From Deltaproteobacteria bacterium (GTDB taxonomy: Bacteria > Myxococcota > Myxococcia > Myxococcales > JAHFDP01): a stretch of DNA of 44,886 bases. Shown in pieces: positions 1 to 44,886 of the stretch. The stretch spans positions 1-44,886 of the forward strand of contig JAHFDP010000026.1 in NCBI GenBank assembly GCA_023248955.1, written 5' to 3'. Within the stretch, counting starts at the first letter, position 1. Each line of letters begins with the position of its first letter. The notes under the pieces were generated by a model. That model made no database searches, had not been told where the DNA came from, and saw only the letters and a list, made by a program, of their open reading frames with translations. Position numbers and translations under genes: made by a program.

Positions 1-1683
1 GCGCAGCTTCATCTCGGGGCGCGTTCGGCCGCCCCACTCCGACACCTCCAGGGAAAAAGCGGCGTCGAACGATCCGCTCATTTCGGCGTCGCGCTCGGCC
101 ATTCCGAAACCGATCGCTTCGAGACCGGAATCGAAGCGCAGCTTTAGGTGTCCCGCTCCTCCGGGCATTCGTGCGGGCAAAACCCGGCGCCGCGGTGATC
201 GCAGCCCGCGCGCAATGAGGATCGGCTCCGGATTGCCGATTCCAAACGGCGCGAGCCGGGCCAGCTCGGCCGCCACTTCCGTGGTGAGCTCCCCGTGGTC
301 GGCAATGGCATCGATCCGGCAACGCGGCTCGAGCAGATCGCGATTGACCGCTTTGTCCGCGTGCGCCTCAAACGCCGCCCGAAACGCGGGCAGCGAATCC
401 GCAACCATCGACAACCCCGCCGCCTGCCGGTGTCCGCCGAAGCGCGTCAGGTGATCGCCGCACGCTTTGAGCGCATCGTAGAGATGAAAACCTTCGACGC
501 TACGGGCCGAACCACGCGCCGTCCCCTCCTCGAGCGCGAGAAGCACCGCCGGGCGCCGAAACCGCTCCGCCACGCGGCTGGCTACGATGCCGACCACGCC
601 CGGATGCCAGCCTTCGGACGCGAGCACCAGCCCCATAGCGCCGCTCTTGTGCAACGGTTCGGCGAGGAGGAACGCTTCTTCTCGCATCTGTGCTTCGATG
701 GTTTGGCGCTCGGTATTGGCGGCGTCCAGCAGAGCGGCCAGCGTCCGCGCCCGGCCTTCGTCCGTCGTGGTGAGAAGCTCGACTGCCACCGAGGCATCGT
801 CGAGCCGTCCCGCCGCGTTGATTCGCGGGCCCAGCTTGAAACCGATCTGCCCAGCGGTGAGCGGTCCGTCCGAGAGGCCCGCAACGTCGCAAAGCGCTCG
901 AATTCCCGGTCGCCGTCGCTCGGCAAGCACCAGAAGGCCATGGTGAACGAGCACGCGATTGACGCCCGAAAGCGGCGCCACATCGGCCACGGTACCGAGC
1001 GCCACGAGGTCGAGACCCTGGCGCAAGTTGGCGATGGTGGGAAGCCCGCGCTCTTTGCACCGCCGCCGAAGTGCCGCCAGCATCAAGAATGAAACGCCGA
1101 CCGCCGCGAGACCCTTGTCCGGATAGTTGCAACCCGGCTGATGCGGATTGACCACCGCCACCGCGCGCGGGAGCTCCGCCGCGGCACGATGGTGGTCGAG
1201 CACAATCACATCGAGTCCAATCCGCGCCGCGTGATCGACCTCCGACACGTTGGTCACGCCGCAATCGGCCGTGATCACGAGCCGCGCGCCGCGCCCCGCG
1301 AGCGTATCCAGCGCGGTTGGATTGAGGCCGTAGCCTTCCACCAAACGATGCGGAACGTACGCCTCGACGATGAGCCCGAGCTCCCGCAAGGCACCGCAGA
1401 GAAGTGTCGCCGAGGTGCAACCATCGACGTCGTAGTCGGCGTAAACGGCAACCTTCTCCCGCTGCTCGATGGCCCGAATGATTCGGTCGACCGCAGCGTC
1501 CATCCCGCGCAAGAGAAACGGGTCGGGAATCGACGCCAAATCAGGCTTCAAAAAAGCGTCGGCTGCCTCGGGTGAGACGAGCCCGCGCGCCGCCAAGACC
1601 GCGGCCGGAAGACGGGAGAGGCCCAGCTCTCGCTGCAAGGTTTGAGTCGCTTCGACATCGGTGTTTGAGAGTTCCCAGCGCAT
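1..1683 (-). CDS. recJ: Single-stranded-DNA-specific exonuclease RecJ (3' end outside window)
   Basis: RecJ degrades single-stranded DNA 5' to 3' in recombination (RecFOR), mismatch and base-excision repair. My own translation from the ATG at 1683 begins MRWELSNTDVEATQTLQ. It carries the phosphoesterase motif YADYDVDGCTSATLL at about residue 75, the Asp-His-His motif in VIVLDHHRA, a second conserved block HPGVVGIVASR, and later GGHRQAAGLSM of the DHHA1 domain. These are the family's metal-binding blocks in the right order. About 561 codons are visible, and the reading frame is still open at base 1, so the C-terminal OB-fold end lies outside. The gene is preceded by a palindromic repeat, not by a closely spaced gene, so it probably has its own promoter near 1690-1720. 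Identification is very secure. Confidence 0.96.
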   Translation of the reverse strand, partial: MRWELSNTDVEATQTLQRELGLSRLPAAVLAARGLVSPEAADAFLKPDLASIPDPFLLRGMDAAVDRIIRAIEQREKVAVYADYDVDGCTSATLLCGALRELGLIVEAYVPHRLVEGYGLNPTALDTLAGRGARLVITADCGVTNVSEVDHAARIGLDVIVLDHHRAAAELPRAVAVVNPHQPGCNYPDKGLAAVGVSFLMLAALRRRCKERGLPTIANLRQGLDLVALGTVADVAPLSGVNRVLVHHGLLVLAERRRPGIRALCDVAGLSDGPLTAGQIGFKLGPRINAAGRLDDASVAVELLTTTDEGRARTLAALLDAANTERQTIEAQMREEAFLLAEPLHKSGAMGLVLASEGWHPGVVGIVASRVAERFRRPAVLLALEEGTARGSARSVEGFHLYDALKACGDHLTRFGGHRQAAGLSMVADSLPAFRAAFEAHADKAVNRDLLEPRCRIDAIADHGELTTEVAAELARLAPFGIGNPEPILIARGLRSPRRRVLPARMPGGAGHLKLRFDSGLEAIGFGMAERDAEMSGSFDAAFSLEVSEWGGRTRPEMKLR

Positions 1684-1723
1684 GTTGCTTACTTAGCATG
1701 GGGGTCTGACATCGGAGCCGGAA

Positions 1724-1889
1724 CTAATCCCAAAACTCGCTTGAGGTGAGCCTGCCCAACCCGTCATGGCCGGGCTTGACCCGGCCATCCACGCGGTGGA
1801 CGCCGGTAAGATACACGTGGATGGCCGGCTCCTTGGCCGGCCATGACGAAATGGCGTGGCCCCAACCAAAGCGAGCTTTGGGATTAGGT
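1724..1889. repeat. Nested palindromic repeat between two minus-strand genes
   Basis: The inner palindrome 1761-1848 starts CCGTCATGGCCGGGC and ends GGCCGGCCATGACG, with CATCCACG/CGTGGATG arms nearer the centre. It is enclosed by an outer inverted repeat, CTAATCCCAAAACTCGCTT (1724-1742) and AAGCGAGCTTTGGGATTAG (1871-1889), with one mismatch. A related palindrome is at 21014-21112. The outer pair could be the original transcription terminator of the lipoprotein gene with the repeat inserted in its loop, or part of the element itself. No target-site duplication was found. Confidence 0.75.
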
Positions 1890-1895
1890 AAACCG

Positions 1896-2633
1896 CTAGT
1901 CGCAGGTCGTCTTGAGCGTCACGACTTGCGTGTTCACATTCAACATTGGCCAGTTACAGTTGTTGCCGTTGGAGTTGAGAACCCAGCCGCGGCCGTCGGC
2001 ATAGTCGGTCCAGTTCTGCGCGCAGGGACGGTTGAAGTTCGACGCGCCTATGAGCAGGCCGCTGGCCCTGGGCCAATGCACGCCCACCAGAAACGACTTC
2101 GCGGTCATCCCGCTCTCGGGAATCACGTGCGCGAAATCGAAACGCCACCACCCGCGGTGGTAGTCCGTGATGCTCGAGTGTTGCGGCGATTGGAGGCGCA
2201 CGGTGGTCCAGGTGATCTGCCTGGGGTCGAAAGTTTGGGTGACCACCCACGGCTGCGTGAGGGTGGCGTCGTTGCCGTCCCATACCTCGACGGCCAGCGA
2301 CTCGCTGGCTGGGAGCGAGGCGAACTGCTCGTCGGGAATCATCACCAAAACTTCGACCGTGCTCACGCTCCAGGTCGAGCCAGCCGGATTTTTCGAGGTG
2401 TCCTCGGTGAGAATCACCGCGTCCGATCCGCCCTCCACGTTGTAGGCGTCCTCGAGCGAAGAGACCTGCTCGATGGCCAGCGTCGGCTGACTCGAAATGC
2501 ACGGAATAGGACGGACTTTTTCGCCGCCGCACGAAAGGAGCGCGGCCAAGAAGAGCAGCGACGCAAACGTCATTGATCGGGAACGTGGCACCGCGGTTTT
2601 GAACGAGTGAGACACGATGACGATATGTTTCAT
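1896..2633 (-). CDS. Predicted lipoprotein of unknown function
   Basis: A 245-residue protein with a hydrophobic stretch ending in a lipobox (AALLSC, Cys about residue 35), so it should be exported by Sec, lipidated and held on an envelope membrane. The mature part is rich in Trp, Ser, Thr and Asp, with no transmembrane segment and several Cys (PCISS, RPCAQN, NNCNWP, TTCD) that may form disulfides. I do not recognise a family. The ATG at 2633 has a GAGGCG ribosome-binding site. An internal ATG at 2573 would give a more compact signal peptide (MTFASLLFLAALLSC) but has no clear binding site. The gene stands between the RluA-type gene and the palindromic repeat and may be cotranscribed with the former. 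Lipoprotein call is firm; function is unknown. Confidence 0.75.
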   Translation of the reverse strand: MKHIVIVSHSFKTAVPRSRSMTFASLLFLAALLSCGGEKVRPIPCISSQPTLAIEQVSSLEDAYNVEGGSDAVILTEDTSKNPAGSTWSVSTVEVLVMIPDEQFASLPASESLAVEVWDGNDATLTQPWVVTQTFDPRQITWTTVRLQSPQHSSITDYHRGWWRFDFAHVIPESGMTAKSFLVGVHWPRASGLLIGASNFNRPCAQNWTDYADGRGWVLNSNGNNCNWPMLNVNTQVVTLKTTCD

Positions 2634-2648
2634 TCGCCTCGGATGCGG

Positions 2649-3542
2649 TCAAGGCATCGGCTGCAACGTGGACGGCGGCGGACAACGCAGCGTCAAGCTC
2701 GCGCCGGTGGTTGGATGGGCGAGCTCCAAGCGCAGCGCATGCAAGAGGTAGCCGCCGTCGCCCGGGACCGCGGTTGTTCCCAAGATGGGAACACCGCCGG
2801 AGCCGTACAGCGGATCGCCCACGAGTGGAAATCCCGCGTAGGCCAGGTGAATCCGAATCTGGTGGGGCCGACCGGTCTCGATGTCGACGTCGACGAGCGC
2901 GCTTTCGTTCTGTGGCTGCACCAGGGAGACAACGCTGCGCGACGGGCGCCCTGCCGCCGACGCCGCGTGGATGTGGCCGAGTGGCGCATAAGGAATCGGG
3001 CCGATCGGGGCGTCAATGGTGAACGTTTGCGGCGGTTCTCCGCGGACCAGTGCCCGATAGACTTTTCGCACCGCACCGCCGCGCCACGCCGCCTGCACTG
3101 CGGTACGGGCCTGCTGCGTGCGCGCGAAGAGCACCAGCCCCGAGGTGTGGCGACCGAGTCGATGCATCGGCACGGCGCCGGGAAAGCGTTCGCACACCAG
3201 GGCGAGAAGGGTACGCGCAAGAAATTCGCCACCGGCCGGCATCGTCGGCAGACCGCTCGGCTTGGCCACTGCGACGAGCTGAGCGTCTTCGTAGAGGACC
3301 TCGAAATTCGTCGGCGCTTCGGGCTCGTCCCAGGGAGGACGGGTCCACACCAGACACTGCCCGCGGCACAACGACTCGTCGCCCTTGGCGATGACGCCGT
3401 CCAACACGACCTCGCTGCGATCGAGCCGGTCTCTCCATGCAGCGCGTGAGGCACGCGGCCAGCGCACCGTGAGATGGTCGAGCACGGTGCGGCCCGCCCC
3501 CTCCGCATCGATTCGCTCGCGGTAGGCGAAACCCTGGTTCAC
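2649..3542 (-). CDS. RluA-family RNA pseudouridine synthase with atypical catalytic motif
   Basis: This 297-residue protein has the RluA layout: an N-terminal S4-like region (about residues 15-75), then LYEDAQLVAVAKPSGLPTMP, the signature block PMHRLGRHTSGLVLFAR (about 145-160), KVYRALVRG, and ETGRPHQIRIHLAYAGFPLVGDPLYG near the C-terminus. Family members isomerise specific uridines in rRNA or tRNA. In characterised enzymes the signature reads HRLDxxTSG and the Asp is the catalytic nucleophile. Here that position is Gly (codon GGT, one base from GAT). The other conserved residues are kept, so the protein may be a divergent subgroup or an RNA-binding protein without isomerase activity. The start is GTG, and upstream bases show no good ribosome-binding site. 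The family is secure; the substrate is unknown. Confidence 0.88.
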   Translation of the reverse strand: MNQGFAYRERIDAEGAGRTVLDHLTVRWPRASRAAWRDRLDRSEVVLDGVIAKGDESLCRGQCLVWTRPPWDEPEAPTNFEVLYEDAQLVAVAKPSGLPTMPAGGEFLARTLLALVCERFPGAVPMHRLGRHTSGLVLFARTQQARTAVQAAWRGGAVRKVYRALVRGEPPQTFTIDAPIGPIPYAPLGHIHAASAAGRPSRSVVSLVQPQNESALVDVDIETGRPHQIRIHLAYAGFPLVGDPLYGSGGVPILGTTAVPGDGGYLLHALRLELAHPTTGASLTLRCPPPSTLQPMP

Positions 3543-3605
3543 GAGGAGGACACTACTCCGAATGGCCCCGGTTATGCTCTGACGCGGCGGGGGATTCCGC
3601 TAGCT

Positions 3606-3767
3606 AAGGTCAAACGAACCATCGGCGTGAGCCGGAACGACTTTACGGGGATTCAGGATTTTCAAGAAGCCGCGCCGCGCGCGCTCGGTGTCGTGATCTA
3701 CAGCGGGAATGAGGTTGTCCCGTTTGGGAAAAATCTAATCGCAGTTCCCGTGAGGTGCCTGACCTAG
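3606..3767 (+). pseudogene. C-terminal remnant of a DUF4143 (AAA-type ATPase) protein
   Basis: The last 53 codons before the TAG at 3765 read KVKRTIGVSRNDFTGI, then GVVIYSGNEVVPFGKNLIAVPV. This resembles the end of DUF4143 ATPases (TxSxxDFxGLxxLxE...GVVLYxGxExxPFGxxLxAxPxxxLW). The nuclease-like core and the whole AAA domain are absent, and the upstream reading frame merges into sequence antisense to the neighbouring gene. It is a 5'-truncated fossil, not a gene. The call comes from remembered family consensus and needs a profile search. Confidence 0.55.
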
Positions 3768-3855
3768 CTAGTCGGTTGGGCTTCATCGAACCAAGGCAGG
3801 CCATGCTCGCTGGGTACCTGCGTCCCTCGGGATTACTTAGCAAGTTCGCAGTAGC

Positions 3856-4248
3856 ATGCCGCAACGGTTGCAAGCTCCGCACTCCACGTCGAGAAGTACT
3901 TGGCCTAAGGAAGTTCTTTCGGAGTTCAATCGGCTCCGCGAAGAGGTTCGCGCCACCAACGGCCGCGACGGATTGTTGCGCCTCGAGAAAACCCGTCCAG
4001 ATTTGGGGATTTTCGACGTGATGATGCCGATCATGTCGGGGATCGAGATGCTAAGGGCGATCCGCGCGGGAAGTGAACACCGCGATTTACCCGTGATCGT
4101 CATGAGCGCCGCGCCGCAATCCGCCATCGTCTCGAGCACCAAGAAGATGCCGGCCTACTCGGATTATTTACGCAAACCGTTCGAGTTCAACGTGCTGCTC
4201 GCGGCCATCGAGCGGCTGATCGGGCCGGGAGAACGCAGCGAACGTTAG
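3856..4248 (+). pseudogene. Truncated response-regulator receiver domain
   Basis: The 130-codon frame contains most of a CheY-like receiver: a GRDGLLRLEKTRPDL helix, the phospho-acceptor strand IFDVMMPIMSG, LPVIVMSAAP, and the conserved Lys in YLRKPFEFNVLLAAIERLIG. The first beta strand with its acidic pair (normally a hydrophobic run ending Asp-Asp) is missing. In its place is a low-similarity leader rich in Ser, Arg and Pro. Without the acidic pair a receiver cannot bind Mg2+ normally, so this is probably a 5'-truncated or rearranged pseudogene. No kinase or output domain is nearby. It sits beside the DUF4143 remnant, which supports a decaying region. Translation as a small protein cannot be excluded. 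Confidence 0.6.
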
Positions 4249-4396
4249 CGCCTTCGGCTCCGGGGCTAGCTGCCCACCGCTACATCGGCGGATCCCTCTA
4301 CCAGCGCCCCTATACCACTTGAGAATTTGTCATGTCGCGATTTTGACCAAGATGAAGGTGTTTTGGAGGTCCATGGGGGCTTTTTCACCCCTCTAA
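4249..4396. other. Non-coding interval after receiver remnant
   Basis: The interval holds no convincing gene. On the minus strand, just after the stop of the Ig-repeat gene, GGGG and CCCC flank a short A-rich loop (about 4375-4395), but no T-run follows, so I do not call a terminator. Confidence 0.4.
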
Positions 4397-6163
4397 CTAA
4401 GGGGCAGCGGTCCTAATATTGACCGTGTCTGATGCTTCTGGAAATCCCGTGGCCCGGGCAACAAGGGCCACCGATCCCGGTGTCGATTTTTTGTACCAGA
4501 TGTGATACCAAAATGCTCCTGTTGGAATGATCACACGGCTATTGGGCAGCGGGGTCGCACAATTGGAGTCAGAATAGAAATTACCATCGTTATTGACGTC
4601 GTTTCTATCTGACAAGTTTACAATAATATCCGTCGCGGCCTCCTTGCCCTGACCATTTTCGCCAATAGACAATACCGAGATTTGCTGGCAGGTGAGAATA
4701 TTAAACGTGTGTTGATCCGGTCTAATGGAGATAGCTGTGACCCCTGGTCTCACAGTGATTTGCTTGGTAGTCCCTTGAAGCCCTGAGTTTTGTACTTGGA
4801 GTGTGACTTGTCCGCCGCTTGGCTTTTGATATCCAAAATCAGCTCGAGAAGTGCCCGCTAAGGTAACTTGGGTTATCGCTCCTCCGCAGCTGTTGTTACT
4901 GGTTTGAGAATAGAAAGTTCCACCCTGGCTTCCGTCAGACAGCGAGAGGACAGTGTTCGGCAGCGTCATGCGCTCATTGCCAGCGTCATTGGTGGCTACG
5001 ACTAAATATTTGCCGCAGTGGCCAGCCTCAATTGAATCTAGATTCTCGTCGGGACCTGGTGCAAAGAAGCTAAGTTTCGTGGCGTAGGTTATGGTAATGC
5101 GCACTCTGCGGATAACGGGTATGAGACCCTGACCAGTAGCGCTCAGCGATACAATGCGAGCTCCGTCATTTCTGTAGAAGAAATTATGTGAACGTGTATT
5201 AGCCGAGACAGTGACTTGTGTGATGTGGTTGGAGCAGCTCGCGTCACCATAGAACCCCCCTTCTCCATCGTTGTCAGACAGAGAGAGATCTGTGTTTTCG
5301 GCGACGGGAACCGGCTGGTCAGCACCATCCGTGGTTTGAGCGTTAAACTCGCCACACGATCCATTTGGAAGGGAATCTAAACCTAGAATTGCTGTTTTTG
5401 CCGCACCGCGAATAGTAATCTGCCTACTGGTGGATTGAAGTGGCGCAGCGCTGGCTGTTAGAATCACCTGTCCGCCGGTTGGTTTCTTGTAATAAAATGG
5501 CAGGTCGTGCTCGGTTTCACGCACCGTTAATTGAGCGGCAGAGATGGTGCAGTTATTGTCGACATAGAATTGGCCATCGGCGCCAGCGTCATCGAGAGCA
5601 ACGGACAGGTCCGTGGGGGCTATTCTGGCAGACCCATTATCATCAATGAATCGGACATTAAATCCAACGCAAGCAAGGGTCCCTATCGCGTTAGCGTCCT
5701 GGGCGCCGACGATCGCTATACTGAGGCGCGTGGGACCGCGCACAACGAGCGACTGGCTGGAGGATTGAAGGGCTGAAGCGCTGGCCGTTAGAGTGATGTT
5801 CCCTCGCGAAGATTTCTTGTAGTAAAAGCTAGCGCTGCTGCTATTGGCTGCTATCGTTGTCCGGTTAGATTCTTGTTGTTTGCAGGAGGAGTTGTTATAG
5901 AAGCGACCGCCCGCATTGCCATCTCCTAAATTGACGATGATATTTGTCTTGGCGTTGACAAAAGACGTGCTATCGGCAGAACGCACATTAAACCGAGCAC
6001 ATGTACCCGCGTCTATAGCTGGAATGAAATCATTACTTTCGGTGGTAATTCGAAGGCGCGTCGGTCCGATCTCTGCGGCGCCCACCATGTTTGCTAGCGA
6101 TACAATGCCCATAATAAGTGTAGAGGTCGTGACACCCCAACCCTCACGCTTTTGATTTATCAT
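4397..6163 (-). CDS. Secreted protein built of five Ig-like repeats
   Basis: A 588-residue protein beginning MINQKREGWG with a Sec signal peptide (TLIMGIVSLANMVGAA, cleavage near residue 29). The start at 6163 is supported by AGGAAGA upstream; further in-frame upstream sequence lacks protein-like character. The mature chain is five repeats of about 105-115 residues. Each has an early Cys, a D/N-rich turn before G-x-FY and a second Cys, a T-x-V-T-V strand, FYYKK-x-x-x-G and LTA-x-A-x-x-LQS-x-x-x-x-x-x-VR. This is typical of bacterial Ig-like beta-sandwiches, with the two Cys placed for one disulfide per repeat. There is no C-terminal anchor, sorting signal or enzymatic domain. The DNA is visibly more A/T-rich than its neighbours and lies among mobile-element debris, which suggests transfer. 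Role unknown; adhesive or surface structure is an inference. Confidence 0.85.
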   Translation of the reverse strand: MINQKREGWGVTTSTLIMGIVSLANMVGAAEIGPTRLRITTESNDFIPAIDAGTCARFNVRSADSTSFVNAKTNIIVNLGDGNAGGRFYNNSSCKQQESNRTTIAANSSSASFYYKKSSRGNITLTASASALQSSSQSLVVRGPTRLSIAIVGAQDANAIGTLACVGFNVRFIDDNGSARIAPTDLSVALDDAGADGQFYVDNNCTISAAQLTVRETEHDLPFYYKKPTGGQVILTASAAPLQSTSRQITIRGAAKTAILGLDSLPNGSCGEFNAQTTDGADQPVPVAENTDLSLSDNDGEGGFYGDASCSNHITQVTVSANTRSHNFFYRNDGARIVSLSATGQGLIPVIRRVRITITYATKLSFFAPGPDENLDSIEAGHCGKYLVVATNDAGNERMTLPNTVLSLSDGSQGGTFYSQTSNNSCGGAITQVTLAGTSRADFGYQKPSGGQVTLQVQNSGLQGTTKQITVRPGVTAISIRPDQHTFNILTCQQISVLSIGENGQGKEAATDIIVNLSDRNDVNNDGNFYSDSNCATPLPNSRVIIPTGAFWYHIWYKKSTPGSVALVARATGFPEASDTVNIRTAAP

Positions 6164-6302
6164 TTTCTGTCTTCCTAAATGGAACTGCTTCCTAAGTCTA
6201 CCACGAATCCTACCCGATGCCGTGCCTATTGCTCGATCGCACAGAAGCTGGTGTCGCCCCTTGGGCTGGTGCTGTTGCGACTGGTGGCTTCGCGAACGGT
6301 GA

Positions 6303-6434
6303 CACGTTGCACAGAAGCTCGCCCTTTGGATGGAAGCGGTCGAGGAGGACGGGCTGCAAGAGGTGCGAAAGATCGCCAGCTTCCATGACGAGCCGCTGAA
6401 AAGCGACCGGCAGGGCCAGCGTTCGATTCGGCTG
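6303..6434 (+). pseudogene. RelE/ParE-superfamily toxin fragment
   Basis: The frame after a TGA at 6300 reads HVAQKLALWMEAVEEDG, LQEVRKIASFHDEPLK, then GQRSIRL. This matches the middle of RelE-type toxins (WxxAVExxGLxEVRKxxGxHDEPLKGxxxGxRSIRLxxxYRAxY). It stops matching at the Leu codon ending at 6434, exactly where an IS21-type fragment takes over in another frame. Both ends of the toxin are missing. The abrupt switch suggests insertion of, or recombination with, the IS-like sequence. Confidence 0.5.
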
Positions 6435-6529
6435 ACAAGCACAACCTCGACACGGTCCCGGTCATCGAGGAGCGCGAAGGAAGTCTGCCGCTGCACGGCA
6501 ACGTGCGCGGCGCCGCTTACTACCACTGA
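6434..6529 (+). pseudogene. Tail of an IS21-type IstA transposase (tentative)
   Basis: The frame from 6434 ends LPLHGNVRGAAYYH and a TGA at 6527-6529, resembling the C-terminal HxNxRGxxYY ending of IS21-family IstA proteins. It lies just upstream of an IstB-like remnant, the normal istA-istB order. It is too short for a firm call. Confidence 0.4.
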
Positions 6530-6601
6530 AAAAAGTTTGCGCCGCCACGGCCTCGCGACGCAGCCGTTTTTTCGAATCCCAAGGACAAAGATCTTGCGCC
6601 G

Positions 6602-6733
6602 GCCGACCTCGTCTGATTCCTCGTCGATGCTGAGTGGCAACACCGCGAAGAACGCAAGCTGGCCGCCCGTCTACGCAACTCGAAACTGGGGCAGTCGGCC
6701 GCGATTGAGGGCATCGACTACGCCCATCCGCAA
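6602..6733 (+). pseudogene. IstB-like ATPase N-terminal remnant with internal stop
   Basis: Reading ADLV, a TGA at 6614, then FLVDAEWQHREERKL and AARLRNSKL, GIDYAHP. The block after the stop matches the helical N-terminal part of IstB helper ATPases (LLxxEWxxREERRLARRLRxARL...LExFDFxxP). The in-frame stop and the loss of the Walker motifs, with replacement by integrase sequence at about 6729, show a dead fragment. Confidence 0.55.
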
Positions 6734-7057
6734 GAACGGCACGTGCACCACGCGGCTCTGGCCCGTGCCGATTCCGCACCACGTCCGCTTCCACGACCTG
6801 CGCCACACGACAGCCACGCTCCTGCTAAAGGCCGGCGTGCCGCTAGAACCGTGCAAAAGATCCTTCGCCACTCGAATCCGGCGCTGACCAGCGAGATTTA
6901 CGGCCATCTCGATATGACGGACATGCGCGCCGGCATCAATCGCTTGAGCTTCGGTCTCGCCGTTGCCGAAAGCGTCGAGCCGCAACTGGTTGCCTGCGGC
7001 GACGGCGGATCGGTTTCCGCGCCGCTTGTTACAAATTTGTTACAGGACGACGATCTC
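6729..7057 (+). pseudogene. Tyrosine recombinase (integrase), truncated and frameshifted
   Basis: One frame gives CTTRLWPVPIPHHVRFHDLRH, then TTATLLLKAGVPL, which carries the catalytic His-x-x-Arg box. The match then continues in another frame as TVQKILRHSNPALTSEIYGHLD, which carries the RH box and the tyrosine nucleophile, followed by MTDMRAGINRLSFG. A single-base loss near 6846 (CTAGAACC where CTAGCAACC is expected) would explain the shift. The N-terminal DNA-binding and core domains are gone, replaced by IstB debris. The last part is 56 bp identical (6875-6930) to a second integrase tail at 12908-12963. The integrase tail leads directly into arm-type repeats and the att repeat, so it is the right end of an element inserted at tRNA-Gly. 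Confidence 0.75.
7026..7044. repeat. Pair of TTGTTACA repeats (candidate integrase arm sites of left element)
   Basis: TTGTTACA occurs at 7026-7033 and 7037-7044, 11 bp apart. The pair starts 35 bp before the 100-bp att repeat. The right-hand element has TTTGCTACCC at the same place (13076 and 13087, also 11 bp apart, 36 bp before its att repeat). The parallel position suggests integrase-binding arm sites with different specificity. Confidence 0.45.
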
Positions 7058-7060
7058 GCA

Positions 7061-7160
7061 CAAACAAAAACCCCGGACCGCATCGAATTACCGAGCGAAT
7101 CCGGGGCTGAATTTGGAGCGGAACACCGGGTTCGAACCGGCGACCTTCGCCTTGGCAAGG
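7061..7160. repeat. Left attachment repeat (100-bp exact direct repeat, copy 1)
   Basis: These 100 bases are identical to 13112-13211. They comprise, on the minus strand, the 3' 47 bases of tRNA-Gly with its encoded CCA, plus the tRNA's terminator hairpin. Identity ends in the anticodon arm, which is typical of tyrosine-integrase crossover sites. This copy has no 5' half of the tRNA, so it is not a tRNA gene. Confidence 0.9.
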
Positions 7161-7273
7161 GTGGTCGAGCGAGTCCAGTGGGTATTTACGTTTCGCAGAA
7201 TTTATCATTCCCCTCTGAAAAGCAGGATTCGGCAGTCCAAGCGTCGCAGGCTCTATCAGCGGAAATCAAGCCG

Positions 7274-7318
7274 TTTGCTACCCAGTTTGCTACCCAGTTT
7301 GCTACCCGATTTGCTACC
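7274..7318. repeat. Four 12-bp-spaced TTTGCTACC repeats (candidate left arm sites)
   Basis: TTTGCTACCC begins at 7274, 7286 and 7298, and a fourth TTTGCTACC begins at 7310. The same word occurs twice next to the right att site (13076, 13087). Direct repeats flanking att cores are characteristic of integrase arm sites or excisionase sites. The run is also open in frame with the following HTH gene, so a coding origin is possible. Confidence 0.5.
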
Positions 7319-7378
7319 GCATCAGCCGCGACAACTGGGTTACGACTGGTCATCGGGGCGAGGGACAATCTACTGCGC

Positions 7379-7534
7379 GTGCGGGACGTGGCCGCGCGGC
7401 TGGGCGTTTCGACCGCAACCGTTTACGCGCTTTGCGAGAAGGGCGAGATCGAGCATTGCCGCATCCGGAATGCGATCCGATTCCGACCGGTAGCCGTTGA
7501 AGCGTATGTCGAGCGGTGCCGAGCAACGAAATAG
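7379..7534 (+). CDS. Excisionase-like helix-turn-helix protein
   Basis: A 51-residue protein if the in-frame GTG at 7379 is used. It reads VRDVAARLGVSTATVYALCE, then KGEIEHCRIRNAIRFRPVAVEAYVER, which is a complete MerR-like HTH_17 fold as found in excisionases and small phage regulators. The frame is open well upstream, with another GTG near 7177, and no good ribosome-binding site is visible, so the start is uncertain. Small HTH_17 proteins near an att site usually act as recombination directionality factors or repressors. Its place just inside the left att repeat and arm-type repeats fits a role in excision, though the partner integrase is broken. The fold is recognisable; the role is inferred. 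Confidence 0.65.
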   Translation: MRDVAARLGVSTATVYALCEKGEIEHCRIRNAIRFRPVAVEAYVERCRATK

Positions 7535-7702
7535 ACGACCGGCTCGTACATGAGGCGAACGAGAGGCCAGAAAAAAACCGCCACGTAAATTCGTTACGAA
7601 TAGGAGTGGGTACCCTTCTGAATTTTTTTAAACTGGCCACGAATTTAGCCCGTGGCTTGAGACGCTCATAAGTGATACTATCAACTACGTGGAGCGGATA
7701 GA

Positions 7703-7900
7703 GTGCCAACATGGAAACGGGGCGGTTACGTCCTCAGGATGTACGAAGGCGATCATCCGCCACTGCACGTTCACGTCTTCAAGGATGGAAAACTCTTGGA
7801 CCGCTACGATCTCGTCAACCTCGAATTCATGGACGGAACCATCGGCCGTCACAGAGGCCGCGTGCTTGCTGCCCTTCGTGCTGAAAAACTGATCGATTGA
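7703..7900 (+). CDS. DUF4160 domain protein
   Basis: A 65-residue protein starting at GTG 7703 (MPTWKRGGYVLRMY), with GGAG at 7691. The EGDHPPLHVHVFKDG block, with its DHPPHxHV core, is the hallmark of the DUF4160 family, small proteins usually found next to DUF2442 proteins and suspected of belonging to toxin-antitoxin-like pairs. The remainder (LEFMDGTIGRHRGRVLAALRA) fits the family length. It is the first gene of a tight plus-strand trio. Its stop at 7898-7900 lies inside the ribosome-binding region of the next gene, which starts at 7909. No biochemical function is established for the family. Family assignment is from the motif. Confidence 0.72.
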   Translation: MPTWKRGGYVLRMYEGDHPPLHVHVFKDGKLLDRYDLVNLEFMDGTIGRHRGRVLAALRAEKLID

Positions 7901-7908
7901 GGTGTCAC

Positions 7909-8262
7909 TTGGCGATAAAGAAAAAGACTGTACAGGAATCCGATTCGGTGGGCGTGGGTGGCGTGGCTCTTCTCGCCAGCATTCTCGGTAACCTGAAACA
8001 ATACGGCGAAAGCGAAGAACTCGGCGCCACCGTCGAAGCGCTTAAACGCCTGGTTGAGGAGTGGCAAATTGCCTACCAAAACCTCGATGCGCAGCTCGCA
8101 CTCGTTCTGCGGACAAACGAAGAACAGAGTCGGCTGATCAATTCGCTGCGAGAGGAAGTACGACGTACTAGCGCACGCTCCAACGCCGCAGAGGCGCGGG
8201 CCTTGTCGGCTGAACTGGGACGCAGGAAATCTGGCGCGCGAGAATCTGGGGCTCACCGATGA
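7909..8262 (+). CDS. Small coiled-coil protein of the DUF4160 module
   Basis: A 117-residue protein beginning MAIKKKTVQES at TTG 7909, preceded by GAGGTG. An alternative in-frame TTG at 7897 overlaps the previous gene and lacks a ribosome-binding site. After a short Gly-rich and hydrophobic stretch (VGVGGVALLASIL) come long amphipathic helices (ATVEALKRLVEEWQIAYQ, LRTNEEQSRLINSLREEVRRT) with heptad-like spacing, suggesting a coiled coil. The C-terminus is basic. I recognise no family. Its stop overlaps the next start as ATGA (8259-8262), so the two are translationally coupled. The middle position between DUF4160 and HTH proteins suggests an adaptor or third component of the module; that is inference. 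Confidence 0.65.
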   Translation: MAIKKKTVQESDSVGVGGVALLASILGNLKQYGESEELGATVEALKRLVEEWQIAYQNLDAQLALVLRTNEEQSRLINSLREEVRRTSARSNAAEARALSAELGRRKSGARESGAHR

Positions 8263-8840
8263 GCCCGGCTTTCGATTTAGGCTTAATTGAACGCAGTCGA
8301 GAGTTGGCCAACGCACTTGCGCCGTCTCCACGAGGGATGGTCACCCGGATTCCCGACCTACGCTCCTGCACCTATCAGCCGGGTTCCGATTCTTTCCGCG
8401 TGCTCTTCGAAGACCTAGTTGCCGCCGACGTTCCCAGAGCCGCGCTCCGAGATGTGGAGAATCGGTCTGTCGTTTCGTGGAGCATCGACGAGTTCAAACG
8501 AGGAGTCGTTGTTGGCCTCGACGACTGCGAGACGACTTCCTTTTCAGCGGAGTTCGCTCGAACTTTTGGTGATCCGAATTACCGGCGATGGGTCGAGGCA
8601 CGGCGCGCGGGGACCGATGCCGACCTCGCCCAACGTGTTGCAGAGCGCGTACAGAAATTGCGCGTAGATAAAGGCTGGTCAGTGGCGGAGCTTGGGCGCC
8701 GCGCTGAGATGGCTGCGCCTAATGTTCACCGCGTGGAGTCTGCGCGACATGTTCCCTCGACACGAACGATGCTTCGCCTTGCGCAAGCATTGGGCGTTCC
8801 GCTCGCCCGACTGGTGCAGGTCTCAGCCCGCGCGCGCTAG
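8259..8840 (+). CDS. XRE-family HTH protein with N-terminal DUF2442-like region
   Basis: A 193-residue protein. Residues about 125-190 form a clear XRE helix-turn-helix (LRVDKGWSVAELGRRAEM, then PNVHRVESARHVPSTRTMLR and LAQALGVPLARLV). The N-terminal 110 residues (RIPDLRSCTYQPGSDSF, RVLFEDLVAADVPRAALRD) resemble DUF2442, the usual neighbour of DUF4160, but the match is weak and partly argued from context. A DUF2442-HTH fusion would be the DNA-binding, autoregulatory component of the trio, as antitoxins of type II systems are. It is coupled by ATGA to the coiled-coil gene. The HTH call is secure; the N-terminal family needs a profile search. Confidence 0.75.
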   Translation: MSPAFDLGLIERSRELANALAPSPRGMVTRIPDLRSCTYQPGSDSFRVLFEDLVAADVPRAALRDVENRSVVSWSIDEFKRGVVVGLDDCETTSFSAEFARTFGDPNYRRWVEARRAGTDADLAQRVAERVQKLRVDKGWSVAELGRRAEMAAPNVHRVESARHVPSTRTMLRLAQALGVPLARLVQVSARAR

Positions 8841-8860
8841 CTTTCCATCCATGGCTGGTA

Positions 8861-8932
8861 AAGTTCGTCCTGGAGTATCGCGTCGATCACAACGCGACGC
8901 AGGCGGCCATCCTCTTCTTCCCCCGGAAATAA
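8861..8932 (+). pseudogene. Phage terminase small-subunit-like fragment
   Basis: Twenty-three codons read KFVLEYRVDHNATQAAI before frame decay and a TAA at 8930. Phage terminase small subunits begin with a near-identical helix-turn-helix (FVxEYLVDLNATQAAIRAGY). Only this motif remains. The match is short but distinctive and would fit a phage-derived origin for the island. Confidence 0.35.
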
Positions 8933-9184
8933 TCACGCCTTCGGGGTCAGCTTAATAACGGACCCGTCACACCAGTTGGTCCAATAGACGCTCGTCGAAT
9001 CCACTGCGATTCTGCTGGGTCCGTAGAGCGGCGTACCCGGCCGAACGGAGCAGAGCGCCAACCCTTGAGCTAAAACGATCGGAGAGCCGCCAACGAGCGC
9101 CGCTCTCCTCACAAATCCATCATCCGCGAACCAATAAACGTTGTTGGCGTCCGCCGCTGTCGCCACAATCATTCCAGGTGCCAT
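8933..9184 (-). CDS. Fragment of a beta-propeller (YWTN-repeat) protein
   Basis: An 83-residue frame from ATG 9184 containing ADANNVYWFADDG and PSRIAVDSTSVYWTNWCDGS. This is the blade motif (IAVDxxxVYWTNxxDGxV) of secreted propeller proteins common in myxobacteria. Real members have four to eight blades and a signal peptide; here only about one and a half blades remain and no export signal is present, so it is probably a 5'-truncated remnant. Its ATG overlaps the TGA of the antitoxin gene (TGATG), so it could be translated by coupling. Whether it is a functional small protein is unknown. Confidence 0.5.
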   Translation of the reverse strand: MAPGMIVATAADANNVYWFADDGFVRRAALVGGSPIVLAQGLALCSVRPGTPLYGPSRIAVDSTSVYWTNWCDGSVIKLTPKA

Positions 9185-9510
9185 CAAGCCGAAACAACCC
9201 GAAGATGGCCCCTGCCCTTCGTTCTGGACTTCGCTCCAATAACAATCTCCACATCTCTTCCGAGCGTCGTTAGAAATTTGAGCAAACGGTCCGTCGAAAA
9301 TCCACTGAGCCGACCGCGCAGGAGCGCCGAAACTTTGGGCTGATCAATCCCCAGAAGTGTCGCGGCGGCAGACTGAGTCAGTCCTTTACTGGCAATGATC
9401 TCGGCGATTTTTGCCGTCAGTTCGGCTTTTGCAAGGGCCTCTTCTGGCGCCGGCAGATCCAAATCCTTGAACACGTTTCCGCTACTCGCGGCGTAGCCAA
9501 TCTTCTTCAT
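9184..9510 (-). CDS. XRE-family antitoxin (HigA-like)
   Basis: A 108-residue protein starting MKKIGYAASSGNVF. Residues about 25-95 form an HTH (ELTAKIAEIIASKGLTQSAA, ATLLGIDQPKVSALLRGR, then FSTDRLLKFLTTLGRDVEIV), the usual layout of antitoxins paired with HigB/Gp49-type toxins. Its ATG overlaps the toxin stop as ATGA (9507-9510), giving toxin-first order as in higBA operons. In this family the antitoxin binds and neutralises the toxin and represses the operon. The perfect palindrome upstream of the toxin start (9898-9919) is the likely operator. Confidence 0.85.
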   Translation of the reverse strand: MKKIGYAASSGNVFKDLDLPAPEEALAKAELTAKIAEIIASKGLTQSAAATLLGIDQPKVSALLRGRLSGFSTDRLLKFLTTLGRDVEIVIGAKSRTKGRGHLRVVSA

Positions 9511-9890
9511 TTGGTTTCCCCTTTCAGTTTGGCAATCTGGTCCGCATGAATTTCCCTCGCTCGGCTGAGGCGTTGTTTGATTAACTCCACATCGCCTTGC
9601 GCAGTCCTGATTCCCTTCCGCGACTTTTTCTGAAAAGCGTGCAGAACGTAAACCACGCCAGCCAGTTTGACGGTGTAGACCGCCCGAAACGTGTCCCCGT
9701 CGAAATCATCGACGACTTCAAGGACACCAGCACCGCCGAAACCAGCGAGCGGCTTGGCGTCCAGGTGCTTGCCGCCCGCCTGCGCTAGGTACAGGGCATA
9801 ACCGGCAACTTGCCGCACATCGGCCGGGAACTTTTTCAAGTCCGCCTTGCTGCTTCCAATCCAGATCAGCGGTTTCAGCGAAGGGGCCAT
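9507..9890 (-). CDS. RelE/HigB-superfamily (Gp49-like) toxin
   Basis: A 127-residue protein from ATG 9890. The block KKFPADVRQVAGYALYLAQA, then KPLAGFGGAGVLEVVDDFDG, TFRAVYTVKLAGVVYVLHAF and QKKSRKGI is the standard phage Gp49-like/HigB pattern, including the basic QKKS-KG segment expected near the RNA-cleaving site. Members are ribosome-dependent or free mRNA endonucleases. Family length (100-130 residues) fits. I chose ATG 9890 because the upstream in-frame sequence runs through the operator palindrome and does not look like protein. It forms a two-gene operon with the HTH antitoxin and sits in the island's middle, where it could stabilise the island. Confidence 0.85.
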   Translation of the reverse strand: MAPSLKPLIWIGSSKADLKKFPADVRQVAGYALYLAQAGGKHLDAKPLAGFGGAGVLEVVDDFDGDTFRAVYTVKLAGVVYVLHAFQKKSRKGIRTAQGDVELIKQRLSRAREIHADQIAKLKGETK

Positions 9891-9897
9891 CGGGTTG

Positions 9898-9919
9898 ATT
9901 ATGCTATTTTTAGCATAAT
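9898..9919 (-). promoter_or_regulatory. Operator palindrome of the HigBA-type operon
   Basis: ATTATGCTA (9898-9906) and TAGCATAAT (9911-9919) are perfect 9-bp inverted arms around TTTT. The palindrome ends 8 bp before the toxin ATG. A/T-rich dyads of this kind, with TAGCAT-like half-sites, are common operators of XRE antitoxins. CATAAT in the arm could serve as a -10 element, which would give a very short or no leader. Confidence 0.7.
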
Positions 9920-10144
9920 GGTGCAATAATAAGGGGGCGGTGAGCCCATCCGATGGGATGGGTACGCCCATAGGGAGATCGACGACACCACCGACAACAA
10001 CCGTATTCGGAATATATTTTGGCCCGCGCGCGCGACGGAGTGATCTCACGCGCTCAGCAATGAACTCGCTAGGCCTGAGGTACCCGTTCCAAGACGGTCA
10101 CGAAGCGCACTGCGTGGTCTTGGCACGCTTCCATTTCGGGAGGT
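9920..10144. other. Non-coding interval between toxin operon and XRE regulator
   Basis: No credible gene. The interval holds a 7-bp hairpin, CCCATCC and GGATGGG around GATG (near 9945-9962), without a T-run. Its function is unclear. Confidence 0.35.
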
Positions 10145-10498
10145 TCAGCGACTCCTCTGAGGCCGTCGCTTTTTCCCATAGCGCGGCACAGGCTCGGCAG
10201 CCATCAAGCGGCCAGGCGTCCTGTCGGTCCGAACATGGGGAGGGCGACCAACACTCTTGTTGGGCGGCAAGGAGGTGCTCTCCTGAAACAGTTCGTTGAC
10301 CGGTACGCCCAGGGCGTCGGCGGCCGCGACTACCGTTGCCACCGAACACGTCGCTCCCGCCTCAACGCGCTGAACAGAACGCGGTTCCAGTCCCACAAGT
10401 TCCGCGAACTGAGCCTGCGTGAGTTCGTGATGCGCCCGATGACGAGCAATATTTGCGCCGACTTGACGGAAGAGATTTTCGACCCGCCGGCTGCGCAC
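10145..10498 (-). CDS. XRE-family transcriptional regulator
   Basis: A 117-residue protein if translation starts at the in-frame GTG 10498 (VRSRRVENLFRQVGANI). The HTH is clear at residues about 10-65: ARHRAHHELTQAQFAELVGL, EPRSVQRVEAGATCSVATV, VAAADALGVPVNELF. The C-terminal 45 residues are basic and Pro-rich without known motif. The frame is open further upstream, but that sequence is not protein-like. No clear ribosome-binding site is present at the GTG. The gene is divergent from the CsgG-like gene at 10632, and the roughly 130-bp gap between them could hold shared control sites. Target unknown; it may regulate the island's envelope genes. Confidence 0.72.
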   Translation of the reverse strand: MRSRRVENLFRQVGANIARHRAHHELTQAQFAELVGLEPRSVQRVEAGATCSVATVVAAADALGVPVNELFQESTSLPPNKSVGRPPHVRTDRTPGRLMAAEPVPRYGKKRRPQRSR

Positions 10499-10631
10499 AG
10501 ATCGCAGAGTGGGCTGGACAGGCCGGAGATAATACGACAGATCATGTCGCGTTAAATTGGGCCACGCGGGCAACGAACACAAGCACCCCGCGCGGATTTG
10601 GAACCATGGTCTGCATTTCTTGGAGACGAAA

Positions 10632-11366
10632 ATGCTGGGAGCAGTAACAGCGGTGCTCATTGCCGCTGCTCCAGTTCGCGATTGCAGCATGCCGGACGAG
10701 CCAACCGTCGCGGTCTTGAACGTTGAGCTGGCCCGTCTCCCGGTGGACTTGGTGCGGCTATTGTCGAACGCACTCCGCAACGCCTTCGTCGATTCGCACT
10801 GCTTCAGGGTTCAGGACGAAGGCCAGATGCGCGAGATCCTGGAAACCCAGAAATTCAACGGCGGCGACTCCTGTGACGAATCGTGTGCCGTGCAGACCGG
10901 GCGCTTCCTTCAAGTTCGTTACCTAGCCGTGGCCCAAGTTTTCGGCGACAGCGAACATGCGATTGTGATGGCTAGAATTACAGACGTGGAAACGGGAACA
11001 TCCGTTCGGAGTGCCCGGATCAACGTTCCGTCAACGTCGGGTGATGTTCTAGCAACGGCCATGGAAAAGGTCGCTGCTCAGTTGGTTTTTTCGACTACCG
11101 AGCAGAAGCCGTTGTACTCCGCGCCCTCTTACGTCGCGCTTGTAACTGCTGGTCTTGGCCTCGCTGGAGCAGCGGTGGCAGGAGGCTTGGCATGGTCGAG
11201 CTATAACTCAGCGCATACTGCCGGCCAATCAGGCGACGCCGCTGGATATTCGAGCGCGAGCGACGCCTTCCATTCGCGCGGGCGCATCGCGGACATTTCT
11301 CTGGGCATTGGAATCGTTGCCGGTGCCGCTGGACTTTGGCTGATGAAATCGGAACCCGCGCCGTGA
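10632..11366 (+). CDS. Exported membrane protein with CsgG/TolB-like N-terminal domain
   Basis: A 244-residue protein from ATG 10632, with GGAG upstream (near 10621). It begins with a short signal sequence (MLGAVTAVLIAAAPVRDC). Residues about 20-140 (PTVAVLNVELARLPVDLVRL, FRVQDEGQMREILETQKF, CDESCAVQTGRFLQVRYLAV) look like the alpha/beta fold shared by CsgG, FlgT and other envelope lipoproteins (VAVLxF...E...L..iL.EQ...G.LLxV.Y). Two hydrophobic helices follow near the C-terminus (YVALVTAGLGLAGAAVAGG, ISLGIGIVAGAAGLWLM). Its stop overlaps the next gene's GTG (GTGA). The pair is the largest cargo of the island. The fold call is moderate and the function unknown. Confidence 0.7.
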   Translation: MLGAVTAVLIAAAPVRDCSMPDEPTVAVLNVELARLPVDLVRLLSNALRNAFVDSHCFRVQDEGQMREILETQKFNGGDSCDESCAVQTGRFLQVRYLAVAQVFGDSEHAIVMARITDVETGTSVRSARINVPSTSGDVLATAMEKVAAQLVFSTTEQKPLYSAPSYVALVTAGLGLAGAAVAGGLAWSSYNSAHTAGQSGDAAGYSSASDAFHSRGRIADISLGIGIVAGAAGLWLMKSEPAP

Positions 11367-12868
11367 GAGCGCCGGTAGCACTTGCGCTTGGGTTCGCGCT
11401 CGTTGGATGTGAATTCATTTCGTCACCACCGTTCATTGCTCGAGATGCCGGCACTGTAGACAACAAAGATGCGGGCGACGGTGGTTCTTCAGTCTCGGAT
11501 GCAGGTTCGAACAATTCTGGATTAGATGATGCAGGAGATGGCGGATCTGATTCCGGATCACCCGACGCGGGAAGCTCATGTTCAGACTCGGCGGCCTGTG
11601 CAGCCCAATGCGGGAAGGTCATTGACGCTTGCGACGCATCGGTGGGCTGCGGCCCTTGCAATAGCTGGCTCAAAACATACGGCGCTCGGGATCAATTAGC
11701 GATTCTTGCGATTGAAGATGGCGGCACCGTCTTTGCTGGGTATGAACTCAGCGGCACCTGGGTCGCACGGCTCGCACAAGATGGTTCGATTCTCTGGCAA
11801 CGGGACTACGCGAACCCCGATGGAAATGGCGCCGTACCCGTCTCCGTGGTCAACTCTGACGGCGGATACAAAGTGATTACCACCTGGTCGATTACCCACA
11901 GTGGCGCGCTTGTGTTCGACGTAAATGCTGCGGACGGAACAGTCCGCGCACAACGCTTCTACACAGCGGCAAATGGAATTCGACTCTCCTCGGCAACGCC
12001 CACGGCCGAAGGAGGTTTGCTTTTTGTCGGACGTGCTTTTCCGACAAGCGGCGCTTCCGTCGCTTACGTCGCGCACGTCTCGGCGGATGCGTCGGTGGAT
12101 TGGAGTGATACGTTTTCCCAGCCGGACGCTTCAGTCTTTGTCCGTGGATGCGCGGAGCAGGACGGAGGATATTTCTGCAATGGAGATACGCCGACGCCGT
12201 TCGGACGTGAGCTGGTTCTCCTGCAATTAGACGGTCAGGGCGCCCTGAAAAGTTCGAGCACGGTAGGGAACGGAACGCCGTGGTTGCTTGGCGGGCCAGT
12301 CACGCACCAGGGAAATGGCGATTTCGTTATTGCGGCAACGGCGGATTCCTACAATGACGAAATTGGAGGATATACGGCCCCAGGCGAGCCCTGTGCGGTG
12401 ACCATTGATTCAAAAGGCACTACCCGCGCGGCGATGCTATCCGCAACGGGGGTTTCGCAGTTCGTCGTTCCGACCGACGGGGGAGTCCTGATTGGCGCAG
12501 AGACTAACGATGTCGATGGCGGAACCGCAGCCTTCTTCTCCGTTATGAACGGGAAAATTGCTCAGAGCTGGCAAGGGCCGTTTTGGGGCGCGCTCTCTCC
12601 TCAATCCGCAACGGTTCGGGCAGATGAGGTTCTGGTTGCCGGGCAATATGAAACCGCATCGCTTCGGGGGGCCTATCTCCTAAAGATGTCAACGCCAGGC
12701 GCGATCTTGGTGCCTGGCCCCGCGGTGGGCGGCGCTCCGGATCTATCGATGCAAACCCCGCTGACACTTGTAACGGATGCTGGATTCGTTACGACGGTGA
12801 CCGAGGTGAACAGCCTCAGCATGTCGGGGGCAAATGGCGGGGTTATTACGGTCCTTAGCGGAAAGTAG
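11363..12868 (+). CDS. Large lipoprotein with Asp-Ala-Gly-rich linker and propeller-like domain
   Basis: A 501-residue protein starting at GTG 11363, which overlaps the previous stop. The signal peptide VRAPVALALGFALVGC ends in a lipobox. Residues about 25-70 are a disordered linker of DAG, DGGS and SDAG units, then a Cys cluster (CSDSAACAAQCGKVIDACDA, CGPC). The remaining 390 residues are repeating strands such as ILAIEDGGTVFAGYELSGTW, VARLAQDGSILWQRDY and LQLDGQGALKSS, the D-x-x-G-x-x-x-W pattern of PQQ-like or delta-60-type beta-propellers. The linker style is typical of myxobacterial surface lipoproteins. It probably sits on the outer membrane and works with the upstream coupled protein. 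No catalytic motif is visible. Confidence 0.82.
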   Translation: MRAPVALALGFALVGCEFISSPPFIARDAGTVDNKDAGDGGSSVSDAGSNNSGLDDAGDGGSDSGSPDAGSSCSDSAACAAQCGKVIDACDASVGCGPCNSWLKTYGARDQLAILAIEDGGTVFAGYELSGTWVARLAQDGSILWQRDYANPDGNGAVPVSVVNSDGGYKVITTWSITHSGALVFDVNAADGTVRAQRFYTAANGIRLSSATPTAEGGLLFVGRAFPTSGASVAYVAHVSADASVDWSDTFSQPDASVFVRGCAEQDGGYFCNGDTPTPFGRELVLLQLDGQGALKSSSTVGNGTPWLLGGPVTHQGNGDFVIAATADSYNDEIGGYTAPGEPCAVTIDSKGTTRAAMLSATGVSQFVVPTDGGVLIGAETNDVDGGTAAFFSVMNGKIAQSWQGPFWGALSPQSATVRADEVLVAGQYETASLRGAYLLKMSTPGAILVPGPAVGGAPDLSMQTPLTLVTDAGFVTTVTEVNSLSMSGANGGVITVLSGK

Positions 12869-13075
12869 CAGACGGCCCCGGCTTATGATTTCAGTAATGG
12901 CTTCTCCAATCCGGCGCTGACCAGCGAGATTTACGGCCATCTCGATATGACGGACATGCGCGCTGGAATCGAGCGACTCAGTTTTGGGATTTCCATGCCC
13001 CAAGTCGCCGACCTAAGAAAACCTGATATCGCCATGGTTGCCGTCGGCGGCGTTTCCACCTCGACGGAAACGACT

Positions 13076-13096
13076 TTTGCTACCCGTTTGCTACCC
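13076..13096. repeat. Pair of TTTGCTACCC repeats (candidate right arm sites)
   Basis: TTTGCTACCC at 13076-13085 and 13087-13096, spaced 11 bp, start 36 bp before the right att repeat. The same word is repeated four times just inside the left att repeat (7274-7318), so both ends of the island share it. Confidence 0.5.
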
Positions 13097-13111
13097 GAGG
13101 CCATTTCCACC

Positions 13112-13157
13112 CAAACAAAAACCCCGGACCGCATCGAATTACCGAGCGAATCCGGGG
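13112..13157 (-). terminator. Intrinsic terminator of tRNA-Gly
   Basis: On the minus strand, after the tRNA, CCCCGGA (13157-13151 complement) and TCCGGGG (complement of 13122-13128) form a 7-bp stem followed by TTTTTGTTTG. The duplicate at 7061-7106 is orphaned. Confidence 0.75.
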
Positions 13158-13211
13158 CTGAATTTGGAGCGGAACACCGGGTTCGAACCGGCGACCTTCG
13201 CCTTGGCAAGG
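13112..13211. repeat. Right attachment repeat (100-bp exact direct repeat, copy 2)
   Basis: Identical to 7061-7160 at all 100 positions. It holds the 3' part of the intact tRNA-Gly (from the anticodon arm to CCA) and the terminator downstream of the tRNA. The first mismatch on the tRNA side is at 13212. Confidence 0.9.
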
Positions 13212-13240
13212 CGACGCTCTACCAGCTGAGCTAGTTCCGC
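13165..13240 (-). tRNA. tRNA-Gly (anticodon GCC)
   Basis: A complete 76-base cloverleaf. The acceptor stem GCGGAAC/GTTCCGC is perfect. The D arm is GCTC-AGCTGGTA-GAGC, the anticodon stem TCGCC/GGCGA has loop TTGCCAA (anticodon GCC), and the T arm is GCCGG-TTCGAAC-CCGGT. The discriminator base is T and CCA is encoded. It is the integration target of the island to its left, which supplies the 3' half of the gene, so the tRNA remains functional. Confidence 0.96.
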
Positions 13241-13296
13241 AAAAAGGCGTTCCCGTGTACCCCTGGTCTCCCCCGAGTGTCAACCCAAAACCGGTT

Positions 13297-13905
13297 TCAC
13301 TTCTCCGGTTGCGCCGTGACCGCCTGCATGAACGCGCGAAAATAGTCGAGCGCTGAGAGCACCGACGGCACCAGCGAAATGTAAAGCAACCCCAACCCAA
13401 CTTCGTGAAAATCGATCACGTCCGTTCGGAACAGAAAGTCGATCGGGTACCGGTAGTGCACCGAGAGGCAGATGATCCCGGTCAGCTGTGTGGCGGTCTT
13501 CCACTTGCCGCCTTGGCTGGCGCTGATAACGAGCCCGTCGCTCACGGCGAGCGTGCGCAGGCCCGACACGGCGAACTCGCGGCTCATGATGAGCACCACT
13601 ACCCACGGCGGCACGCGGCCCAGGTGCACGAGCAGAATCAGCGCCGCAAGCACGATTAGTTTGTCGGCGAGTGGATCGAGGAATTTTCCGAGCACCGTCG
13701 TCAGATCGAAACGCCGTGCGAGCCAGCCATCGAGGACATCCGTGATTGCGGCGGCGGCGAAAATCAACGCCGCCACGAACGAATTGCGCCGGCTCTCCAC
13801 CGAAAGGAAATAGACGAACACCGGAATGGCCAGGATACGCACGTAGGTGATGATGTTCGGCGCGTTCCAGATCTCGCGGCGCCGATTTCGTTTTTGCGCG
13901 TCCAC
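13297..13905 (-). CDS. pgsA: CDP-diacylglycerol-glycerol-3-phosphate 3-phosphatidyltransferase
   Basis: PgsA makes phosphatidylglycerol phosphate, the committed step to phosphatidylglycerol and cardiolipin, in the inner membrane. The 202-residue protein has the CDP-alcohol phosphotransferase signature DGWLARRFDLTTVLGKFLDP followed by LADK (about residues 60-83), matching DGxxAR-x8-GxxxDxxxD. It also has about five hydrophobic segments and the common start NAPNIITYVRILAIPVFVYF. The start is GTG 13905. It lies 2 bp after the stop of the transglycosylase gene, so the two form an operon. CDP-alcohol transferases share this fold, but length and N-terminus favour PgsA over phosphatidylserine synthase. 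Confidence 0.92.
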   Translation of the reverse strand: MDAQKRNRRREIWNAPNIITYVRILAIPVFVYFLSVESRRNSFVAALIFAAAAITDVLDGWLARRFDLTTVLGKFLDPLADKLIVLAALILLVHLGRVPPWVVVLIMSREFAVSGLRTLAVSDGLVISASQGGKWKTATQLTGIICLSVHYRYPIDFLFRTDVIDFHEVGLGLLYISLVPSVLSALDYFRAFMQAVTAQPEK

Positions 13906-13907
13906 GG

Positions 13908-14474
13908 TTAGCCGCGCGCCAGGGCTTGCTGGTAGTAGTGATAGAGCTTCATCACACGTCGCACGTAGTCCTGCGTCTCCGCGAACGGAGGTACGCCGCG
14001 CGCTTTGCGCACCGCTTCCGGACCGGCGTTGTAGGCGGCTATCACTTTCACGAAATCACCGCCGAACTGATTCGTCAAAAGCCGCAAGTAGCGCGCCCCG
14101 CCGTAAATGTTTTGCAGGGGATCGGAACGGTTCTCGACATACACCACGTGCGCTGTCGCTGGCATCAGCTGCATCAGGCCCAGAGCGCCTGCGCGGCTCA
14201 CCACGTCGGTCTGAAAATTCGATTCGGCGGCGATGATCGCGAGAAGAAACGCCGGCGGCAACTTGTACTCGGCTGCGGCGCCGGCGATGACTTTCGCGTA
14301 CGGCGTGTGATCGCCCAGCGACTGCTCCACCCCGTTGCGCAGCGTCACCCGCTCGCTCGCGCGCAGGGCGTTGGAAACGTGCAGCACGCCCTCTCGATCG
14401 ACGTAGGTGCGGTAGCCCTTGGCAACCGCGGGGAGCGCCATCATTGCGATGAGTGTGAAAACGAAGCGCACCAT
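13908..14474 (-). CDS. Lytic transglycosylase (SLT family)
   Basis: A 188-residue exported protein with signal peptide MVRFVFTLIAMMALPAVA. A short DUF4124-like segment follows (GYRTYVDREGVLHVSNA), then a goose-lysozyme-type SLT domain: LPPAFLLAIIAAESNFQTDV (catalytic Glu in AAESNF), SRAGALGLMQLMPATA, DPLQNIYGGARYLRLL and VIAAYNAGPEAV. These enzymes cleave the MurNAc-GlcNAc bond of peptidoglycan to form 1,6-anhydro ends, for wall remodelling or secretion machinery. ATG 14474 is preceded by GAGTGAG. It is the first gene of a two-gene operon with pgsA. Confidence 0.92.
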   Translation of the reverse strand: MVRFVFTLIAMMALPAVAKGYRTYVDREGVLHVSNALRASERVTLRNGVEQSLGDHTPYAKVIAGAAAEYKLPPAFLLAIIAAESNFQTDVVSRAGALGLMQLMPATAHVVYVENRSDPLQNIYGGARYLRLLTNQFGGDFVKVIAAYNAGPEAVRKARGVPPFAETQDYVRRVMKLYHYYQQALARG

Positions 14475-14651
14475 TGCTCACTCAAGGATACGCCTGGGCG
14501 TCTCCTTGTCCAGCTTCGACGTGGAGTGCGCATGCCCGCTCCAAAAGGCGCCCTGTTGCACCAACTTTAGGGCTGAACACGATTAATCGCGGGATGGCCC
14601 ACCTTTTGCTGGTGTTACGCAACATCAATCACAAATCGGAGTACATTCAAA

Positions 14652-15476
14652 ATGCGACACTTGATTCGCCCGTTCCTCTATTCCTTCATCGCGCTCGCAA
14701 ACGCGTGCGGAACCGCTCCCGGCGATGTCCTCGAACAGAATGCCGCAAAGTTGCAAGTTGGGCAGTGGCGTAGAGTGACCCAGACAGAGCAGATTGGGGT
14801 AGCCCTCTCTGCCAACAATAACGACGAGTCCGGTCAATCTTGCGTTATCGGAGGCAGCAAGGAGGCGGAGGCTGTGAAGGTTCTATCGGTTGATTCTGGG
14901 AACAAGCTGGCGAAAGTTGTCTACTGGAAAGTTATCTACTGGTCCGAAGAGCTCCCCTATGGAACGGCCTGTCCTGACGGCGCCACGTTCAACATCGCTC
15001 TCAAAACGCTCATCTCCTTCCCGATAGATCAACAACATCTGGATACGCTGCAGAATCTGGATCCGCCGCAGTTCGATCCGGTCGACCAAGCTGCTGCAAC
15101 CACTCTCAAGATCTCGAAAATTACGGCCAGAGCCAGCAAACCATTGGACCAACTTCCGAGCACTACACTTTGGAGCCGTCTGTCGGTGAGCCCCATCGAT
15201 TGGGCTGGAGACCCGACTAACCACGCTGTCGAAGTCCCCGTCTATCCCCTTGGATTTGGCCTGGACACGAGGATCGAGGCTCGCTCTGGTCCTTGCAACA
15301 TCGAGGCTTGGGGAACGGTCTGGACGCTGGGCAGTTACTCGGCCGAGTCCGGCGTGTACCTCTACCGGCGATACCGGTACGAGGAAGGTGAGCGACCGCC
15401 TTCCGAAAAGAGCGGTTCCTGCCCGAGCGATACGCTCTTCATCTTGAGCGGCAGCGTCCGCGACGACTTCAACTGA
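14652..15476 (+). CDS. Predicted lipoprotein of unknown function
   Basis: A 274-residue protein with signal MRHLIRPFLYSFIALANAC, a plausible lipobox at Cys 19, then GTAPGD. The mature chain has a Cys pair near the start (SCVIGG, TACPDG) and another near the end (GPCNIEAW, GSCPSD). It contains no transmembrane segment or known catalytic motif. GGAG lies about 13 bp before the ATG. The A/T content is a little higher than in flanking genes. No family recognised. It is followed 55 bp later by the MscS gene, possibly cotranscribed. Confidence 0.68.
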   Translation: MRHLIRPFLYSFIALANACGTAPGDVLEQNAAKLQVGQWRRVTQTEQIGVALSANNNDESGQSCVIGGSKEAEAVKVLSVDSGNKLAKVVYWKVIYWSEELPYGTACPDGATFNIALKTLISFPIDQQHLDTLQNLDPPQFDPVDQAAATTLKISKITARASKPLDQLPSTTLWSRLSVSPIDWAGDPTNHAVEVPVYPLGFGLDTRIEARSGPCNIEAWGTVWTLGSYSAESGVYLYRRYRYEEGERPPSEKSGSCPSDTLFILSGSVRDDFN

Positions 15477-15531
15477 TCCGATCGCACCAACCAGACTTTG
15501 ACAATCGCCAGGTTGGTGTCACCGTTCGGCG

Positions 15532-16323
15532 ATGGATCTCCTGATTCACGACCTCGGACTCGAGCTGCGCCCCACCGTGGTGGCGCTGGTGCTCATCGCC
15601 ATGACGATCATGGTCGCTCGTCTGGTGCGACTCTCCATCGACCGCGCGGTGGCGCGCGAACGTCAGCGCGGCAGACTGGAACCGGGTCTGCTCACGCGCA
15701 TGGTGGCCACGCGGCGGCTGGTGAACGCAGTGCTCTGGATCATCGGCATCTCCGCGGCCATGGCGCAATTTCCCGAGCTGCGCGTGCTCGGCACAGGGCT
15801 GCTCGCCTCGGCCGGCGTGACGACCTTGGTGCTCGGCTTCGCGGCGCGCGGCACGCTCGGCAACATGATGGCGGGGCTCTTCATTTCGTTCGCACAACCG
15901 CTGCGCGTGGGCGATGAAGTCGAGATCAAGAGCCAGACCGGCGTGGTCGAAGACATCACGCTCTTGCACACGTTCATTCGTACCTATGACGCGGTGATGG
16001 TGGTCATTCCGAACGAAGTCGTGCTGTCAGAGGTGATTCGCAACCGCACGCTGGCTGCATCCGGGGAGCTCGCCATCGTCGACATCACCGTGCCGCCCAT
16101 TCACGACGCGGCCGCGGCGCATGCGGCTTTGCGCGCGGCTGGTGTCGCCGCTACGGATCTCCTCGACCCGGCCGCGGACGCACCGACTGTCATCGTGCTG
16201 GCGATGCGCGCCGATGGCATCGTGCTGCGGTTTCGCGCGCGGGCCAAAAATACCGCAGCAGCACTTGCGCTGGGAATGCGTGTGCGCGAAGCGGCCGCAC
16301 GTGCGATCTTCGGAGAGGTTTAA
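15532..16323 (+). CDS. MscS-family mechanosensitive channel
   Basis: MscS channels open under membrane tension and release solutes on osmotic downshock. The 263-residue protein has three hydrophobic segments (about residues 12-35, 65-83, 90-112). The third is the pore helix with a Gly/Ala-rich face (TGLLASAGVTTLVLGFAARG), followed by TLGNMMAGLFISFAQPLRVG, DEVEI and TYDAVMVVIPNEVVL, the conserved beta-domain entry. The length fits the small MscS class. No clear ribosome-binding site precedes ATG 15532. Its end is 6 bp from the end of the convergent GNAT gene. Confidence 0.92.
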   Translation: MDLLIHDLGLELRPTVVALVLIAMTIMVARLVRLSIDRAVARERQRGRLEPGLLTRMVATRRLVNAVLWIIGISAAMAQFPELRVLGTGLLASAGVTTLVLGFAARGTLGNMMAGLFISFAQPLRVGDEVEIKSQTGVVEDITLLHTFIRTYDAVMVVIPNEVVLSEVIRNRTLAASGELAIVDITVPPIHDAAAAHAALRAAGVAATDLLDPAADAPTVIVLAMRADGIVLRFRARAKNTAAALALGMRVREAAARAIFGEV

Positions 16324-16329
16324 GCCGCT

Positions 16330-16767
16330 CTAGCGCTTCATCACATCTTCGTCGACCAGCGTGAATCCAAGCGTGGCAAGAAGCGCGCGCCCGCCTGACG
16401 CCGCGCGTGGCACGTTTGCTTCCACGCGCCTGCAGCCGAGCGCCTGCGTCCGTGCCAAGACCTGCTCGATGAGCGCCTTCCCGAGCCCCTGACGGCGGTG
16501 CTCGGGCTTCACATAAAGAATTTCCACCGTGCCAATACGGCCACCGATGCGCATCTGCGGCCGATGCGAAAGCGAAATCAGACCCAGCGGATGATCCGCC
16601 ACGTCAACGGCGAGAAAGGCTTCGGTCTCGGGGTGGGAGCAGATCCAGGCCACCACCGCAGCGCAATCGGCCGGCGAGAGCGGATAGCCCGCCTCCTCGA
16701 GGAGCGTCTGCGCGGCTTGGCGATCGCCGCGGCGAAACGGTCGAATCTTGAAATCAGCCGCGGCCAC
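16330..16767 (-). CDS. GNAT-family N-acetyltransferase
   Basis: A 145-residue acetyl-CoA-dependent acetyltransferase. The fold is shown by IRPFRRGDRQAAQTLLEEAG at the N-terminus, VEILYVKPEHRRQGLGKALI (motif A, RRQGLGKA binds CoA) at about residues 85-103, and ALLATLGFTLVDED at the end. The substrate cannot be told from sequence; such small enzymes acetylate amines, amino acids or protein N-termini. It starts at GTG 16767 (VAAADFKIR). It is convergent with mscS and downstream of the DsbA-repeat gene by 45 bp, so it may be the last gene of that transcript. Confidence 0.85.
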   Translation of the reverse strand: MAAADFKIRPFRRGDRQAAQTLLEEAGYPLSPADCAAVVAWICSHPETEAFLAVDVADHPLGLISLSHRPQMRIGGRIGTVEILYVKPEHRRQGLGKALIEQVLARTQALGCRRVEANVPRAASGGRALLATLGFTLVDEDVMKR

Positions 16768-16812
16768 GAGACGAGTGTAATTTCGTCTCGGGCCGCAGCA
16801 AAAAAATGAAGC

Positions 16813-19071
16813 CTATTTTTTGGCCAGCTCGCTGTCGATCAGTGCCTTGAACTGTTCGAACGGCTGCGCACCCACGAGCTTCTTGCCGTTGATGAAGAAC
16901 GTCGGCGTTCCCTGCGCGCCCACTGACGTGCCGATCTTCATGTCGTCGTCGATCTGCGCCTTGTCCTTGTGCGCCTCCAGCGCGGCTTTCCATTTGCCGA
17001 AGTCGAGGCCGATCTCCTTGGCGTACTCCTCGTACTTGGCCGGCCCGAGCCCCTGCTGATCGGCGAACAGCTTGTCGTGCATCTTCCAGAACTTCTCGGC
17101 ACCCTGCTCGCCCGCTGCCATGGCCGCCTCCGCCGCTGGCATCGCGTTGGGATGGAACGGCAACGGCTGGTTCTTCCACACCACGCGCACCTTGCCTTTG
17201 TACGCATCCATTACCTGGGTAATGGTCGGCTCGGCGCGGCTGCAGAACGGACACTGGAAATCGGAGAATTCGACGATGGTAACCGGCGCATTGGCCGGAC
17301 CCTTCATCGGGCTCTTGCCGATGTCGATCTTCACGGGAGCGCCATTGTCCGCCGGCTCTCCCGCGGCAGCGGTCGGCGCGGGTGCGGCTTTGGCGTTGTC
17401 GTCGAGCTCGCGAGTGTAGAGGTCAGCAACCTTCACGCCCGATTTCAGGAGTGCGTCAGCCTTCTTGACCTCTTCGTCGATAAGCGCTTTGAAGCTCTCG
17501 AAAGGTTGCGCGCCAGAAATCTCGCGACCGTTCACGAAGAATGTCGGCGTGCCGTTGGCGCCAACTTGCATGCCGTAGGCGCTGTCCTTGTCGATGGCCG
17601 CTTTCTGCTTGTGGCCATCGACATCAGCTTGCCATTTTGTCAAGTTGACGCCGATCTCCTGCGCCCACTTTTTGTAATTCTCCGGAGACAATTCGCGCTG
17701 ACCGGCGAAGAGCTTGTCGTGCATCGCCCAGAACTTGCCCTGCGCGTGCGCGGCCATGGCGGCCTCGGCGGCAGGCATGGCGTTCGGGTGGAACGACAAC
17801 GGCTGATTCTTCCAAATGACGCGCACGTCGTTCTTGTAGGTCTCAATCACCTGCTTCAGCGTCGGCTCCACGCGGCTGCAGAACGGACACTGGAAATCCG
17901 ACCACATCACGATGGTCACCTTGGCGGTTTTCGGACCTACCACCGGCGAGTCGCCGAGGTCGGTGATCTTGTGCGCGGTCGCGGGCGGCGGAGCGGAAGG
18001 ATTCGACGGACGCGCGGTAGGCGCAGGTGGGGCGGTCAGGCCGTCCTTGGTCAGCTCGGCGTAGAGGTTCGCCCGCGAAACACCGCGAGCCAGCGCCGCA
18101 TCGGCCTTCTTCAACTCCTCGTCGATCACTTCCTTGAACTTCTCGAACGGCTGCGCGCCACGCACGCGACGACCGTTGATGAAGAACGACGGTGTCCCGC
18201 TGGCGCCCAGCTTTTGCGCTTGCGCGGTGTCGCGGTCAGCCATCGCCTGGTAGGCCTTGGCGTCGAGGTCCGCTTTGAACTTCGCCATGTTGAGACCGAG
18301 CTCGCTCGCAAATTTCTCCAGCGCCGGCCGTTCGATCGATTGTTGCGCCGCGTTGGCAGCAAAAATCTTGTCGTGCATCTCCCAGAATTTGCCTTGCGCA
18401 CCAGCAGCTAGCGCGGCCTGCGAAGCGCCCGGCGCGTTGGGGTGAAATGGCAGCGGATTGTGCTTGAAGGCCACGCGCACGTCGTCGCCATACTTCTCCT
18501 CGACCTGCTTCACGGTCGGAATGACGCGCGCGCAGAACGGGCACTGGAAATCGGAGAATTCAACGATGGTCACCTTGGCGTCGGCCTTGCCGTGCACATA
18601 GGCGTCGCCCACATCGACTTTGAATACCGAGGCTGAATCATCGGCCGCCGCAGCCGCGGGCTTGGCCGCCGCGCCACCGAGCTCGCTCTTGATCTGCGCC
18701 GCACTCTTGCCAGCCTTGGCCAACTCGATCGCTTTGGCGATCTTGGCGGGCGACGTGGGGCAGTTGGGATCTTTCTTTTTGCAGATGGCGATGCTGCCCA
18801 TTCCGCAGCCGCAATCGCACGTCGCTTCGTTGATAGCCGAGAGCACTGAATATTTTTGCGACTCGGAGAGGCCGGAGAAATCGACGCCGGTCAGGTCCTT
18901 GTCGGTCAAGAAGTCCTTGGGAAGATCGGCCACCGTCTTGCCGTTGTCGCCGCCATGCACAGCTTCGGCGCCGCCGCGAACGAACGATCCCTGCGTCCCG
19001 GTGGAACGGCCCACCACAAATCCGATAACAGCGGCCAGTGCAGCTACGACTACGAGGTTGGCGTTCTTCAT
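16813..19071 (-). CDS. Membrane-anchored protein with three tandem DsbA-like thioredoxin domains
   Basis: A 752-residue protein from ATG 19071, with a G-rich ribosome-binding stretch upstream. Residues 4-21 are an N-terminal signal anchor. Residues about 85-104 form a Cys-rich motif (CDCGCGMG ... CKKKDPNC). Three thioredoxin folds follow, each with the active site CPFC (about 177-180, 395-398, 607-610), an FHPNA block and a cis-Pro loop GTPSFFING, GTPTFFVNG or GTPTFFING. Ala/Pro-rich linkers join them. All active-site Cys are kept in all three domains. It most likely oxidises or shuffles disulfides in the periplasm while tethered to the inner membrane. Domains 2 and 3 are closer to each other than to domain 1, pointing to serial duplication. 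Confidence 0.88.
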   Translation of the reverse strand: MKNANLVVVAALAAVIGFVVGRSTGTQGSFVRGGAEAVHGGDNGKTVADLPKDFLTDKDLTGVDFSGLSESQKYSVLSAINEATCDCGCGMGSIAICKKKDPNCPTSPAKIAKAIELAKAGKSAAQIKSELGGAAAKPAAAAADDSASVFKVDVGDAYVHGKADAKVTIVEFSDFQCPFCARVIPTVKQVEEKYGDDVRVAFKHNPLPFHPNAPGASQAALAAGAQGKFWEMHDKIFAANAAQQSIERPALEKFASELGLNMAKFKADLDAKAYQAMADRDTAQAQKLGASGTPSFFINGRRVRGAQPFEKFKEVIDEELKKADAALARGVSRANLYAELTKDGLTAPPAPTARPSNPSAPPPATAHKITDLGDSPVVGPKTAKVTIVMWSDFQCPFCSRVEPTLKQVIETYKNDVRVIWKNQPLSFHPNAMPAAEAAMAAHAQGKFWAMHDKLFAGQRELSPENYKKWAQEIGVNLTKWQADVDGHKQKAAIDKDSAYGMQVGANGTPTFFVNGREISGAQPFESFKALIDEEVKKADALLKSGVKVADLYTRELDDNAKAAPAPTAAAGEPADNGAPVKIDIGKSPMKGPANAPVTIVEFSDFQCPFCSRAEPTITQVMDAYKGKVRVVWKNQPLPFHPNAMPAAEAAMAAGEQGAEKFWKMHDKLFADQQGLGPAKYEEYAKEIGLDFGKWKAALEAHKDKAQIDDDMKIGTSVGAQGTPTFFINGKKLVGAQPFEQFKALIDSELAKK

Positions 19072-19384
19072 GGTCCCGCCCTTTTTTTGTGCCGGAAGAA
19101 AAAGAAAGTCGTGTCGAGAACAAAGCGCGCCTTGGTACCAAAACAACGCACGCGCGACAAGATCGATAGCGGCCAGGAACAGCGACGCCGACGCTCCTAT
19201 TCCCGAGAGGTGTAAAACCGAAAAACCGCAGCTAGGCGGGTGGCGGTTTAGCGCGGCGTACTGCGAAAAGTCGAAAGGATGGAGGCCGGGCGATTGGTCG
19301 GCGCCGCCTACACCTGGGAAACGGCCGATCGCCGTCCCGGCGAGAAGCTGCCGGCGGCGGCGACCGCGACGTTAAAAAAACGAA
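19072..19384. other. Non-coding interval between DsbA-repeat and outer-membrane protein genes
   Basis: About 310 bp without a convincing gene. The left part should hold the promoter of the DsbA-repeat gene. GC-rich short dyads (for example around 19335-19365) follow the stop of the beta-barrel gene on the minus strand and could act in termination, but I see no clear T-run. Confidence 0.35.
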
Positions 19385-20008
19385 TCACCGGATGATGGCA
19401 CCGAGGTGAATCATCGCGGTGTACAAGTCCGCATTCGTCGGATTGCCCGGACGAAGATCTTGTGTGTGGAACATCAGGTCGTAGGTGAAGCGCGCTCCGA
19501 TGAGCCAGGTATCGCTGATGTGCGCGTTCACACCCGCGGCGAGCGGAACGGCGAACGCATTGGCCGTCCCAAATCCCGGCGCCGTTCCCGTACTACCGAG
19601 TCGGTAGTAACCCGCGCCACCGAGCAAATAGGGCTCGATCGCGCCCGGTGCCAAGTTCAACTTGAGTGCACCCTTCACACCGTTGGCGACAAAGCGCGAA
19701 TCCACCGCCAGCGGACTGTTGTTGCCGGCCGTCAAGCCGTCGTAGGCCAGCTCGACGCCGATTAGATCATACGGTTGCACGGCCACGGTGGCGCCATAGG
19801 CCGCGCCGGCCCCGGTATTCGACGAGAAGTCTCGGGCGAAATTTCCCGCGCCGGCATTGGCCGACACTTGCACGCCTGAGAGTGCAAATGCGCCCTGCGC
19901 CCAGAAGAGCACCGCAGCAGCCGCTAAGCCCCCTAGCCATCCAACACGCGCATCCGCGCGAGCCGTGCCGCAGTCAAGGCGACCGCGGCCCCTGATTAGC
20001 GTCTTCAT
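19385..20008 (-). CDS. Outer-membrane beta-barrel protein
   Basis: A 207-residue protein with a strong ribosome-binding site (GGAGGAG) before ATG 20008. It has a long basic n-region and a hydrophobic core (WLGGLAAAAVLFWAQGAFA) as signal peptide. The mature part consists of alternating strands typical of small barrels: GAAYGATVAVQPYDLIGVEL, GALKLNLAPGAIEPYLLGGA, AFAVPLAAGVNAHISDTWLI and GARFTYDLMF. It ends in MIHLGAIIR, close to the OMP pattern of a terminal aromatic or basic strand. It resembles the OmpW/OmpA-N-like 8-stranded class. Ligand unknown. No operon partner; the GT2 gene upstream ends 93 bp away. Confidence 0.8.
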   Translation of the reverse strand: MKTLIRGRGRLDCGTARADARVGWLGGLAAAAVLFWAQGAFALSGVQVSANAGAGNFARDFSSNTGAGAAYGATVAVQPYDLIGVELAYDGLTAGNNSPLAVDSRFVANGVKGALKLNLAPGAIEPYLLGGAGYYRLGSTGTAPGFGTANAFAVPLAAGVNAHISDTWLIGARFTYDLMFHTQDLRPGNPTNADLYTAMIHLGAIIR

Positions 20009-20101
20009 GTTGCTCCTCCCGATGTTGAGTGAACGCCGGACGAATGTCCGGAGCCTCCGAGGGGAAACCTAGACACGGATCGCGCCGAACAAAACGAACG
20101 A

Positions 20102-20953
20102 CTAGGCGAGCGTTTCCCAGCGTGGCTGATCGCCGTGCGCGAGGGCGTCGAGGCCGAGCACCGCGCGCGTCTGAGGGCCGCCGAAGTTCGCGCGCGCCAG
20201 CGTGAAGTTTTCGGCGACCACCTTGGGATCTCGATAGGACCGCTCGTGAAAAAGATGAACGACCAGTCCATCGAGGCGGGCGCTGCACGGGCGGACGCCC
20301 GCATTTTGCAAACGGTGGCCGAGGTCGGTGTCTTCGAATCCGTAACCGAAACGTTCGTCCCAGCCATTGACAGCGACCAGCGCCGCGCGGTTCGCCGAGG
20401 AGCAGCCGCCCAAGAATCCACCCGAGCGACGCCGAAAAAGCGGCCACAAGGCACGCGGCACGACACTGTAGTGCCACTTCGATTCGACATCGCCACTCAA
20501 AATATTTCGCCAATGCCAGCTCGCGCGTTCGTGCAGCCCCTGGCGAACGGCATCGAGCGTCAGACGTTCGCTGGCCCGTGCGGAGAGCCGCAGCGCGCCA
20601 CCGGCCACATAGGATCCGTCAACGCACAGTGCGCTGTGCCGCTCGAGAAGATCCGCGCGAACGAGGCAATCGCCATCGAGAAAAAGGATCCGCGTTCCCG
20701 TAGCCCCCGCCAGCGCGTGGTTTCCAATTCGGCAACGGCGAAATCCGCGTTTCTCGTGCCACACGTGTTTCACGTGCCCGTGCGATCCGAGTTCGGGGGC
20801 AAGCTCCGCAATGGCGGCGCGGGTTGATTCACCACTGCCATCGTCGGCAATGATCGTTTCGAATGGGCCGCGCATGCGCGCCAACGCGGCGAGACAACGC
20901 GTCAGCGCGAAGGGCGATTCGTACGTCGAGACGATGATGGACCAATCGGGCAT
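20102..20953 (-). CDS. Family 2 glycosyltransferase
   Basis: A 283-residue GT-A enzyme: MPDWSIIVSTYESPFALTRC, IIADDGSGESTRA, GTRILFLDGDCLVRADLLER (the D-x-D-like LDGDC binds the nucleotide-sugar metal), then GFLGGCSSANRAALVAVNGW and YGFEDTDLGHRL. The last is the C-terminal Trp-Asp-Glu and Glu-Asp block of the galactosyl/GalNAc-transferase (GT7-C) type. I chose ATG 20953; a GTG nine bases upstream is possible and has AAGGAG close by. It lies just past the large LPS run, separated by a palindromic repeat, and probably adds a sugar to LPS core or another surface glycan. Donor and acceptor unknown. Confidence 0.88.
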   Translation of the reverse strand: MPDWSIIVSTYESPFALTRCLAALARMRGPFETIIADDGSGESTRAAIAELAPELGSHGHVKHVWHEKRGFRRCRIGNHALAGATGTRILFLDGDCLVRADLLERHSALCVDGSYVAGGALRLSARASERLTLDAVRQGLHERASWHWRNILSGDVESKWHYSVVPRALWPLFRRRSGGFLGGCSSANRAALVAVNGWDERFGYGFEDTDLGHRLQNAGVRPCSARLDGLVVHLFHERSYRDPKVVAENFTLARANFGGPQTRAVLGLDALAHGDQPRWETLA

Positions 20954-21013
20954 GAGAAAACCCAGCACTGACTCCTTAACAATTTTGTATCCGTTCAGTC
21001 GTCGGCACACCAG

Positions 21014-21112
21014 CCGTCATGGCCGGCCGCCGATCCCCGGGGCAAGCCCGGGGAGGCCATCCACGTGCATCGAAATCCTCGTGGATGGCCGGGTCAAGCC
21101 CGGCCATGACGG
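21014..21112. repeat. Palindromic repeat related to 1761-1848
   Basis: Starts CCGTCATGGCCGG and ends CCGGCCATGACGG. Inner arms CATCCACG and CGTGGATG flank a short A/T-rich centre, and CCGGGGCAAGCCCGGGG forms a small side hairpin. It lies between the GT2-GT4 fusion gene and the GT2 gene, both minus strand. The ends and inner arms match the palindrome near recJ, so this is a dispersed repeat family, like REP/BIME units. Confidence 0.8.
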
Positions 21113-21138
21113 ATTGTAACGATTACAAAATTTTCGGG

Positions 21139-23031
21139 TCAGCGCGACGGCAATGCACGAATGCGCTCGTAAAAAGCCAGCGTGGCTGCGCCACGACGGT
21201 CGTTGGTAAAAGTCCGTGCGCGTTCGCGCGCTGTGGTGCCTAGCGCTCGTCGCAGCGAAGCGTCACTCAAAAGCGTGTGCAGCGCCCTTCCAAGTGCATT
21301 TCGATCCCGCGGATCCACGGCGAAGCCTGCGCCCTCGACAAGCTCTGGTGCGGCGCCATCGTTGCCGACGACAACGGGACACCCGCAGGCCATCGCTTCC
21401 AGCACGCCGCGACACGCGCCGTCGTTGCCCTCGCGCAGCCAGGCCGCGACATCGAGCATGCGGTAGGCATCGACGAGCCGCTCGCCGGTGACATAGCCCG
21501 CGAAAACGATTGCGTCGCCGAGCGGCGCCGCTTGGGCCCGCAGCGTTGGTTCGGCCTCACCGCGCCCGAAGAGCACCAGCCGCGCCGTGGGTAACGTGCG
21601 ATGAACATCGGTGAATGCATCGATGAGCGCAGCGTGATCGCGATCCGCCTTCAGGCGCGCAACGATGCCGACGACCGGAGCGTCCTCGGAAATACCCAGT
21701 GTGCCGCGAAGACCGTGCGACTCACCCGGAGAAAAACGCTGCGCATCCACGGCGCCTGGAATGGTGATCACGCGCTCGGGATCGAAACCAGATGCAACGA
21801 GATCGCGCCGATACGCTTGTGCGGCCACCACCACGCCATCCGCGTGATTGAGCATCCACCGCCGTGCGGCGCCCGTGAGATCGACACGGCGATGCGCCGT
21901 CCGCACAATCCGCACGCGGCTCGCTCGGGCCAGCGTACGCGCCGTCCAGGCCAGCAGATGGTCGTGCGCCATGTTGGCGTTCAAGAGATCGAAGTCACCT
22001 CGACGAAGATGGCGCGCCAATCCCATGACGTCAGACGCAAAGTGATGGAGACGAACTTGACGCGACACTTTCAACACCAGCGGTGGCGGCAAACCGGCCT
22101 CGGTAATCCAGCGCGTGAGATCGCCGGGCGTTGCCGTATCGATGGCCAGGTGCGCATCGTGGCCCTGCGCCCGCAAGTAGGTTGCTAACGCCAGCACGCC
22201 CTCAGCGCTGCCAGTGCGTGACGAGGAAGAAACGAGGAGGAGTGGACGCACGGAACTCGACACGGCTCTCCTCCGTGACAATTCCCGCAATCGGCCATAC
22301 CGGCGAAACGCCTCGTAGGCGCGAATCCAAGCCACCTGCGCGCCGCGCGTCCCATCTAGAAATCCAAGTCGCAGCACGAAGGCGCGGACAAAGCGCGCGA
22401 CAGGCCGAACGATCACATCCAATGTTGTGGCGCGACGACCGGCAGCAAAGAGCGACAGCGCCGACGTTTCGGCATAGCGCTCCATCTTGGCCAGCGCGTG
22501 CGCGAGCGAGTCGTAGGTGTGGTGAAGCATCGGCGCTTCGAGACGGCCGACCGATCCCTCCACCAGCAGCGCCTCGTGCACGGGCCGCGCGGGATCCCAG
22601 CGCGCGCGGTCGCGTCGAAAGAGCCGCACGTGACGATCGGGCCAGAGGCCGCCGTGCCGCAGCCACGTTCCGTCAAAATGATTCGCAAACGGCATCGACA
22701 GCGCAGCGTGCGGCGTCGACTGCACCACCGCGCGAATCTCCGCCGCCAGGTTCTCGCTCACCCTTTCGTCCGCATCGATCGAGAGCACCCAGTCACCGGT
22801 GCAGGCCAGACGCGCGGCCTCGCGCTGGCGGGCAAAGTCATCGAACGGGCGCTCCACGAGCCGCGCACCCTGGGCGCCAACGATGTCCCGTGTGGCATCG
22901 TTGCTGCCGCCGTCCACCACCACGATCTCGTCGCAGAAGGCCAGCGCTTCGAGACACCGTGGGAGCCGCGCCGCTTCGTTCTGGACGATCAGCGCCGCCG
23001 ATAGTTTCACGGACGAAATCGTTCGAGCCAT
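21139..23031 (-). CDS. Two-domain glycosyltransferase (GT2-GT4 fusion)
   Basis: A 630-residue protein. Residues 1-265 are a GT2 domain of the WaaE/KdtX type (LSAALIVQNEAARLPRCLEA, EIVVVDGGSNDAT, DWVLSIDADERVSE, GGLWPDRHVRLFRRD). Residues about 275-630 are a GT4 GT-B enzyme (LLLVSSSSRTGSAEGVLALA, AVDAQRFSPGE, VGIVARLKADRDHAALIDAF, then EGNDGACRGVLEAMACGCPV with the conserved E-x7-E). The related single proteins act in LPS core assembly, so this fusion may add two successive core sugars. It overlaps hldE2 by 25 bp from ATG 23031. A GTG at 23010, overlapping that stop as GTGA, begins nearer the usual GT2 start and may be the real one. Confidence 0.9.
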   Translation of the reverse strand: MARTISSVKLSAALIVQNEAARLPRCLEALAFCDEIVVVDGGSNDATRDIVGAQGARLVERPFDDFARQREAARLACTGDWVLSIDADERVSENLAAEIRAVVQSTPHAALSMPFANHFDGTWLRHGGLWPDRHVRLFRRDRARWDPARPVHEALLVEGSVGRLEAPMLHHTYDSLAHALAKMERYAETSALSLFAAGRRATTLDVIVRPVARFVRAFVLRLGFLDGTRGAQVAWIRAYEAFRRYGRLRELSRRRAVSSSVRPLLLVSSSSRTGSAEGVLALATYLRAQGHDAHLAIDTATPGDLTRWITEAGLPPPLVLKVSRQVRLHHFASDVMGLARHLRRGDFDLLNANMAHDHLLAWTARTLARASRVRIVRTAHRRVDLTGAARRWMLNHADGVVVAAQAYRRDLVASGFDPERVITIPGAVDAQRFSPGESHGLRGTLGISEDAPVVGIVARLKADRDHAALIDAFTDVHRTLPTARLVLFGRGEAEPTLRAQAAPLGDAIVFAGYVTGERLVDAYRMLDVAAWLREGNDGACRGVLEAMACGCPVVVGNDGAAPELVEGAGFAVDPRDRNALGRALHTLLSDASLRRALGTTARERARTFTNDRRGAATLAFYERIRALPSR

Positions 23032-23483
23032 GAAGTAATTTGACTCGTCGAGTGATTTTTGGGATCGCCGGCGATGGCCACTTGACCACCGAGCGACAGC
23101 ACCAGCGCCCGCTCTGGAATCGTTTCCGGGGTGTAGTCCGTTCCCTTGACGTGAACGTCGGGGCGCAGCGCGCGGATCACGGCGCTGGCATCCACTTCGC
23201 CAAAGAGGACCACGCGATCGACGCAGGCCAGCGCCGCCACCAACTCCGCGCGTTCCGACGCGGGGAACACCGGCCGCGAAGCTCCCTTGCTCGCGCGAAC
23301 CGAGACATCGCTGTTCACGGCCACCACCAGCGCGTCCGCCAGCGCGCGCGCACCGCGCAAATAGCGCAGATGTCCGACGTGCAATAGATCAAACGCGCCG
23401 TTGGCCAGCGCAACGCGACGACCGGCCGCGCGTTGCGCCTCGCACCAGCGCGCGGTCGCTGCGAGCGAATCGATCTCAGCCAC
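23007..23483 (-). CDS. hldE2: D-glycero-beta-D-manno-heptose-1-phosphate adenylyltransferase
   Basis: A 158-residue nucleotidyltransferase that makes ADP-heptose for the LPS inner core. It has the cytidylyltransferase signature LANGAFDLLHVGHLRYLRGA (HxGH at about residues 36-39) and a C-terminal VKGTDYTPETIPE segment with the ISSTxxI-like STSQITSWL end typical of the RfaE C-domain. In E. coli this is the C-terminal half of bifunctional HldE; here the kinase is a separate upstream gene overlapping by 8 bp. Also named rfaE2 or hldC. Identification is secure from motifs and context. Confidence 0.93.
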   Translation of the reverse strand: MAEIDSLAATARWCEAQRAAGRRVALANGAFDLLHVGHLRYLRGARALADALVVAVNSDVSVRASKGASRPVFPASERAELVAALACVDRVVLFGEVDASAVIRALRPDVHVKGTDYTPETIPERALVLSLGGQVAIAGDPKNHSTSQITSWLERFRP

Positions 23484-24516
23484 GGGCGCGCCGCAACTTC
23501 GCTGGAACGTTGCGGCCGAGCCGAAAGCTCAGCGCGAGTTCGGCACAGAGTTCTTCCTGCGTCACCACGGCAGTGCCGGGCTTCTTCACGCAGAGCGCAC
23601 CGGCCACGTTGGCGATTCGCGCGCTGGCCAACACGTCGCCGGAAGCGGCGAGCGCGGCGGTAAACGCCGCCATCACGGTATCCCCCGCCCCGGTCACATC
23701 GACGGCGTCGCTTGATCCGTGCGCCGCGATTTGTTCGGTTGGCTCACCGGCGCGAAAGAGCGCCATGCCACTACGGCCGCGCGTCACCAGCACCGCGCCA
23801 CAACGCAACGTGCGAAGGAAAGCCCGGCCCGCGCGCTCGAAAGCCAGCGCGTCGTCGCCCGTCCGAATGCCGCTGGCCAGTTCGAGCTCGCTCTCGTTGG
23901 GCTTGACCACCTGCACGCCCGAGAAGGCGCCAAGATTGTGGCGCGAATCGGCGCACACCGTCACGCCACGCCGGGCCAGCCGCCGCACTTGGGCGATCAC
24001 CGCTGGCGAGCAGGTTCCACTGCCGTAGTCGGAAACAAGAAGGGCATCGGCGCCTTCGCACGCTTCGCGCAGCGCCGCGAGAAGTTGCCGCTCCGTGCGC
24101 GCGGAAAGCGCGGCGGTCTGGCCGCGATCGAGCCTCAGCATCTGCTGTCGGCGCGTGTTCTTGCCCCCCGCGAGAATACGCATCTTCGTATCCGTGCGGC
24201 GCTCCGGAAGCGCGAGAACGCCGTGCACACTCGCACCCTGATCGCGAAGCGCGCCAACCACCGCCTGGCCCTCGTCGTCCACACCCGTCACGCCCACCAC
24301 GCGCGTGCGCACACCGAGCGCGGCGAGATTGGCCGCGGCATTGCCCGCACCACCCGGACGCCGCTCGCTCGCCTCGTAACGAACCACCAGCACCGGCGCT
24401 TCGCGGCTCACCCGCTCGGTTTCGCCATAGACGTATTCGTCGCAAACGAGATCGCCCAGCACGACCACCGTGCGCCTCGGCAACTCGCTTGCAATCGCTT
24501 CTAGGGACAGGGCCAT
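23476..24516 (-). CDS. hldE1: D-glycero-beta-D-manno-heptose-7-phosphate kinase
   Basis: A 346-residue PfkB/ribokinase-fold kinase phosphorylating heptose-7-phosphate at C1. Visible motifs are RPGGAGNAAANLAALG, TDTKMRILAGGKNTRRQQML, SDYGSGTCS, VKPNESELE, and the anion-hole/catalytic block DAVDVTGAGDTVMAAFTAAL with the catalytic Asp in GAGD. It matches the RfaE N-domain in length and order. The next gene, hldE2, overlaps by 8 bp, so kinase and adenylyltransferase are split but coupled. The epimerase and the phosphatase of the pathway are not in the window. Also called rfaE1 or hldA. Confidence 0.93.
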   Translation of the reverse strand: MALSLEAIASELPRRTVVVLGDLVCDEYVYGETERVSREAPVLVVRYEASERRPGGAGNAAANLAALGVRTRVVGVTGVDDEGQAVVGALRDQGASVHGVLALPERRTDTKMRILAGGKNTRRQQMLRLDRGQTAALSARTERQLLAALREACEGADALLVSDYGSGTCSPAVIAQVRRLARRGVTVCADSRHNLGAFSGVQVVKPNESELELASGIRTGDDALAFERAGRAFLRTLRCGAVLVTRGRSGMALFRAGEPTEQIAAHGSSDAVDVTGAGDTVMAAFTAALAASGDVLASARIANVAGALCVKKPGTAVVTQEELCAELALSFRLGRNVPAKLRRARG

Positions 24517-24573
24517 GCGCCGCGTTCACTTACCGCGGCGCTCGTGCACGAGACAAGACAACGGGCGCTTAGC

Positions 24574-24831
24574 CTATGGCGTCCCGTGTGATCCTGGACC
24601 ATGGCCATGAAGCCGCTTGCCCGCTTCAATAAGCTCGCGAACGCGCTGGCCGCCTTTGTGGCCGATCTCCGAGTAGAAACTCGGTCCGCGCTCGCGGGCC
24701 ACGGTCTGTCCGCCTTTGCGCCCGATGTTCTCGTAGAAGTCGTGACCGCGCTCGCTGGCGACTTTTTCGCCGCCAAGCCGGCCGGCCTCCTGCACCGTCA
24801 TGCTGGGACCTCGAGGATGTTTGCGCGCCAT
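24574..24831 (-). CDS. KGG-repeat stress protein (con-10/YciG-like)
   Basis: An 85-residue hydrophilic protein from ATG 24831, backed by a strong GGAGG site; a further GTG upstream is less likely. It contains successive GG-x-x-V-A-x-E-R-G-x-x-FY-x-x-IG-x-KGG units (MTVQEAGRLGGEKVASERG, DFYENIGRKGGQTVARERG, SFYSEIGHKGGQRVRELIEA). Such proteins are induced in stress or sporulation and belong to the con-10/GsiB-like group of hydrophilins. It is unusual inside an LPS cluster: lpxK ends 22 bp upstream and hldE1 starts 57 bp downstream. Whether it is cotranscribed is unknown. Confidence 0.85.
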   Translation of the reverse strand: MARKHPRGPSMTVQEAGRLGGEKVASERGHDFYENIGRKGGQTVARERGPSFYSEIGHKGGQRVRELIEAGKRLHGHGPGSHGTP

Positions 24832-24853
24832 TGGCGCCTCCGGCGTTGTGGCT

Positions 24854-25870
24854 TCAATCTGTGTATTGTCGCACACTGTTGTCTACGGCCTTGGGACCCA
24901 GAACGCGCGCGAGCGCTTCGTCGAGGAGCTCCGCACCAGCGAGAAGTTCGACTTCCACGCGCACCACCACGAAGGCCTCCGCGCCACACCACGCGGGAAG
25001 ACGCATCGCATCTTTCTCGGTCACGGCAACGGCGTCGGCGTGCGTGCGCTCGGACGTGCGAAGAACCGCGCGAAGCGCAGCATCGGAAAACGGCGCGTGA
25101 TCGCCCTTCTCCACCAAGGATTCAACGCGCGCGCCCGCTTCCACGAGTGTTCGCCGAAACGACTCCGGTCGCGCGATGCCAGCGAGCGCCACGAGACGGC
25201 GGCCGCGGATCATCTCGGGCTGCACGACGCGCAACCGCGAGCGAACGCCATCCCCCGGCCGCGCGGATGTTCGCCAAAGGAGACCCGCGCGATGAAGTGC
25301 TTGCGGCAGCTCACGAAGCGGTCCGCGCGGCAGGAGCCGTCCATTTCCGAAGGGACGTTCATCGTCGAGGACGACGAGATCGAGATCGCGATGCAAGCGC
25401 AGATGAGAAAATCCATCGTCGACGAGAACAACCTCGGCGCCGCGCTGCACCGCACGCCGCGCGGCGGCCACGCGATCACGACCCACGACGACGTGCGCGA
25501 ACGGCAGGCGGCGCGCGAGCAGCAGCGCCTCGTCTCCGCAAAGTCGCCACGCCGTCTCCGCCTGCACGTCGAGCGGACCGCGCGCGTGTCCGCCGAATCC
25601 GCGCGACACCACACCCACGCGAACGCCCGCGGTGTGCAAACGTTCGGCGAGATGGATCACGACCGGCGTCTTTCCCGCGCCACCAGCCACGAGGTTGCCC
25701 ACGGAGATCACCGGCGCGCCGGCAGAACACGTCTCGAAAATACCCGCTCGGTAAGCCGCACGCCGAAGTGCCGACGCCGCGCGAAAAACCATCGCGCCGA
25801 CGGCCAGCGGCGAAAGAAGCGCGCGCTCCCACGGCAAATCGTCGCGGTACCAAAACGACGGCGTTCGCAT
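24854..25870 (-). CDS. lpxK: Tetraacyldisaccharide 4'-kinase
   Basis: LpxK phosphorylates the tetraacyl disaccharide to lipid IV-A at the inner membrane. The 338-residue protein starts MRTPSFWYRDDLPWERALLS, followed by a hydrophobic N-terminal segment and the Walker A block VISVGNLVAGGAGKTPVVIH. Then come the GVVSRGFGG strand and the signature VLVDDGFSHLRLHRDLDLVV (DDG-Q/F-H). HADAVAVTEKDAMRLP near the end is also conserved. Its ATG overlaps the heptosyltransferase stop as TGATG. Part of the long LPS operon. Confidence 0.95.
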   Translation of the reverse strand: MRTPSFWYRDDLPWERALLSPLAVGAMVFRAASALRRAAYRAGIFETCSAGAPVISVGNLVAGGAGKTPVVIHLAERLHTAGVRVGVVSRGFGGHARGPLDVQAETAWRLCGDEALLLARRLPFAHVVVGRDRVAAARRAVQRGAEVVLVDDGFSHLRLHRDLDLVVLDDERPFGNGRLLPRGPLRELPQALHRAGLLWRTSARPGDGVRSRLRVVQPEMIRGRRLVALAGIARPESFRRTLVEAGARVESLVEKGDHAPFSDAALRAVLRTSERTHADAVAVTEKDAMRLPAWCGAEAFVVVRVEVELLAGAELLDEALARVLGPKAVDNSVRQYTD

Positions 25871-26802
25871 CAGGTTGCCGCCGCGAGCAGCGCGCGCGCC
25901 GCATTCAGAACATGGTCCGCCGATAAATCCTGCAAACACGCATGGTGCCCGAGTGGGCAAACGGCCCCGCCGTGGTTCGTGCACGGGCTACACGCCAGCT
26001 CGAGCGACACGGCGCGCGCGGCCTCACCATACGGTTGCCAACGCCGCGGAGAGGTAGGTCCGAAAACCGCCACGACCGGCGTGCCCTGCTCCGTCGCCAG
26101 ATGCGCCAGCCCGCTGTCGTTGCCGATCAGAAGGGCGCAGCGCGCGAGGAGTTCGGCCGATGCCGCCAAGGTCCATCCACGCGCATCGACCAACGGCGGC
26201 GTGCGCAGCAGCGCTGCCAGCGCGGAGAGCTGCGCGTCATCTCCAGCGCCGCCAACCAATGCGAGCGCGTAACCCTCGGACGCAAAGGCGTCGCCAACTT
26301 CGGCGAAGCGCTCGGCCGGCCAACGCTTGGTGGAATGCGCGGCGCCCGGAGCAAGCGCAACGAGGTTCTCGCGTCGGTCGCCACGTTGACATTTTGCCGG
26401 TATTGCAAACGTGATCTTTTGAAATACATCCGTATACCGCTCCACCGCATGCCGTTTTGCGGATGGAACGTCACGACCACTCGCCGCGCGCGCGAGCTCG
26501 CGCCAGGTACGGCGTTGCAGCGCAAACCGTTGCGGGGCGCCACTTAGCGATGACAGCAGCATCGTACGTGCTTTGTGCTGGAGATCCACGACGGCATCAA
26601 AGCGCGCCAACCGCACACGGCGCCAAACGTCGGGCGACCAGGCCCACACGTCGTCCACCGTACGGGTCACCAGCGGTTCGAAGCGCGCATCGGTGAGCAA
26701 CGTGAGGTGCAAGTCAGGACGCGCGGACTTCACGGCACGCAGCACCGGCAGTGTGAGAAGAACATCGCCCATCGCCGAAAGGCGAATCACGAGCACTCGC
26801 AT
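25870..26802 (-). CDS. Heptosyltransferase-type (GT9) glycosyltransferase
   Basis: A 310-residue GT-B enzyme of family 9: MRVLVIRLSAMGDVLLTLPV, FDAVVDLQHKARTML, LVALAPGAAHSTKRWPAERF, and the C-terminal nucleotide site IGNDSGLAHLATEQGTPVVA, then VFGPTSPRRWQPYG. WaaC, WaaF and WaaQ proteins share all of these and transfer heptose from ADP-heptose to Kdo or heptose. The genes for ADP-heptose synthesis lie in the same run, which supports heptose as the donor. A C-terminal Cys cluster (CSPCTNHGGAVCPLGHHAC) is seen in many GT9 members. Which heptosyl position it serves cannot be told. Confidence 0.92.
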   Translation of the reverse strand: MRVLVIRLSAMGDVLLTLPVLRAVKSARPDLHLTLLTDARFEPLVTRTVDDVWAWSPDVWRRVRLARFDAVVDLQHKARTMLLSSLSGAPQRFALQRRTWRELARAASGRDVPSAKRHAVERYTDVFQKITFAIPAKCQRGDRRENLVALAPGAAHSTKRWPAERFAEVGDAFASEGYALALVGGAGDDAQLSALAALLRTPPLVDARGWTLAASAELLARCALLIGNDSGLAHLATEQGTPVVAVFGPTSPRRWQPYGEAARAVSLELACSPCTNHGGAVCPLGHHACLQDLSADHVLNAARALLAAAT

Positions 26803-26807
26803 GGAGC

Positions 26808-28082
26808 TCAGTCCCGTTCCGCAGGCGGAAGCAGCGTGGCCAGCAATGCCGCGTTGCGGGCCGACGCGCCGCGTACTTGCGAGACCGCGGCCTTGGCCAA
26901 ATGGCCAAGCTCGATCGCTTGTTCGGGGCGCGTAAACAGCTCGCGTAGCACGCGCGTGAGACCCGCGGCGTCTCGCACCTGGATTCCTCCACGGCCGAGC
27001 AAGACTTGAACGCTGTCTCGAAAATTTTCCATTCGCGGACCAAAAAGCACGGGCTTGCCGCACGCCGCGGGCTCCAAAATATTTTGTCCACCGCGGCGCA
27101 CGAACGAGCCGCCCACGAAGACCACCGTCGCCAAACGATAGGCCGCGGTCAATTCGCCGATGGTGTCGAGCACCAGAACGGATGCGGTTCCGGGCGCGCC
27201 TTTCGAACGCAGCGCCGCGTCGTGCCCCGCTGCTTCGGCCAGCGCGACCAGGCGCGGCGCGCGGTCGATGTAACGCGGCGCCAGGACCAAACGGAGGTTC
27301 GGCACCTCGCGGCGAAGCACCGAATAGATATTTAAAAGAATCGCCTCTTCCCCCTCGTGCGTGGATCCCGCGACAAGCGTGGGCGGACGTTCGCCAAGGC
27401 CCAGCGCCCCGACGAACGCGGCGTCGTCCGACTCTGGAATCGAATGCACCAGCGCGTCGAATTTGGTGTTGCCGGTCACCTGTACGCGCTCAGGCGGCGC
27501 CCCCAACGCGCGCGCGCGAACCGCCTCGACCTCTTCGCGCATCAACAAAAGATCAAGTGACACCAGCGGATTTCCCGTGAGACGAAACAGAAGGCGGTAA
27601 CGCGGGAGGCGCCGCTGGGCGAAACGGCCGTTGGTCAGCGCCAGACGCGCGCCACCTTGTTTGGCCGCCCGAATCAGCGACGGCCAAATCTCCGTGTACT
27701 CGAGCACCAGCAGATCCGGACGCAGCGTCTTCACGGCCCGCGCGGTGGCACCCGGGAGATCGTACGGCAAAAAAGTCGTCAAGGCCGCGTCGGCGAAGCG
27801 CTGCTGGGCCACGAGGGCGCCGGTGTTCGTCATCGTCGAGACAATGAAAACAACATCCGGGCGAAGATGGCGCAGCTCGCGCGCAATCGGCAGCAGCGCC
27901 AGGAGATCGCCCGCCGAGGCGCCGTGCAGCCACACGCGCGGGCCGCCCACGTGTAACAATGTATCGTGTTTGTAATACCCGAACCGCGCGCGAATTCCGC
28001 GGCGCGTCTTGGACGAAAGCAGCAGCAGCGGAAAGAGCACCACGAACAGAAGATAGGCCACCAGCGTGTAGAGCCACGGCAT
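26808..28082 (-). CDS. waaA: 3-deoxy-D-manno-octulosonic acid transferase
   Basis: WaaA (KdtA) transfers Kdo from CMP-Kdo to lipid IV-A. The 424-residue protein has an N-terminal membrane anchor (LYTLVAYLLFVVLFPLLLL), the acceptor-site block VWLHGASAGDLLALLPIARE, VLEYTEIWPSLIRAA, TNGRFAQRRLPRYR, then in the C-domain VAGSTHEGEE, LVLAPRYIDRAPRL, VFVGGSFVRRGGQNILEPAA. In E. coli the first block reads HSVSVGE, and its Glu is the proposed catalytic base; here it is Asp. ATG 28082 lies 7 bp after the PHP gene's stop. All else is standard, so the assignment is strong. Confidence 0.94.
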   Translation of the reverse strand: MPWLYTLVAYLLFVVLFPLLLLSSKTRRGIRARFGYYKHDTLLHVGGPRVWLHGASAGDLLALLPIARELRHLRPDVVFIVSTMTNTGALVAQQRFADAALTTFLPYDLPGATARAVKTLRPDLLVLEYTEIWPSLIRAAKQGGARLALTNGRFAQRRLPRYRLLFRLTGNPLVSLDLLLMREEVEAVRARALGAPPERVQVTGNTKFDALVHSIPESDDAAFVGALGLGERPPTLVAGSTHEGEEAILLNIYSVLRREVPNLRLVLAPRYIDRAPRLVALAEAAGHDAALRSKGAPGTASVLVLDTIGELTAAYRLATVVFVGGSFVRRGGQNILEPAACGKPVLFGPRMENFRDSVQVLLGRGGIQVRDAAGLTRVLRELFTRPEQAIELGHLAKAAVSQVRGASARNAALLATLLPPAERD

Positions 28083-28089
28083 GCGCGTC

Positions 28090-29235
28090 TTACCGGACCC
28101 AGAGCGGGTTCGAATAGATCCAGGTGGTTTCTCGATCACCGAAGTAGAGACGGTGCGCGGTGCGGCGAATTTCGATCCGATACGCACCCGGCTGCGTGGC
28201 GATGAAGTCGAGCGTTGCCGTTTTCGAACGGTGCATTTCAACGCCGTCGCGCAAGAGCACGATCGTCACGTCGGACGGAACGTCCTCGTAGAACAAACGA
28301 ACTGCCAGCGCGGCGGGCGCGTCTACCGCTCCACCCATGGGAACGAACCGATCGCCCGACCGCGCCTCGAAACGAAAGCCATGCGCGTCGCCGAGCGCTT
28401 CAACGGCACAGAACGTCTCGCCCGCGGCGATCAGATTCACGAGCGTGGCGGCATCCGCGGCGGCATCGCCCGACCGCGGGCTGGTCGGTTGCGCCACATG
28501 CAACACGAACTGCTCGAAGACATCCTTGTAGGGTGGAATGCCGTGCGCATCGGCGGAGCAGAGGCCCAGCATGCGCCCCTGCGCGGCCAGCTTGTCCCAG
28601 AGTTGCAACACGGAGGCCGGTCGATCATAGAGCGAAAAAAGCGCGGTCTGACGGTTGAACGGAAACGACAACAGCGCGGCCATGAGCGACGACCAGGGCG
28701 GCCGCAACGCTTCGTGAAAGAGCGAATCGCCACTCAATATCTCGATGGCCGCCGCCTCTTGCACGCGCGCCCATTCGGTCCACGGTCGCGCTGGCGTGAG
28801 TGGATGCGCGATCACCGCGACACCAGCATTGGCGTGGGTCCAACGAAAAGGATCGGCCTCGCGCTCCACCACGAACGGCGCACCCGTCACGCCGAGTGCC
28901 AGGAGATGCCCGACTGTCGTCGAGAGCTCGACCCCGCGCGCCAGAAGGACGCCATCGATGTACGCCGGAGGAAGCGGCGGAACGTTGTGATCGGTGACGA
29001 TGACGAAATCGAGATTGGCACGCTTCGCGGCACGCGCTACCGCGGCATCATCTCCACGGCCGTCTGAACGCACCGTGTGAACGTGAAGCGCGCCCCGGTA
29101 GGCCGGCCCATCGGAGGGATGCGGCAGCGGAACAAGCACACTGTCGACCACCGTGCGATGCGCGCTCCGTACGCCACATACAGTGACCACGAGTCCAACC
29201 ACCGCCGCCGCGGTCAGCGCGCGGCGCGCGCTCAC
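28090..29235 (-). CDS. PHP-domain protein with N-terminal membrane anchor
   Basis: A 381-residue protein with an N-terminal hydrophobic segment (LTAAAVVGLVVTVCGVRSA), so probably exported or anchored. The PHP metal-binding motifs are complete: RGALHVHTVRSDGRGDDA, VIVTDHN, ARGVELST, VAVIAHPL, and LGLCSADAHG. PHP proteins are phosphoesterases or hydrolases using two or three metal ions. The last 100 residues (LRDGVEMHRSKTATLDFIAT, AYRIEIRRTAHRLYFGDRET) look like a beta-rich accessory domain. It starts at GTG 29235, overlapping the marC stop (GTGA). The substrate is unknown; the location suggests a phosphorylated envelope precursor. Confidence 0.85.
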   Translation of the reverse strand: MSARRALTAAAVVGLVVTVCGVRSAHRTVVDSVLVPLPHPSDGPAYRGALHVHTVRSDGRGDDAAVARAAKRANLDFVIVTDHNVPPLPPAYIDGVLLARGVELSTTVGHLLALGVTGAPFVVEREADPFRWTHANAGVAVIAHPLTPARPWTEWARVQEAAAIEILSGDSLFHEALRPPWSSLMAALLSFPFNRQTALFSLYDRPASVLQLWDKLAAQGRMLGLCSADAHGIPPYKDVFEQFVLHVAQPTSPRSGDAAADAATLVNLIAAGETFCAVEALGDAHGFRFEARSGDRFVPMGGAVDAPAALAVRLFYEDVPSDVTIVLLRDGVEMHRSKTATLDFIATQPGAYRIEIRRTAHRLYFGDRETTWIYSNPLWVR

Positions 29236-29858
29236 TTCATCGCCTCGCGCGCGCCATCGACGATGAACTGCACGGCCACCGCGCCCAGCAGCAGTCCGAT
29301 GAGCCGGTTCAGCACGTTGATCCCCGTGGCGCCGAGCACGCGCGCGATGCGATCAGCCGCGCGGAGCATCACGTAACTGGCGATCATCGTCGCTCCGATC
29401 GACGCCAACACCACCGCGATTTGCCACGTGTGATGCGTTCGGGAGACCAGCACCATCACGGTGGCGATGGCGCCCGGCCCGGCCAAGAGCGGCGTGGCCA
29501 GCGGCACGATGGCGATGTCCTCCTTGGCGGCGCTTTCCGATTCTTCCTCTGGGCTGGTGCGCGTGCGTGCTTTCTGCGCGCGTGAAAGGTCGAACGCCGT
29601 GAGCATCAGAAAAATACCGCCGGCGATTTTGAACGCGGGCAACGTCACACCGAAGAGATGAAAAATGGCGGCGCCAGCGACGGCGAATAACATCAAGAGT
29701 CCCGTCGCCAAGATGCAGGCACGGCGCGCCATCTCCTCGCGCTTCACGCTGTCGTCCGACGCAGTCATGGCGATGAACGCCGGCACCACGCCGATCGGAT
29801 CAACAACGAAAAACACAGCCGAGATGGCCAGCATGCTGAAGGAGATGGCTTCGTTCAC
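29232..29858 (-). CDS. MarC-family membrane protein
   Basis: A 208-residue inner-membrane protein with six hydrophobic segments. Family marks are AVFFVVDPIGVVPAFIAMTA near the N-terminus, FKIAGGIFLMLTAFDL in the middle, then PLATPLLAGPGAIATVMVLV and GINVLNRLIGLLLGAVAVQF at the C-terminus. MarC/UPF0056 proteins are widespread but have no proven transport role. It starts at GTG 29858, 7 bp after the GT2 gene's stop, and overlaps the PHP gene. It is a usual-length member; function remains unassigned. Confidence 0.9.
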   Translation of the reverse strand: MNEAISFSMLAISAVFFVVDPIGVVPAFIAMTASDDSVKREEMARRACILATGLLMLFAVAGAAIFHLFGVTLPAFKIAGGIFLMLTAFDLSRAQKARTRTSPEEESESAAKEDIAIVPLATPLLAGPGAIATVMVLVSRTHHTWQIAVVLASIGATMIASYVMLRAADRIARVLGATGINVLNRLIGLLLGAVAVQFIVDGAREAMK

Positions 29859-29865
29859 GGCGCGT

Positions 29866-30582
29866 TCATTTCGTGCTGCTTCCGAATCGCAGCTTCCAAA
29901 CCATCCAGAGCGCTTCGAGCACGATCTTGCCCGACATCTTCGACTTCCCGACGCGACGGTCGGCGAAAATGATGGGCACTTCCTGCACGCGAAAACCGCG
30001 GCGCACCGCGCGGTAAGTCAGCTCGATCTGAAAGCCGTAGCCCGACGAATGCACCGCCGCGCGATCGATGGCCTCGAGCACTTCGCGACGAAAACATTTG
30101 AAACCGCCGGTGAGATCGCGCACCGAAAGTCCGAGGATGGTGCGCGCGTAAAAAGATCCGCCGCGCGAAATGATTTTGCGCAGGATTCCCCAGTTGACGG
30201 TTCCGCCACCCGCGACGTTGCGCGATCCGAGCACCAGATCGGCGCCGCCGCGCGCCGCTGCGAGCAACTCGGGAACTTTGGCGGGGTCGTGCGAAAAGTC
30301 GCAATCCATCTCCAGGATGTACGGGTAGCCGCGCTGCAAGGCGACGTCGAAACCCGCGAGATACGCGCGTCCCAGCCCCTGTTTGCCCGGACGGTGGAGC
30401 ACGCTCACACGCGAATCTTTCGCCGCCAGCTCGTCGGCGAGTTGGCCCGTACCGTCGGGCGAATTGTCGTCGATCACCAGGACATCTACGTCCGGCGCGG
30501 CCGCGAACAGCGCGGGCAAAATCTGCTCGAGATTGCCGCGTTCGTTGTAGGTCGGGATGAGCACGATGGCGTTGTTCGACAT
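29866..30582 (-). CDS. Polyprenol-phosphate mannosyltransferase-like GT2
   Basis: A 238-residue GT2 of the dolichol/polyprenol-phosphate mannose synthase type: IVLIPTYNERGNLEQILPAL, DVLVIDDNSPDGTG, GLGRAYLAGFDVAL, YILEMDCDFSHDPAKVPELL (DCDFSHDP carries the metal-binding Asp residues), DLVLGSRNVAGG, and DLTGGFKCFRREVLEAID. Characterised relatives move mannose or another sugar from GDP/UDP donors to polyprenyl phosphate. No C-terminal transmembrane domain is present, as in the soluble bacterial class. Its ATG follows the lpxB stop directly. In this operon it may feed a lipid-linked sugar for lipid A or core modification; that is inference. Confidence 0.88.
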   Translation of the reverse strand: MSNNAIVLIPTYNERGNLEQILPALFAAAPDVDVLVIDDNSPDGTGQLADELAAKDSRVSVLHRPGKQGLGRAYLAGFDVALQRGYPYILEMDCDFSHDPAKVPELLAAARGGADLVLGSRNVAGGGTVNWGILRKIISRGGSFYARTILGLSVRDLTGGFKCFRREVLEAIDRAAVHSSGYGFQIELTYRAVRRGFRVQEVPIIFADRRVGKSKMSGKIVLEALWMVWKLRFGSSTK

Positions 30583-31746
30583 TTACGCGGCCTCCCGCAT
30601 GGCACTGAGCAGCTGGGTGGCCACGCGATCCGCGGCACCAGGCGAACCGAGCGACGTACGCAATCTTGCACAGGCCACGCGCTGTGCTTCGCGCGGCACC
30701 GAAGCGCGATCCAAGAGCGGCCTAACAGCGGCGGCGATTCGCTCGGGCGTGCAGCCAGATTGCAGAAGTTCTGGCACGATCGCTTTTTCTGCCAGAAGAT
30801 TAGGAAGTGCCACAAAACGGGTGCGAACCAGAAGTCGCGCCACCAGCCACGAAATCCAGGACATTCGGTAGACCACCACTTGCGGTGTTCCGGCCAGCGC
30901 GGTTTCCAAGGTCGCCGTCCCCGAGGCGACAATCGCCGCGTCCGCAGCCGCCACCACATCGCTCGCGGGCATGCGCACCGTGCGCGGACGCAAACCGCCC
31001 CGTGCGAATTGCGCCTCCACCCACCCGGACGAAAGACCGGGCGCGATCGGAACGACGAGTTGCAAGGCGGGACTATCCGCGCACAGTCGAGCGGCTGTCG
31101 CGGCAAGAATTGGCGCGAGCCGCGCGACCTCTTGGCGACGTGATCCGGGGAGCAGCGCAAGAAGCGGCGCGCTCTTCGCAATGCCCAACGCAGCGCGCGC
31201 CGATTCACGCGAAGCAGGATTTCCCTCGAGCAGCGGATGGCCCACGTAGCGTGCGTTTTCGAAACCATGCCGCGCGTAAAACTGCTCCTCGAATGGAAGT
31301 ACGCAGCAAAGCGCCGCGAAGTTGCGCGCGATTTGCCGAATGCGGCCGCTGCGCCACGCCCAAACCGTCGGACTCACGTAACCCACCACCGGTACACCCA
31401 GCGCGGCCAGGCGCGGCGCGAGACGCAAATTGAAATCGGGTGCATCGACGAGCAACGCCGCCGTCGGCTGCCGCTCGGTGGCTGCGCGCGTCAGTTGCGA
31501 CAGCGCCCGCAGCGCGCGGGGAATGGCACCGAGAACCTCCGAAAAGCCCATGACCGAGAGCAGCGAAACGTCCAACAGCGTTTCCATTCCCGCATCCCGG
31601 CAACGCTCGCCACCCATGCCGAAGATGGGCAGATTGGGCCTGCGCAAACGCAACGCGCGCACCACCCCACCGGCTAACAGATCACCCGACGGCTCCGCGC
31701 ACACCACGAGGAGGCCACCGCTTTGGCTGTGGAAAGGACCGCCCAT
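30583..31746 (-). CDS. lpxB: Lipid-A-disaccharide synthase
   Basis: LpxB joins UDP-2,3-diacylglucosamine and lipid X into the tetraacyl disaccharide. The 387-residue GT19 protein has VVCAEPSGDLLAGGVVRALR, FGMGGERCRDAGMETLLDVS, LSVMGFSEVLGAIPRALRAL, VGYVSPTVWAWRSGRIRQIA and VGHPLLEG, LLALLPGSRRQEV and the ASGTATLETALAGTPQVVVY box. Length and order match the family closely. ATG 31746 is used; the first ten residues are an extension relative to E. coli. It lies 47 bp after lpxI. Confidence 0.96.
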   Translation of the reverse strand: MGGPFHSQSGGLLVVCAEPSGDLLAGGVVRALRLRRPNLPIFGMGGERCRDAGMETLLDVSLLSVMGFSEVLGAIPRALRALSQLTRAATERQPTAALLVDAPDFNLRLAPRLAALGVPVVGYVSPTVWAWRSGRIRQIARNFAALCCVLPFEEQFYARHGFENARYVGHPLLEGNPASRESARAALGIAKSAPLLALLPGSRRQEVARLAPILAATAARLCADSPALQLVVPIAPGLSSGWVEAQFARGGLRPRTVRMPASDVVAAADAAIVASGTATLETALAGTPQVVVYRMSWISWLVARLLVRTRFVALPNLLAEKAIVPELLQSGCTPERIAAAVRPLLDRASVPREAQRVACARLRTSLGSPGAADRVATQLLSAMREAA

Positions 31747-31793
31747 GCCGCGTGTCTACAACGAAAGGCTGCGTAGCGTCACTCGAGGGAGCG

Positions 31794-32606
31794 TCACACT
31801 ATCCGCACCCCAACAACGGCGATTTTCGCTCGATCGGCGAGCTTCGCGAACGCCTCGTCGAGCAGAATCGTGCGGCCCGCTTCCACCGCCAGTCCGGCGA
31901 CCTTAACCTCGCGAAGAACCGCCAACGTCTCCGCTCCCACGGCGGGAACATCGAAGCGCAAATCCTGTTTCGGCTTGGCGCGTTTGACCACCACGCATCC
32001 GGCACCGCCTAGCGCGGCCCCGCGGCGAATGCAGGCGTCGGTTCCCTCGATCGCTTCGACCGCTACCACCACGCCACGCCGGACCACGACGGTCTGCCCG
32101 ATGTCTGCTGCACCCAGTTGCGTTGCCGCGCGCAATCCCACCTCGACATCGACGGATTGCGCCGCGCTAAGTTTTCGCGCACCGATGGCGCCCTCTTTCG
32201 CAAAGTGATCCGACAACCACGCCGTCGGGGCTTCCACTGAAAATCCTTCACGCACAAAACCGTCGGCGATGGCACGCAACAGTGCGTCGTCACCGAGTCT
32301 CCGCAAACCAGCCAGGAGCTTGACTCCGCGCGCATCGGGGCGCACCGCGCCTGGACCTAAGAAGCGTACTTTGCGAATGCCGCCCGCGAAAACCACACGC
32401 TTCACCGAAGCCGCGGCGAAGAGCTCAAAAATTTTTCCGAGTTGACCGATCCGTACCCACGTCGCGGTCGCACAATCGTTAATCGCCGGATCCGTCTCCC
32501 CTTTGTGCGCGGCGGCGATGATGCGCAAACCCGCGCGGGACGCGGCTTTGGCGAAGAGCAGCGGCAATTGTCCGTTGCCGGCGACGAGCCCAACCGCTTC
32601 CGTCAC
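31794..32606 (-). CDS. lpxI: UDP-2,3-diacylglucosamine pyrophosphatase (LpxI type)
   Basis: LpxI hydrolyses UDP-2,3-diacylglucosamine to lipid X, replacing LpxH in alphaproteobacteria, many deltaproteobacteria and others. The 270-residue protein has VGLVAGNGQLPLLFAKAASR, WVRIGQLGKIFELF, VKRVVFAGGIRKVRFLG, IGQTVVVRRGVVVAVEAIEG, then TDACIRRGAAL and DLRFDVPAVGAETL. The last part (FDVPAVGxxT) is diagnostic. GTG 32606 overlaps the lpxA stop (GTGA). No lpxH is present in the window, fitting one-for-one replacement. Confidence 0.95.
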   Translation of the reverse strand: MTEAVGLVAGNGQLPLLFAKAASRAGLRIIAAAHKGETDPAINDCATATWVRIGQLGKIFELFAAASVKRVVFAGGIRKVRFLGPGAVRPDARGVKLLAGLRRLGDDALLRAIADGFVREGFSVEAPTAWLSDHFAKEGAIGARKLSAAQSVDVEVGLRAATQLGAADIGQTVVVRRGVVVAVEAIEGTDACIRRGAALGGAGCVVVKRAKPKQDLRFDVPAVGAETLAVLREVKVAGLAVEAGRTILLDEAFAKLADRAKIAVVGVRIV

Positions 32607-33372
32607 CGCGCGATCCCGCGCTCGCTTCCCTCGATAAAACCAACAAGATGATCGATTTCCGGGTGGCCGCCATACTCTGCTCGCACGCGCGCCACTGCTT
32701 CGCGCAGACCCAGCTTTGAGCGAAAAAAGATTCGATACGCGCGCTTCATGCGGCGCACGGCCGCATCGTCCAAGCCCGCGCGCGTGAGGCCGACCGTATT
32801 GAGCCCGATGAGCTGCGCGCGATCACCCTGCACCGTGCAGTAGGGCGGAACGTCCTGCGCCACCATCGCGCCACCGGAGATGAAAGCCAGCTTGCCGACA
32901 CGCGTGAACTGATGAACAGCCGAAAGTCCGCCGAAGATCGCGCCGTCTTCGATCTGCACGTGACCGCCGAGCGAAGCACAGTTGGCGAGAATCACGTGAT
33001 CGCCGATCTGGCAATCGTGCGCCACGTGCGAATTGGCCATGAAGAGGTTCTTGCTGCCGACGCGTGTAAGGCCGCCACCGCCCGCGGTACCGAGATGCAG
33101 CGTGGCGAATTCGCGGATCTGGTTGCCGTCGCCGATTTCGAGCCGCGTCGGTTCGCCGGCATATTTCAAGTCCTGCGGAATGGCGCCCACCGAGGCGAAT
33201 TGGAAAATCTGGTTGTCGGCGCCGATAGTTGTATGACCTTGCAATACAGCATGCGGCCCAATTTTTGTCCGCGGTCCGATGCACACGCGAGGCCCGATCA
33301 CCGCATAGGGACCAACTTCCACGGAGGGATCCAACTCCGCGCCGCGCTCGATGATGGCCGTCGAATGGATGC

Positions 33373-33376
<4 letters not shown>
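32603..33376 (-). CDS. lpxA: UDP-N-acetylglucosamine acyltransferase
   Basis: LpxA adds the first 3-hydroxyacyl chain to UDP-GlcNAc. The 257-residue protein is a left-handed parallel beta-helix of hexapeptide repeats (SVEVGPYAVIGPRVCIGPRT). It has NSHVAHDCQIGDHVILANCA, then SLGGHVQIEDGAIFGGLSAV and HQF, where the family's catalytic His lies in the GGHV/AGHV turn. A helical C-domain follows (LTRAGLDDAAVRRMKRAYRI). It starts at ATG 33376, overlapping lpxD by ATGA, where fabZ lies in many genomes. Confidence 0.96.
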
Positions 33377-34409
<1,033 letters not shown>

Positions 34410-34410
<1 letters not shown>

Positions 34411-34964
34411 TACTTCTTCTTGGGGCCAGGCTTGGCGGCGCTCTTGGCGGCACCACCATGGCTGTCGTTGTAGCGGCGAATCACTTCGTTGGTGAGATCG
34501 CTCGCAGCCGGCGCATAGAGCAGCGAATTCTTGTCGAGCACAAACGCGAACCCCTCGCCCTCGGAAACTTCGTGAATCACCTTCTCCATCTTCTCGAGAA
34601 TCCCTTTCATCGCTACCGACTCTTTCGACGAGAGATCCTGTTGGCTCTCTTCGTAAAGTCCCTGCAGCTCCATCAACTTTTTCTGCATCTCCTGCTGCCG
34701 CGTGCGCCGCGCCTCTTCCGACAGCACTGCCTCCTGCTTGTCGAAATCTTCCTTCATTTTCTGCAGGTCGCCCTTGCGCATCTCCAGCGCGCCCTTCTTT
34801 TCGTCGAGCTCTTTCTTGAGCCGCGCCTTGGCGCTCTTGCCCTCTTCGACTTCGGAAATCGCGCGCTGCACATCGACGAATCCGATCTTCATCGTCTCGG
34901 CGCGCGCGAATTTCGGCGCCATGAACGCGATCGCGACGAATAAACAAAATGTCAACTTCTTCAT
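34410..34964 (-). CDS. skp: OmpH/Skp-family periplasmic chaperone
   Basis: Skp guides unfolded outer-membrane proteins across the periplasm to the Bam complex. The 184-residue protein has a signal peptide (KLTFCLFVAIAFMAPKFARA), the conserved entry MKIGFVDVQRAISEVEEGKS and a long charged coiled coil (LKKELDEKKGALEMRKGDLQ onward). It ends in a strand motif (GFAFVLDKNSLLYAPAASDL). ATG 34964 has AGGAG ten bases upstream; a TTG at 34973 would be too close to it. A Lys/Pro-rich tail follows the usual end. It is the first gene of the long LPS operon, as in the common bamA-skp-lpxD arrangement, but bamA is not adjacent here. Confidence 0.93.
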
Positions 34965-35355
34965 AGTGGGCAAGCTCCTAACGGCAGCGTGAAGGAAGCG
35001 TCGTATCCGCCGCGAAGAATGGGGTCAACTCGGCACCCGCCACTCGACACCCGTCAAGATTCCGGTCAACAGTCTGCGCCAGTAGACAGTCTGCGCATAC
35101 GCGAGCTCTGCACGTCTCATCGAATCAAAATTCCACCCACTATCCTCGGGTCGTGACGGGCGGGCGGGTTCCGTGCGGTGCGCGACCGGAGCCTCAATGG
35201 TTGCCAACTCCTCCAAGGGCCCCCTCGCACGATCAATAACCGCACCGCACGGAACCTGCCCGACTGGCGCGACCCGCCTCGCCCGCTGCGCAAGCGCAAA
35301 GGTTTCCATGCTCACGCCAAAGTGAACATCCAAATTTTTCGCTATAAAGCCCCGC
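34965..35355. other. Divergent promoter region between skp and asnS
   Basis: About 390 bp between divergent starts with no credible gene. It should contain the promoter of the whole LPS run (minus) and of asnS (plus). TATAAA at 35343-35348, eight bases before the asnS ATG, could be a -10 box for a very short leader. A long inverted repeat lies inside (35162-35261). Confidence 0.55.
35162..35261. repeat. 21-bp inverted repeat in the skp-asnS intergenic region
   Basis: GGGCGGGTTCCGTGCGGTGC (35162-35181, one more base on) and its complement at 35241-35261 form 21-bp arms with one G/T mismatch, around a 58-bp loop. Such arms would give a very stable hairpin in an asnS leader transcript or a cruciform in DNA. 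No T-run follows either arm. Possible roles are attenuation, a regulator-binding region or a small dispersed element; none can be chosen from sequence. Confidence 0.7.
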
Positions 35356-36663
35356 ATGTTCCCCACACTCACCATCGCCGACATCCCTCACCACGAGGGA
35401 AAATCCGTCACCCTCTCCGGTTGGCTCTACTCCAAGCGATCCTCCGGCAAGCTGGCCTTCTTGCAGCTACGCGACGGATCGGGCGTCATCCAGTGCGTCG
35501 TTTCCAAAGCCGACGTCCCGCCCGCCGCTTTCGAAACCGCGCAGCGCATCGGCGACGAATCGTCGGTCACCGTCACCGGCACTGTCCGCGCCGACAAACG
35601 CAGCGCGCTCGGATTCGAAATCGGCGTCACCGATCTCACCGCGTTGCAAGAGGCGCGCGACTATCCCATCGCCGCCAAAGAGCACGGCCCTGCGTTCTTG
35701 ATGGACCACCGCCACCTCTGGATGCGCACGCCACGCCAGCGCGCCGTCCTCGGCATTCGCGCCACGCTCATCAAATCGATCCGCGACTATTTCGACAGCC
35801 GCGGCTTCACGCTCACGGACGCGCCAATCCTCACGCCCGCCGCCTGCGAAGGAACGAGCACCCTCTTCGAAGTTCCCTACTTCGATCTCGGCAAAGCCTT
35901 CCTCACACAATCGGGCCAGCTCTACGGCGAAGCCGCGGCCATGGCGGTCGGAAAGGCCTACGTCTTCGGTCCGACGTTTCGCGCCGAGAAGAGCAAGACG
36001 CGGCGCCACCTCACCGAGTTCTGGATGGTGGAACCGGAAGTCGCGTTCATGGATCTCGCCGGCGACATGGACCTCGCGGAAGATTTCATCGTGGAGATCG
36101 TCGGCCGCGTTTTGGAAAAACACCGCAAAGAGATCGCCGGACTTCTCGAGCGCGACATCGCCGCTCTGGAGCGTGTACAGAAACCCTTTCCGCGCATCAC
36201 CTACACCGAAGGCATCGAGCGCATTCAGCAAGCGCGGCCCGAAACGCCGATCACATGGGGCGACGACATCGGCGGCGACGAGGAGACGATTCTGGCGAAT
36301 CAGTTCGATCGTCCGGTGCTGATGCACCATTTCCCGTCAGCGATGAAGGCGTTTTATTTCAAGCACGATCCCACCGACGACAACCTGGCGCTCGGCGTCG
36401 ACGTGCTGGCACCCGAGGGCTTCGGCGAAATTCTCGGCGGCGGACAGCGCGAGGACGATTACGACACGTTGCTCGCGCGCATCGATGCGCACAAACTTCC
36501 GCGCGAAGCGTTCGGCTGGTACCTCGATCTGCGCAAGTACGGCAGCGTTCCGCACGCGGGATTCGGACTCGGCGTCGAGCGCACGGTGGCCTGGATCTGC
36601 GGACTGCACCACGTGCGGGAGACGATTCCATTTGCACGCATGATGGAGCGGCTCACGCCGTGA
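35356..36663 (+). CDS. asnS: Asparaginyl-tRNA synthetase
   Basis: A 435-residue class IIb synthetase charging tRNA-Asn. The N-terminal OB-fold anticodon-binding domain ([34 protein letters not shown]) is followed by the catalytic core. That has motif 2 [20 protein letters not shown] then [15 protein letters not shown], and motif 3 [24 protein letters not shown] separates AsnRS from the archaeal AspRS form, which reads EFTSIDVE-like. Its TGA overlaps the GTG of the next gene (GTGA). The presence of AsnRS indicates a direct route to Asn-tRNA. Confidence 0.95.
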
Positions 36664-37106
36664 AGCACGGAGGCCAGGCGGTCGAGATCGCACAGCGCGG
36701 CAGCGCCATCGAGCTCACCCGTCCGCCGCGACCAGGCGCAACCGCTGTGGCGTTGGCGATCGTAACCACGGTGGCGCTCGTCAGCGTTCGCGCGTTTCCA
36801 CTCCGCATTCCAGGCGTTGTTGCCATCGCGCTGGTTTTTCTGATTCTCGCGGTGGTGATTGCGTGGGTCGGTCTGCGTGCGGAGCGTGTGCTCTTCGACG
36901 AGCGGCGGCCGGGAATCGTGATCACACGAACGCTGCCGTGGGCGGAGTCGGAGATAGAAGCGCCCTGGAGTTCGGTGTCGACAAAAACGCACGATGCCAA
37001 GCTCACGATTCTCGCTGGCGAGGACGCGCTGTTGACGCTCGCGCGCGCGGACAAACTCGCCGACCAGCTAAGCGCATTGATTGAAAGAACGAAGAGTGGA
37101 GATTAA
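36660..37106 (+). CDS. Small membrane protein coupled to asnS
   Basis: A 148-residue protein starting at GTG 36660 and overlapping the asnS stop. Two adjacent hydrophobic segments ([20 protein letters not shown] and [20 protein letters not shown], about residues 25-70) form a helical hairpin. A soluble C-terminal part follows ([40 protein letters not shown]). This resembles small photosystem-assembly/PH-like membrane proteins with a cytoplasmic beta domain, but no family is recognised. The coupling suggests cotranslation with asnS; a functional link is not evident. Confidence 0.7.
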
Positions 37107-37439
37107 GTGGGCGCACCATAGGATTGTGAGGAGCACCGCGTGAATCGCGGTCGATAGTCGATTTTCGAGGTCGGGCTCGTAGTCGCGGACGCGGGCGCGG
37201 ACGGGCCATCGATGGTCGACAGTCGTCCGCGTCCGGTCGTCCGCGAGAATGGACCGTCGACAAATCGACCTCGATGGATCGCCGATGACGCCAATGTCGT
37301 GCCAGCGTTTCACACCGAGCGCGAACGGCGCGGCCATGGCCATCACCAGGCGGATAGCACGACGATGAAGGCCAGCAATCAAAATGAGATGTTTCTAATT
37401 TTGTATCATCGTCGTCTCATCGGTCGTTCGTTATCGACC
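37107..37439. other. Non-coding interval with long imperfect palindrome
   Basis: About 330 bp, no gene supported. A long palindrome lies in its centre (37165-37274). The right part (about 37370-37440) is more A/T-rich and probably holds the promoter of the following four-gene operon. Confidence 0.5.
37165..37274. repeat. 110-bp imperfect palindrome
   Basis: Arms TCGAGGTCG (37165-37173) and CGACCTCGA (37266-37274) enclose TCGCGGAC (37183-37190) and GTCCGCGA (37239-37246), with the perfect centre CCATCGATGG (37206-37215). TCGATTT and AAATCGA also pair. The long hairpin follows the plus-strand gene 36660-37106 and could end its transcript or be a structural repeat; no T-run is present. Confidence 0.65.
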
Positions 37440-38186
37440 ATGATGAAAACAATTCTACTCGCTGGTTTGCTGACCGTCGCTTGTGCGCCAGCGGCGCTGC
37501 AAGTCGACACGTCCGATGCTGGTAGCGCCTGCACTGGAGCCAGCTGTGCGTCTCAATGCACCAAGGACACCGACTGCAAAGAGGGATTCTACTGCACGTA
37601 CAAAAACACGTGCATCTCGAACGGGGCAGGCGATGGAGGTGACGTCGACGGAGGACTCCAGGACGGCGGGAGCGTCTCGGACGGTGGCACCACCACCGAC
37701 GGCGGAACGGATACCGATGGCGGCACCACCATTCCGGCCAATTCCGTCTCCGGTTCCGTCGCCGGCGCCACGTTCAACACGGTGGTCTCATCGTGGATGT
37801 TGGGCGCACCCGACGATCCCGCGAACACCACGGTCGTCTATCTCTTTTCGAAAAAAGTCGATTGCAGCGAGCTTTCACCGCCGGGCTGGGACACGCGCAT
37901 CACCAACGGCACGCAGTTCCTCGAAGTCAAAATGATGGGAACCGCACCGGCGACCTATACGGTGACCACCAGTCTCACCCCCGCGCCCGGAGAGGCCTCG
38001 GTGAACTACACGCTCTCGTCGCGGACCGGGACGCCGGTGGAAACGGGTGGTACGAGCGGGAAAGTGGTCCTAAAAACACTCAATGTATCCTCAAGCGGAA
38101 CGGGTACTTTCGACTTGAAGTTCGGCAAAGAATCTATCTCCGGTACTTTCGACGCGCCCTACTGCCCCACAGGAAACGAACCGTGA
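37440..38186 (+). CDS. Lipoprotein with CxxDxDC motif and Gly-Asp-rich linker
   Basis: A 248-residue protein beginning MMKTILLAGLLTVACAPAAL, a short lipoprotein signal with Cys 15 as the lipidated residue. A Cys-rich head follows (CTGASCASQCTKDTDCKEGF, YCTYKNTC). Then comes a linker of DGG, SDGG and TDGG units (about residues 60-100), and a beta-rich C-terminal domain of about 145 residues (SGSVAGATFNTVVSSWMLGA onward). This architecture is typical of myxobacterial surface lipoproteins. The start could be either of two adjacent ATG codons at 37440 or 37443. The stop overlaps the next gene's GTG. No enzymatic motif; role unknown. Confidence 0.8.
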   Translation: MMKTILLAGLLTVACAPAALQVDTSDAGSACTGASCASQCTKDTDCKEGFYCTYKNTCISNGAGDGGDVDGGLQDGGSVSDGGTTTDGGTDTDGGTTIPANSVSGSVAGATFNTVVSSWMLGAPDDPANTTVVYLFSKKVDCSELSPPGWDTRITNGTQFLEVKMMGTAPATYTVTTSLTPAPGEASVNYTLSSRTGTPVETGGTSGKVVLKTLNVSSSGTGTFDLKFGKESISGTFDAPYCPTGNEP

Positions 38187-38620
38187 AAAACCTCGCCATC
38201 ACCTTGCCTCTTGTCGTTGCTTGCGGAACCGTCGCCTCGAACACCACGCCAGACACGTGTCCGCGTAACGGCGTCGTTCCCGCGGACATGCGCGATGTGG
38301 AGCGCGCTGGCGAAGGGCTGGTCACCACCACCTTCGGCGAATACGACACCGCCACCAACACGCGCAGCGCACCGCTCTGGTCGCGCGCGGCCACGGTGCA
38401 GGGCATCCTCAAGCAGGTCTGGAGTCGCAGCAATTTCAAGACCTGCGCTACGGACGGCGACTGTCGCTTGGCCGATGGCTACGTGTGCCAGCTCTTCCTA
38501 ACGACTTCGCCCAAGGGATTCGGGCCGTCCGACAAAGCCTGCGCCTTTCCCTGCACGCGCGACGCGGACTGCCAGTCGCCGCTCAAGTGCAACATCGCCT
38601 CTGCTAAATGCACACCATGA
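38183..38620 (+). CDS. Small Cys-rich lipoprotein
   Basis: A 145-residue protein from GTG 38183 (overlapping GTGA). The signal VKNLAITLPLVVAC has the lipobox LVVAC. The mature part has two CxxDxDC clusters (CATDGDCRLADGYVC and CTRDADCQSPLKC) and ten Cys in all, likely fully disulfide-bonded. I recognise no named family, though the motif occurs widely in myxobacterial exported proteins. It is seven bases before the Rieske gene, making joint expression likely; disulfide formation might rely on exported oxidoreductases. Confidence 0.78.
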   Translation: MKNLAITLPLVVACGTVASNTTPDTCPRNGVVPADMRDVERAGEGLVTTTFGEYDTATNTRSAPLWSRAATVQGILKQVWSRSNFKTCATDGDCRLADGYVCQLFLTTSPKGFGPSDKACAFPCTRDADCQSPLKCNIASAKCTP

Positions 38621-38627
38621 GACGGAA

Positions 38628-39164
38628 ATGAGACGGCGAGATTTCCTCCTCGCAACCGGCGCTCTGCTGGCTTGTGACAATAAGCTGACCAGCGGCAGCG
38701 GCGGGCCCTGCACCACGCCGGCGAGCGGTGCGGGACTTGGTTACTGTTTGGTGGACAAGAAGGAACTGCGCGTCCCCGGCGCGGCGCAGCTCAAAGCCGG
38801 CGAAGTGGTGCTCTTCAATGTCGACGACAACAGCGCGGCCATCGTGGCGCGCGACGCGCATGGATTTTACGCCATGTCCGCCATCTGTTCTCACGCTTGC
38901 TGCATCGTCTCGGTCTGCGGCGATGGGACTTGCAGCGCGCCCACCATCAATCCGGGCGACTGCGCGGTCACTCCCGCCAAAAACCTCCTCGCCAACGGCG
39001 CCGCATTTGTGTGCCCGTGCCACGGCGCGAGCTACGGCGCCAGCGGGAATGTGCTCGGCGGTCCTGCGACGCGAGCGCTCCCAACGGTCGCCATGCGCCT
39101 CGACGGTGCCGATGTCCTGGTGGATCTTTCCCAATCCGTTTCGGTCGACGCTCGTACTTCTTGA
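38628..39164 (+). CDS. Exported Rieske [2Fe-2S] protein
   Basis: A 178-residue protein starting MRRRDFLLATGALLAC, a twin-arginine-like signal that also ends in a lipobox-like Cys. The cluster-binding boxes are AICSHACC (Cys and His ligands plus a disulfide Cys) and CPCHGASYG (Cys and His ligands, with the leading Cys as disulfide partner), the high-potential Rieske pattern. Between them lies an insertion rich in Cys (VCGDGTCSAPTINPGDC), not usual in cytochrome bc Rieske subunits. No cytochrome b gene is nearby, so it is probably a stand-alone periplasmic electron carrier. Tat export would fit folding of the cluster in the cytoplasm. Confidence 0.88.
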   Translation: MRRRDFLLATGALLACDNKLTSGSGGPCTTPASGAGLGYCLVDKKELRVPGAAQLKAGEVVLFNVDDNSAAIVARDAHGFYAMSAICSHACCIVSVCGDGTCSAPTINPGDCAVTPAKNLLANGAAFVCPCHGASYGASGNVLGGPATRALPTVAMRLDGADVLVDLSQSVSVDARTS

Positions 39165-39175
39165 AAGGAAAATTG

Positions 39176-39628
39176 ATGCGCGCTCTCTTCGTCAGTGTTC
39201 TTTGCGTAGCTTCCGTTAGTGCGGCTTCGGAAGTCGAAGTCACCGAGAAGCAGGTTCCCAAAGCGGTGCTGGCAGCCGTGGCCAAGAAATATCCAGCCGC
39301 CAAACCGACGGGATTTTCCAAAGAGCTCGAAGCGGGAAAGACCACGTACGAAGTGCGCCTGGCCGAAGGGACGCGGAAGCTCGACATCGATGTATCGCCA
39401 AGCGGCGAGCTCATGGCCGAGGAAGAGACGATTGCGTTGGAGGCCGCGCCAGAGGCGGTCCGGAAGGCGTTTGCGGCGTCGAAGTATGCGGGCTGGGAAG
39501 TCAAACACGTCGAGCGTGCGGTGCAGGTCGGGAACGAAGACGCGCCGACGTTCGAGGTGCTCGTGGTGCAGGGAAAGCAGCGCGCGGAGATCGCCTTCGA
39601 CAAAGACGGGAAGTTGCAGAAACCTTAA
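39176..39628 (+). CDS. Exported PepSY-like domain protein
   Basis: A 150-residue protein with signal MRALFVSVLCVASVSAA, cleaved near residue 17, and AAAGGA before ATG 39176. The mature chain has two similar halves, each VPKAVLAAVAKKYPAAKPTG ... YEVRLAEGTRKLDIDVSPSG and AVRKAFAASKYAGWEVKHVE ... FEVLVVQGKQRAEIAFDKDG. This is the helix-plus-sheet pattern of PepSY-like (DUF2874) periplasmic proteins. It is the last gene of the Rieske operon, 11 bp downstream. Its function is not established; related proteins bind or inhibit exported peptidases or sit beside redox modules. Confidence 0.78.
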   Translation: MRALFVSVLCVASVSAASEVEVTEKQVPKAVLAAVAKKYPAAKPTGFSKELEAGKTTYEVRLAEGTRKLDIDVSPSGELMAEEETIALEAAPEAVRKAFAASKYAGWEVKHVERAVQVGNEDAPTFEVLVVQGKQRAEIAFDKDGKLQKP

Positions 39629-39685
39629 GCGCGCAAATCTTACTTCGACCAGTTTTCGACTCAAATCCCCAAGGTGCGCCCGGCA

Positions 39686-40231
39686 TCACCGCGCTGACTT
39701 CAGCATCCGCTTGAGTTCCGCGGTCGCGCCGAACAGCACGACCTTTTTCCCCTCCAGCGGCGCCAGCGCTTCTAGAAAAGCTGCCACCTGATCCGGCTCT
39801 GGCATCGGCGGCGGCTCGAGTCCCACGCTCTCCACACGCGCACGGCCAAGCGCCGTCAGCATCGGTCCATAGCCGAGCCCCGACGCACCCGCGGGCGGAC
39901 GGCCAAAGAGAAAGAGTCGCGTGACCGCCAACCGCGGACGTCCCGGCATCAGCAGCGCCTCACCCTCCGCACCGCGAAACGTTCCTTCGCGAAGCATCCG
40001 CGACAGCCCGCCGCAGAGACGCCAATCGCAAAGCTGCCCGAGCCCGGTGAGCGGCCGATCGTCTTCCCCAACGAGCAGCCCGATGGAATCCACGGTGGCC
40101 GCGTCGAGGGCCGCAAGGGAGAGCTCCGCAAACGCCACGCGCAAGTGGCCCGGTTGCGGCGCCGCGGAAGCGTCTTCATTGGCCGGGCGAACCTCATTGC
40201 CCGCCTTCCCGCTGCGGCGCTCGCCACTCAC
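39686..40231 (-). CDS. Leucyl-aminopeptidase N-terminal-like protein (M17-N)
   Basis: A 181-residue protein from GTG 40231, overlapping the nusB stop (GTGA). The blocks LRVAFAELSLAALDAATVDS, IGLLVGEDDRPLTGLGQLCD, WRLCGGLSRMLREGTFRGAE, GEALLMPGRPRLAVTRLFLF and GRPPAG match the N-terminal macro-like domain of M17 aminopeptidases. The catalytic zinc C-domain is entirely missing. Stand-alone proteins of this kind occur in deltaproteobacteria and have no assigned role. It is the last gene of the rib operon. It cannot be a peptidase by itself. Confidence 0.72.
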   Translation of the reverse strand: MSGERRSGKAGNEVRPANEDASAAPQPGHLRVAFAELSLAALDAATVDSIGLLVGEDDRPLTGLGQLCDWRLCGGLSRMLREGTFRGAEGEALLMPGRPRLAVTRLFLFGRPPAGASGLGYGPMLTALGRARVESVGLEPPPMPEPDQVAAFLEALAPLEGKKVVLFGATAELKRMLKSAR

Positions 40232-40668
40232 GGCTTCTGCACGTCCCGCGCAATGCGGTCGAGCACGCCATTGACGAACGCGCTGGACTCTTCGCTGCCG
40301 AATTTTTTTCCCAACTCCACCGCTTCGTTGAGCGTTACCTTTTTGGGAACATCCGCTAGATGGTGGAGTTCGAAGACCGCCAGCCGCAGCACGTTGCGGT
40401 CGACACGCGCCATCCGCTCCACGCGCCAATGGTCGCTGTGCTGCTCGATGGCCTTGTCCAAATCAGCCATGTTGGCGCTCACACCCTCGACCAGTTGCCG
40501 CGCGAAAGTGCGCGTGGCCTCTTCCAACTCGCCGCCAGCAAAGTAGGTTTCCACTGCGGTCAGCGCGTCCAGCGTGCTGACGTTGGACACATCGGCGTTG
40601 TAGAGCGCCTGCAACGCGCACTCACGAGCGTGCCGCCGGGCTCCGATGCGTGGCGTGGTCTCTTTCAT
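40228..40668 (-). CDS. nusB: Transcription antitermination factor NusB
   Basis: NusB with NusE binds boxA RNA and supports rRNA antitermination. The 146-residue all-helical protein has the family marks RIGARRHARECALQALYNAD, then RVERMARVDRNVLRLAVFEL, VPKKVTLNEAVELGKKFGSE and ESSAFVNGVLDRIARDV. ATG 40668 overlaps the ribH stop (ATGA). The ribH-nusB pairing is very common in bacteria. Length is typical. Confidence 0.95.
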   Translation of the reverse strand: MKETTPRIGARRHARECALQALYNADVSNVSTLDALTAVETYFAGGELEEATRTFARQLVEGVSANMADLDKAIEQHSDHWRVERMARVDRNVLRLAVFELHHLADVPKKVTLNEAVELGKKFGSEESSAFVNGVLDRIARDVQKP

Positions 40669-41126
40669 CCGAGCCGCAGCAGGTTCGCGACCTCGAGACA
40701 AGCCAGTGCCGCTTCCGCACCCTTGTTGCCCTGCTTGGTGCCCGCGCGCTCGATGGCCTGCTCCAAGGTGTCGCAAGCGATCACGCCGAAGGTCACCGCG
40801 CAGCGCGCTTCGCTGGCCACCGCGCCGATGCCGCGTGTGACCTCGGAAGCCAAGAGATCGAAATGCGCGGTGCTTCCACGTACGAGGCAGCCCAAGGCCA
40901 CCACGCCCGAAAATTTTCCCGAGAGCGCCGCGCGACGAACCGCAGGTGGTAGCTCGAACGTCCCCGGCACTCGCCACAGTTCGATGTCCGCCGCGGCCAC
41001 GCCATGGCGCACCAACGCATCAATCGCGCCCTCTTCGAGCTGCTTGGCGATCAACGAATTGAAGCGCGACGCCACCAGCGCAAACTTCAGCCCGGTGCCA
41101 ACCAGATTTCCCTCGAGCGTTTTCAC
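40665..41126 (-). CDS. ribH: 6,7-dimethyl-8-ribityllumazine synthase
   Basis: RibH condenses 5-amino-6-ribitylaminouracil with dihydroxybutanone phosphate. The 153-residue protein has [60 protein letters not shown] (catalytic His), [20 protein letters not shown] and [17 protein letters not shown]. This is the complete family pattern. ATG 41126 overlaps the ribBA stop. Confidence 0.96.
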
Positions 41127-42340
41127 TTGGAGCCTTTCTTCATGGTGAGCAAGTGTCCCATCTTTTCTCGCTTGGTCGCCAAGTAACTTTCGCTTTCCTT
41201 CGTGGCCGCGATTTCGATGGGAACCCGCTCGACGATGGACAGCCCGTACGCCTCGAGCCCGATCACTTTTTTCGGGTTGTTGGTCATCAGCCGCATCTTA
41301 CAAACGCCGAGGTTCGCCAAGATTTGGGCACCGATGCCGTAATCGCGGAGGTCCGCCTTGAAGCCGAGCGCGTGATTAGCCTCGACCGTGTCGTGCCCTT
41401 CATCCTGCAGATTGTAGGCCTTGAGTTTGTTAACGAGCCCGATGCCGCGTCCCTCTTGATCGAGGTAAACGAGCACGCCTTTGCCAGCCTGTTCGATCAT
41501 CTGCAGCGCACGGTGCAGTTGCGGTCCGCAGTCGCAGCGTAGCGATCCGAAAATATCGCCGGTCAGACATTTTGAATGAACCCGCACCAGCACCGGCTCG
41601 TCTTTCGTCCAGCTGCCTTTGATGAACGCCACGTGCTGAAGCGCGTTGACGTCGTTCTCGTAGGCAACGGCGCGAAAGTCGCCAAACTCAGTGGGGACGC
41701 GGGCTTCCACGGCGCGATGGACCAGCCGTTCCCGCTGCAAACGGTACTCGATGAGGTCTTGCACGCTGAGCACCGGAACTTTGTGCTCCGCCGAAAACCG
41801 CTCCAAGTCAGGGAGGCGAGCCATGCTTCCGTCGGGGTTCATGATCTCGCAGATGACGCCCGACGGATTTAGATTCGCCAAGCGCGCCAAATCGACGCTG
41901 CCTTCGGTCTGCCCCGCGCGCACCAGCACACCACCGCGTCGCGCGCGCAGCGGAAAGACGTGGCCCGGCCGCACCAGATCTTCTGGTTCCGCCTTTTCGG
42001 CAATGGCCGCTCGAATGGTCACCGCGCGATCGTGCGCGCTAATGCCGGTGGAAACACCGCGCGCCGCCTCGACGGAAACCGTAAACGCCGTGCCCAGCGC
42101 CGACTCGTTTTCCTGGACCATCATCGGCAGGCGCAGTTTGCGTACCTGCTCCTCGGTGAGCGAAAGACAGATGAGCCCGCGCCCGTGCGTGGCCATGAAG
42201 TTAACGATTTCGGGCGTGATCTTTTCCGCGGCGCAGACGAGATCGCCTTCGTTTTCGCGATCGGCGTCGTCCACCAAAATGACCAGACGCCCAGCGCGAA
42301 TTTCCGCAATGGCGTGATCGACGCGTTCAAACGGTGTCAT
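41123..42340 (-). CDS. ribBA: Bifunctional DHBP synthase / GTP cyclohydrolase II
   Basis: A 405-residue fusion serving both branches of riboflavin synthesis. The N-domain (1-200) is 3,4-dihydroxy-2-butanone-4-phosphate synthase: [52 protein letters not shown]. The C-domain (205-405) is GTP cyclohydrolase II, with the zinc ligands in [40 protein letters not shown], and [16 protein letters not shown]. All active-site blocks are intact. ATG 42340 overlaps ribE (ATGA). Confidence 0.96.
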
Positions 42341-42957
42341 CCGAGCATCTCCTCGAGCCGCACCGAGGTGCGTGTTCCCAGTAAGCGCGCAACGTGTTTG
42401 GCGATCACATCGGTCTCCAAATTGACCGCCTCGCCCGCGCGTTTTTTTGCAAGCGCCGTCCGCGTAAGCGTCTCCGGAATCAGCATCACCTCGAACGCGC
42501 GAGCAGAAACGGAATTCACCGTCAGTGAAATTCCGTCGACCGTGATCGATCCCTTTTCGGCGACCAGCGGCGCCAATTCCGTCGGCATCGTGAAGCGCCA
42601 GCGCTCTGAGGTTCCCGCGCGTGTCCGGCGTTCGACCGTACCCATGCCATCGACATGCCCCAGCACCAGATGCCCGCCAAGCCGCTCGCCGAGTGCCAGC
42701 GGCCGTTCCAGGTTCACGCGCTGACCCGGCTTGAAACGGCCGAGACTAGTGCGCGCCAGCGTTTCAGCAGAAGCGTCGAAGGTAACCTCGCCACCTTTGC
42801 GCTTGACCACGGTCAAGCAGCAGCCGTCCACCGCCAAAGACGCACCGATCGTGAGATCGCTCGCTGGCAGCGCGGTTCGCACGACGAGCTGCGCAGCGCC
42901 ACCACCCTTGGAAAGCGCCACGACTTCCCCGATGTCCTCGATGAGACCCGTAAACAC
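42337..42957 (-). CDS. ribE: Riboflavin synthase alpha chain
   Basis: This enzyme dismutates two lumazines into riboflavin. The protein of about 206 residues has two similar barrels. The first starts [11 protein letters not shown] with [14 protein letters not shown] and [20 protein letters not shown]; the second has [20 protein letters not shown] and [12 protein letters not shown]. The canonical N-terminus is MFTGLIE, which here corresponds to GTG 42957; an ATG four codons upstream (42969) is the alternative. Neither has a clear ribosome-binding site. Also named ribC in some systems. Confidence 0.94.
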
Positions 42958-43010
42958 GAGGGTTAGCATAGCAGCTGCGGCAAGCCTTCGCAGCGGCCGC
43001 AGCCAACACC

Positions 43011-43068
43011 CCTACAGACTGTAGGATCGCTCTTGGGGGAGGCTGGAGGGGGAGCGGGCTCCCCCTCC
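43011..43068 (-). promoter_or_regulatory. Two dyads in the ribD-ribE gap
   Basis: CCTACAG-A-CTGTAGG (43011-43025) is a 7-bp dyad with a one-base centre. GGAGGGGGAGC-GG-GCTCCCCCTCC (43045-43068) is an 11-bp perfect hairpin without a T-run. They fill the only sizeable gap of the rib operon (about 165 bp). The first resembles a protein-binding site, the second an RNA hairpin or REP-like unit. No FMN riboswitch consensus was found. Confidence 0.55.
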
Positions 43069-43124
43069 AAGATGGCGTCACTTCTGATGACGGAGCCTCG
43101 GAACAGGGCCTACGAATAACTCAG

Positions 43125-44222
43125 CTAGTTGATTGGCAAGCAGATGAACAAGACGTCGTCGCCGATGCGCTGGATGCTCGGAGGCGCGAAGCGCATGGCA
43201 TCGGCCATCGTCGACGGCGCCGCCATCGCGGCCCAAGAGAGCCCGCTGCTTCCCACCACGCGTGGTGCGACAAATATCCGGAGTTCGTCGACAAGGCCCG
43301 CGGCGAGAAAGGATCCAAAGACAGTGGCGCCGCCCTCGACCAAAACGTCTAACAGGCCGCGAGCGCCCAGGCGCACGAGGAGATCCTCCAGATCGATGCG
43401 ACCGGAGCGCGTCTTACAAACGATCACTTCGACGCCCCGTTTCTCGAGCGCCTGACGACGTCCAAGCGGTGCAGCCGCAGTGGTGGCCACGATCGTGGGG
43501 GCGTGGCTCTTCAGACAAAAAACACCCGCGGTGAGCGGCAACGTGCAACGCGAATCGAGCATCACCCGTACCGCATCGCGGCCCTTGCCACCGGAACGGC
43601 GCGTGGTGAGCTGCGGATCATCCTTGCGCACCGTTTCCGCGCCGACCAGAACGGCGTCGAATTCATCGCGCCAACGGTGGACCAGCGCGCGCGCATCGGG
43701 GCCCGACACCCAACGCGAATCGCCGCTGGCCGTGGCGATCTTTCCATCGAGCGTGGCCGCGACTTTGAGGACCGCGCGTGCGCGCCCTTTCTGCATGAAC
43801 GTGAAAAAAGCAGCGTTGGCCGCACGGCATTCGGTCTCGAACACTCCGCTCACAACGTCGATCCCAGCGCGCCGAAGCCGCCGCACCCCGCGACCTTTCA
43901 CCAACGGATTGGGATCGATCGTTCCGATGATGACGCGCCGGACACCCGCTGCAATGATCGCATCCACGCACGGCGGCGTGCGACCGAAATGCACACACGG
44001 TTCCAGTGTAACGAAAAGGTCAGCGCCCCGCGCGGCCTGCCCGACCTTCTTGAGTGCCATGACTTCCGCATGCGGTTCGCCAGCGCGCGCGTGAAACCCA
44101 CGCGCAATCACGCGGCCCTTGCGAACGACCAGCGCGCCGACAACTGGATTGGGACTGGTGCGACCTCGCCCCGCTTCGCCCGCCGCGAGCGCCAGGCGCA
44201 TGAAACGAGCGTCCGCTGTCAT
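43125..44222 (-). CDS. ribD: Bifunctional diaminohydroxyphosphoribosylaminopyrimidine deaminase / reductase
   Basis: A 365-residue protein performing two early riboflavin steps. The deaminase domain carries the zinc site: [20 protein letters not shown], then [20 protein letters not shown]. The reductase domain shows [56 protein letters not shown] and [20 protein letters not shown]. Order and length are standard. ATG 44222 overlaps the nrdR stop (ATGA). Confidence 0.95.
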
Positions 44223-44692
44223 GGCTTTCTTGCTGTGGCCCGCGCGTCGAGTAGATCCTTCAGCTCGGTCATGAACTCCGACAGGTCCTTGAACGATCGG
44301 TACACCGAGGCGAAGCGCACATAGGCGACTTCGTCAATCTGCTGCAACTGGCGCATCAGCTCTTCACCAATGGAGGTCGTGGCCACTTCACGCTCGCCAC
44401 TTTCCATTAGTTTTCGCTCGGCGGCTTCGACGACGCTGTCCAACTGCTCGGCGGACACGGGACGTTTTTGACACGCGTGTTGCAGGCCAGCGAGAACTTT
44501 GGTGCGATCATACGGCTCGCGCCGGCCATCTTTTTTTACGACTTGCGGCAGCATCTCTTCCACGCGTTCGTAGGTCGTGAACCGGCGGTGGCAATGGTCA
44601 CACTCGCGGCGGCGTCGGATGACTTGGCCCTCCTTCGAAAGCCGCGAGTCGAGCACGCGGTTATCGAAATCGGTGCAGAAGGGACACTTCAT
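44219..44692 (-). CDS. nrdR: Transcriptional repressor NrdR
   Basis: NrdR represses ribonucleotide reductase genes in response to dATP/ATP. The 157-residue protein has an N-terminal zinc ribbon ([19 protein letters not shown] and [15 protein letters not shown]) and an ATP-cone ([20 protein letters not shown], then [22 protein letters not shown]). The MKCPFC start at 44692 is canonical. It is the first gene of a coupled run with ribD, a common bacterial pairing. The upstream region holds 74-bp repeats. Confidence 0.96.
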
Positions 44693-44720
44693 CGCGCGCT
44701 CATTGGATTCTGGCGCGCGA

Positions 44721-44886
44721 TGGACCCGTAGGGTGGCGCCAGAGGCGCGTTGCAGGAAGACGGGTTCACTGGGCCCTCTGTTGAAAGGGCCAAGTGGACC
44801 CGTAGGGAGGCGCTGGGCGCGCATTGGAAGAAGACGGGCTCATCGCGACCTCGATCGGATGGTCGCGATGGACGCGCAAGGTCGCG
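44721..44886. repeat. 74-bp tandem repeats with conserved hairpins upstream of nrdR
   Basis: The word TGGACCCGTAGGG begins at 44721 and 44795, and a third, diverged unit (TGGACGCGCAAGG) begins at 44869: constant period 74. Each of the first two units contains a GGCGC/GCGC-type small hairpin, a conserved GAAGACGGG-TCA segment and a longer hairpin. The long arms are CGGGTTCACT with AGTGGACCCG, inside which GGCCCT pairs AGGGCC (unit 1), and CATCGCGACC with GGTCGCGATG (unit 2). Arm sequences differ but pairing is kept. The array continues beyond the window. Confidence 0.75.

Follow-up and report, generated by a model that had tools for sequence, protein, structure and literature searches.

The closest described relatives of the locus analyzed here are two systems in which a protein with a DUF4160 domain is encoded ahead of a dedicated partner. 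In DhiTA of Dickeya dadantii, the DUF4160 protein inhibits growth, coexpression of the partner abolishes this effect, and the toxin gene comes first in an operon whose promoter the antitoxin represses, with stronger repression exerted by the complex (PMC8198452). The PEM system, found on Thermus thermophilus plasmids, is a DUF4160/DUF2442 pair (87 and 92 aa respectively) that raises persistence, and a PEM plasmid without the second ORF yielded no transformants (PMC12724237). The view that DUF4160-DUF2442 pairs are neighbors of unknown function, which was part of the original prediction for this locus, is hence outdated, given the experimental support available for both systems (PMC8198452, PMC12724237). 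A further point of reference is NE0471 of Nitrosomonas europaea (PDB: 2AUW), an HTH-containing protein (PMC9410881). In the literature searched, we found no description of a DUF4160 form partnered with an HTH protein, or of the palindrome that accompanies it.

The window, i.e. the whole stretch of 44,886 nucleotides that was analyzed, covers positions 1-44886 of the 47439 on contig C70 of a 3.83 Mb genome. Three tightly packed ORFs on its plus strand together span 7703-8840 (Table 1). The packing is as originally predicted: a GAGGTG motif that would serve as ribosome-binding site overlaps the stop codon of gene 1, and genes 2 and 3 are joined by an ATGA overlap. The frame of gene 2 is also open from a TTG at 7897, and a start at this codon would give a TTGA overlap with gene 1.

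Table 1. Features of the three-gene locus, in window coordinates
Feature	Position	Strand	Basis
Gene 1, short DUF4160 protein, 65 aa, candidate toxin (DhiT/PEM family)	7703..7900	+	PF13711, GTG start
Gene 2, coiled-coil-like protein, 117 aa	7909..8262	+	ORF, TTG start, codon-position GC, codon usage
Gene 3, 193 aa, β domain + XRE HTH, candidate antitoxin/repressor	8259..8840	+	HTH_31, model, N-domain resemblance
Weak candidate operator TGATA-C-TATCA	7673..7683	.	Palindrome search; overlaps extended -10 TGATACTAT at 7673-7681

Just upstream of the operon lies the remnant of a phage-type integrase (window 6330-7534), which is split across two frames and whose second ORF ends in an HTH_17 excisionase-like domain. 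Just downstream, on the minus strand and convergent with the three genes, is a HigB/HigA-type pair (window 9184-10049; Gp49 74 bits, HTH_37 92 bits). The GC content at 4.5-13.5 kb is 0.51-0.60, as against 0.62 for the window, and the sole Rfam match in the whole window is a tRNA. Together, the broken integrase, the HigB/HigA-type pair and the lowered GC content are consistent with a mobile island in decay that gathers toxin-antitoxin genes. As regards the mobile island that had been proposed, the base composition would suit a foreign origin, but the adjoining integrase is a broken remnant.

The assignment of gene 1 to DUF4160 is confirmed by a match to the Pfam model PF13711 (25.4 bits, cut-off 23). 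Gene 1 also retains all seven residues that are invariant in an alignment of 33 short DUF4160 proteins (D17, H18, H22, V23, H24, V25 and G45); all 33 proteins themselves match PF13711. These short versions, of about 64 aa, are distinguished by their length from the classical DUF4160 proteins of 86-87 aa. The nearest relative of gene 1 is the DUF4160 protein of a locus from the same order (L030/L004; 54% identity), and no match was found in plasmids. The structural model of gene 1 (pLDDT 86.7) contains four strands and one helix. When it was compared with solved structures, toxins included, none matched its fold (lowest Foldseek E 1.1, highest VIA Z 4.8), a result that does not show the model to represent a new fold. 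By analogy with DhiTA, the product of gene 1 is most likely a growth inhibitor. We know of no short-form DUF4160 protein that has been assayed so far.

A profile scan for short DUF4160 proteins across the genomes of about 85,000 species recovered 80 loci, in records titled Acidobacteria, Nitrospira, Gemmatimonadetes, Planctomycetota, Actinomycetes, Deltaproteobacteria and others. At 77 of these, the gene for a 64-aa DUF4160 protein is followed within the expected distance by one for an HTH protein of about 155 aa, a count that includes L106, whose HTH frame is some 285 nt behind the match, as well as a few frames broken by stops or frameshifts. In most loci the two genes overlap by 4 nt. The three exceptions are L100, which is near a contig end, L063, which has no recognizable partner, and L030, a diverged version with a helical extension. 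In the phylum of the window the module is rare, being present in 5 of 193 genomes, that of the window included (family query, E 1e-4). The two-gene unit was also observed on two IMG/VR contigs classed as viral (L170 and L171), in which no exact family operator was seen; a search of plasmids and phage records with one family HTH partner gave no match. In the window, gene 1 has the residues characteristic of the short DUF4160 proteins, but the HTH gene does not directly follow it and gene 2 intervenes. We take the window operon to be a divergent branch of this widespread two-gene family that has one additional, orphan gene.

Upstream of the DUF4160 gene, the family possesses a conserved palindrome, GTTAYC-N6-GRTAAC, which with at most two mismatches occurs in 68 of 78 loci as against 20 of 800 control stretches drawn at random from these loci; some of the controls may contain a real site. 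Some of the loci are close relatives and do not amount to independent events, yet they span many phyla. The first base of the palindrome lies 22-31 nt before the start codon in all 61 loci measured, and precisely 26 nt before it in 30 of them. An exact TTGACA precedes a TAACAT-like -10 by 17 nt in 29 of 65 loci, the right arm of the palindrome forming this -10; the control rate for an exact TTGACA at 16-18 nt is 0.1%. The family palindrome (L031-L109) is thus seated between the TTGACA -35 and the -10, and since it lies only about 26 nt from the start codon, the transcripts may be nearly leaderless. In one genome (G163) the exact palindrome is unique genome-wide and found just upstream of the DUF4160 gene. 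Such placement is as expected if the HTH protein were to repress its own promoter.

The family consensus operator is absent from the window, where the best site at a spacing of 6 (searched over 7481-7712) has mismatches at 5 of 12 positions, and a promoter scan at the operon detected no standard promoter. The shorter palindrome listed in Table 1 is a weak candidate operator and could be a chance occurrence. Elsewhere in the genome of the window, an exact GTTATC-N6-GATAAC at C7:24313 was set aside as it falls within ORFs and has no adjoining relative of gene 3.

The C-terminal part of gene 3 (residues about 128-187) is recovered by the Pfam models HTH_31 (44.2 bits) and HTH_3 (33.7 bits). In its AlphaFold model (pLDDT 89.8), a β domain at residues about 34-96 is comprised of strands at 34-40, 45-50, 55-59, 71-76, 82-87 and 92-96. 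After it come helices, among them a long one (106-138), and then the HTH. The latter superposes on that of C.BclI with Z 12.0 and 1.6 Å over 73 residues, and the XRE HTH of gene 3 is genuine. The control proteins C.BclI and C.AhdI share this HTH fold, but have no N-terminal β domain and, going by the titles of their records, control restriction-modification genes.

Gene 3 had been predicted to be a fusion of a DUF2442-like domain to an XRE HTH, and while the HTH stands, the DUF2442 part was not detected by any of three routes and was dropped. PF10387 (DUF2442) has no match in gene 3 and is missing from the families listed for the 36 relatives aligned with it; the one match that the genome contains lies on contig C80, with none at the three-gene locus; and in hhalign comparisons the DUF2442 profile reached a probability of 2-5% against the N-domain of gene 3 or that of the two-gene family. 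A classical, DhiTA-like DUF4160/DUF2442 pair is present elsewhere in this genome (L001, G000:C80:14248-14725). The N-domain of gene 3 was instead aligned with the profile of the family N-domain at a probability of 79% or 52%, depending on direction, against less than 1% for control profiles, and the alignment is collinear over 75-76 columns, including a DPxY motif. An HMM built without the L030/L004 protein scored gene 3 at only 3.2 bits and L030 at 12.8 bits; an earlier link of L004 to the family at 86 bits was discarded as inflated, the same protein (as L030) having been part of the model. These comparisons suggest that the N-terminal β domain of gene 3 resembles the family N-domain weakly, albeit collinearly. 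The fold search with the whole gene 3 model returned HTH domains only among the matches listed, and with these filled by the HTH, a DUF2442-like fold for the N-domain is neither shown nor excluded. NE0471, in which a small N-terminal domain of the DUF2442 type precedes an HTH, was found neither by sequence nor among the fold matches listed, and this excludes nothing.

Several relatives of gene 3 form a subfamily, to which the gene following the L030 DUF4160 gene also belongs. GTTATC-N6-GATAAC is found upstream at L030, and the site shared by the subfamily is TTATC-N6-GATAA (L030, L114 and L115), which in L114 lies inside a perfect palindrome of 30 bp. L114 and L115 are gene-3 relatives with no DUF4160 gene upstream. 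The recognition helix of gene 3 reads MAAPNVHR as against MAPSNYAR in its relatives, and because of this difference a changed operator site for gene 3 is plausible.

Two relatives from the order Myxococcales have a helical part at a place comparable to that of gene 2. The L030 polypeptide has about 75 aa of helical sequence fused ahead of its β domain; the DUF4160 frame of this locus is broken at codon 4, in an assembly of low coverage (2.3x). In L111 (L020), a small helical ORF shares an ATGA overlap with the gene-3 relative, and no DUF4160 gene occurs upstream before the contig ends. Gene 2 was considered as a homolog of these helical segments, and this was rejected since sequence comparison shows no relation to either. 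Its codon-position GC (0.69/0.46/0.58) has the pattern of a gene, and by codon usage its own frame ranks first of six, if only by a small margin over one of the antisense frames (0.117 vs 0.101); gene 2 is thus coding-like, but only modestly so. A search for homologs of gene 2, whose recurrence beside DUF4160 genes the original prediction had proposed as a check, turned up nothing more than weak coiled-coil matches in 193 genomes of the phylum, and nothing in plasmids or viral contigs. Gene 2 therefore fits a place at which helical parts occur in this lineage, yet appears not to be a conserved component. Most simply, it is an accessory helical protein that is translationally coupled, and it may only help the HTH protein to assemble.

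We regard it as probable, if by no means assured, that this operon represents a divergent variant, specific to its lineage, of the two-gene unit of a candidate DUF4160 toxin and a candidate HTH antitoxin-repressor. Under this proposal, the β domain of gene 3 would bind and neutralize the DUF4160 protein, a dimer of the HTH would occupy a palindrome over the promoter, and the DUF4160 protein would act as co-repressor, as reported for DhiTA; upon loss of the HTH protein, the DUF4160 protein would be set free and growth would slow. Toxicity, neutralization, DNA binding and the working of the divergent window copy in the manner of its relatives are all steps that we infer. Several observations are consistent with the proposal: gene 1 belongs to the toxin family of DhiTA and PEM and has the same gene order; the HTH pairing is near-constant and a conserved palindrome lies inside the promoter of the relatives, with fixed spacing to the start codon; and a HigB/HigA-type pair is adjacent. 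Accordingly, the general notion of a toxin-antitoxin-like operon with a DNA-binding partner has held up. The correspondence with DhiTA extends to an overlapping partner in second place and to regulation, the autoregulation reported for DhiTA having its counterpart in the promoter palindrome of the relatives; PEM likewise has DUF4160 first and needs its partner for transformants. In contrast, the window has a short DUF4160 version, an extra gene 2 and, in place of a DUF2442 (PF10387) partner, an XRE HTH with a β domain that is not detectably DUF2442, whereas PEM has two genes only. Points that count against the proposal are the lack of a consensus operator in the window, the weak family match of gene 3, the separate gene between the partners and the shortness of the DUF4160 protein.

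Of the alternatives, one is that the locus is a self-regulated switch rather than a toxin-antitoxin system, in which DUF4160 would sense a small ligand or a metal and modulate the HTH repressor. The invariant DH and HVHV residues of DUF4160 and the failure of the gene 1 model to match any solved fold, toxins included, would agree with this, and the operator and pairing would suit a sensor equally; however, in DhiTA and PEM the DUF4160 protein does harm when its partner is missing (PMC8198452, PMC12724237), and in G163 the operator site is solely at the operon itself, so that no other target gene is seen there. On balance a sensor seems unlikely. Still less credible is a decaying relic, in which genes 1 and 3 once were partners on an island that is now dying, and gene 2 is an ORF that arose by chance or rearrangement. 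The broken integrase next door, the missing consensus operator and the orphan status of gene 2, with its modest coding signal, speak for decay, but all three frames are open, gene 1 retains every invariant residue, the model of gene 3 is confident and the stop-start overlaps are preserved; we rate a relic as the least probable of the readings weighed here.

The three-part system of the original prediction would be a true toxin-antitoxin or defense unit that depends on the coiled-coil protein as chaperone, second antitoxin or sensor; it draws on the tight gene overlaps, the comparably placed helical parts of L030 and L111, and the coding-like composition of gene 2. It is weakened because the coiled-coil gene does not recur and the N-terminus of the HTH protein is not detectably DUF2442; moreover, gene 2 has no relation in sequence to the helical parts of L030 and L111, and two genes suffice, with the HTH gene directly downstream, in nearly all relatives. 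We hence view it as quite improbable. There is a similarly slim chance of a new toxin-antitoxin type with three components, which would need the coiled-coil protein encoded between toxin and repressor for neutralization or sensing. This protein may have been split off from the repressor as an N-terminal helical extension, and related lineages have different helical parts at that position.

Our preferred reading of the locus as a divergent variant of the two-gene unit ties a previously unannotated trio of genes to a toxin family with published activity. Beyond this one locus, the analysis uncovered a widespread two-gene operon, found at 80 loci in many phyla, with a sharply conserved palindrome between the -35 and -10 elements of its promoter.

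Follow-up and report, generated by a model that had tools for sequence, protein, structure and literature searches.

A probable mobile element at the start codons of nrdR and other genes in a deltaproteobacterial genome, with leader frames that overlap the host start codons

Several families of short bacterial repeats are built around hairpins. REP/BIME sequences with RAYT and the ends of IS200/IS605 elements carry a fixed tri- or tetranucleotide at their edge and are mainly extragenic. The mycobacterial interspersed repetitive unit (MIRU) reportedly goes back to Supply et al. 1997. As presented in the accounts cited here, MIRUs are mobile repeats that insert at start codons and contain a frame of their own, whose coupling to the gene has a spacing of -4 nt (PMC12548453), and their units measure 77 and 53 bp (PMC4213456). 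Rickettsia palindromic elements (RPEs) are portrayed as small palindromic mobile elements possessing a reading frame and often leaving host genes working (PMC10969869). Translational coupling by termination-reinitiation is described at ATGA overlaps (PMC6728339, PMC12548453).

The window, i.e., the whole stretch of 44,886 bases analysed here, lies at the very beginning of contig C70 and ends within a tandem array at nrdR (Table 1). Judging from its sequence, this array very probably consists of copies of a small mobile element, non-autonomous and inserting at start codons, with the gene kept translated by termination-reinitiation. The element appears to work like a MIRU, although membership by sequence is unsupported and it would belong to another sequence family, in another bacterial lineage. 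Shared with MIRUs are insertion at start codons (NTGA) with stop/start overlaps at both ends (21/22 arrays; empty sites at two loci), and a small inner frame coupled at -4 nt with a length of 3n+2 (29 of the 32 units at genes obtained by walking the chains, which are not 32 independent events). The unit lengths given for MIRUs, 77 and 53 bp, are likewise both 3n+2. In contrast to MIRUs, the hosts are the genome of the window and genomes of the same order, not mycobacteria, and the encoded peptide differs: MSRAGDDAERSDEEEWRP precedes the stop in the MIRU-core frame, compared with MNPxxxxAPxAPPxGSxASGARP here. The element resembles RPEs, as far as their cited description goes, in being small, palindromic, mobile and frame-carrying; however, those are about 150 bp long and nearly half of them form in-frame fusions inside genes, whereas here start codons are occupied and the leader frame is separate. 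Unlike the mainly extragenic REP/BIME-RAYT and IS200/IS605 elements, 21/22 arrays lie on start codons; the own genome has no Y1_Tnp match, and G044 and G035 have 16 each. With ATGA-coupled genes, as described in the cited papers, the element shares the overlap geometry and the expected mechanism, but those are native gene pairs, while here a mobile element copies the junction.

In the window, conserved TGGACCCGT-type blocks start at 44716, 44790 and 44864, which bears out the 74-bp tandem spacing (74 + 74) claimed by an earlier note on this DNA; by its RTGA boundaries, however, the gene-proximal unit measures 77 bp, so the units are not all exactly 74 bp long. The note had also placed the repeats upstream of nrdR. 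They do adjoin the gene, but the array actually reaches and includes its start codon (44692-44690, minus strand), and positions 1-42 of the Pfam profile Zn_ribbon_NrdR align to residues 1-42 of the protein read from this ATG. Overlooked in that reading were the ends of the units on start codons and their mostly 3n+2 lengths, which give chained RTGA stop/start overlaps. The variable hairpin arms differ between units yet remain complementary, as had been observed, with a single internal mismatch in the second pair (CACTgGGCCCT..AGGGCCaAGTG). Across the source genome (3.83 Mb, 95.6% complete), GAAGACGGGNTCA is found exactly only at 44756 and 44830.

Table 1. Features of the array at nrdR (window coordinates) and further copies in the same genome.
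Feature	Position	Strand	Description	Basis
nrdR coding sequence	44222..44692	-	157 aa (without stop), downstream of the array	
nrdR start codon ATG	44690..44692	-	Gene-proximal array boundary	ATGA overlap with leader stop
Leader frame, unit 1 (77-bp unit)	44689..44769	-	26 protein letters	TGA overlaps nrdR ATG
Leader frame, unit 2 (74-bp unit)	44766..44843	-	25 protein letters	TGA overlaps unit 1 GTG
Unit 3, gene-proximal part	44840..44886	-	Ends at window edge; 100 N next on contig	
Unit 1 variable hairpin	44688..44724		Arms CATCGCGCGC / GCGCGCGATG	Alignment and pair counts
Unit 2 variable hairpin	44765..44798		Arms CACTGGGCCCT / AGGGCCAAGTG	Alignment and pair counts
Unit 3 variable hairpin	44839..44872		Arms ATCGCGACC / GGTCGCGAT	Read from sequence
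Unit 1 conserved core	44722..44739		GGACCCGTAGGGTGGCGC	
Unit 2 conserved core	44796..44813		GGACCCGTAGGGAGGCGC	
L064			Three-unit 74-bp array between secY and adk	
L065			Single unit in front of purA	
L066			Single unit within partial, inverted tRNA-Arg copy	

Past the window, the contig continues with 100 N, one more partial unit that extends the array, a lipoprotein-like gene, glyA and rpiB. The N run lies inside the array (L063:688-787) and is flanked on either side by 26 identical bases; it may represent an unmerged overlap or conceal additional units. In the former case the third unit would measure 75 bp, with its frame continuing into the second leader.

BLAST against the own genome returned three further places with significant matches besides the nrdR array (L064–L066). 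In the last of them (L066:1123-1230; copy C31) the 74-bp unit is found in the T-loop of the tRNA-Arg copy (anticodon tcg), an intact tRNA-Arg being located at 1363-1439; the inverted fragment looks like an attachment-site remnant. A covariance model built from seven units of the 74-bp family (R1) recovers these source units at E 5e-20 to 1e-15, as expected by construction, and additionally detects, in G044 and G035 from the same order, related units of 65 bp. With the own genome included, R1 has matches in at least 3 of 60 genomes at E 0.01 and in at least 3 of 145 genomes of the order at E 1e-4 under strict filters. A second model (R2), built from 13 of the 65-bp units and applied to the 12 genomes of family f7, gave at least 26 matches in at least six of them, 150 candidates being scored per genome; three of the 26, the weak L134 and L142 and the contig-end-cut L133, are excluded from the 22 placed arrays. 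Members of the 65-bp family thereby stand at 18 gene starts, distributed over G044, G035, G029 and G018, four other genomes of the order. The start codon of adk is occupied in two families of the order, by the 74-bp element in L064 and by the 65-bp element in L102, apparently as independent hits.

A scan of genome contigs for the core pattern yielded 18 stretches. Eleven were judged genuine (three inspected directly, the rest recognised as the same loci under other identifiers), all from two MAGs, Deltaproteobacteria bacterium GL140_3_metabat_160_sub and Myxococcales bacterium MAG102. The other seven (Actinomadura, Lysobacterales, Virgisporangium, Chloroflexota, Verrucomicrobia, Micromonospora and Oscillibacter) were judged unrelated, TTCA ends being absent by eye. 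Carriage by phages or plasmids is unsupported: the exact core pattern gave no stretch in viral contigs, and the adk array had no match to plasmids at E 1e-3.

The arrays on start codons, all in the sense orientation, comprise three of the four in the own genome and all 18 in G044, G035, G029 and G018; the remaining one is that in the tRNA fragment. Downstream genes include nrdR, adk (twice), purA, aroQ, rplW, pheT, smc, aroC, truA and murD, as well as genes for a DHH family protein, NAD-dependent epimerase, RND transporter, metallo-beta-lactamase fold protein, CoA transferase, SpoVR, CvpA, AAA ATPase and BrkB/YihY. All 20 downstream proteins tested, out of 21 (a 29-aa frame at L136 was left out), match Pfam families, 12 of them with the domain beginning at residue 1-6. 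Among TGA sites lying on starts or outside genes, starts make up 11% in the own genome (400 kb) and 8% in G044 (83 kb), as estimated with a crude gene caller. With a share of 11%, at least 21/22 arrays would fall on starts by chance with a probability of 3e-19, and a share as high as 30% would still give 2e-10, which is far from random survival unless copies elsewhere were lost faster. Of the 21 gene-proximal copies, 19 have GGAG or GAGG no more than 16 nt ahead of the start, the exceptions being unit 1 at nrdR and L135. In ten of the 18 f7 arrays, a count that is partly a matter of judgement, the site reads as a 4-nt overlap between the start and the stop of an upstream frame of at least 187 codons; long open frames ending at L098, L102, L112 and purA were judged spurious and not counted as overlaps.

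Empty sites are available for two insertions in G044. At its rplD-rplW and pheS-pheT junctions a 65-bp insert is present, and the flanking BLAST pieces abut in relatives. The former insert is absent in 10/10 relatives with the locus (the G041 junction being read by eye) and the latter in 9/9; the empty pheS-pheT sites show a plain ATGA overlap, with ATG starting pheT, in five of the nine and a short or unrelated spacer in four. The base before TGA may differ between the two ends of an insertion (ATG before and GTG after at L100, the reverse at L105), and at L139 only TGA is common to both ends, suggesting that the duplicated or shared target is TGA.

As a consequence of the 3n+2 length, a short frame begins at the start codon preceding each unit and terminates at a TGA overlapping the following start, which is RTG or TTG in all 29 units of such length. 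Canonical lengths of 65 or 74 bp are found in 23 of the 32 units. The other nine are of altered length: 3n+2 is retained in six (17, 26, 29, 59, 62 and 77 bp; p 0.04), the reading frame continues without a stop through two of 66 bp, and the 64-bp truA unit breaks it. By locus, the frame is broken in L135, fused to the gene in L136, and in L112 the distal unit is fused to the next leader. The 65-bp family encodes the peptide quoted above and the 74-bp family MNPxSxxAPLAPPxGSxxPxQxRAx, each with variants and ending at the stop. None of the 18 + 5 leader rows read contains an inner stop in frame 0; such stops occur in 17/18 and 3/5 rows in frame 1 and in 2/18 and 3/5 in frame 2, L106 among the 18 being out of register in these counts. 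The 65-bp family shows little selection on the peptide, with an omega-like ratio of 0.64 versus 0.74 and 0.83 in the other frames; the 74-bp family gives 0.36 versus 2.02 and 0.68, from five sequences only. Coding by the array as a whole was rejected, neither 74 nor 65 being divisible by 3.

In the direction of the gene the element reads [RTGA]ACCCG - GCGCCxxxGGCGC hairpin - CCC(UACG/UUGC-like)GGG - TCCAY - variable hairpin - R[TGA], with variable arms of about 10 bp in the 74-bp family and 6-7 bp in the 65-bp family. The minus strand, expected to be the transcribed sense for nrdR, folds far better than shuffled sequences (z -5.2, 0/200), as is also true of the plus strand (z -4.2, 0/200). In hairpin 1 of the 74-bp family (six distinct units), 6/13 pairs are changed on both sides with 96% of cells paired. 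Over its whole structure there are 12 double-changed cells versus 4.0 in shuffles (0/500), and at most two when the partner is slid; counted as pairs the excess is weaker (6 versus 3.4, reached by 18/500). The 65-bp family has nine double-changed cells versus 2.4 (0/500), but just two double-changed pairs, a value reached by 198/500 shuffles. As the copies are related, cell counts include relatives and are not independent events. Double changes are absent from the two conserved hairpins, whose variation provides no test of pairing. Covarying arms thus support the earlier suggestion of selection for pairing; together with the unrelated insertion sites and the empty sites in relatives, they also favour the mobile repeat that the note had listed among its possibilities.

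The variable hairpin of unit 1 is predicted to pair the nrdR start codon, with a probability of being unpaired of 0.00, and the values are 0.00-0.01 at all three 74-bp loci folded (nrdR, adk and purA). Folding covered 15 of the 21 loci, and 14 could be compared with a joined empty site, nrdR having none: the mean probability, 0.35 when the element is present, hardly differs from the 0.36 of the empty site (Wilcoxon p 0.95). On this comparison the hairpin does not mask start codons in general, and sequestration is predicted for the 74-bp loci only.

We hypothesize the following sequence of events. The element, which measures 74 bp in this genome and 65 bp in related ones, would insert at an RTGA start codon, often one overlapping the stop of the previous gene, and leave TGA at both ends, as seen by empty-site comparison at two loci and read from the sequence at the others. 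Owing to the 3n+2 length, the old start codon would open a leader of about 21-26 codons within the element, ending at a TGA that overlaps the new RTG start, mostly preceded by GGAG or GAGG. The overlaps, the covarying arms, the 3n+2 rule and the exact placement of insertions on start codons are observed directly, while translation of the leader is a matter of interpretation: ribosomes from the native site would translate it, terminate at its TGA and begin again on the start codon overlapping it, and through this coupling the host gene would stay expressed. Such coupling agrees with the description of native ATGA pairs in the cited papers (PMC6728339, PMC12548453). Later copies probably enter the RTGA of an earlier copy or arise by tandem duplication, giving chained leader frames. 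In the 74-bp family the covarying gene-side hairpin is predicted to keep the start codon closed before translation of the leader and, more speculatively, may also be the end recognised in transposition.

The earlier note had listed, among other options, a tandem regulatory RNA. A structured leader of nrdR (riboswitch, attenuator or protein-binding array) kept for the control of ribonucleotide reduction would account for the strong structure and covariation adjoining nrdR and for the predicted pairing of its start codon. We consider it highly improbable, as the same element precedes adk, purA, rplW, pheT, murD, aroC, smc and other unrelated genes, R1 finds it in only those few genomes of the order under strict filters, and an Rfam search (4227 families, gathering threshold) of the four own-genome loci, the window end and seven 65-bp loci had no match on the element, the sole matches being two tRNAs in L066. 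A local minisatellite produced by slippage near nrdR, with chance palindromes in GC-rich DNA, would fit the tandem units and the assembly gap within the array, which is usual for repeats; dispersed homologous copies at unrelated loci, empty sites and covariation refute it and leave it a negligible probability. The RTGA at both ends, the hairpins and the precise insertion would also suit an element bypassed by hopping ribosomes or spliced out, with 65/74 nt skipped or removed and the native start restored. This is barely credible: neither process needs the 3n+2 length that 29/32 units keep, the sites are start codons rather than internal codons, and the leader frame is open. Nor do integron attC sites or CRISPR arrays suggest themselves, given single copies dispersed over start codons.

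An element moved in trans as a single strand by a Y1 (HUH) transposase, in the manner of IS200/IS605 or REP/RAYT, would use the hairpins as transposase sites, and its position on start codons would reflect survival only. The hairpin near the end and the short fixed TGA at the edge are in line with this, and f7 genomes with the element have 16 (G044), 16 (G035), 11 (G047, where the copy is cut by a contig end), 7 (G029) and 5 (G018) Y1_Tnp matches, compared with 0-4 in seven f7 genomes counted as lacking it, among them G013 with a weak match (E 0.0019). However, this contrast was sought after the fact, genome quality varies and kinship is a confounder; a Y1 gene about 1 kb from the array G044:C266 has ends without a model match, and none is apparent by eye; and the own genome, with four arrays and an estimated completeness of 95.6%, has no Y1_Tnp match at E<=1e-5. 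Since the own genome has none, the contrast within f7 is a lead only, and we regard movement by such a transposase as unlikely, though it could be combined with insertion at start codons and coupled leader frames.

Returning to the start-codon element and its resemblance to MIRUs, we also searched for relatedness by sequence. A sequence which we take to be the MIRU core, an identity backed by 53-bp units with ATGA ends, occurs in 19/397 genomes of the order of Micromonospora lutea. Ten of its 28 distinct occurrences (30 loci) have an NTG...NTGA frame through the core and 18 do not; six of the ten frames have boundaries 53 or 50 apart with ATGA at both ends, the 3n+2 length following by construction in this test. 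R2 applied to 24 such loci gave 25 matches up to E 10, none significant (best E 0.04). Conversely, allowing two mismatches, the MIRU core is not a repeat in G000, G044 or G035, with 2, 1 and 5 scattered matches, respectively. In the order of Micromonospora lutea the same core is tandem in L186, L184 and L206, at 51, 54 and 53 bp; the coupled frame is present in the 53-bp array and absent from the other two.

These comparisons suggest that MIRU-type insertion with kept translational coupling is not confined to mycobacteria. In the literature searched, with most subscription papers including Supply 1997 outside its scope, no MIRU-type element outside mycobacteria was found. We tentatively speculate that elements which mimic a cistron and target starts are a general strategy arisen more than once, the present one being sequence-unrelated and non-mycobacterial, with targeting built into its mobility and a hairpin kept by compensatory change. 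Inserts in housekeeping and operonic genes (rplW, pheT, murD, adk and smc) raise the questions of whether coupling protects the host and what aims the element at starts.

The own genome also carries another dispersed repeat (L074-L096), cross-matched by R1 at E of about 1e-5 (around 50 of 68 matches) and set aside, as the 23 listed copies lack TCA at both ends. It has a GGCGCTGGAAGCGCC core with conserved flanks of at least 60 bases per side and in places forms tandems with a spacing of 69 bp; L096, which was read closely, neighbours a lipoprotein-like gene instead of occupying a start codon.

The array at nrdR has a practical bearing on start-codon annotation: a longest-ORF reading runs nrdR through the array, giving 201 aa instead of 157 aa. 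Right before its outermost leader frame (L063:840-870), TATAAACGCGCCGTG can be seen by eye, which suggests that the nrdR transcript could begin at or near the GTG, i.e., be leaderless.
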